In this document: positions 1 to 34,832 of the stretch, in pieces | Layout of the letters: each line of letters opens with the position of its first letter | How positions within the stretch are numbered: position 1 is the first letter of the stretch | Assembly: GCF_029267215.1 (NCBI RefSeq) | Contig: NZ_JARIDH010000030.1 | Location: 1-34,832, forward strand | DNA from: Clostridium sp. | Lineage (GTDB): Bacteria > Bacillota > Clostridia > Clostridiales > Clostridiaceae | DNA length: 34,832 nucleotides | Direction: 5' to 3' | The notes under the pieces: generated by a model | What the model saw: only the letters and a program-made list of their open reading frames with translations | The model's database searches: none | Told to the model about the DNA's origin: nothing | Program-made: the position numbers and the translations under genes

Positions 1-23
1 CAATATTAATATTTTTAAAATAA

Positions 24-47
24 TAGAGCGGTAAAAAACCCGCTCTA
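24..47 (-). terminator. Intrinsic terminator of rpsO
   Basis: A perfect 8-bp stem (TAGAGCGG with CCGCTCTA, 8-nt loop, written on the plus strand) is followed by TTATTTT on the minus strand, immediately after the rpsO stop. Confidence 0.8.
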
Positions 48-52
48 CTAAA

Positions 53-316
53 TTATCTTCTTAATCCTAATTCTTTGATTATAGCTCTGTATCTTTCGAT
101 ATCTTGCTCATATAAGTAGTTTAATAATCCTCTTCTTTGTCCAACCATCATTAAAAGACCTCTTCTTGAGTGGTGGTCTTTCTTATGTGTTCTTAAGTGA
201 TCAGTTAAAGAGTTTATTCTCTCTGTTAATAACGCGATTTGAACCTCTGGTGATCCAGTGTCTCCCTCGTGTCTTCCGAATTTAGCAATTATTTCTTGTT
301 TTCTCATTTTATCCAT
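53..316 (-). CDS. rpsO: 30S ribosomal protein S15
   Basis: S15 binds the central domain of 16S rRNA early in assembly. The 87-residue protein has the canonical size and signature: [59 protein letters not shown] lies 6 nt from the ATG. It has its own promoter and leader and ends in a terminator six bases after the stop. In Bacillus pnp follows; the window ends before that could be seen. Confidence 0.98.
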
Positions 317-390
317 TGTTACACCTCCGATAAATTATCCCCTAGTTCCAAGAAAAAAGACGGTTACCCTTCAATCTTAGAGTTAGGTTC
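317..390 (-). promoter_or_regulatory. rpsO leader, candidate S15 autoregulatory or attenuation element
   Basis: The leader contains a hairpin at 378-357 (AAGAT with GTCTT, inner GG/CC pair closed by a GTAA tetraloop) followed by six T residues. A possible CCTA/TAGG helix lies around it, and a small GATA/TATC hairpin lies next to the GGAGGTG site. S15 binding to its own mRNA leader is established in several bacteria with differing structures. This assignment is by position and fold only. Confidence 0.45.
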
Positions 391-396
391 TATATG

Positions 397-425
397 ATTA
401 TATCAAAACTCTCTTTCCTTGTAAA
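397..425 (-). promoter_or_regulatory. Promoter of rpsO
   Basis: TTTACA and a perfect TATAAT are 17 bp apart, starting 7 bp past the ribF stop. This gives rpsO an independent transcript with a leader of about 75 nt. Confidence 0.8.
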
Positions 426-431
426 TCTTTA

Positions 432-1361
432 TTACAAATAAATTTTTATGTTACTTTTTTCCGCGAAGTTTTTATCATTAATTAATTGTAATTTTAACTC
501 TTCCAAAGAATTAAATTTCTTTTCATCTCTTATTTTACTTATAAAATAAAGTTTAATTTCTTTACCATATATATCTTCATCAAAATCTAGTATGTGAGTT
601 TCTACTGTTATATTTTTACCATTAACCGTTGGATTATTCCCAACTGATGTTATCCCTTTATAAACTTCACCATTTAATTCTACATTTGTATAATAAACGC
701 CTATTTTAGGAAGAACAATCTTTTTATTTATATCTATATTGGCAGTTGGAAAATCAATAGTTCTTCCTATTCTTTTTCCACCTACCACTTCTCCTTTTAA
801 TGAAAAATATCTACCCAACATATTATAAGCCTCATACATTCTGCCCTCTAAAACAGCATTTCTTATTCTCGTTGAACTCACAACATCATCTTTATAAGTA
901 AATGGATCTATTATATATAATTCAACCCCTTTAGATAAAACTAATTCTTTCAAAAAATTAACATCACCCTTATTCTTATAACCAAATCTATAATTAAATC
1001 CAACCACTATGCCTTTCACATTATATTCTTTTATAAGATTATTTATAAATTCTTCTGGTTCTAAACTCATAAACTTCTTTGTAAATTCAACAAAAACACT
1101 TAAGTCAACACCTAAATATTGAAGCATTTCTGTTTTTTCTTCCAAATTAATTATAAGTTTAGGAGCTCCACCTTTATTTATTAATGTTCTTGGATGATTT
1201 TTAAATGTATAGACCATACTTAAAGAATCATTTTTTTTAGCTAACTCAATACTTTTGTTTATTAAAGCTAAATGACCTTTATGAATTCCATCAAAACTTC
1301 CTAATGCAACATAAGTCTGTTTTTGAACAACCCTCTTAAAATCACTGTTTATTAAAACCAT
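432..1361 (-). CDS. ribF: Bifunctional riboflavin kinase/FAD synthetase
   Basis: RibF phosphorylates riboflavin to FMN and adenylates FMN to FAD. The 309-residue protein has an N-terminal nucleotidyltransferase domain (ALGSFDGIHKGHLALI with the GxFDGxHxGH motif; GFNYRFGYKNKG; STRIRNAVLEG). A C-terminal flavokinase domain begins near 185 (LKGEVVGGKRIGRTIDFPTANI, then VYYTNVELNGEVYKGITSVGNNPT). Its GAGGAG site lies within the last codons of truB. It is the last gene of the nusA-infB run before the independently transcribed rpsO. Confidence 0.97.
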   Translation of the reverse strand: MVLINSDFKRVVQKQTYVALGSFDGIHKGHLALINKSIELAKKNDSLSMVYTFKNHPRTLINKGGAPKLIINLEEKTEMLQYLGVDLSVFVEFTKKFMSLEPEEFINNLIKEYNVKGIVVGFNYRFGYKNKGDVNFLKELVLSKGVELYIIDPFTYKDDVVSSTRIRNAVLEGRMYEAYNMLGRYFSLKGEVVGGKRIGRTIDFPTANIDINKKIVLPKIGVYYTNVELNGEVYKGITSVGNNPTVNGKNITVETHILDFDEDIYGKEIKLYFISKIRDEKKFNSLEELKLQLINDKNFAEKSNIKIYL

Positions 1362-1364
1362 TTA

Positions 1365-2252
1365 CTACTCCTCTATCAGCAACTTCTCTAACTTAAATCC
1401 TTTTTCTTCCCTTTTACCTAATCCTAAAAACCTTCCACCTTCAACATAAACTCTATAAATTTTTTCAAATTCAATATCTTGATTATTATAAAGTCTACTG
1501 TCAAAAACTTTAACACCATTTCTTAAAAGCTTTCCAAATCTCTCATTTACAAACATTTTATCAAAAGAATTTAATGCCTCTTCCATAGATATTAAATGTT
1601 TTTCTAAAAGTTCTTCATTTAAATCTTCTATATTAATAGCTTCTTCTTTTGTAAATGGCCCATTTTTTATTCTTTCCAAAGCAGTCATTGTTGCACCAAC
1701 ATTTAATTTCTCTCCAATGTCATAACAAAGACTTCTTATATATGTTCCCTTAGAACAACAAACATCCATTTGTATATTATCAGTAGACTCTATTTCAATA
1801 TTTTCTATAGAATAAATAGTAACTTTTCTTGCTTCTCTATGAACTTCTATTCCCTGTCTAGCAAGTTCATAAAGTCTAACTCCATTTTGTTTTAAAGCAG
1901 AATACATAGGTGGAACTTGATCTATTGTTCCTAAAAATGTACTTATGCAATCTATTATTTCTTCCTTACTTATATTAGAAGCATCTTTAGTTTCTAAGAC
2001 CTTCCCATCTAAATCATATGTGTCAGTTATCATTCCAAGCTTTAGATTTACTCTATAAACCTTTTGATTTTCCATTATATAATCTATGATTTTTGTAGCT
2101 CTTCCAAGACAAACTGGCAAAACCCCGGATGCTGCTGGATCTAAAGTCCCAGTATGTCCTACCTTTTTCATCTTAGCTACTTTTCTAACCATAGCAACAA
2201 CATCAAATGAAGTCATTCCCGTATTTTTATATATGTTAATTACCCCATTCAT
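1365..2252 (-). CDS. truB: tRNA pseudouridine-55 synthase TruB
   Basis: TruB makes the conserved pseudouridine 55 in the T loop of tRNA. The 295-residue protein has catalytic Asp38 in KVGHTGTLDPAASGVLPVCLG, the segment YRVNLKLGMITDTYDLDG, and QVPPMYSALKQNGVRLYELARQG. The PUA-like C-terminal part is short. The ATG overlaps no gene; nrnA ends 3 nt upstream, and the ribosome site is weak (AAAGAGATGG). Three bases separate its stop from the ribF start. Confidence 0.97.
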   Translation of the reverse strand: MNGVINIYKNTGMTSFDVVAMVRKVAKMKKVGHTGTLDPAASGVLPVCLGRATKIIDYIMENQKVYRVNLKLGMITDTYDLDGKVLETKDASNISKEEIIDCISTFLGTIDQVPPMYSALKQNGVRLYELARQGIEVHREARKVTIYSIENIEIESTDNIQMDVCCSKGTYIRSLCYDIGEKLNVGATMTALERIKNGPFTKEEAINIEDLNEELLEKHLISMEEALNSFDKMFVNERFGKLLRNGVKVFDSRLYNNQDIEFEKIYRVYVEGGRFLGLGKREEKGFKLEKLLIEE

Positions 2253-2255
2253 ATA

Positions 2256-3209
2256 TTACACCATCTCTTTATTAAGTATTTCTATTATTTTCTTCTCTGC
2301 CTCTTCTAAATCAACCTCTTTTATAAAAGCTCCTGCAGCTTTTGTATGACCGCCGCCACCAAAATTTTCTGCTATTTTTCTAACATCTAAAGTATCCTTT
2401 GATCTAAAACTAACCTTAACCCCTTCGTCAACCTCTTTAAGAAGTATGCAACCTTCAACTCCTTTAATTTGGTTTCCCAAAGATACTACATCAGAACTAT
2501 TTTGAACTTCTTCTCCTAAAGAATTTAACATTTCTTTAGTTATTCTCATGAGAACTATTTTATTGTCACAAACTAATTTCATATCATCTAAAACTAAAGC
2601 CATTAATTTCATTTTAACAAAAGGTTTATTGTCAAATATATTTCTATGAATTTGATCATGTTTTATATAAGTAACTAAATCTCCTGCAATAATATGAGTT
2701 CTTTCAGTTGAATTTGAGTATCTAAAAGAACCAGTATCTGTTACTAAAGATGTATACAAACATTTGGCAATACTTTCATTCATAGAAATATTCATTTCTT
2801 TTAATAACATATATATTATTTCAGCAGTGGCTGCAGCTTCTGTATCAACATAATTTACAACACCATATTTGTCATTTGATAGATGATGGTCTATGTTCAT
2901 TAAGTTTCCTTCAAATTCACTTATATCAGCAGAAATTCTCTCTAAATTTCCACAATCTAAAACTATAACACAATCAGTATCTTCTGATGGTTTTATAACC
3001 TCTCCAGTTATTTCCTCACTATATGGCAGGAAGCCTAGGTTATCTGAGACTAAGTCTTTAGAGATAACATAAGCTTCTTTACCATAATTTCTTAACCCCT
3101 GAAGCAGTCCCAATACACTACCTAAGGCATCACCATCTGGAGATACATGACATGTTATACCAATCTTTTTACTCTTATCAATAATTGATATTACATCATG
3201 TAATCTCAT
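2256..3209 (-). CDS. nrnA: DHH-family oligoribonuclease/pAp phosphatase NrnA
   Basis: NrnA degrades short RNA oligomers and dephosphorylates 3'-phosphoadenosine 5'-phosphate. The 317-residue protein has DHH-superfamily metal motifs in order: CHVSPDGDALGS (Asp25, Asp27), VIVLDCGNLER and NIDHHLSND, then a DTGSFRYSNS motif. A C-terminal DHHA1 domain is seen in VKVSFRSKDTLDVRKIAENFGGGGHTKAAGAF. AAGGAGA precedes the ATG. Its place between rbfA and truB is common in clostridia and ties RNA turnover to ribosome assembly. Confidence 0.95.
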   Translation of the reverse strand: MRLHDVISIIDKSKKIGITCHVSPDGDALGSVLGLLQGLRNYGKEAYVISKDLVSDNLGFLPYSEEITGEVIKPSEDTDCVIVLDCGNLERISADISEFEGNLMNIDHHLSNDKYGVVNYVDTEAAATAEIIYMLLKEMNISMNESIAKCLYTSLVTDTGSFRYSNSTERTHIIAGDLVTYIKHDQIHRNIFDNKPFVKMKLMALVLDDMKLVCDNKIVLMRITKEMLNSLGEEVQNSSDVVSLGNQIKGVEGCILLKEVDEGVKVSFRSKDTLDVRKIAENFGGGGHTKAAGAFIKEVDLEEAEKKIIEILNKEMV

Positions 3210-3212
3210 TTT

Positions 3213-3563
3213 TTATTTCTCCTTGATTTTATTTAGCAATGACTCTATGTACATTGCATTATTTATAGAATTATCTTCTTCAAATAATATTTCAGGAGTA
3301 ACTCTTAGCTTAACTCTATTTCCAACTTCTCTTCTTATAAATCCAGCTGAATTTTTAAGAGCTTTTAAGCTTTCCTCTTTTTCTTGTTCAGTTTTAGCGA
3401 ATAGGCTAACAAAAACTTTAGCGTATCTTAAATCCTTAGTAACTTCAACTTGAGTTACACTAACCATAGCTGTTAACCTAGGGTCTTTAACTTGATTTCT
3501 TATGATATCACTTATTTCTTTTCTTACTTCTTCGTTAATTCTTTTTCCTCTGAAGTTAGCCAT
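3213..3563 (-). CDS. rbfA: Ribosome-binding factor A
   Basis: RbfA is a cold-shock 30S assembly factor acting on the 5' end of 16S rRNA. I choose the ATG at 3563, giving MANFRGKRINEEVRKEISDIIRNQVKDPRL (116 residues), 8 nt after GAGG. The frame continues to a GTG at 3572, but that codon is part of the AAAGAGGTG site. Family motifs include VSVTQVEVTKDLRYAKVFVS and an RxxVG..V.LR..PE.LF..D segment. The stop is 3 nt from the nrnA start, so the genes are coupled. Confidence 0.97.
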   Translation of the reverse strand: MANFRGKRINEEVRKEISDIIRNQVKDPRLTAMVSVTQVEVTKDLRYAKVFVSLFAKTEQEKEESLKALKNSAGFIRREVGNRVKLRVTPEILFEEDNSINNAMYIESLLNKIKEK

Positions 3564-3584
3564 AGGAATCACCTCTTTATAAAA

Positions 3585-5624
3585 TTAAAGTTCTTTTCTT
3601 TCGATAGCTTCCATAGTATATGCTTCTATTATATCGCCTTCTTTGATATCGTTGAACTTTTCTACACTAAATCCACATTCATATCCAGAATTTACTTCTT
3701 TAACATCATCTTTAAATCTCTTTAATGATGCTAATTTAGATTCAAATATTACAATACCTTCTCTTATAACTCTTACATCAGCATTTCTAACTAATTTACC
3801 AGTTAATACATATCCACCAGCAATTGTTCCAACATTAGAAATTTTGTAAGTAGCTCTAATTTCAGCAGTTCCTAATACAACCTCTTTGTATTCTGGATCT
3901 AACATACCTATCATAGCTGATTTTATATCTTCTATAGCATCGTATATTACTCTATAAGTTTTAACATCAACACCATCTTTCTCAGCAGCAACTACTGCAT
4001 TATTATCTGGTCTTACGTTAAATCCTATTACTATAGCATTTGATGCTGTAGCTAGAGTTATATCTGTTTCGCTTATAGCCCCAACAGCTCCGTGTATAAC
4101 TCTTACTTTTACATCATCAGTAGATAATTTCTCTAATGATGCTTTTATAGCCTCTACTGAACCTTGAACGTCAGCCTTAACTATAACAGAAAGTTCTTTA
4201 ACAGCACCTTCTTTTATTTGACTATATAAATCTTCTAATGAAACTCTATGTGAAGTAGCAAAACTTTCTTGTCTTAGTTTTTCTTTTCTAGCTTCAGCCA
4301 TGTTTCTAGCAGTCTTCTCATCTTTAACAACTGTGAATCTATCTCCAGCAGCTGGAACTTCTGAAAGTCCTAATATCTCAACCGGGATTGATGGTCCAGC
4401 TGATTTTATTTTCTTTCCAGCATCATCAAACATAGCTCTGATTCTTCCATAAGTTGAACCAACTATTATTGAATCTCCCATATTTAATGTACCATTTTGA
4501 ACTAGCAATGTAGCAACAGCTCCTCTACCTTTGTCAAGCTTAGCTTCAACAACTGTACCTTTAGCTCTTCTGCTAGCATCAGCCTTTAATTCTTGCATTT
4601 CTGAAGTTAAAAGAACCATTTCTAGTAATGTATCTATATTTTCTTGAGTTTTAGCTGAAACTGGTACTGAAATTATGTCTCCCCCCCAATCTTCAACAAC
4701 TAATCCATGTTCGGTTAATTCTTGTTTAACTCTCTCTGGGTTAGCACCTTCTCTATCCATTTTGTTTATAGCAACTATCATAGGAACTCCAGCTGCTTTA
4801 CAGTGGTTTATAGCTTCTACAGTCTGCGGCATGATTCCATCATCAGCAGCAACAACTAATATAACTATATCTGTTATTTGAGCTCCTCTAGCTCTCATAG
4901 CTGTGAAAGCTTCGTGTCCTGGTGTATCTAAAAATGTTAAAGTTTCACCATTTACATCAACAGTGTACGCACCTATATGTTGAGTAATTCCACCAGCTTC
5001 TGTACTTGTTACTTTTGCTTTTCTTATAGCATCAAGTAATGAAGTTTTACCATGATCGACATGCCCCATAACTGTTATGATTGGAGGTCTCTTAGCTAAG
5101 TTTTCTTCTTCAACTTCTAAGTCTTCTTCAAACTCTTCTAAAGTATTTTCTTCCTCTTTTTCATAAACTGCAACTTCGTATTTTTCTGCAACTTTTTCAG
5201 CCGTTTCAAAATCTATTTCTTGGTTTATTGCAGCCATTACACCAGTGAAGATAAGAGTTTTTATAACATCATTAACTGGTTTATTTAATTTTTCAGCTAA
5301 TTCTTTAACTGTTATAGTTTTTCCTATCTCAATTACTTCAACTGCTTGTTCTGATGAATCCTCTTGATCACCTTTTTTTCTCTTCTTTTTCTTTTTAGCA
5401 ACGTTGTTTACTTCTTCAGCAAGTTCAGCTTCATATTCTTCAACTAACTCACTACTTCCTTCACTTCCTGCTAAAAGTTCTTTTATTAATGCCGCATCTT
5501 CATCCTCTATAACGCTCATGTGGTTTTTAACCTCAACGCCAAACTCATCCATTAATACATTTATAAGAACTTTACTTGGAACTCTTAATTCTTTTGCCAA
5601 TTCATAAACTCTTATTTTTGACAT
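3585..5624 (-). CDS. infB: Translation initiation factor IF-2
   Basis: IF-2 is a GTPase that brings fMet-tRNA to the 30S complex and promotes subunit joining. The 679-residue protein has an N-terminal IF2_N domain ([21 protein letters not shown]) and a lysine-rich linker near 77-85. A second IF2_N-like helical segment ([21 protein letters not shown], about 104-124) precedes the GTPase core, with G1 GHVDHGKT at 187-194, then DTPGHEAF and NKMD. Domains II-IV follow, including the fMet-tRNA-binding C-terminus. GGGGGTG precedes the ATG. A run of seven G residues on the coding strand encodes part of DWGGD (complement of 4681-4687). Confidence 0.98.
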
Positions 5625-5653
5625 ATATTCACCCCCGAAAAAATTTAGATGAA

Positions 5654-5956
5654 CTAATTATTATTAGAATATGACAAAAGTTTTTTTGCCATATTCTCAT
5701 CAGTTACTCCTAGTATATTAATTTCATATCTACCAATACTATATCCTAATTCTTCTTTTGAAAAACTATCAATATATGGTATATTATACTGTTCACAGTA
5801 TAATACAAATTTTTCTTTCGTACGGTTTGACATGTTGTTAGAAAATATAAAAAGATATATCTTACTCCTTTTTATTTCTTCCTCACATTTATTATAACCT
5901 TCCAAAAGTTTTCCTGCTCTTTTAGTAAGCCCTAAAAAATTAAGAAATTTATCCAT
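5654..5956 (-). CDS. ylxQ: L7Ae-type RNA-binding protein YlxQ
   Basis: The 100-residue protein has the L7Ae/L30e fold pattern: [47 protein letters not shown], then [11 protein letters not shown] and the C-terminal [15 protein letters not shown]. Relatives bind kink-turn RNA; the biological role of YlxQ is unsettled. It overlaps ylxR by 8 nt (ATGGATAA) with only a weak GAGAGATGAG site, implying translational coupling. infB follows 29 nt downstream. Confidence 0.9.
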
Positions 5957-6212
5957 TTATCTCATCTCTCAATCTGTCGTAGACTTCATTATCTATATTT
6001 GTTTGAAGATTCTTATTTAATCTCTTTGCCTTAAATGCCTTCTCTAAACATTCAGCATTTTTGCAGATGTAAGCTCCTCTTCCAGACTTTTTACCAGTTA
6101 AATCCACTGAAACTTCACCTTCAGCATTTTTAACTACTCTTATCATTTCTTTCTTAGGCTTCATCTCCATGCAACCATTACACATTCTCATTGGAATTTT
6201 TTTTGGTTTCAT
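5949..6212 (-). CDS. ylxR: YlxR family nucleic-acid-binding protein (RnpM)
   Basis: This is a small basic protein of 87 residues between nusA and infB. The YlxR signature is clear: KIPMRMCNGCMEMKPKKEMIRVVKN, then SVDLTGKKSGRGAYICKNAECLEKAFKAKRLNKNL. Family work in Bacillus links YlxR (RnpM) to RNase P modulation. GGAGGTG lies 5 nt from the ATG. The last codons overlap ylxQ by 8 nt. Confidence 0.93.
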   Translation of the reverse strand: MKPKKIPMRMCNGCMEMKPKKEMIRVVKNAEGEVSVDLTGKKSGRGAYICKNAECLEKAFKAKRLNKNLQTNIDNEVYDRLRDEING

Positions 6213-6238
6213 TTTGTCACCTCCAAAGTTAGAAGAAA

Positions 6239-7354
6239 TTATTCTTCTATTATTATCTCTTCTTCAATAACAACAGGCTCTTCATTTAATAACTCTTCAG
6301 TTGCTAATTCTTCAGCTTTAGATTTACTTTTTATGTCTATTTTCCATCCAGTTAATTTAGCTGCTAATCTAACATTTTGTCCTTCTTTACCTATAGCTAA
6401 TGATAATTGACTATCATCTACTATAACCTTAGCTGACTTAGTTTCCTCATCAGCTTCTACACTGACAACTTTTGCTGGACTTAAAGCATTAGCTATATAT
6501 TCCCCTGGAATACTATTCCATTTTATTATATCTATTTTTTCGTTTTTAAGCTCATCAACTATATTTTGAACTCTAACTCCTTTTGGTCCAACACAAGCAC
6601 CCATAGCATCTACTGACTCATCATTTGAAAATACAGCTATTTTAGTTCTTGAACCTGCTTCTCTAGCTATGCTCTTAACTTCTACTATTCCTTCATATAT
6701 TTCTGGAACTTCTAATTCAAATAATCTTTTTACTAATCCTGGATGTGTTCTTGAACATAAAACTGAAGCACCTTTAGATGTTTTCTTAACTTCTACTACA
6801 TATAATTGTAATTTTTCGTTGAAATTATACTTTTCTGTAGGCATTTGTTCATTTGGTCCTAAAACACCTTCAACTTTTCCTAAATCAACAAATACATTAC
6901 CTTTATCTTTTCTTATTACTGTTCCTGGTAATATATCAAATTCTTTTTCAGCAAATTCTGAGTAAATTACATTTCTCTCAGATTCTTTTATTCTTTGAAT
7001 TACCATTTGCTTAGCAAGCTGTGCTGCAACTCTTCCAAAGTTTTTAGGTGTTACCTCTATTTCAACTACATCATCTAATTGGTATATAGGATTTATTGCT
7101 TTAGCATCCTCTAAGCTTATTTCTGTTACATCATCATAAACTTCATCAACTACAACTTTTTGAGCATAAACATGTATTTCACCTGATTTTTCATCACGTT
7201 TTACTTTTACATTTTGTGCTGTTGTTCCTGAATTTGAAAAATTTTTCTTATATGCTGCTATTATAGCATCATCAATTGTTTCTAATAAAGCTTCTACTGA
7301 AATACCTTTCTCTTTTACTATCTCAGATAATGCCCCTAGAAATTCTTCGTTCAT
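6239..7354 (-). CDS. nusA: Transcription termination/antitermination factor NusA
   Basis: NusA binds RNA polymerase and nascent hairpins and promotes pausing and intrinsic termination. The 371-residue protein has an N-terminal polymerase-binding domain (MNEEFLGALSEIVKEKGIS), an S1 domain (about 132-200, ILPGTVIRKDKGNVFVDLGKVEGVLGPNEQ) and two KH domains (about 205-345, VGPKGVRVQNIVDELKNEKIDIIKW and IGKEGQNVRLAAKLTGWKIDIKS). As usual in Firmicutes it lacks the acidic repeats of E. coli NusA. TAAGGAGGG precedes the ATG. In Bacillus NusA is known to autoregulate by termination in its own leader, and this operon has a terminator in the right place. Confidence 0.97.
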   Translation of the reverse strand: MNEEFLGALSEIVKEKGISVEALLETIDDAIIAAYKKNFSNSGTTAQNVKVKRDEKSGEIHVYAQKVVVDEVYDDVTEISLEDAKAINPIYQLDDVVEIEVTPKNFGRVAAQLAKQMVIQRIKESERNVIYSEFAEKEFDILPGTVIRKDKGNVFVDLGKVEGVLGPNEQMPTEKYNFNEKLQLYVVEVKKTSKGASVLCSRTHPGLVKRLFELEVPEIYEGIVEVKSIAREAGSRTKIAVFSNDESVDAMGACVGPKGVRVQNIVDELKNEKIDIIKWNSIPGEYIANALSPAKVVSVEADEETKSAKVIVDDSQLSLAIGKEGQNVRLAAKLTGWKIDIKSKSKAEELATEELLNEEPVVIEEEIIIEE

Positions 7355-7371
7355 TTTAAAACCCTCCTTAA

Positions 7372-7836
7372 TTATATCTCCCCTTCAAGGTTCGCTGTCT
7401 TAATTTTCTCTTTAGGAACTTTTACATCGTTTCCTTCAAATTCAATTATTATAGTATCTTCTTGTACATCTTTAAGAATACCTTTTACATTTTTTTTACC
7501 ACTTAAAGAACTCTTAAATCCAACAAAAACTTCACTTCCAATAAATCTTTTAAAATGTTCATCAGTATATAACTTTCTGTTTAGTCCTGTTGATGATACT
7601 TCTAAGAAGTATGCATCCTTTATTGGATCTTTTTCATCAAGCATATCGCTTAATGCTCTACTTACTACTTCACAATCTCTTAGTGATATTCTTTCCTCTG
7701 GCTTCTCTATATATAATCTTAAATAGTATTCATTATTTTCTTTTACATATTCTATGTGATATAGGCTGTATCCCTTTTCTTCAACTATAGGAGCACAAAG
7801 TGCTTCAAGCCCAGCTTCAAGTTGTTCTTTTTTCAT
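7372..7836 (-). CDS. rimP: Ribosome maturation factor RimP
   Basis: RimP assists maturation of the 30S subunit. The 154-residue protein shows LEALCAPIVEEKGYSLYHIEYVKENNEYYLRLYIEKPE, then SLRDCEVVSRALSDMLDEKDPIKDAYFLEVSSTGLNRKL, and an SH3-like C-terminal domain (VFVGFKSSLSGKKNVKGILKDVQEDTIII). Length is normal. AAGGGAGGG precedes the ATG by 7 nt. It is the first gene of the nusA-infB operon, directly downstream of the structured leader. Confidence 0.95.
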   Translation of the reverse strand: MKKEQLEAGLEALCAPIVEEKGYSLYHIEYVKENNEYYLRLYIEKPEERISLRDCEVVSRALSDMLDEKDPIKDAYFLEVSSTGLNRKLYTDEHFKRFIGSEVFVGFKSSLSGKKNVKGILKDVQEDTIIIEFEGNDVKVPKEKIKTANLEGEI

Positions 7837-7855
7837 TATACATCCCTCCCTTATT

Positions 7856-8019
7856 AAGTTTTGACTCTCTTCTTTATTGTATCCAATAAAGTAAATACCT
7901 ATTAACTTATATAATAATAGGTATGCAAAAACGCAACTTTTTTTCTAAGTTGCGTTGCAAATAGAAAGAGCGGGCTTTACCGTCCCACTCCTTTACCTCA
8001 AACTATTAGTAAAAAACTT
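7856..8019 (-). promoter_or_regulatory. Structured leader of the rimP-nusA operon
   Basis: Four hairpins lie in a row on the minus strand: 7990-7968 (GAGTGGG/CCCGCTC, one G-U), 7956-7930 (terminator type), 7924-7895 (perfect 10 bp, ATACCTATTA/TAATAGGTAT) and 7891-7872 (perfect 8 bp, CTTTATTG/CAATAAAG). A 7-bp helix of AAGTTTT (8019-8013) with AAAACTT (7862-7856) can close the whole region just before the rimP ribosome site. This density of perfect stems in non-coding DNA points to a cis-regulatory RNA. Confidence 0.55.
7930..7956 (-). terminator. Intrinsic terminator inside the rimP-nusA leader
   Basis: A perfect 10-bp stem (AACGCAACTT with AAGTTGCGTT, 7-nt loop) ends in a run of five T residues on the minus strand. 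It lies upstream of rimP, so it can act as an attenuator for the operon and also end polC transcripts. Confidence 0.75.
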
Positions 8020-8024
8020 CTACT

Positions 8025-8056
8025 ATTATAGTAACATAGTATATTTTATATTACAA
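8025..8056 (-). promoter_or_regulatory. Promoter of the rimP-nusA-infB operon
   Basis: A TTGTAA -35 is followed after 17 bp by TACTAT, which overlaps a perfect TATAAT three bases further on. Transcription should start near 8018, giving a leader of about 180 nt. The exact -10 is ambiguous. Confidence 0.55.
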
Positions 8057-8069
8057 GATTTTTTTAAAC

Positions 8070-11000
8070 TTAACCAAACAAACTAAGTTGATTGCTTTCT
8101 TGCATTCCTTCTAGACATCCATGATGTCCTAAAGTCTCAATTACAGTCTTAGAAACCTTAGATCTAAGTCTTAAATCCTCCTTAGACATAAACTCTCCAT
8201 TTACTCTACATTCAACTATACTTTTAGCCGCATTATCTCCAACTCCTTGAAGAGCATTTAAAGGAGGTCTTATTCCATCTTCTTCAATTTTAAACTTAAC
8301 AGCTTCTGATTTATATAGATCAACTTTTAAGAATTTTATTCCTCTTTTATACATTTCATATGAAAGTTCTAAAATTGTTAGAAGCCCTTTTTCCTTTACT
8401 GATATATTGTTCCCTAATTTATTTAATTCTTCCATTTTATCTTTTATTGCAAGTTCCCCTTTACATATTAAATCAGCATCAAAATCATCCGCTCTTACTG
8501 TGAAATATGTTGTATAATAAGCCTCTGGATAATAAACTTTATAATAAGCTATTCTAGCAGCCATCATAACATATGCAACGGCGTGTCCTTTTGGGAACAT
8601 GTATTTTATTCTTTTACATGATTCTATATACCAATCAGGAACATTTTTTTCTCTCATTAAAGCTTCATCATCTTCTGAAAGCCCTTTACCTTTTCTTACT
8701 TTCTCCATTATAGTGAAGGCTGTTTTAGGTGGTAAGTCCTTATACATTAAATAAACCATGATATCATCTCTTGTTGCTATACAATCTTTTAGTGTTGTAT
8801 AACCTTCTTTTATGAAATACTGTGCGTTATTAAGCCAAACATCTGTACCATGAGAAAGACCAGATATTCTCACTAAATCAGCAAAACTCTTTGGCTGAGT
8901 ATCAACAAGCATCTGTCTAACGAATTTAGTACCAAACTCTGGAAGTCCATAACTACCAACTTCACATCCTAATTCTTCCTTAGTAACCCCTAAAGCATCT
9001 GGTGATGTAAATAAACTTATAACTTTGGGATCATTTAAAGGTATAGTTTTAGGATCCAATCCTGTTAAATCTTGAAGCATTCTAAGAACAGTAGGGTCGT
9101 CGTGTCCTAGTATATCAAGTTTAAGAAGTCTACCACTTATTGAGTGATAATCAAAATGAGTTGTTATTATATCTGTATTTACATCATCGGCAGGATGTTG
9201 TATTGGACAGAAATTATATATTTCATTATCACTTGGCACAACCATGATTCCACCTGGATGCTGACCACTTGTTCTTTTTATACCAGTACATCCTATTGTA
9301 AGTCTCTCTATTTCAGCTTGTGATACAACTATATCTCTTTCTTGAAGATATTTTTTAACATATCCGTATGCTGTTTTCTCTGCCACCGTACCTATGGTAC
9401 CAGCTTTAAATACATATCCTTTTCCAAATAAAACCTCTGTATATTTATGTACAACAGCTTGATATTCTCCAGAGAAATTAAGATCTATATCAGGCTCTTT
9501 ATCTCCTTCAAAACCAAGGAACGTTTCAAAAGGTATGTCATGACCATCTTTTATATATTGTGCTCCACAATCCGGACAAATTTTATCTGGCAAATCAGCC
9601 CCTGAACTTACAGATCCATCTAAAAAGAACTCTGATTTTTTACAATTAGGACAAACATAATGAGGTGGTAATCCATTAACCTCTGTTATATCTGACATTG
9701 TTGCAACAAAAGAAGAGCCAACAGATCCTCTTGAACCAACTAAATATCCATCTTCTAATGATTTTGCAACAAGTTTTTGTGCTATAAGATATAAAACCGC
9801 ATATCCATTGTTTATTATAGAATTTAATTCTTTATCAAGTCTCTTTTGAACAACCTCAGGGAGATTTTCTCCATATATGCTATGAACCTTATTCATAGTC
9901 ATATTTCTTATATCATCCTCTGCACCTTCAATTTTAGGTGGGAAAGTTTCATCTGGTATTGGTTTTACCACATCAACCATGTCAGCTATCTTTTGAGTAT
10001 TTTCTATAACAACTTCTCTACAAGCCTCTTCTCCTAAATATTCAAATTCTTTAAGCATTTCATTTGTAGTTCTAAAATATAATGGTGGTTGGTTATCTGC
10101 ATCACTATATCCTTGCCCAGCCATTATTATTCTTCTAAACACTTCATCATTAGGATCTAGGAAATGACAGTCACAAGTAGCTACTACTGGTTTACCCATC
10201 TCTTTTCCTAAATCATATATTTTTTGATTTAATTCTATTAATTCATCCTCATCTTTTACATTTCCTTTTCTTATAAGAAATTCATTGTTTTGAATTGGTT
10301 GAATCTCTAAATAATCATAAAATGAAGCAATCTCCTTTAACTCTTCTTGAGATTTCCCCTCTAAAACAGATTTAAATACTTGACCAGCTTCACAAGCAGA
10401 ACCAATAATAAGACCTTCTCTATATTCACTTATTAAACTTTTAGGAAGTCTTGGTCTTCTAGCAAAGTAATCTAAATGAGCCATAGAAACAAGTTTATAC
10501 AAATTTTTAATTCCAATTTGATTTTTAGCTAATATTATTATGTGGTGAAGAGGAAGTTTTCTCACATCTATGTTAGATAAATATTTTTCATTTAATGATT
10601 TAACATCATGAATATCCATCTCTTCTTTCATCTTTTTAAATGAAAAAACTAATATATCAGCTGTTGCCTTAGCATCATCAACTGCTCTATGGTGATTATC
10701 TAAACTTATTCCTAAATGATTAGCCACTTGGTTTAATTTTACTTTTTTTAATTCTGGATAAAGATATCTTGCAAGAGGAACTGTGTCCATAACAGGATTT
10801 TTAAGATCCATTCCCATATCAGCTAAATTTTTCTTAATAAAGCCCACATCAAAGGCAGCATTATGGGCAACTAATACTGCATCCCCTACAAACTCTATAA
10901 ACTTAGGTAAAACTTCACTTATTTTAGGTTTACCATCAACCATATTTTGAGTTATACTTGTAAGCTCTGTTATTTTATATGGAATCATCATTTCAGGGTC

Positions 11001-12407
11001 TACAAATGAACTAAATGAATCTACTATTTCTCCACCTTTTAACTTAACTGCTCCAATTTCTATAATCTTATCATTTTTACTTGAGAATCCTGTTGTTTCT
11101 AAGTCAAAAACTACATATTCGTCATCAAAACTTTCCTCATTTCCATTTAAAACAATAGGTGTTCCATTGTCAGCTAAATATCCCTCAACTCCATAAATAA
11201 CTTTTATATTATTTTTCTTTGCAGCAATCTGAGCATCTGGAAAAGCCTGAACAACCCCATGATCTGTGATTGCCACTGCCTTATGACCAAATTTAGCTGC
11301 TCTCTCAACTATTTTGCTGGCAGATGTTATTGCATCCATTGAACTCATTGTAGTATGCATATGAAGCTCTACTCTTTTTTCTTCAGCTGTGTCCATTCTT
11401 TCTATTTTTGTTAATTTATTTATATCTCTAGCCATTATTACAACTTCTTTAGCATAAGGGTCCATTGTAGCTTCCCCTCTTACTTTACAATAAAGGCCTT
11501 TCTTAACATTTTCTAAAACTGTATCCTTATCCTTATCTCTTAAGAAACATTTAACAGCAATAGAACTTGTATAATCTGTTATGAAGAATGTAAGTATTAT
11601 TCTACCGGTCTTAGTTTCAAAGATTTCAGTTTTAAATACATCTCCAATTATTGTTACAATTCCTGATCCCATATCTATTTTACAAATATCTATGCTATCT
11701 CCTTGAATATTTCTTCCAAGTATAGTATTTTCATTTTTAAGCTCATCTTTATATGATCTTTTTTCATAAGATACTCTATTTCTTTGTTTATTGTCAGTAG
11801 ATTCCTTTTTCACAGGCTTTTCTTTTGAAGCTTCCTTCTTCATATGCTCTATTACTTTTTTAGCAATCTCTTTATTTTCATTTAACTTTTCTTCGTTATA
11901 ATTTTTATTTTCTAAACTTTCATCATACTTAAATTCCACAAAAGAACTAATTCCAAAGAAAGATTTTATATATTTTTTTATTTCTCCATCAATTCCTTTT
12001 CTAGAAACTAAGTTATTTAAGAATTCAGAACCATTTTTTATTATAATTTTATTTCCTTCAACAGTCTTTGGAGAATCCATTAAAATTCCTTTTAAAACTG
12101 GATGATTAGCTATAATTTTTTCACATATATGATTCCAATGTTCCTTGACAATAGTATCTAGTGATATATCTGAAATATCTATGTAATACATAATTTCTAT
12201 ATTTACATCAAATCCAATAGCTTTTTTTATGTATTGTTTTACAAGATTTTTTTGTTCTTCTGTAAACTGTTCTTTGCTTTTTATTATTGTTCTTAAAGTG
12301 TTACTCTTTTTAAGTAATTGAAACTTACTTATTTCAAATTCTAAATCGCTCAGATTTTCATCTGATTTTATAGATTTATTAATTCTTTTTACAAACTCAT
12401 TACTCAA
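8070..12407 (-). CDS. polC: DNA polymerase III PolC-type, alpha subunit
   Basis: PolC is the replicative polymerase of low-G+C Gram-positive bacteria, with built-in proofreading. The 1445-residue protein has, in order: an N-terminal domain (1-220), an OB fold (about 228-330) and a PHP domain (His349, His351 in [26 protein letters not shown]). A DEDD exonuclease (Asp435 and Glu437 in [31 protein letters not shown]) interrupts the PHP domain. A zinc-finger region ([16 protein letters not shown]) and the polymerase core ([25 protein letters not shown]) follow. The start is TTG with AAAGGAGG 8 nt upstream; no in-frame ATG is nearby. No terminator directly follows, so transcripts may run into the rimP leader. 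Confidence 0.98.
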
Positions 12408-12457
12408 AATCTAAGCCTCCTTTATCTTATAAATAAAAAAGCCATATACGACATAAA

Positions 12458-12477
12458 GAAGGGATATTACTCCCTCC
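12458..12477 (-). terminator. Weak hairpin between ispG and polC
   Basis: A 7-bp stem with one G-U pair (GGAGGGA with TCCCTTC, 6-nt loop) lies 5 nt after the ispG stop, followed by TTTATGT. The U tract is poor, so partial termination or mRNA 3'-end stabilisation is more likely than full termination. Confidence 0.4.
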
Positions 12478-12482
12478 TTTAA

Positions 12483-13532
12483 TTATAATGTCTCTATTAT
12501 TTTTATAAGTTCTTCAACTAAATCTTCTTCTTTTACTTTTTTAATAACTTCACCTTTTCTAAAGATAAGTCCTTCTCCCTTACCTCCAGCTATTCCAATA
12601 TCAGCTTCTCTAGCTTCTCCTGGGCCATTTACAACACATCCCATTACTGCAACCTTAATTTGTTTCTGACAGTTTGCTAGTCTCTCTTCAACCTCTTTTG
12701 CTATGTTTATTAAATCTATCTGAGTTCTTCCACATGTAGGACATGATATAAACTCAATTCCTTCTTTTACATATCCAAAGTTTTTAAGAATTTCTTTACC
12801 TACTTTAATCTCCTCAACTGGATCTCCTGTTAAAGAAACTCTTATTGTGTCACCAATACCTTCTGAAAGTAATGTTCCTATTCCTATAGCTGATTTTATT
12901 GTTCCTCTCCAAGGTGTACCAGCCTCAGTAACCCCTAAGTGAAGAGGATAATTTGTTTTTTGTGAAGCTATTCTATAACTTTCTATCATTGTTTCAACAT
13001 TAGATGATTTCATTGATATTACTATATCGTGAAAATCTAATTCTTCTAATATTTTAACATGTTCTAATGCACTTTCAACTAGGGCATCAGGGGTAGGTTT
13101 ACCATACTTTTCTAAAAGTTCTTTTGATAAAGAACCTGAGTTAACTCCTATTCTTATAGGTATATTCTTCTCTTTACAAGCTTTAACAACAGCTTCCACC
13201 TTTTCCCTACTTCCAATATTACCTGGATTTATTCTTATGGCAGAAACTCCATTTTCTATAGCTTTTAAAGCTAATCTATAATCAAAATGTATATCAGCAA
13301 CTAAAGGTATGTTTATTTTTTCAACTATATCTTTTATAGATTCTGCAGCTTCCATATCTAAAACTGCGCATCTAACTATATCACATCCAGCCTCTTCTAA
13401 AGATTTTATCTGTTTTACAGTTGCTTCTATATCTTTTGTATCTGTGTTAGTCATTGATTGAATAGAAACTCTAAAGTCTCCTCCAACATATATATTTCCA
13501 ACTTTAACTTTTCTAGTTTCTTTTCTATTCAC
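12483..13532 (-). CDS. ispG: 4-hydroxy-3-methylbut-2-en-1-yl diphosphate synthase
   Basis: IspG is the [4Fe-4S] enzyme of the penultimate MEP step, reducing MEcPP to HMBPP. The 349-residue protein starts [18 protein letters not shown], with a TIM-barrel segment ([34 protein letters not shown]). The cluster ligands are Cys264 and Cys267 (SCPTCGRTQ), Cys299 ([10 protein letters not shown]) and Glu306. The start is GTG with AGGAGG 8 nt upstream. It lies between rseP and polC, the common clostridial order. Confidence 0.98.
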
Positions 13533-13551
13533 TAGTATTTCCTCCTGATTT

Positions 13552-14559
13552 TTATATTACCGGGAATATTATATCTTTTATAGTTACTATGACCATAAGG
13601 CCCATAAGTAGTGCAAAACCTACTGTATTTACAGCATCCACATACTTAGATGGAATTTCTTTTCTTGTTATCATTTGAATAAGCTCTATAAATATTCTAC
13701 CACCATCTAATGCTGGGAATGGTAAAAGATTAAATACAGCTAATTGAACACTTAAAAATGCCATAAACCAAAGTAAAGTTTCTATTCCAGCCTTAGCAGC
13801 CTGACCTGACATTTTTATTATTGTAACAGGACCACCAACATCCTTTTTAAAGTTAAGATTACCTGTAACCATACTCTTTAATGATATAAATACCTGTGAT
13901 ATAAGACTTCTAGTTTCATTAAATCCATACTTTATTCCCTGAATTAAAGAAGGATCTTTAACTACTCCATATCCTATTCCCACTTGATACATTCCCTCTT
14001 CATTAACCATAGGTTTAACTGTTTTATTTAAAACTTCATTTCCTCTTTTTATCTCTAAATTAACAGGTTCTCCCTTTGCTAAAGCTAAACCAACAGTAAA
14101 ATCTTTAGTTGTATATATTCTATGTCCATCTATTTTTAGGAATTCATCTCCCTTTTCAATTCCTATTTCTTGAGCTGGCGAATTTGGAACAATATTTATA
14201 ACCTTATTTTCTACATAGCCATTATGCATAGCCATCCCTGAAAAAATTATAAGTGCAAGCACATAGTTCATAAATGCTCCTGCTCCCATAACTAAAATTC
14301 TTTGTATTGGACTTTTGGCACTTAAACTTCTTGAATCATTACTATCTTCTTCTTCTCCAAGCATTCTGACAAATCCTCCAAAAGGAAGCACTCTTAAGTT
14401 ATATTCTGTTTCATTGATTTTAAAACCAAAAAGTCTAGGTCCCATACCAATTGCAAATTCTTCAACATAAATTCCATTTACCTTAGCAAGAATAAAATGT
14501 CCTAGCTCATGAATTAATATTAAGGCACTAAATGCTAATAATGCAAAAATTATATACAC
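13552..14559 (-). CDS. rseP: Site-2 intramembrane zinc metalloprotease RseP/RasP (Eep homologue)
   Basis: This S2P protease cuts membrane-embedded substrates such as anti-sigma factors and leftover signal peptides; the enterococcal homologue Eep releases lipoprotein-derived pheromones. The 335-residue protein has zinc motif HELGH at 17-21 in the first membrane helix. A PDZ domain spans about 115-190 ([24 protein letters not shown]), and the second metal motif is [14 protein letters not shown] near 275-290. The start codon is GTG with GGAGGGG upstream. dxr ends 11 nt before and ispG follows after 19 nt. Confidence 0.96.
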
Positions 14560-14570
14560 CCTTTCCCCTC

Positions 14571-15725
14571 CTAATTATATTTATCATATATATATTTTCT
14601 TACAATATGGTCTAATTCTATTACATTATCAAGAGTTACCTCTTTGTTGTAATCAAATTTATTCATACATTCTTCTATTATTTCTGGTATTTGTAGGTAT
14701 GTTATTTTTTTCTTTAAGAATAATTCTACACATACCTCATTAGCACCATTTAAAATTGTAGGCATAAGTTTTCCTTTTTCACCTGCTTCATATGCCAATT
14801 TTAAACATTTAAATGTATCTAAATCAGGCTTTTCAAAAGTTAATTCTCTAATTTTAAATAGGTCTAATTTCTCACTTATATTAACTTCTCTATTTGGATA
14901 GTTTAAAGCATATTGAATAGGTAACTTCATATCTGGAACACCTAACTGAGCAATTACTGCCCCATCAGTATATTGAACCATTGAATGAATTATTGATTGA
15001 GGATGAACTACAACCTCTATATCCTTATATGGACAATCAAATAACCAATGTGCTTCTATAACTTCTAATCCCTTATTCATTAAAGTTGATGAGTCTATTG
15101 ATATTTTTTGACCCATATTCCATTTAGGATGTTTTAAAGCTTTTTCAGGTGTAACTTCTTTTAACTTTTCTAAATTAAATCCTCTAAATGGACCGCCTGA
15201 TGCAGTTAAAAGTATTTTATCAATTTTATTATGTGAATTTCCTTGTAATGATTGGAATATTGCACTATGCTCTGAATCAACTGGAAGTATAGCTACTCCA
15301 TGTTCTTTGGCTTCTCTCATTACAAGTTCTCCAGCAACAACCAATGTTTCCTTATTTGCTAAAGCAATATCTTTTCCTTTTCTTATAGCTTCAACTGTTG
15401 GTCTTAAACCAATCATTCCTACAACTGAAGTTACAACTATATCTATTTCATCTAAAGTTGCTACTTTTATTAAACCTTCCATACCATAGATAACTTCACA
15501 TTTTAATCCTTCATTCGCAACTAAATTAACTAACTTTTCATAAGATTCCTTATGATTTATAGCTACATATTTAGGTGAAAATTCCTTTATTATATCTAAA
15601 GTTAAATCTATATTTCTGTTAGCAGTTATACCAATTAATTCAAATTCATTTTTATGAAATCTTAATACATCTAATGTTTGAGTTCCTATAGAGCCTGTTA
15701 CTCCTAGTATAGATATTCTTTTCAT
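14571..15725 (-). CDS. dxr: 1-deoxy-D-xylulose 5-phosphate reductoisomerase
   Basis: Dxr converts DXP to 2-C-methyl-D-erythritol 4-phosphate, the committed step of the MEP isoprenoid pathway; it uses NADPH and a divalent metal and is the fosmidomycin target. The 384-residue protein has the NADPH site ILGVTGSIGTQTLDVLR, LANKETLVVAGE, the metal/substrate motif LPVDSEHSAIFQ and the ILLTASGGPFRG loop, then MGQKISIDSSTLMNKGLEVIEAHWLF. AGGAGG lies 8 nt from the ATG. It heads the rseP-ispG-polC operon, and isoprenoid output feeds UppS, encoded nearby. Confidence 0.98.
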   Translation of the reverse strand: MKRISILGVTGSIGTQTLDVLRFHKNEFELIGITANRNIDLTLDIIKEFSPKYVAINHKESYEKLVNLVANEGLKCEVIYGMEGLIKVATLDEIDIVVTSVVGMIGLRPTVEAIRKGKDIALANKETLVVAGELVMREAKEHGVAILPVDSEHSAIFQSLQGNSHNKIDKILLTASGGPFRGFNLEKLKEVTPEKALKHPKWNMGQKISIDSSTLMNKGLEVIEAHWLFDCPYKDIEVVVHPQSIIHSMVQYTDGAVIAQLGVPDMKLPIQYALNYPNREVNISEKLDLFKIRELTFEKPDLDTFKCLKLAYEAGEKGKLMPTILNGANEVCVELFLKKKITYLQIPEIIEECMNKFDYNKEVTLDNVIELDHIVRKYIYDKYN

Positions 15726-15791
15726 ATTCTTTCCTCCTAAGTAATTCCTTAAACATACTAGACTAAATTAATCAACTTAGCCTATTATATT

Positions 15792-15820
15792 ATTTTATAT
15801 CATTATACCCATAAATACAA
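15792..15820 (-). promoter_or_regulatory. Candidate promoter of dxr-rseP-ispG-polC
   Basis: TTGTAT and TAAAAT are 17 bp apart. A perfect TATAAT (15802-15807) overlaps the spacer and might be used instead. It lies about 65 nt upstream of dxr. The AT-rich context makes the exact boxes uncertain. Confidence 0.45.
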
Positions 15821-16077
15821 TAATATACATTTATTATGTACTTCTCTTAATAAATATTAACATATTCTTTATTAATTTTATTTTTAAGCTCTGTTTTAAG
15901 AAGGTGTTGATTTTAGCTAACTCTTCAGATATACTTAATTAAATTTGTACTTTAAATAACACAGATTTATTTTACTATCTACATAATAAATATATTAATT
16001 TTAACTATTAATATTCTACTTATACATAATTAAAGTAATATTTATTAAAAATTCTAAACTTTAAAATAAGACAATAT

Positions 16078-16107
16078 AAAAAGGCATAGACTATTCTATA
16101 CCTTTTT
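16078..16107 (-). terminator. Intrinsic terminator of the two-component cassette
   Basis: A 13-bp stem (AAAAAGGTATAGA with TCTATGCCTTTTT, one G-U pair, 4-nt loop) ends in five T residues on the minus strand. The A/T flanks are symmetric, so it could work in both directions. Confidence 0.88.
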
Positions 16108-16200
16108 ACTGCTATTTTAAGAATCCCTATCTATGATTTATATATATGATTTATCTAATTATAATACTAATAAAATTCATTTTATATTTACCAATAGATT

Positions 16201-16593
16201 TTATTTCATATATATTCCCACCATTTTCATATGAGTATTAAATGATAATGTAAATTGAGCTTTTCCATTTTCATAATTCGCTATTACAACGGCTATTGCT
16301 ATACCATCTTTTTCTTGGAATACTATTTTCTCAATTTCCTTGTATTTTCCAAGTTTATCTTGTAAAGGAGTATATGCTTTTTTTATCATATCAGTTGTTA
16401 GCTTAGATTTTAACTCATCATCTCCCATATTAACAATATCATCATACTTGCCTTCTACTAAAAAATTAACAATATTCTCTGAAGCTGTCCTTAAGTCCTT
16501 TTCATTATAATTAGAGCTTAACTTAGAGGCTCCACATCCTATAAATAATATTCCACATAAAACAACCATTAAAACAGACGTAATTTTTTTCAT
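16201..16593 (-). CDS. DUF3887-type lipoprotein
   Basis: This is a 130-residue secreted lipoprotein. The signal sequence MKKITSVLMVVLCGILFIGC ends in a lipobox with Cys20 as the predicted lipidation site. The mature part resembles DUF3887: repeated amphipathic helices (ENIVNFLVEGKYDDIV, LTTDMIKKAYTPLQDKLGKYKEIE) followed by beta strands (IAIAVVIANYENGKAQFTLSFNTHMKMVGIY), an NTF2-like arrangement. AAGGAGTG lies 8 nt from the ATG. It is last in the cassette and followed by a strong terminator about 95 nt downstream. Its function is unknown; an extracytoplasmic sensor or accessory of the kinase is one possibility. Confidence 0.85.
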   Translation of the reverse strand: MKKITSVLMVVLCGILFIGCGASKLSSNYNEKDLRTASENIVNFLVEGKYDDIVNMGDDELKSKLTTDMIKKAYTPLQDKLGKYKEIEKIVFQEKDGIAIAVVIANYENGKAQFTLSFNTHMKMVGIYMK

Positions 16594-16607
16594 TTTTAAT
16601 ACACTCC

Positions 16608-17381
16608 TTAAAAATTTTCAAATATTTTTTTAGATTTAAAAGTAAAGATCAGAAAACCCAATGCAAATATACCTATAACACATTCTACAATAAATACACT
16701 TCCACCTAACTGTCCTAAAAATACTGCACAAAAGTTTACTAATCCATGTAACATTATAGCTATGAATAAATATCTTATTTCTTTTTTATTTATTCCATAT
16801 AAAATTAATAGACTTAATCCAACATGAATTATAATAGCTAATATCCTTTCTACTCCCCCTATTAAAACTTCTATATTCATAGAATATAGTTTAATTAAAA
16901 TTTCTGTATTCACCTTAGAAGAATATCCTAAATTTAATGAAATAACCTTAACCAGTGTTATTAAACTAGGTATTCCAAGTAATATTATTGCCTCTATGCC
17001 ACCATGTCCAATACCAAAAGCAATTCCATCAATCCATCTTTTGTTATTTTTAAGTACTATTTTAAAAGCTAAGTATCTTCCTATTTCTTCAAATACCCCT
17101 GCTGATAATGATAAAAACATAATATATAAAATTGGATAAAGCACTGAAATTTCTATATACCAATTCATATTACTTAAAACATTTTTTATAAGTGGGATCC
17201 TAAGAAAAATTTGAGATATTAAAAATGTCAATCCCCCTATAAAAAGAGCCTTCATGTACCTCTTCTTTTTAAATATAAAATAACCACTTGCAACTAAAGG
17301 TATTAAAAAACATATAAATACATTTAAAAAAAGACTAACCACTAAGCTTATTGATACCACTATAAATTTCCCTCTATTCAT
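16608..17381 (-). CDS. YhfC-type glutamic intramembrane protease homologue
   Basis: This is a 257-residue polytopic membrane protein with about seven hydrophobic segments. Conserved polar residues sit inside the membrane segments in the pattern of the YhfC/PrsW/CPBP protease superfamily: FEEIGR (Glu98, Glu99, Arg102), GIGHGGIEA (His126, Glu130), VERI (Glu178), IHVGLS (His186) and LHGLVN (His212, Asn216). YhfC is the closest match I recognise. Such proteins are proven or predicted to cleave or scaffold within the bilayer. It overlaps the kinase gene by 8 nt (ATGAATAG), so it is translationally coupled, and a lipoprotein gene follows 14 nt later. Its substrate is unknown. Confidence 0.8.
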   Translation of the reverse strand: MNRGKFIVVSISLVVSLFLNVFICFLIPLVASGYFIFKKKRYMKALFIGGLTFLISQIFLRIPLIKNVLSNMNWYIEISVLYPILYIMFLSLSAGVFEEIGRYLAFKIVLKNNKRWIDGIAFGIGHGGIEAIILLGIPSLITLVKVISLNLGYSSKVNTEILIKLYSMNIEVLIGGVERILAIIIHVGLSLLILYGINKKEIRYLFIAIMLHGLVNFCAVFLGQLGGSVFIVECVIGIFALGFLIFTFKSKKIFENF

Positions 17382-18687
17382 TAACTGGAATAATTATATT
17401 AATTTTAAACTCACCACATTCAGTATCTATTCTCATGTTCCCTTCATATTTTTCTAAAGCTAAACTTACGTTTTCAAGTCCAAATCCACAATGATTCTTC
17501 TTCATGGACTTAAAGAATTTTTTACCCTTTACTAATTTACTACTTAAATTATTTGTTAAGTTTATTATTATGAATTGATTAAAAGAATCAATCTTTAAAA
17601 ATACTTTTCTTTCTTCTTTACATAGACATTGTTCCTCTAAGGCATTATCAAGTAAATTTGCAAAAATTGTTGTTATATCAATATCTTTCATAAAATCAAT
17701 ATTTATATCTCCAATTTTACACTCTAAATTTATTCCATTCTCCTTAGCCTTAAGCATCTTATCATTTATAATTAAGTTTAAGGTTCTATTATTTACATAT
17801 ATTTTTTGAGAAAAACTATCCAAAAGCTTGTACATATCCTTTGCATATTCATTTCCTTTATCATATTCCTTACCCTTATATAAATCTTCTATTATTTGAA
17901 GGTGATTTTTTATATCATGAATAACTTTTCTAGAATTTCTATAATTATTTTCTAAAGAATTATAATACTCATATTGAATTTTAGATTGCTCCTCATAAAA
18001 TTTAATCTTATTTTGAAGCTCATTATTTCTAGATATAGATTCAAAAACATCTGTAATGAAAAGATTTAAAATTATAAGTGAAATTATATTAAAGATTATT
18101 AAAATAACATCACTAACCCCCATATAAGTTTGTAAATACATAAGTAAGGTGATTATATATATTGTGCTAAAAGCAGGTAAAACAAAAAAGTTTAAATATT
18201 GAACCCTACTTATTTTCTTAATCTTTCTATTTTTAAACAATATTATAAATGCCCTTGATAACCCTAAATAAACAAACTGAGTTATTGTAGATAAAGTTAC
18301 TCCATAAACTATTGTATTGTAAAAATTAATTTTTAAAAAAACACATGAAATATTAAATATTAAAGCTACTAGAGATTGAGCTAAAAATAACATTACAACA
18401 TATATACTGTAATATAATAGGTATATCTTTTCTTTGTTATATAGAAAATGTCCTATAATCAAAATCCCTATAAATGTTACAAATAGATTTATTGTTCCGC
18501 TCCCACTTAAAATACCTATTGAAAACAAAGTCAAAGTAAAAATCAAATAAGCTATTACATAAAGATATTTAGGGTAAAATATCTTTCTATTAAATCTTTT
18601 AAAAAAATCAAAAACTATAAATGTAGAAAAAAAACCTAATATTATATTTACTACAGTAGCTAATAGATAAATTGCATTATTCATCAT
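17374..18687 (-). CDS. AgrC-like GHKL sensor histidine kinase
   Basis: The 437-residue membrane kinase has about six hydrophobic segments in residues 5-215. A coiled-coil linker (220-255), a phosphorylation site with His257 in RKVIHDIKNHLQII and a GHKL ATPase domain follow (N box NLLDNALEE at 344-352, G box HCGFGLENVSLALEKYEG). This layout matches AgrC and other peptide-sensing kinases of the HPK10 class. The start ATGATG has TAGGTG 7 nt upstream. The last codons overlap the start of the next gene by 8 nt. The input signal is unknown; no AgrB/AgrD pair is in the window. Confidence 0.9.
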   Translation of the reverse strand: MMNNAIYLLATVVNIILGFFSTFIVFDFFKRFNRKIFYPKYLYVIAYLIFTLTLFSIGILSGSGTINLFVTFIGILIIGHFLYNKEKIYLLYYSIYVVMLFLAQSLVALIFNISCVFLKINFYNTIVYGVTLSTITQFVYLGLSRAFIILFKNRKIKKISRVQYLNFFVLPAFSTIYIITLLMYLQTYMGVSDVILIIFNIISLIILNLFITDVFESISRNNELQNKIKFYEEQSKIQYEYYNSLENNYRNSRKVIHDIKNHLQIIEDLYKGKEYDKGNEYAKDMYKLLDSFSQKIYVNNRTLNLIINDKMLKAKENGINLECKIGDINIDFMKDIDITTIFANLLDNALEEQCLCKEERKVFLKIDSFNQFIIINLTNNLSSKLVKGKKFFKSMKKNHCGFGLENVSLALEKYEGNMRIDTECGEFKINIIIPVNE

Positions 18688-18697
18688 ATCTATACAC

Positions 18698-19402
18698 CTA
18701 CATGAAAATACAGCTTTCTAAAAATACATTAAGCTTTTCTCTAAAATCAACAGCCTTTTTCTGAGATAATGGAATTATTGTTCCATCCATCATTAAAATA
18801 TCATATCCCTTTAAAGATTTAACATGCAATAAATTCACCACAAAACTTTTATGCGGCATTAAAAAATTATGTTTTTTCATTTTATCCCCAATAGTAGTTA
18901 TTTTATCTTTAATAACATAAGTTTTTTCTTTAGTCTTAATATTAACTTTTCTATTAAAATATTCAAAATAATATATATTCTTAATATCTAATTCTACAAC
19001 ACCTTCCGATGTAATGAACTTTATAAATTCATCTTTTCTTTCCTCCCTCATATAAGAAGTAACCTCCTTTAGCTGTTTGTGTATTTCTTCCTCATTTATA
19101 GGTTTATTTAAATAAGCGAAGGCATGAACCTGAAAAGCTAAATTTACATACTCAGTAAAACTTGTTAGATATATTATTTTTACGCATTTATTATATTTTC
19201 TTATGTTTTTAGCAGTTTCTATGCCATCAATCTCTGGCATATCTATATCTAAAAAAATCAAATCAAAAGTTCTTTTTTCTTTTAAAAGTTCTTCTCCACT
19301 ATGATATATACATATGCTTTTTTCACCTTCCCAACTTTCTACATATTCTTTAGTTTTTTCTGCTATTCTTTTATTATCATCACATATTGCAATTCTTATC
19401 AT
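18698..19402 (-). CDS. LytTR-family response regulator (AgrA/VirR type)
   Basis: The 234-residue protein has an N-terminal receiver domain (1-120) with acidic pocket D8-D9, phospho-acceptor Asp52 in FLDIDMPEIDG, a Thr/Ser near residue 83 (YLTSFTEY) and Lys near 103 (YLNKPI). A C-terminal LytTR DNA-binding domain (about 130-232) shows YYFEYFNRKVNI and MPHKSFVVNLLHVKSL. Members of this type (AgrA, VirR) bind paired direct repeats near promoters and often control virulence or bacteriocin genes. It is first in the cassette, with its own promoter, and the kinase follows 10 nt downstream. The target genes are unknown; autoregulation is plausible. Confidence 0.93.
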   Translation of the reverse strand: MIRIAICDDNKRIAEKTKEYVESWEGEKSICIYHSGEELLKEKRTFDLIFLDIDMPEIDGIETAKNIRKYNKCVKIIYLTSFTEYVNLAFQVHAFAYLNKPINEEEIHKQLKEVTSYMREERKDEFIKFITSEGVVELDIKNIYYFEYFNRKVNIKTKEKTYVIKDKITTIGDKMKKHNFLMPHKSFVVNLLHVKSLKGYDILMMDGTIIPLSQKKAVDFREKLNVFLESCIFM

Positions 19403-19452
19403 TTAAAATCTCCATGGATAAATTTCTAAATTTTGTATCTTATGTTATTTAA

Positions 19453-19481
19453 ATTATATAATCTCAAATTTCTAATTACAA
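19453..19481 (-). promoter_or_regulatory. Promoter of the two-component cassette
   Basis: TTGTAA and a perfect TATAAT are 17 bp apart, about 50 nt before the response regulator start. Two CTGTA direct repeats 11 bp apart lie upstream (19519-19523 and 19530-19534) and could be a regulator site. Confidence 0.75.
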
Positions 19482-19552
19482 TATATATTACATAAGGTAT
19501 TGATTTTCATGACTAACTTACAGAATTAATACAGTAAATTCTAAATTTACGC

Positions 19553-19585
19553 ATAAAAAAATGCCTTAGAAAAATCTAAAGCATT
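19553..19585 (-). terminator. Intrinsic terminator of uppS-cdsA
   Basis: An 11-bp stem (AATGCTTTAGA with TCTAAGGCATT, one G-U pair, TTTT loop) begins inside the cdsA stop codon. Seven T residues follow on the minus strand. Confidence 0.9.
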
Positions 19586-20375
19586 AAAATTTTAATACAA
19601 GTGTTAAATAGAAGAATACCACAGTACCTGCAAATAAGATACTATCAAATCTATCTAATATTCCACCATGTCCTGGTATTAAATTACTATAATCTTTTAT
19701 TCCAGCATATCTTTTTATTGATGATGCAACTAAATCACCAAACTGACAGAACACACCACAAAGTATTCCTATTATAAAATAATGATAAACTGGTATTGAA
19801 ACACTTCCTGAAATAGCTATTCCAAATATACCACAGGCTAATGTACTACCTATTATCCCACCTATAGACCCTTCTATAGTTTTTTTAGGACTAACTTTTG
19901 GACATAATTTATGCTTACCAAAAAATCTACCTGAGTAATATGCTGTAGTATCACAAAGCCATGATGATAAGAATATTAGCCAAACTAGATATTGTCCACT
20001 TTCTTTTGTGTTTACTAAATATATAAAACTAAAGAAAACTCCTACGTAAATAAATCCTAAAATTGTTACAGCAACATCTATAAAAGTATATTCAATATCA
20101 AGTATAGGAACACATAACAAAATAAAAGTTCCTATTATTATAAAAAATGATAACATCTCAAAATTATTTGAAGTTAAGTAGTATAAGGCTAAAAGTATAT
20201 ATCCTGCAATAGATATTGGTTTTAATTTTGCCACCTTAACTGTTTTATAATATTCATATAAACCAGCAACCGATAATGCTATAGTAAAACCTTTTAACCA
20301 CACTCCTCCTAGGAATATGAAAGCAATAAATGGTGCTATTATAAGGGCTCCTAAATATCTGCTATTTGATTTCAC
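19584..20375 (-). CDS. cdsA: Phosphatidate cytidylyltransferase (CDP-diglyceride synthase)
   Basis: CdsA is an integral membrane enzyme that makes CDP-diacylglycerol from phosphatidate and CTP, the branch point of phospholipid synthesis. The full CDS signature is present near the C-terminus: SSIKRYAGIKDYSNLIPGHGG followed by ILDRFDS. Multiple hydrophobic segments cover residues 10-170. I choose the GTG start at 20375 (263 aa), 8 nt after GGAGG. The frame has an ATG 15 nt earlier, but that ATG overlaps the ribosome site and has none of its own. The gene ends directly in a terminator. Usually dxr follows, but here four accessory genes intervene. Confidence 0.96.
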   Translation of the reverse strand: MKSNSRYLGALIIAPFIAFIFLGGVWLKGFTIALSVAGLYEYYKTVKVAKLKPISIAGYILLALYYLTSNNFEMLSFFIIIGTFILLCVPILDIEYTFIDVAVTILGFIYVGVFFSFIYLVNTKESGQYLVWLIFLSSWLCDTTAYYSGRFFGKHKLCPKVSPKKTIEGSIGGIIGSTLACGIFGIAISGSVSIPVYHYFIIGILCGVFCQFGDLVASSIKRYAGIKDYSNLIPGHGGILDRFDSILFAGTVVFFYLTLVLKF

Positions 20376-20393
20376 TGAAATCACCTCCATATT

Positions 20394-21155
20394 TTATTTA
20401 ATTCCGCCAAATCTCCTATCTCTATTTTGAAAATCATAAATTGCCTTTCTTAAGTCATCTCCATTAAAATCTGGCCAATTTATTTTAGAATACCAAAACT
20501 CTGAATAAGCGCACTGCCATAATAAGAAGTTACTTAATCTTTGTTCTCCACTTGGTCTTATTATAAGATCTGGATCTGGCATACCTTTAGTATAAAGATA
20601 GTTTTCAAACATAGTTTCATCTATGTCATCTAAGCTTATTTTTCCCTCTTTAACATCTTCTACTATGGATTTTACTCCTCTAATAATTTCATTTCTTCCA
20701 CCATAATTTAATGCTAAAGATAAAACTACACCAGTATTATTCTTAGTTTTTTCAATAGCTCCTAATATAGCTTTCTTTGGTTCTTCAGGAAATTTTGATA
20801 AATCTCCAATAGTTTTAACTATTACTCCATTTTTATGTAATTCTTCAATTTCATTTTTTACGAATTCCACAACTAACTTCATAAGAGCATTAACTTCATC
20901 TTCTGGTCTCTTCCAATTTTCAGTAGAAAACGCATATAAAGTTAAGTATTTAACGCCTAATTTATCACATTCTTTTACTATAGTTTTTATAGTTTTAACA
21001 CCAGCTCTGTGTCCCATAGTTCTTGGAAGACCTCTTTTTTTAGCCCATCTTCCATTACCATCCATTATTATTGCTATATGCTTTGGCATTTTCTCTTCTA
21101 TTAAAACTATTTCTTTTGAATCTTCTTTTCCTTTTTTACTAAAAATATCTAGCAT
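20394..21155 (-). CDS. uppS: Undecaprenyl diphosphate synthase (cis-prenyltransferase)
   Basis: UppS extends farnesyl diphosphate with isopentenyl units to C55-PP, the lipid carrier for peptidoglycan and teichoic acid precursors. The 253-residue protein has the diphosphate-binding motif IMDGNGRWAKKRGLPR (Asp32 catalytic), then GHRAGVKTI, YAFSTENWKRP and the C-terminal signature DLIIRPSGEQRLSNFLLWQCAYSEF. AAGGAGG precedes the ATG by 8 nt. It forms a pair with cdsA. No clear promoter was found in the 39 nt after the frr terminator. Confidence 0.98.
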   Translation of the reverse strand: MLDIFSKKGKEDSKEIVLIEEKMPKHIAIIMDGNGRWAKKRGLPRTMGHRAGVKTIKTIVKECDKLGVKYLTLYAFSTENWKRPEDEVNALMKLVVEFVKNEIEELHKNGVIVKTIGDLSKFPEEPKKAILGAIEKTKNNTGVVLSLALNYGGRNEIIRGVKSIVEDVKEGKISLDDIDETMFENYLYTKGMPDPDLIIRPSGEQRLSNFLLWQCAYSEFWYSKINWPDFNGDDLRKAIYDFQNRDRRFGGIK

Positions 21156-21191
21156 AGAAGGTTCCTCCTTAAAAACATATCTTTAAATAAC

Positions 21192-21221
21192 AAAAAAACC
21201 TGCTAAAGAGCAGGTTTTTTT
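21192..21221 (-). terminator. Intrinsic terminator of pyrH-frr
   Basis: A 13-bp stem (AAAAAAACCTGCT with AGCAGGTTTTTTT) with a 4-nt loop lies between the frr stop and uppS. On the minus strand it ends in a seven-T run. It is strong, so uppS must rely on read-through or on an unseen promoter. Confidence 0.92.
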
Positions 21222-21224
21222 AAA

Positions 21225-21782
21225 TTAAATTGACATAATCTCTTTTTCTTTAGCTGCCACTATAACATCTATTTCTTTAACAAATTTATCTGTTACTTTT
21301 TGAACGTCTTCTTCGCCCTTTTTCATTTCATCTTCAGTAAGAGTTCCTTCTTTTTTGAAGTTTTTAATCTTATCATTTGCATCTTTTCTTATAGATCTTA
21401 TAGCAACTTTAGCTTGCTCTCCAGCTTTCTTTACATTTTTAACTAAGTTCTTTCTTGTTTCTTCAGTTAATTCTGGAACTAAAAGTCTGATTATAGCACC
21501 ATCATTATTAGGATTTATTCCTAAATCCGACTTTAATATAGCTTTTTCTATTTCTTTAAGCATTGGCTTTTCCCAAGGTGTTATAACTAATAATCTTGGT
21601 TCTGGTGATGATATATTAGCTACCTGGTTTAAAGGGCACATACTTCCGTAGTATTCAACCTGTATTCTATCTAACATAGTTGGATTAGCTCTTCCAGCTT
21701 TCATTGTAGCTAGTTCTGAGTTTAAAGAATTTATAGTTTTGTTCATTTTCTCTTCTGATTTTTTAAGAACATCTTTAATCAT
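21225..21782 (-). CDS. frr: Ribosome recycling factor
   Basis: RRF splits post-termination ribosomes together with EF-G. The 185-residue protein has the standard length. Its motifs are [68 protein letters not shown] and the helical C-terminus ending [21 protein letters not shown] lies 8 nt from the ATG. It is cotranscribed with pyrH, and the transcript ends at a strong terminator beginning three bases after the stop. Confidence 0.98.
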
Positions 21783-21795
21783 TTAAAAATCCTCC

Positions 21796-22536
<741 letters not shown>

Positions 22537-22568
22537 CTATTTTTGTTAATATTTTTTGTATATATTCT

Positions 22569-22597
22569 AAAAAAAAGAGAACACAGTGTGTTCTCTT
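22569..22597 (-). terminator. Intrinsic terminator of tsf
   Basis: A perfect 10-bp stem (AAGAGAACAC with GTGTTCTCTT, loop of 3) is followed by eight T residues on the minus strand, 6 nt after the tsf stop. Confidence 0.92.
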
Positions 22598-22603
22598 ATG
22601 TTA

Positions 22604-23515
22604 TTATTTTCCGCCCATTTTAGCTACTTCTTCAGCGAAGTTTTCTTCTTTCTTTTCGATACCTTCTCCTCTTTCGAATCTTACGAATTTGTTGATAGTT
22701 ATCGGAGAACCTACTTCTTTAGATTTTTCTGCTAATAATTTTGATATTGACATATCGCCATTTTTAACCCAAGCTTGCTCTAAAAGACAAACTTCTTTAC
22801 AGTATTTCTTAACTCTTCCCATTACCATTTTATCAATAATGTGCTCTGGTTTACCTTCGTTAAGAGCTTGTGCTCTGTATATTTCTTTTTCTTTTTCTAA
22901 AGCTGCTTGATCAACATCAGCTTCTGATAAGAATAATGGGTTAGCAGCAGCTATTTGCATACAAACATCTTTAGCAACTTCTGCTAATACTGGTGATGAA
23001 GCTTCGCATCCTAACTCAGCCATAACACCAATTCTTCCACCACCGTGGATATAGCTTTGAACTAATCCGTTTTCAACAGAGAATCTTTCGAATCTTCTTA
23101 CGCTCATGTTTTCACCGATTTTAGCAATTAACTCAGTTAAAACTTCTTGAACTGTTTTATCTCCTTCTAATTTCTCTGCTAATAATTCTTCTACAGTTTT
23201 TGCTTCTGAATTAGCAACTAATTCTGCTACTCTTCCAGCAAATCCTATAAATTCTTCATTTAAAGCAACAAAGTCAGTTTCACAGTTGATTTCAACTATT
23301 GAACCTTTCTTCATGTCTTCTGATACGAAAGTTTTAACTATACCTTCAGCTGCTACTCTTCCAGCTTTCTTAGCTGCAGCTGCTAATCCCTTTTCTCTTA
23401 AAACTTCAACTGCTTTTTCCATATCTCCATTAGTTTCAGTTAGCGCTTTTTTACAATCCATCATTCCTGCGCCAGTTTTTTCTCTTAACTCTTTAACTGA
23501 TTTAGCTGTTATCAT
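22604..23515 (-). CDS. tsf: Elongation factor Ts
   Basis: EF-Ts is the nucleotide exchange factor that regenerates EF-Tu-GTP. The 303-residue protein starts [27 protein letters not shown], the EF-Ts UBA-like domain. The core motif [12 protein letters not shown] (about residues 78-89) carries the conserved TDF contact to EF-Tu, and [15 protein letters not shown] begins the dimerisation-like core. An AGGAGG site lies 8 nt from the ATG. The gene follows rpsB through a hairpin and is closed by a strong terminator. Confidence 0.98.
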
Positions 23516-23540
23516 TGAAATTCCTCCTGACTATTTAATT

Positions 23541-23575
23541 AAAAGGTAAACGAGACAGAGTCTCATCTACCTTTT
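23541..23575 (-). terminator. Hairpin between rpsB and tsf (attenuator-type terminator)
   Basis: A 16-bp stem with two G-U pairs and a 3-nt loop begins with AAAAGGTAGATGAGAC and ends in TTTT on the minus strand, 17 nt after the rpsB stop. The stem is very stable but the U tract is short (TTTTAATT). Partial termination would make more S2 than EF-Ts. No separate tsf promoter was seen. Confidence 0.75.
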
Positions 23576-23592
23576 CAGTATTTATGTTAATA

Positions 23593-24294
23593 TTACTCTG
23601 CTAATTGCTCGCCTTGTCTTCCTTCGATTACAGCGTCTGCCATTTTACCAGCTATTAAATTAACTGCTCTTATAGCATCGTCGTTTCCTGGAATTACGTA
23701 GTCAACTTCTTCTGGATCACAGTTAGTGTCAACTATAGCTACTACTGGGATTCCTAATATTTTAGCTTCTGCTATTGCGTTCTTTTCTTTTCTTGGGTCA
23801 ACAACGAACATAGCTCCGATGTTTGAAGCATCTAATTCTCTGATTCCACCTAAGTTTCTTTCAAGTTTTTCTCTTTCAAGTTTTAACTTGATTACTTCTT
23901 TCTTAGGTAAAACTTCGAAAGTTCCATCTTGCTCCATTTCATCTAATCTGTTTAATCTGTTGATTCTAGTTTTGATTGTTTTGAAGTTAGTTAACATTCC
24001 TCCTAACCATCTGTGGTTAACGAAGTACATGTTTGATCTTTCAGCTTCTTCTTTAACAGCTTCTTGAGCTTGTTTCTTAGTTCCAACGAATATTACGTCT
24101 TTACCTGATTCTGATACTTCTCTTATGAAGTTGTAAGCTTCTTCAGCTTTCTTTACAGTTTTTTGTAAATCGATTATGTATATACCGTTTCTTTCTGTAA
24201 AGATGTAAGGAGCCATTTTAGGGTTCCATCTTCTTGTTTGATGTCCAAAGTGAACACCAGCTTCTAATAATTGTTTCATTGAAATTACTGACAT
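23593..24294 (-). CDS. rpsB: 30S ribosomal protein S2
   Basis: S2 binds late to the 30S head near S1. The chosen ATG at 24294 gives [27 protein letters not shown], the standard S2 N-terminus (233 residues), with AGGAGG 9 nt upstream. The longer open frame to 24369 adds 25 unrelated residues without a ribosome site. Further signatures are [34 protein letters not shown] and [32 protein letters not shown]. It is first in the rpsB-tsf-pyrH-frr order, and a strong hairpin separates it from tsf. Confidence 0.98.
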
Positions 24295-24402
24295 TATTAT
24301 TTTCCTCCTCAATTGGTTAATTCCTCCACTATCTACATTCTTCATAGAAACTACAATTTGTAGCACCAATCTACGAATTCGATAATGTGTGTATTTGTTA
24401 CC
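24295..24402 (-). promoter_or_regulatory. Long rpsB leader, candidate S2 autoregulatory region
   Basis: The leader can form a CTACA/TGTAG hairpin (loop AAT) enclosed by a longer-range GATTGG/CCAATT helix that ends next to the AGGAGG site. S2-controlled rpsB-tsf leaders are established in some bacteria; whether this one belongs to any known family could not be tested. The leader is open in the rpsB frame for 25 codons, but this extension has no ribosome site. Confidence 0.4.
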
Positions 24403-24408
24403 TTTGAT

Positions 24409-24437
24409 AGTATAACATAGGGTAGTTAAAGTATCAA
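24409..24437 (-). promoter_or_regulatory. Strong promoter of the rpsB operon
   Basis: TTGATA and TATACT are 17 bp apart, with an extended TG (TGTTATACT). The predicted start near 24402 gives a leader of about 108 nt, as expected for a highly expressed, controlled ribosomal protein transcript. Confidence 0.8.
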
Positions 24438-24482
24438 CAGGATTTTTTTATTTTTTCAAAATATATAGAATTTTAAAAATTA

Positions 24483-24505
24483 AGGAGATGTCTAAGACAC
24501 CTCCT
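24483..24505 (-). terminator. Intrinsic terminator of codY
   Basis: A 10-bp stem (AGGAGGTGTC with GACATCTCCT, one G-U pair, loop TTA) starts one base after the codY stop. TTAATTTTT follows on the minus strand. It isolates codY from rpsB. Confidence 0.88.
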
Positions 24506-24506
24506 A

Positions 24507-25283
24507 TTACTTTATCTTTTTAAGTTCATCCATTAATTTTTCATTTAGTATCTTAATGTGAGTACCTTTCATTCCAAGACTTCTTGACTCAATAACTCCT
24601 GCACTTTCAAACTTTCTTAATGCATTTACTATAACTGATCTCGTTATTCCCACTTTATCAGCTATTTTTGAAGCTACAAGTAATCCCTCATTTCCATTTA
24701 ACTCACTAAAAATGTGTTCTACAGCCTCTAACTCTGAATATGAAAGAGTTCCTATAGCCAGCTGAACAACTGCCTTTTTACGAGCTTCTTCTTCTATTTC
24801 ACCCTGTCTAGATCTTAAAAGCTCCATTCCAACAATTGTTGCACTATATTCAGCTAAAACTAAATCATCGTCATTGAATTCCTCACCAAATCTAGCTAAT
24901 AGTAAGGTACCTAATCTTTCTCCATTACCAACTATAGGAACTATTGTTGATATCTTTTGAGAAATTAAGCATTCTCCTACTCCTTCAAAAACACAAAAAC
25001 CTTTATTTGATATGTTAGCCAATGTATCTTGAATATTAATTAACTTATCATTATAATCCTCTGGAAATTTTTTATTAACAACGACTTTTTCTTTCATTAT
25101 ATCACATTCAAATTTTTCAGAAAAAGAATAACCAAGTATCTTTCCCTTTCTTCCTACTAAATATACATTACATAACATAACTTCACTTAACAATTCGCAT
25201 ATATCTTCAAAAGCTATAGCTTCTGTACCTGATTTTTGTAAAATCTTGTTTAATCTTCTAGTTTTATTAAGTAGTGTCGACAT
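24507..25283 (-). CDS. codY: GTP- and branched-chain amino acid-sensing pleiotropic repressor CodY
   Basis: CodY is a global regulator that binds GTP and Ile/Leu/Val and represses nutrient-acquisition and stationary-phase genes. In C. perfringens and C. difficile it also affects toxin and sporulation genes. The 258-residue protein starts [23 protein letters not shown]-type ligand domain covers about 1-155 ([35 protein letters not shown]). The C-terminal winged helix reads [42 protein letters not shown]. The site GAGGAGG precedes the ATG. The gene is monocistronic by context, with its own promoter, a candidate CodY box in the leader and a strong terminator. Confidence 0.97.
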
Positions 25284-25316
25284 TATATCCTCCTCGCACC
25301 ATTCTACAAAAGATGT

Positions 25317-25331
25317 AAATTTCAGAATCTT
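25317..25331 (-). promoter_or_regulatory. Candidate CodY operator in the codY leader
   Basis: The 15-mer AAATTTCAGAATCTT (plus strand) matches the established CodY box AATTTTCWGAAAATT at 12 of 15 positions. It lies downstream of the predicted codY start point, where binding would act as a roadblock and give negative autoregulation. This is a sequence match only. Confidence 0.45.
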
Positions 25332-25363
25332 TAAAATATTCTTATAATAATCCCATTATTTAA

Positions 25364-25392
25364 ATATTAACATAGTACCTATTTCATTTCAA
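25364..25392 (-). promoter_or_regulatory. Promoter of codY
   Basis: TTGAAA and TAATAT are 17 bp apart, with an extended TG dinucleotide before the -10. Transcription should start near 25357, about 74 nt before the codY start codon. Confidence 0.6.
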
Positions 25393-25425
25393 CAAATATT
25401 CACATGGAATATAACGTCTATTCTA

Positions 25426-27528
25426 CTACTTTTCTGAACTATTTTCTTCTTCAGTTTTTTCTATTTTTTCTTCATGCTTACAATCTTTATTACTACATTG
25501 TAAGTACTCACCTTTACTCTTTGAATATCTCTTAACCATATATAAACCACAATCAGGACACTTCTTATTTGTTGGTTCATACCAACTTACAAAGTTACAT
25601 TCTGGATAATTGCTACATCCATAAAATCTATTTCCTTTTTTACTTCTCTTAACTAAAATTTTCCCTCCACATAAAGGACAGTTTGCATCAACCTCTTCTA
25701 CTATAGGTTTTGTATTCTGACACTCAGGATATCCAGGACAAGCTAAAAAATCTCCAAATCTACCATGTTTTATAACCATAAGTCTTCCACACTTATCACA
25801 TGGAACATCACTTACTTTATCTTCTATGATTACTTTTGATATTTCGCTCTCTGCCTTTTCTATATCCTTTTTAAGAGGAGTAAAGAATTCATCTACTATA
25901 TGAGTCCAACTTTCCTTACCTGCTTCTACATTATCAAGTTTAACTTCCATTTCAGCAGTAAAATCAGTATCGACTATTTGCTTAAAGTATGTTGAAACTA
26001 TATCATTTACTATAAAGCCTAATTCTGTAGGAATAAGAATTTTCTTCTCTCTATCTACATATTTTCTACTTATTAATGTTGATATAGTAGGAACATAAGT
26101 ACTTGGTCTTCCAATTCCTTTTTCTTCTAACAACTTAACAAAAGCAGCCTCTGAATATCTTGCTGGTGGTTGAGTGAAATGTTGTTTTCCTTCAATTGAA
26201 TCTTCTTTTAAAACTTCATTTTCTTCAAGTTCTGGTAAAAGAACTGACTCTTCCTCTTCACCTGATATATATTCATAAACTTTCATGAAACCATCAAATT
26301 TAATAGTAGATCCACTAGCTCTTAAAATATACTCTCCATTTTTAATCTCTAAGCTATTTGTGTTTAATATACATGTAGCCATTTGACTTGCAACGAATCT
26401 TTTCCATATTAAAGCATATAATTTATATTGATCATTACTTAAATTTTCCTTTGCAATTTCAGGTGTAATCTCAACATAAGTAGGTCTTATAGCTTCATGA
26501 GCATCTTGTATATTTTTCTTTCCTCTATATACTCTAGGCTCACTTGGAATATATTCTTCTCCATAATTTTCTTTTATGAAATTAAGAGCTTTTTCTTGAG
26601 CTTCATTTGATATACGTACAGAGTCTGTTCTCATATAAGTAATTAAACCAACAATTCCAAACTTTTTAACTTCAACCCCTTCATAAAGTTGTTGTGCTAC
26701 AGACATTGTTTTCTTTGTCATATAGTTTAACTTCTTACTTGCTTCTTGTTGAAGTGTACTTGTAGTAAATGGAGCTAAAGGATTTTTATTTTTTTCTCCT
26801 TTTTTAATTTTATTTACTACATATTCATTTTGCTTTAATTCTTCTATTATTAAATCTGCTTGTTCTTTATTTTTTATTTCAACTTTTTTCTTATTTTTAG
26901 TTGTTAATTTAACAGGAAATGATTTTCTTCCTTTTTTAAGTTTTACATCAACTGTCCAGTATTCTTCTGGATTAAACTTCTTAATTTCTTCTTCTCTATC
27001 ACATATAAGTTTTAAGGCAGCAGATTGAACTCTCCCTGCACTCAATCCCCATTTTACATTTCTCCAAAGAAGTGGACTTATCTCATATCCAACTAGTCTA
27101 TCTAAAATTCTTCTAGCTTGCTGCGCATCAACTAAGTTAGAATTGATTTTTCTAGGATTTTTTATAGAATTTTTAACAGCAGACTTTGTTATTTCATTAA
27201 ATTCTATTCTACAATTCTCTGATTCATCTATTTTAAGCACATTAGCTAAGTGCCAAGATATAGCTTCTCCTTCTCTATCAGGGTCAGTTGCAAGATATAT
27301 TTTATCGCTCTTTTTTGCTAATTTTCTTAATTTGCTTAAAAGCTCCCCTTTTCCTCTTATTGTTATATACTTTGGATTATATTCATTTTCTATATCAACG
27401 CCTAATTGACTTTTTGGCAAATCTCTTACATGTCCCATTGATGCTTCGACTACATAGTTTTTACCTAAATATTTTTCTATTGTTTTAGCCTTAGCTGGTG
27501 ACTCAACAATTACTAATTTTTGACCCAT
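25426..27528 (-). CDS. topA: DNA topoisomerase I (type IA)
   Basis: TopA relaxes negative supercoils by a 5'-phosphotyrosine strand-passage mechanism. The 700-residue protein starts MGQKLVIVESPAKAKTIEKYLG and has the TOPRIM acidic triad DPDREGEAISWHL (about 82-94). Catalytic Tyr298 lies in GLITYMRTDS. Three C-terminal four-cysteine zinc ribbons follow (CDKCG...CPGYPEC, CPLCGG...CSNYPEC, CPDCG...CSNKDC). Length and architecture are normal. It is the third gene of the comM-dprA-topA run. The start codon has no nearby ribosome site; the strong one lies upstream of a hairpin, suggesting structure-dependent initiation. Only a weak 6-bp hairpin (25396-25412) follows the gene, next to the codY promoter. 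Confidence 0.97.
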   Translation of the reverse strand: MGQKLVIVESPAKAKTIEKYLGKNYVVEASMGHVRDLPKSQLGVDIENEYNPKYITIRGKGELLSKLRKLAKKSDKIYLATDPDREGEAISWHLANVLKIDESENCRIEFNEITKSAVKNSIKNPRKINSNLVDAQQARRILDRLVGYEISPLLWRNVKWGLSAGRVQSAALKLICDREEEIKKFNPEEYWTVDVKLKKGRKSFPVKLTTKNKKKVEIKNKEQADLIIEELKQNEYVVNKIKKGEKNKNPLAPFTTSTLQQEASKKLNYMTKKTMSVAQQLYEGVEVKKFGIVGLITYMRTDSVRISNEAQEKALNFIKENYGEEYIPSEPRVYRGKKNIQDAHEAIRPTYVEITPEIAKENLSNDQYKLYALIWKRFVASQMATCILNTNSLEIKNGEYILRASGSTIKFDGFMKVYEYISGEEEESVLLPELEENEVLKEDSIEGKQHFTQPPARYSEAAFVKLLEEKGIGRPSTYVPTISTLISRKYVDREKKILIPTELGFIVNDIVSTYFKQIVDTDFTAEMEVKLDNVEAGKESWTHIVDEFFTPLKKDIEKAESEISKVIIEDKVSDVPCDKCGRLMVIKHGRFGDFLACPGYPECQNTKPIVEEVDANCPLCGGKILVKRSKKGNRFYGCSNYPECNFVSWYEPTNKKCPDCGLYMVKRYSKSKGEYLQCSNKDCKHEEKIEKTEEENSSEK

Positions 27529-27556
27529 CGTAAACTCTGAATTAATTCAGAGTGTT

Positions 27557-27565
27557 CACCCCCTC
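27557..27565 (-). promoter_or_regulatory. Distant Shine-Dalgarno of topA, separated from the start by a hairpin
   Basis: The minus strand carries GAGGGGGTG, followed by A. This matches the anti-Shine-Dalgarno with one G-U pair, but the topA ATG is 30 nt past the GGGGG core. A perfect 8-bp hairpin (arms ACTCTGAA and TTCAGAGT, loop TTAA, 27553-27534) sits exactly between them. Removing the hairpin leaves 10 nt. No ATG, GTG or TTG is in frame between the site and the start. Confidence 0.72.
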
Positions 27566-27571
27566 AAACTA

Positions 27572-28654
27572 TCATATTATTTTTGTATAATAATCTCCTG
27601 GTATAACTTCTATTTTATTTTCAAATTGCAATTCACATAATAACTCATATATGATGGATGTGTCAATATTTGTTACTCTTATAATATCATCTATATGCAT
27701 TATATTATTGTCTAATATCTTCAAAATAAGCTCATTAAATCCTGATTCTTCCTCTTTATCTCCATTTTTACTAATTTTATTTTCTTTTTTTACATTAAAT
27801 TTGATTGAGTTTAATAGATCACCTACATTTGTAAATATGCTAGCTCCATCTTTTATGAGATTATTACACCCTTTGCTTTCTGGTAAAAATATATCCCCAG
27901 GCACAGCAAAAACTTCTTTACCTTGATTCACTGCATAATTTGCAGTTATTAATGAGCCACTCTTTTCTCCAGCCTGAACAATTATAACCGCATCACTCAA
28001 TCCACTTATTATTCTATTTCTTCTTGGAAAATTGTATCTTAAAGGAGGTGTATCAGGGAAAAATTCACTTATTATACATCCATTTTTAATTATTTTCTTA
28101 TATAATTCTCTATTATAAACAGGATAATCTACATTTATTCCACAACCAAATACAGCAACATTATAAAAATTTCCCTCAATACATTTTTTATGCGCTTCAG
28201 TATCAACTCCAAAAGCCCCTCCGCTTATAATTCCTACTCCAAAACTTCCTAGACTGGAAGTTATTAATTTCGTGCATTTCTTACCATAATTATCACATTT
28301 TCTTGATCCAACTATAGCTATATTGGTGTTTTCTGCACTCTCCAAATCTCCTTTATAAAATAATATATATGGAGGTTCATCTATAAGCTTTAACCTTTTA
28401 GGATAATTTTCATCTAAATATGTTACTATTTTATAGTCTTTCTTATTTATATCATTAATTATTCGCTTATTCAAATCCATATCAATATCACAATTAAATT
28501 TACCCGCACATTTTAATCCACTTTCTTCTATATCCTTCCTATGTATATAAATATTTTCCTCATTTCCTAATTGATTTAAAAGTTCAACCTTTATATTATT
28601 TGAAACATTCAAATTTCCAAACCAAATTTTATAATTCAAATCAACTTCTTTCAT
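27572..28654 (-). CDS. dprA: DNA processing protein DprA (Smf)
   Basis: DprA binds incoming single-stranded DNA and loads RecA during transformation; it is also widespread in non-competent Firmicutes. The 360-residue protein has an N-terminal helical region (1-90). The Rossmann-type DprA core follows, with IAIVGSRKCDNYG, ISGGAFGVDTEAHK, FGCGINVDYP, SEFFPDTPPLRYNFPRRNRIISGLSDAVIIVQAGEKSGSLITA and VFAVPGDIF. A C-terminal winged-helix domain (about 305-360) is present. The loop usually written SGLARGID reads SGGAFGVD here. The start follows the comM stop with no gap, with AGGGAGATG as ribosome site. topA follows after 43 nt. Confidence 0.96.
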   Translation of the reverse strand: MKEVDLNYKIWFGNLNVSNNIKVELLNQLGNEENIYIHRKDIEESGLKCAGKFNCDIDMDLNKRIINDINKKDYKIVTYLDENYPKRLKLIDEPPYILFYKGDLESAENTNIAIVGSRKCDNYGKKCTKLITSSLGSFGVGIISGGAFGVDTEAHKKCIEGNFYNVAVFGCGINVDYPVYNRELYKKIIKNGCIISEFFPDTPPLRYNFPRRNRIISGLSDAVIIVQAGEKSGSLITANYAVNQGKEVFAVPGDIFLPESKGCNNLIKDGASIFTNVGDLLNSIKFNVKKENKISKNGDKEEESGFNELILKILDNNIMHIDDIIRVTNIDTSIIYELLCELQFENKIEVIPGDYYTKII

Positions 28655-30178
28655 TTATATAACATCTCCCTCTAAGGATTTTCTATAATTAATAGCTTCA
28701 TATATATTGGCTTTTTTTATCTCCTCTTCATCACTTAAATCAGCTATAGTCCTAGATATTCTTACAATCCTATCTAATGCTCTACTACTTAATGAAAACC
28801 TATCATATATTTTATTTAACAAATCATGACATTCTTCATTTATAGTTATAAACTTTTGAATATCTCCGTGCTTCATTTGTGAATTATAGTTTATTTTTTC
28901 CTCTTTAAATCTAAACTTTTGCCTTTCTCTAGCTAATTTAATCTTATCCCTTATATCCTCTATATTTTCTTTTTTCTTTTTAGAATTAAGCTCTTCATAG
29001 GAAGCATATCTAACAGTTGTAAAAATGTCTATTCTATCTAACATAGCCTTAGAAAGTCTATTTCTATATTTAATTCTTTCATACTCACTACAAGTACAAA
29101 TCCTCCCCTCATATCCACTTAAATAATTTCCACATGGACAAGGATTAAAAGCTCCTATAAGCATTACATTAGCAGGGTATGTTACACTCCCACTATTTCT
29201 AGATATGGTTATCTCTCCATTTTCTATAGGCTCTCTTAAACATTCTAAAGTTCTCCTGTCAAATTCTAAAATTTCATCTAAAAATAATATACCATTATGA
29301 GCTAAGGTAACCTCCCCAACTCTTAAATCTCTTCCTCCTCCAATTAAGGAAACCATAGTTGAAGTATGATGTGGATTTCTAAAAGGTCTCTCCCTAGTCC
29401 ACTCCTTAGATTTTAGTAAGCCTGAAACACTATAAATTTTTGTACTTTCTAAAGCTTCCTCTTCACTAAGTTCTGGTAATATAGATTTCACTCCTTTGGC
29501 AAGCATTGTTTTTCCTGACCCTGGTGGTCCTTGAAGTAAAACATTATGATTTCCAGCCGCCGCTATACATAAGGCTCTCTTTGAACTTTCTTGCCCACAA
29601 ACTTCTATAAAAGATTCATCTTTTCGTTTTATTATTTTATTACTTTTATTTTTATATGGAATAACATCTTCATAAGTAATAAATCCCCAAACCTCTTTTA
29701 AATTTGAAAATCCATATATATTTACATTTTCAACAAAAGAACACTCCTCTAGATTTTCTTCTGGTATTATAAAATTATTACTATTATGCTCTACTCCAGA
29801 AATCACAGAACATAAAGCACCCTTAACTCCTCTTATTTTTCCATCTAAAGATAATTCTCCTAAAAATACAGTATTATCAATAAACTTCTTTTCTAATTGA
29901 CCACTCTCCATTAAAATTCCTAAAGCTATAGGCAAATCAAAAGCTGTGCCAACCTTTCTTAAATTTCCTGGTGCAAGATTCACAGTTATTCTTCCAAGAG
30001 GAAATTCATATCCACTATTTACTATTGCAGCCCTCACTCTTTCCTTAGCTTCCCTAACTGATGTATCGGCTAATCCTACCAATGTAAAACTTGGTAATCC
30101 CTTACTTATATCAACTTCTATATTAACAATTATTCCTTCTATTCCATTTAATGTTGAACTTATTAAACTTATTGCCAT
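28655..30178 (-). CDS. comM: YifB/ComM family Mg chelatase-like AAA+ ATPase
   Basis: This is a ComM/YifB protein of 507 residues. Characterised ComM is a hexameric helicase that promotes branch migration of incoming DNA during natural transformation. It has an N-terminal Lon-protease-like fold (residues 1-170, FTLVGLADTSVREAKERVRAA). The Mg-chelatase AAA+ core has Walker A GPPGSGKT at 217-224, Walker B ILFLDE near 295-300 and the NPCPCG segment near 338-343. A C-terminal helical domain follows (SSRALDRIVRISRTIADL). The stop codon is immediately followed by the dprA ATG (TAAATG), indicating coupling. Pairing with dprA supports a role in handling single-stranded DNA; whether the host is naturally competent is not shown. 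Confidence 0.93.
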   Translation of the reverse strand: MAISLISSTLNGIEGIIVNIEVDISKGLPSFTLVGLADTSVREAKERVRAAIVNSGYEFPLGRITVNLAPGNLRKVGTAFDLPIALGILMESGQLEKKFIDNTVFLGELSLDGKIRGVKGALCSVISGVEHNSNNFIIPEENLEECSFVENVNIYGFSNLKEVWGFITYEDVIPYKNKSNKIIKRKDESFIEVCGQESSKRALCIAAAGNHNVLLQGPPGSGKTMLAKGVKSILPELSEEEALESTKIYSVSGLLKSKEWTRERPFRNPHHTSTMVSLIGGGRDLRVGEVTLAHNGILFLDEILEFDRRTLECLREPIENGEITISRNSGSVTYPANVMLIGAFNPCPCGNYLSGYEGRICTCSEYERIKYRNRLSKAMLDRIDIFTTVRYASYEELNSKKKKENIEDIRDKIKLARERQKFRFKEEKINYNSQMKHGDIQKFITINEECHDLLNKIYDRFSLSSRALDRIVRISRTIADLSDEEEIKKANIYEAINYRKSLEGDVI

Positions 30179-30273
30179 TTATCATCCTTCTCCCTAAAAG
30201 ATATGCTTTTAAAAAGATACTCTCCAAAAAATTCATTTTTTAAACATATGTTCTCATAAAAATAATTCCCCCA

Positions 30274-30302
30274 AAAATGTTTAATAAAAATTCTTATGTC
30301 AA
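30274..30302 (-). promoter_or_regulatory. Weak candidate promoter for comM-dprA-topA
   Basis: A perfect TTGACA -35 box is followed after 17 bp by CATTTT, a poor -10. It lies in the divergent gap between yraN and the comM-like gene, about 95 nt before the latter. The -35 is good and the -10 is doubtful. Confidence 0.35.
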
Positions 30303-30323
30303 AACTTTAGAAGAGGTGAATTT

Positions 30324-30692
30324 ATGAGAAATTATAATAAAGAAATAGGATTTTATGGTGAAGATATAGCCTTAAATTTTCTTAAGAAAAATAATTATAA
30401 AATACTAGATAAGAACTTTATCTGTAGGTCTGGAGAAATAGACTTGATTTCTTTGAAAGGTGAAATTTTAAATTTTGTAGAAGTAAAAAGCAGGTTCTCA
30501 AACTCCTTTGGAAATCCAAAAGAATCTGTAACCTGCTTTAAACAAAGTAGAATAATAAATGCAGCTAAATACTATATGCATTCTAAAAAACTCTACAATT
30601 TTTATATTCGTTTTGATGTTATTGAAGTAATTTTCAACAGAAATTATACTGATTACTCCATAAATTTTATAGAAGATGCCTTTAGAAGTTAA
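30324..30692 (+). CDS. yraN: YraN family (UPF0102) predicted endonuclease-fold protein
   Basis: This is the only plus-strand gene in the window. The 122-residue product matches the YraN family: GFYGEDIALNFLKKNNYKIL, then the nuclease-fold core GEIDLI (Glu38, Asp40) and FVEVKSR (Glu53, Lys55). This is the D/E-xK arrangement of Holliday-junction-resolvase-like or restriction-endonuclease-like folds. The biochemical role is not established. The start has GAGGTG 5 nt upstream. The gene lies between rnhB and comM, its usual clostridial neighbourhood, but in opposite orientation. Its TAA is immediately followed by the reverse-complement stop of rnhB. No convincing promoter was found in the 145-nt divergent gap. 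Confidence 0.9.
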   Translation: MRNYNKEIGFYGEDIALNFLKKNNYKILDKNFICRSGEIDLISLKGEILNFVEVKSRFSNSFGNPKESVTCFKQSRIINAAKYYMHSKKLYNFYIRFDVIEVIFNRNYTDYSINFIEDAFRS

Positions 30693-31511
30693 TTATAGAA
30701 TACTCTTTAAAAAACTCATTCTATGTATCTCTATAGGCCCATTTTCTTTTAATGCATCTACATGAGTTTTTGTTCCATAACCAACATTCTTTTCAAAGTC
30801 ATATTGAGGATATTTCTTATGATACTCTTTCATAATGTTATCTCTATAAACCTTAGCTATAATTGATGCACATGCTATACAAGCACTCTTAGTATCCCCT
30901 TTTATAACATGCTTATTTTCTCCACCAAAGTTTTTTATCAAGTATCCATCAGATAAAACCAAATCTGGTTTTATTTTTAATCCTTCACAAGCTTTTATGA
31001 ATACCTCATTATTACAATATCCTATACCTTTTTCATCAATTTCTTGATTATCACACATAGCTATTGAATAACTTAAAGCTTTCTCTTTTATTATGTCACT
31101 TAATTCTTCTCTCTTATGCTCAGAAAGCTTCTTAGAATCGTTTATATAAAGAATTATATCCTCTAAATCACTTTCATCCAATATTACAGCTGCTGATACT
31201 ATAGGACCTGCTAATGGTCCTCTTCCAACCTCATCAACACCTGCAATATACTTATAATCTCCAAAACTCTTATCAAAAAGATACATATTTTTAACTCTTT
31301 CTTCTTCTTTGATAAGATTATTTAGATTTTTTTCTATTCTGTTTCCTAAAGAAGATACATTTTTTCTTTTATCCCCTTTTAATAAGTCAGCGATTTCTTT
31401 AACCTCTGACTTATTATCTCTTCTTACTTCTAAATTCTTAACTAAATCGCTAATTACTTTAAAAGAATATGAACTTAAATTTTCTTTAATATCTTTTATT
31501 AAATCTTCCAT
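30693..31511 (-). CDS. rnhB: Ribonuclease HII
   Basis: RNase HII cleaves RNA in RNA/DNA hybrids and removes misincorporated ribonucleotides. Catalytic residues are seen in GVDEVGRGPLAGP (Asp93 and Glu94 with this start) and later in ILYINDSKKLSEHKREEL and LVLSDGYLIK. An N-terminal extension of about 85 residues precedes the catalytic core, as in longer Firmicute RnhB proteins. I prefer the ATG at 31511 (272 aa), 9 nt after an AGGAAGTG site. An in-frame GTG at 31523 lies inside that site and is less likely. The stop codon directly abuts that of convergent yraN, with no terminator between them. Confidence 0.95.
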   Translation of the reverse strand: MEDLIKDIKENLSSYSFKVISDLVKNLEVRRDNKSEVKEIADLLKGDKRKNVSSLGNRIEKNLNNLIKEEERVKNMYLFDKSFGDYKYIAGVDEVGRGPLAGPIVSAAVILDESDLEDIILYINDSKKLSEHKREELSDIIKEKALSYSIAMCDNQEIDEKGIGYCNNEVFIKACEGLKIKPDLVLSDGYLIKNFGGENKHVIKGDTKSACIACASIIAKVYRDNIMKEYHKKYPQYDFEKNVGYGTKTHVDALKENGPIEIHRMSFLKSIL

Positions 31512-31526
31512 AATTGAATACACTTC

Positions 31527-32372
31527 CTATTCTGGCTTCTCTAAAGATATTCTCCCTATTTTTCCGCCTCTAAATTCATCTAAGATTATTCCTGCGATTC
31601 TATTGTAATCTATTTGATTTCCTGCCATTATAGCTCCTCTTTTTCTAGCTATAGCATCTAGGTTATCTAATGGATTCTCTTGAATTTCTGTAAGCTTATA
31701 TCTAGTCATTAACTCATTTGGATTAGTTTCTTGAAGTCTCTCAACTAATTTAAGAGCTAATTCTTCAGTATCCATGATTTCATCCTTTATAGCTCCTGTG
31801 AAAGCTAAATTTAATCCAACTGTTTCATCCTCAAACTTAGGCCATAAAACCCCTGGAGTATCCATAAGTTCAATTCCAAGCTTAGTTTTTATCCATTGCT
31901 TGTTCTTAGTAACACCTGGTCTATCTCCAGTCTTAGCTATATTATTCTTAGCCATCTTATTTATAAATGTTGATTTACCAACATTAGGAATACCAACAAC
32001 CATAACTCTAGTTGTTATTTTAACTAATCCCTTAGCTCTTAACTTATCATGTTTTTCCTTTAGAAGTTTTAAAAGAGCTGGTTTTATAGCATTTAAACCT
32101 TCACCTTTTAAAGCGTTTACTTCTAAAACAACAGTTTCTTTATTAGTTAAACTATCCTTCCAAGCCTTAGTTATTTTAGGGTCAGTTAAATCGCTTTTAT
32201 TAAGTAATATTACTCTAGGCTTTCCAGCACATAAAGTATCTATATCTGGATTTTTAGAAGACTTAGGTATTCTAGCATCTCTTATTTCTATAACAGCATC
32301 AACAAGTTTTAAATTGTTTTGTATTTCTCTTTTCGTTTTGACCATATGGCCAGGAAACCAGTTTATAGCCAT
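31527..32372 (-). CDS. rbgA: Ribosome biogenesis GTPase RbgA (YlqF)
   Basis: RbgA is a circularly permuted GTPase needed for late 50S assembly (incorporation of L16 and neighbours). The 281-residue protein starts MAINWFPGHMVKTKREI, the family N-terminus. The G motifs appear in permuted order: G4 NKSD at residues 58-61, G1 GIPNVGKST at 127-135, and G3 DTPG at 171-174. The C-terminal ANTAR-like helical part is present (from about residue 200). The ATG has an AAGGGTGA site. It is followed three bases later by the rnhB frame, so the two are cotranscribed. Confidence 0.97.
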   Translation of the reverse strand: MAINWFPGHMVKTKREIQNNLKLVDAVIEIRDARIPKSSKNPDIDTLCAGKPRVILLNKSDLTDPKITKAWKDSLTNKETVVLEVNALKGEGLNAIKPALLKLLKEKHDKLRAKGLVKITTRVMVVGIPNVGKSTFINKMAKNNIAKTGDRPGVTKNKQWIKTKLGIELMDTPGVLWPKFEDETVGLNLAFTGAIKDEIMDTEELALKLVERLQETNPNELMTRYKLTEIQENPLDNLDAIARKRGAIMAGNQIDYNRIAGIILDEFRGGKIGRISLEKPE

Positions 32373-32404
32373 ACTAAATCACCCTTTCTTATTTTAAGTT
32401 ATGT

Positions 32405-32433
32405 AATATATTATCTTAAACAAATTAAATCAA
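32405..32433 (-). promoter_or_regulatory. Promoter of the rbgA-rnhB operon
   Basis: TTGATT and TATATT are separated by 17 bp. The promoter lies between the rplS terminator and rbgA, about 30 nt upstream of the rbgA start codon. Confidence 0.55.
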
Positions 32434-32472
32434 TATTGTTTAATGTAAAAATTCAAATATTTTTAAACAAAC

Positions 32473-32499
32473 AAAAAATGGGACTATTCACTAGTCCCA
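32473..32499 (-). terminator. Intrinsic terminator of rplS
   Basis: An 8-bp stem (TGGGACTA with TAGTCCCA, 5-nt loop) starts 13 nt after the rplS stop and is followed on the minus strand by six T residues. Confidence 0.88.
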
Positions 32500-32512
32500 G
32501 TTTATGTTTAAA

Positions 32513-32863
32513 TTATCTAGTAGTTAACTCTTTAACTTTAGCAGCTTTTCCTACTCTATCTCTTAAGTAGAATAACTTAGCTCTTCTTACTTTACCTCTT
32601 CTTACAACATCGATTTTCTCGATTATTGGAGCGTTGATTGGGAAAGTTCTTTCAACTCCTACACCGTAAGCAACTCTTCTTACTGTGAAAGTTTCTCTTA
32701 AACCACCGTTTTGTCTTTTTATAACAGTACCTTCGAATACTTGGATTCTTTCTCTGTTACCCTCTTTAATTCTAACATGTACTTTTATAGTATCACCTAT
32801 GTTGAATTGAGTTAAATCTTCTCTGATTTGTTCTTTTTCGATTGCTCTTATGATTTCGTTCAT
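32513..32863 (-). CDS. rplS: 50S ribosomal protein L19
   Basis: L19 lies at the 30S/50S interface. The open frame extends upstream, but the real start is the ATG at 32863-32861, which has AGGAGG 8 nt ahead and gives the expected [21 protein letters not shown]-terminus (116 residues). Characteristic segments are [22 protein letters not shown] and [13 protein letters not shown], followed by a basic C-terminus ([14 protein letters not shown]). It has its own promoter, a structured leader and a terminator, so it is an independently tuned transcript after trmD. Confidence 0.97.
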
Positions 32864-32941
32864 TGTGCATTCCTCCTTGATATCTAAAAATTTTGACGTT
32901 CTTAACACTCTCTGTGACAGAGGACCGCCGGTACTAGCACG
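32864..32941 (-). promoter_or_regulatory. Likely L19 ribosomal protein leader upstream of rplS
   Basis: The leader is much more G+C-rich than the surrounding intergenic DNA. It can fold with a CTCTG/CAGAG hairpin (loop TCA), a small ACC/GGT hairpin, and a closing helix of AAATTTCGT with ACG plus AAATTT across a bulge. A structured L19 leader is an established family in Firmicutes. Position and structure fit, but I could not run a covariance search. Confidence 0.6.
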
Positions 32942-32947
32942 AAATTT

Positions 32948-32976
32948 ATTCTATCACACTTAGTTTCTTTAATCAA
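32948..32976 (-). promoter_or_regulatory. Promoter of rplS
   Basis: The -35 box is TTGATT and the -10 box is TAGAAT, 17 bp apart, with an extended TG before the -10. Transcription should start near 32941, giving a leader of about 78 nt before the L19 start codon. Confidence 0.75.
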
Positions 32977-32981
32977 TGTTT

Positions 32982-33692
32982 TTATTTTGATTTTAATAAT
33001 TTTATGTCTTCTTTTGAAAGTTCTATTTTATCAAATAAATCTTTTCTTCTTTCTTTTGTTATTAGAAGTGATTCTTTTCTTCTCCACTTTCTAATATTTT
33101 CATGATGACCTGATAAGAGAACATCTGGAACTTTTTCTCCATCAAATTCTACTGGTCTAGTATATTGAGGATACTCTAAAGCTCCATCATAAAAACTTTC
33201 ATCTTGAAAACTTTCTTCTTTTCCTAAAACCCCAGGCACCAATCTAGTTATACTATCAATAACCGGTATACAAGCCATTTCTCCACCTGTTAACACAAAA
33301 TCACCAAGTGAAATTTCTAAATCAAAATATTTATAAACTCTTTGATCTACACCTTCATAATGACCACAAACAAAAATAAGTTCTTCTTCCTTAGCAAGTT
33401 CCTTAGCAAGTTCCTGATTAAAAGTCTTTCCTCTAGGTCCTAAAAATATAACTTTTCCATTGTTATTTTTCTTTACGTCTTTTATTGCATCAACCACAGG
33501 CTGAGGAGTCATGACCATGCCAGCCCCACCACCATAAGGATAATCATCAACTTTTTTATGTTTATTTAAAGTATAATCTCTAATGTTGGTTGCTTCTATA
33601 TGTAGAATTCCACTTTCCTTAGCTCTTCCTAGTATGCTATGATTAAATATATCAAACATCTCTGGAAATAATGTAAGAATATTAATTCTCAT
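32982..33692 (-). CDS. trmD: tRNA (guanine-N1-)-methyltransferase TrmD
   Basis: TrmD methylates G37 next to the anticodon using S-adenosylmethionine, preventing +1 frameshifting. The 236-residue protein starts [24 protein letters not shown] and carries the trefoil-knot SAM site: [17 protein letters not shown] and [11 protein letters not shown]. Length is normal. The start overlaps the end of rimM by 11 nt, with a GGAGAG site inside rimM. No hairpin follows the stop; the rplS -35 box begins only about 5 bp downstream, so rplS may also receive read-through. A 12-bp tandem repeat at 33387-33410 encodes ELAKELAK. Confidence 0.97.
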
Positions 33693-34179
33693 CTTGCCAC
33701 TCTCCAGAAGGTCTAATAGTTATTAACTTATCATCCATGTTTATATCTAAAACTATATCTTTTAAAACTGGAACTAAAACTTCTTTTTTTCCTTGAACCC
33801 AATAAACATCATTGCTTGGAGTTTGTATAACATCTTTAATTTTTCCGTACTCAAATCCTTCTGTATCCAAAACTTTACATCCTATTAAGTCTACGATAAA
33901 ATATTCATCTTCCTCAAGTTCAATAGCATGTTCACGGTCTATTTCTAAGTAAGTTCTCTTTAACTTTTCAGCTTCTTCTATTGAGTTTATTCCTTCTAAT
34001 TTAAGTATAACTTTATCCTTAAAATATTTAACACCCTCAACCTTTACTTTCTTACCTTTTAATAGAACATACTCTAAGTCATCAAATCTTCTCATGTCTT
34101 CTGTTAGAGGCATTACTTTCATTTCTCCTCTTAATCCATGAGTGTTTATTATTTGACCTATTACTAATAAATCGTTCAT
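33682..34179 (-). CDS. rimM: 16S rRNA processing protein RimM
   Basis: RimM is a 30S assembly factor that binds S19 and helps mature the 16S head domain. The 165-residue product begins [26 protein letters not shown], the RimM N-terminal barrel signature (GxIxxxHGLRGE). A C-terminal PRC-barrel segment follows ([20 protein letters not shown], then [16 protein letters not shown]). The start has a GGGGTG site 6 nt upstream. The 3' end overlaps trmD by 11 nt, indicating translational coupling. Confidence 0.96.
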
Positions 34180-34207
34180 TTTAACACCCCTTTTTTATAT
34201 ATAAAAG

Positions 34208-34233
34208 AAGAGTTAGGTATACCCCTAACTCTT
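34208..34233 (-). terminator. Intercistronic hairpin between khpA and rimM (partial terminator)
   Basis: A perfect 10-bp stem (AAGAGTTAGG with CCTAACTCTT, 6-nt loop) starts two bases after the khpA stop and is followed by CTTTTAT on the minus strand. The short U tract suggests partial termination or an mRNA processing/stability element that lowers rimM-trmD relative to rpsP-khpA. Confidence 0.6.
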
Positions 34234-34235
34234 AC

Positions 34236-34463
34236 TTAAATGATCTCTACTACAACTTTTTTATTTTCTTTAATTGCAGCAGCTTTCACCACTGTTCTGA
34301 TAGCTTTGGCAATTCTACCTTGCTTTCCAATAACTTTTCCCATATCTTCAGGTGATACCTTAAGTTCTAATATGATCGTTTCCTCTCCTGTGACTTCATT
34401 TACATGAACATCTTCAGGTTTATCTACTAGTGACTTAGCAAGTATTTCAACTAACTCTTTCAT
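34236..34463 (-). CDS. khpA: KH-domain RNA-binding protein KhpA
   Basis: This is a single-KH-domain RNA-binding protein of 75 residues. The KH signature is visible as VIGKQGRIAKAIR (GKQG loop at about residues 46-49). Family members form a complex with KhpB/EloR (Jag) in Gram-positive bacteria and affect cell division and RNA metabolism. It lies between rpsP and rimM, its standard place in Firmicutes. The ATG start is forced by an in-frame TAG just upstream, yet the only good ribosome binding site is 32 nt away behind a hairpin. A second hairpin follows the stop codon by two bases. Confidence 0.93.
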   Translation of the reverse strand: MKELVEILAKSLVDKPEDVHVNEVTGEETIILELKVSPEDMGKVIGKQGRIAKAIRTVVKAAAIKENKKVVVEII

Positions 34464-34493
34464 ATTATACTACTTAATCAAATTAAGTAGATT

Positions 34494-34502
34494 CACCTCC
34501 CT
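34494..34502 (-). promoter_or_regulatory. Distant Shine-Dalgarno of khpA, separated from the start by a hairpin
   Basis: The minus strand reads GGGAGGTGA, a near-perfect match to the 16S 3' end, but the khpA ATG at 34463-34461 is 32 nt beyond the GGAGG core. A perfect 8-bp hairpin (arms CTACTTAA and TTAAGTAG, loop TTTGA, 34490-34470) fills the gap. Without the hairpin the spacing is 11 nt. An in-frame TAG falls in the hairpin, so no closer start is available. Confidence 0.75.
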
Positions 34503-34510
34503 AAGGAAAA

Positions 34511-34756
34511 TTATTTTATACCAGCTTGGTTGAATAACTTTTTAACTACATCAGTTGGTTGAGCACCATTTCCTAACCACTTAGCAGCCTTCTCAGCATC
34601 TATTTTAACTTCAGCTTCTGGCTTAGCGATTGGGTTGTAATATCCAATTTCTTCGATGAATCTTCCGTCTCTTGGACTTCTTGAATCAGCAACAACTACT
34701 CTGTAGAAAGGAGCTTTGTGAGCACCCATTCTTCTTAATCTTATTTTAACTGCCAT
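34511..34756 (-). CDS. rpsP: 30S ribosomal protein S16
   Basis: S16 is a small protein needed for folding and assembly of the 30S body. The 81-residue product starts [26 protein letters not shown], the diagnostic N-terminus of bS16, and has the usual family length. The chosen ATG is 10 nt from a full AAGGAGGTG site. An extra ATG immediately followed by TAA lies between the site and the start and overlaps the start (see findings). It is the first gene of the rpsP-khpA-rimM-trmD ribosome maturation group, and ffh lies immediately upstream. No promoter was seen between ffh and rpsP. Confidence 0.97.
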
Positions 34757-34789
34757 TACATTTTCACCTCCTTCAAAAGTGTGTTCAAT

Positions 34790-34832
34790 TTATTTCATAA
34801 AAGGAAGTTTACTTAAAAATCCCTTTTTACTA
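34790..34832 (-). CDS. ffh: Signal recognition particle protein Ffh, C-terminal end (partial)
   Basis: Only the last 13 codons and a TAA stop lie inside the window; the gene enters from the right edge. The visible tail reads SKKGFLSKLPFMK. The basic, Gly-rich stretch ending in a Leu-Pro-Phe-Met sequence is typical of the end of the Ffh M domain, the part that binds SRP RNA and signal peptides. The position supports this, because ffh directly precedes rpsP in Firmicutes. The gap to the rpsP start is 33 nt with no terminator, so rpsP is probably cotranscribed with ffh. The identification rests on a short tail plus context. Confidence 0.7.
   Translation of the reverse strand, partial: SKKGFLSKLPFMK

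Follow-up and report, generated by a model that had tools for sequence, protein, structure and literature searches.

In bacteriophage T4, an RNA structure lying between the Shine-Dalgarno (SD) site and the AUG brings a far SD to working distance in genes 25 and 38, and the available part of the account in PMC3014915, which reports Nivinskas 1999 and Malys and Nivinskas 2009, gives a path shortened from 27 to 11 nt for gene 25 and from 22 to 5 nt for gene 38. According to the same part of PMC3014915, changes that weaken these structures lower initiation at both genes, and the occurrence of the gene 25 device is limited to a clade. For the split ribosome binding site of E. coli thrS, the accessible portion of PMC3936740 regards the structures as modules of the 5′ UTR that act as standby sites. 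Within the literature consulted, some of it available as excerpts, descriptions of structure in the spacer that separates SD and start codon were confined to phage T4. Small leader hairpins are also found in RNA thermometers such as ROSE and fourU, which hide the SD in a stem. A literature search, covering titles and abstract openings and mostly excluding subscription papers, returned no description of a spacer device of the T4 kind for Clostridium or for the genes considered here; within the literature searched, its clade-wide use in bacterial core genes thus looks new.

The window analysed here (the whole stretch of DNA, 34,832 nucleotides from a Clostridium sp.) carries topA on its minus strand, where the leader reads GAGGGGGTGAAC-ACTCTGAA-TTAA-TTCAGAGT-TTACG-ATG. 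From the GGGGG core to the ATG the spacing is 30 nt, which on subtraction of the 20-nt hairpin leaves 10 nt unpaired, and the geometry that the first-pass annotation had given for this leader (SD, 8-bp stem, TTAA loop, 30-nt spacing and 10 unpaired nt) proved exact. Its statement that no in-frame ATG, GTG or TTG intervenes was also borne out for the stretch 4–14 nt past the core, and the in-frame ATT that it had pointed to (27546-27544) lies 12 nt past the core. The anti-SD of the genome is the standard GGATCACCTCCTTTCT, and GGGGGT is invariant in 31 aligned distal-SD topA leaders. The start of topA fits the protein: the N-terminus aligns from residue 3–4 with three of 13 solved topoisomerases I among the matches listed, the alignment beginning at residue 40 or later for the remainder of those 13, and the N-terminus MGQxLVIVESPAK is common to most relatives. 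By its relatives the genome belongs to Clostridium, the nearest TopA having 93% identity (Clostridium sp.) and that of C. tarantellae 81%. Coordinates are collected in Table 1.

Table 1. Leader features and genes of the window, with the further bridged leaders found in the genome scan listed under their own labels.
Feature	Position	Strand	Remarks
topA, DNA topoisomerase I, 700 aa	25426..27528	(-)	TIGR01051, 844.2 bits, cut-off 456.4
topA start codon ATG	27526..27528	(-)	10 unpaired nt to SD core with hairpin folded
topA spacer hairpin, 8-bp stem ACTCTGAA/TTCAGAGT, TTAA loop	27534..27553	(-)	3′ arm with weak SD-like GAG
topA stem arms and loop	ACTCTGAA 27553-27546, TTAA 27545-27542, TTCAGAGT 27541-27534	(-)	perfect pairing
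distal SD site GAGGGGGTG of topA	27557..27565	(-)	GGGGG core 27563-27559
dprA, gene upstream of topA	27572..28654	(-)	stop codon ends 6 nt before distal SD
khpA, KH-domain protein, 75 aa	34236..34463	(-)	NF001748, 142.2 bits, cut-off 106
khpA spacer hairpin CTACTTAAT/ATTAAGTAG, loop TTG	34470..34490	(-)	RNAfold
distal SD site AGGGAGGTGA of khpA	34493..34502	(-)	
hydF bridged leader	L232:11784	minus	genome scan
DbpA-like helicase bridged leader	L095:7182	minus	genome scan
flavorubredoxin-like protein bridged leader	L215:16780	plus	genome scan
substrate-binding-like protein bridged leader	L240:426	plus	genome scan
unassigned-protein bridged leader	L112:12084	minus	genome scan

As in T4 genes 25 and 38, the topA leader thus combines a far SD, an intervening structure and a shortened path (30 to 10 nt in the window); measured against the part of the T4 account that was available, the Clostridium cases differ in concerning cellular core genes, several per genome, with spacers that are longer and more variable (23–52 nt), in the host, and in being known from sequence. 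With ROSE and fourU the leader shares the small hairpin, but here the main SD core lies outside it, and a classical RNA thermometer was rejected on the ground that the window hairpin leaves most of the GGGGG core outside the stem. Unlike the standby modules of E. coli thrS, as presented in the accessible portion of PMC3936740, the Clostridium hairpin sits between SD and AUG. Nor was a known Rfam element recognised, since the curated covariance models of Rfam gave no matches at gathering thresholds across the whole window.

Folded alone, the topA spacer reached −8.8 kcal/mol (z −5.5, none of 200 shuffles as stable), indicating stable structure between SD and AUG; by the genome-scan criteria for a hairpin, 3.5% of shuffles of the same spacer passed. 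The minimum-energy fold of a 101-nt context retains the hairpin, but this context as a whole is only moderately stable (z −1.90, 8 of 200 shuffles as stable), and some of the SD bases are there paired with coding sequence. When the SD was included in the folded stretch (27530-27559), the terminal G of the core, together with the TGA behind it, paired with the TTAC that precedes the ATG, adding four pairs to the topA stem across a two-base bulge; the foot of the hairpin may thus compete with SD binding.

Leaders of relatives were then compared. Eighty topA loci were fetched and their leaders read, which together with the window gave 60 usable leaders from 81 places; the others were skipped because the start codon was absent at residue 1, or because the place was near an end, on the other strand or unmatched. 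A strong SD stood at 26–49 nt in 38 of these leaders, all therefore more than 20 nt from the AUG, as is the SD of the window, and at 4–11 nt in 19, while three had none by score. For khpA, 32 places including the window divided into 26 with a far SD and six with a near one (spacing 7–8), and no SD spacing of 12–25 nt occurred among the topA and khpA leaders compared. The hairpin was present in all 38 distal-SD topA leaders and all 26 distal-SD khpA leaders. Across the 38 topA leaders the total distance averaged 33.9 nt (sd 5.1), with a remainder outside the hairpin of 10.1 nt (sd 1.6, range 7–14); across the 26 khpA leaders, the total was 26–52 nt (mean 37.6, sd 7.3) and the remainder 10.3 nt (sd 2.0, range 7–14). 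When distinct far leaders were set against dinucleotide shuffles (300 each), the hairpin criteria were passed by 33 of 33 topA leaders versus a shuffled mean of 3.0 (maximum 8) and by 23 of 23 khpA leaders versus 2.5 (maximum 7). The 75-aa KH-domain protein of the window is presumably khpA, the name of model NF001748 itself being KH domain-containing protein; its stem, put at 8 bp in the first-pass annotation, has 9 bp and a TTG loop by RNAfold.

The stem arms vary between species in both halves (for example ACTCTG/CAGAGT, ACCTCT/AGAGGT and TATCCT/AGGATA), as do loop sequences and stem lengths, so that it is pairing and distance that are conserved, not sequence. Because pairing of each arm with its own partner is 1.00 by construction, the informative value is that of swapped arms, which was 0.49 for topA, 0.54 for khpA, 0.54 for soj and 0.91 for ireB, whose arms are alike. 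The 3′ arms of the topA leaders were not aligned by MAFFT, and formal pair counting was thus restricted to ireB, where the outcome was modest: on three measures 12 of 500 shuffles were as high, the figures for the two further measures were 464 and 500 of 500, and one pair had changed on both sides.

When 60 TopA proteins were placed on a tree, those with a far SD fell on one side of a single branch (SH-aLRT 91), corresponding to one change between far and near at topA (shuffled mean 18, none of 500 as low), and the khpA state likewise changes once on this tree. Five species, C. ljungdahlii, C. ragsdalei, C. pascui, C. caldaquaticum and C. acetireducens, combine a hairpin at topA with a plain site at khpA, and the device was thus not acquired jointly by both genes. 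Judging from the leaders compared, the ordinary near topA SD is possibly the ancestral state. Across 42 topA neighbourhoods from Clostridium (881 ORFs), 60 ORFs were flagged, of which 53 were topA (31) or khpA (22), one of each sitting at an internal codon; in 38 more distant neighbourhoods (682 ORFs) seven were flagged, none of them at a topA or khpA start. Five Clostridium leaders from just outside the bridged clade (L026, L028, L033, L034 and L035) have an ordinary topA SD 4–7 nt from the ATG.

A survey of 146 genomes of the family extended the topA comparison, the species overlapping in part with those of the 38 compared leaders. Matches to a pattern that places a far GGGGGTG ahead of ATGGG(Q or K) were obtained in 87 genomes, and among the 77 matches encoding MGQ a hairpin was found in 74, comprising 68 within the criteria and six with a longer stem that leave 4–5 nt by formal count; the three matches lacking one by the survey criteria were G101 and one each in G126 and G009. 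With the stricter pattern MGQxL(V/I)IVE, 74 of the 146 genomes matched the far-SD topA arrangement, and these were the same 74 hairpin leaders. A reversed control pattern gave no matches in the 146 genomes. The survey correlation of 0.90 (slope 0.98) refers to 62 distinct leaders that were pre-filtered on a remainder of 6–16 and are hence partly selected. Outside the 74, G035 carries a far SD upstream of a start that encodes MGK.

Recurrence within the genome was assessed over 1,695,793 of 2,789,873 bases (61%; 1453 ORFs of at least 70 codons), by scanning for ORFs that lack an ordinary SD and have a strong SD 20–60 nt away. The scan returned 29 far-SD ORFs, of which 13 were hairpin-bridged versus 2.6 expected from shuffled spacers (maximum 8, none of 200 as high), and under a stricter setting 8 of 11 were bridged versus 1.02 expected (maximum 4, none of 200 shuffle sets as high). 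An earlier, smaller scan (1,098,571 bases) gave a weaker result, with six bridged versus 1.65 expected (maximum 5); the criteria differed, the earlier scan allowing a remainder of 5–14 and a start offset of at most 180 and the later one 5–15 and at most 120, and soj missed the earlier scan by 1 nt. The enrichment, obtained in 61% of the genome, goes against the refutation that the first-pass annotation had set out (no excess over shuffled sequences) and upholds its view that this is a recurring device rather than chance. That view had been drawn from two cases in 35 kb; the device does recur, but this density is above the usual one of 13 in 1.70 million bases.

Six of the 13 hits (topA, khpA, soj, ireB, hydF and dbpA) were compared with relatives. 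Besides topA and khpA, the arrangement is conserved at soj/parA, with a far SD in 11 of 29 leaders, one of which (L164) is doubtful and resembles an ordinary near site, and at ireB, with a far SD in 11 of 30, some outgroup starts there being placed on the wrong codon (e.g. L256, L260 and L263). The total distance and remainder were 28–40 nt and 11.6 nt (sd 2.0) in the 11 far soj leaders, and 23–30 nt and 9.8 nt (sd 1.1) in the 11 far ireB leaders. Against 300 dinucleotide shuffles each, 10 of 11 soj leaders passed the hairpin criteria versus a mean of 1.6 (maximum 5), and 10 of 10 distinct ireB leaders versus 1.0 (maximum 4). For three of the 13 hits, ireB among them, the individual shuffle frequency is 0.245–0.425; ireB is supported by its conservation. 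The sister genome has an ordinary site at dbpA; the bridged hydF leader is common to the sister genome only.

Comparison between species demonstrates, at the level of sequence, the architecture, its conservation, the near-constant remainder and the recurrence at topA, khpA, soj/parA and ireB. The topA leader is very probably a hairpin-bridged ribosome binding site, in which structure would shorten the path from SD to AUG. An extended, strong SD, in most cases GGGGGTGA or GGAGGTGAA, would pair with the 30S subunit 23–52 nt from the AUG in the four conserved genes; the foot of the hairpin would join both sides of the folded spacer and leave ~10 nt between SD and AUG; and the AUG would reach the P site with the hairpin unmelted. 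By analogy with T4 genes 25 and 38, we infer that initiation is raised by the hairpin, which would remain folded while the ribosome is bound. The mean topA remainder of 10.1 nt compares with the 11 and 5 nt reported for T4. At ~10 nt the remainder slightly exceeds the near-site spacing, consistent with a ribosome that stays bound to the SD and gets to the AUG beyond the foot of the hairpin while the latter is folded.

The contents of the spacers bear on which start the SD serves. Across the four genes, not one of the 86 far leaders has an ATG, GTG or TTG in frame 4–14 nt past the SD. In-frame stops interrupt the stretch from SD to ATG in 29 of 38 topA leaders, 25 of 26 for khpA, 8 of 11 for soj and 6 of 11 for ireB, so that in most leaders the SD would have only the distant ATG to serve. 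Out-of-frame standard starts occur 4–14 nt past the SD in 11 of the 86 (topA 3/38, khpA 1/26, soj 4/11, ireB 3/11), and in these a short upstream frame is conceivable. When the leaders are folded with their surroundings, the SD core is free only in part, the median unpaired values being 0.44 for topA, 0.52 for khpA, 0.73 for soj and 0.54 for ireB, and the topA hairpin has a median pair probability of 0.71 (minimum 0.00). A temperature- or structure-dependent control of topA, for which the first-pass annotation had called the gene a sensible target, is so far a conjecture.

Another account of the topA leader would place the true site inside the hairpin, as a GGAG or GAG in the 3′ arm that is sequestered by the CTCC of the 5′ arm, with the distal GGGGGTG acting as a standby site or the 5′ arm switching between the distal SD and the 3′ arm. 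This we consider unlikely, if worth weighing. The SD-like GAG of the 3′ arm had not been pointed out in the first-pass annotation. At the conventional position all 38 topA leaders score at least 8 (GAG) and 31 of 38 at least 11 (GGAG), the plain-site topA relatives L026, L028 and L033 have GGAGGGG there, and pairing between the SD core and the 15 nt after it occurs in some topA leaders (median 0.13, maximum 0.79). The signal is not general, however: only 3 of 26 khpA leaders, 3 of 11 for soj and 1 of 11 for ireB reach a score of at least 11, and 11 of 26 khpA and 3 of 11 ireB leaders score 0. Among the 62 distinct topA leaders of the survey, that of G116 lacks any SD-like match and another four have a score of 7.7, with distal SD and hairpin kept; as these five fall below GAG, a proximal GAG is not the basis of the device. 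Pure sequestration, moreover, would not require that a distal SD and a structural distance be kept. A hidden proximal SD was therefore rejected as a general account and retained at topA as a possible extra. There the proximal site may contribute, the 3′ arm may be an old SD left in place after a new SD arose upstream, and a two-state switch is possible.

The remaining alternatives concern the flanking frames, the start codon and the DNA itself. Termination-reinitiation, by which ribosomes ending dprA or rpsP near the SD would move on to the AUG with the hairpin setting the coupling, fits the short gap after dprA (Table 1) and the 8 nt between the end of the frame upstream of khpA and the khpA SD; but in the one ireB leader examined upstream (L234), visual inspection placed the end of the preceding frame ~113 nt away from the SD. 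The device thus seems independent of a nearby upstream stop, a general dependence was rejected on this one leader, and we regard the explanation as very unlikely. That the hairpin is by happenstance a DNA-level palindrome, an operator or repeat element within the leader, appears highly improbable: stem and loop in the window do form a perfect 20-bp palindrome, yet it is unique in the genome with up to 3 mismatches allowed, and its counterparts in other species vary in the length and sequence of stem and loop, with pairing kept. An operator or repeat was rejected for want of a second genomic copy within 3 mismatches. Use of an upstream non-canonical start, the outcome that the first-pass annotation had said would overturn its reading, is scarcely credible. 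The ATT of the window is in frame and suitably near the core, but an open ATG, GTG, TTG, CTG, ATT, ATA or ATC lies 4–14 nt past the SD in only 3 of 38 topA leaders (the window included), 5 of 26 khpA, 1 of 11 soj and 2 of 11 ireB leaders, most of the others being blocked by the in-frame stops described above; such a start was rejected on these two grounds.

Core genes of a large bacterial group have retained the hairpin-bridged arrangement despite extensive sequence change, and the difference in its distribution between topA and khpA suggests that different genes gained it separately. The arrangement provides many natural replicates for studying ribosome initiation across a folded spacer, and start models in gene finding that require an SD within ~15 nt would probably misjudge these starts. 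A wider proposal, which we put forward as speculative and rather doubtful, is that in Clostridium sensu stricto folded-spacer initiation would be an ordinary, repeatedly invented mode of a small fixed core set (topA, khpA, soj and ireB, with a changing periphery), in which the foot of the hairpin would be a shared control point, a common melting factor or condition (helicase, RNA-binding protein, temperature or ions) would tune the genes jointly, and at topA pairing of the 5′ arm with the distal SD or with the proximal GGAG would form a two-state switch.

Elsewhere in the window, a terminator-like stem AGGAGGTGTC/GACATCTCCT (24483-24505) with a T-rich tail was observed directly past the end of the codY frame, and its 5′ arm resembles a strong SD.
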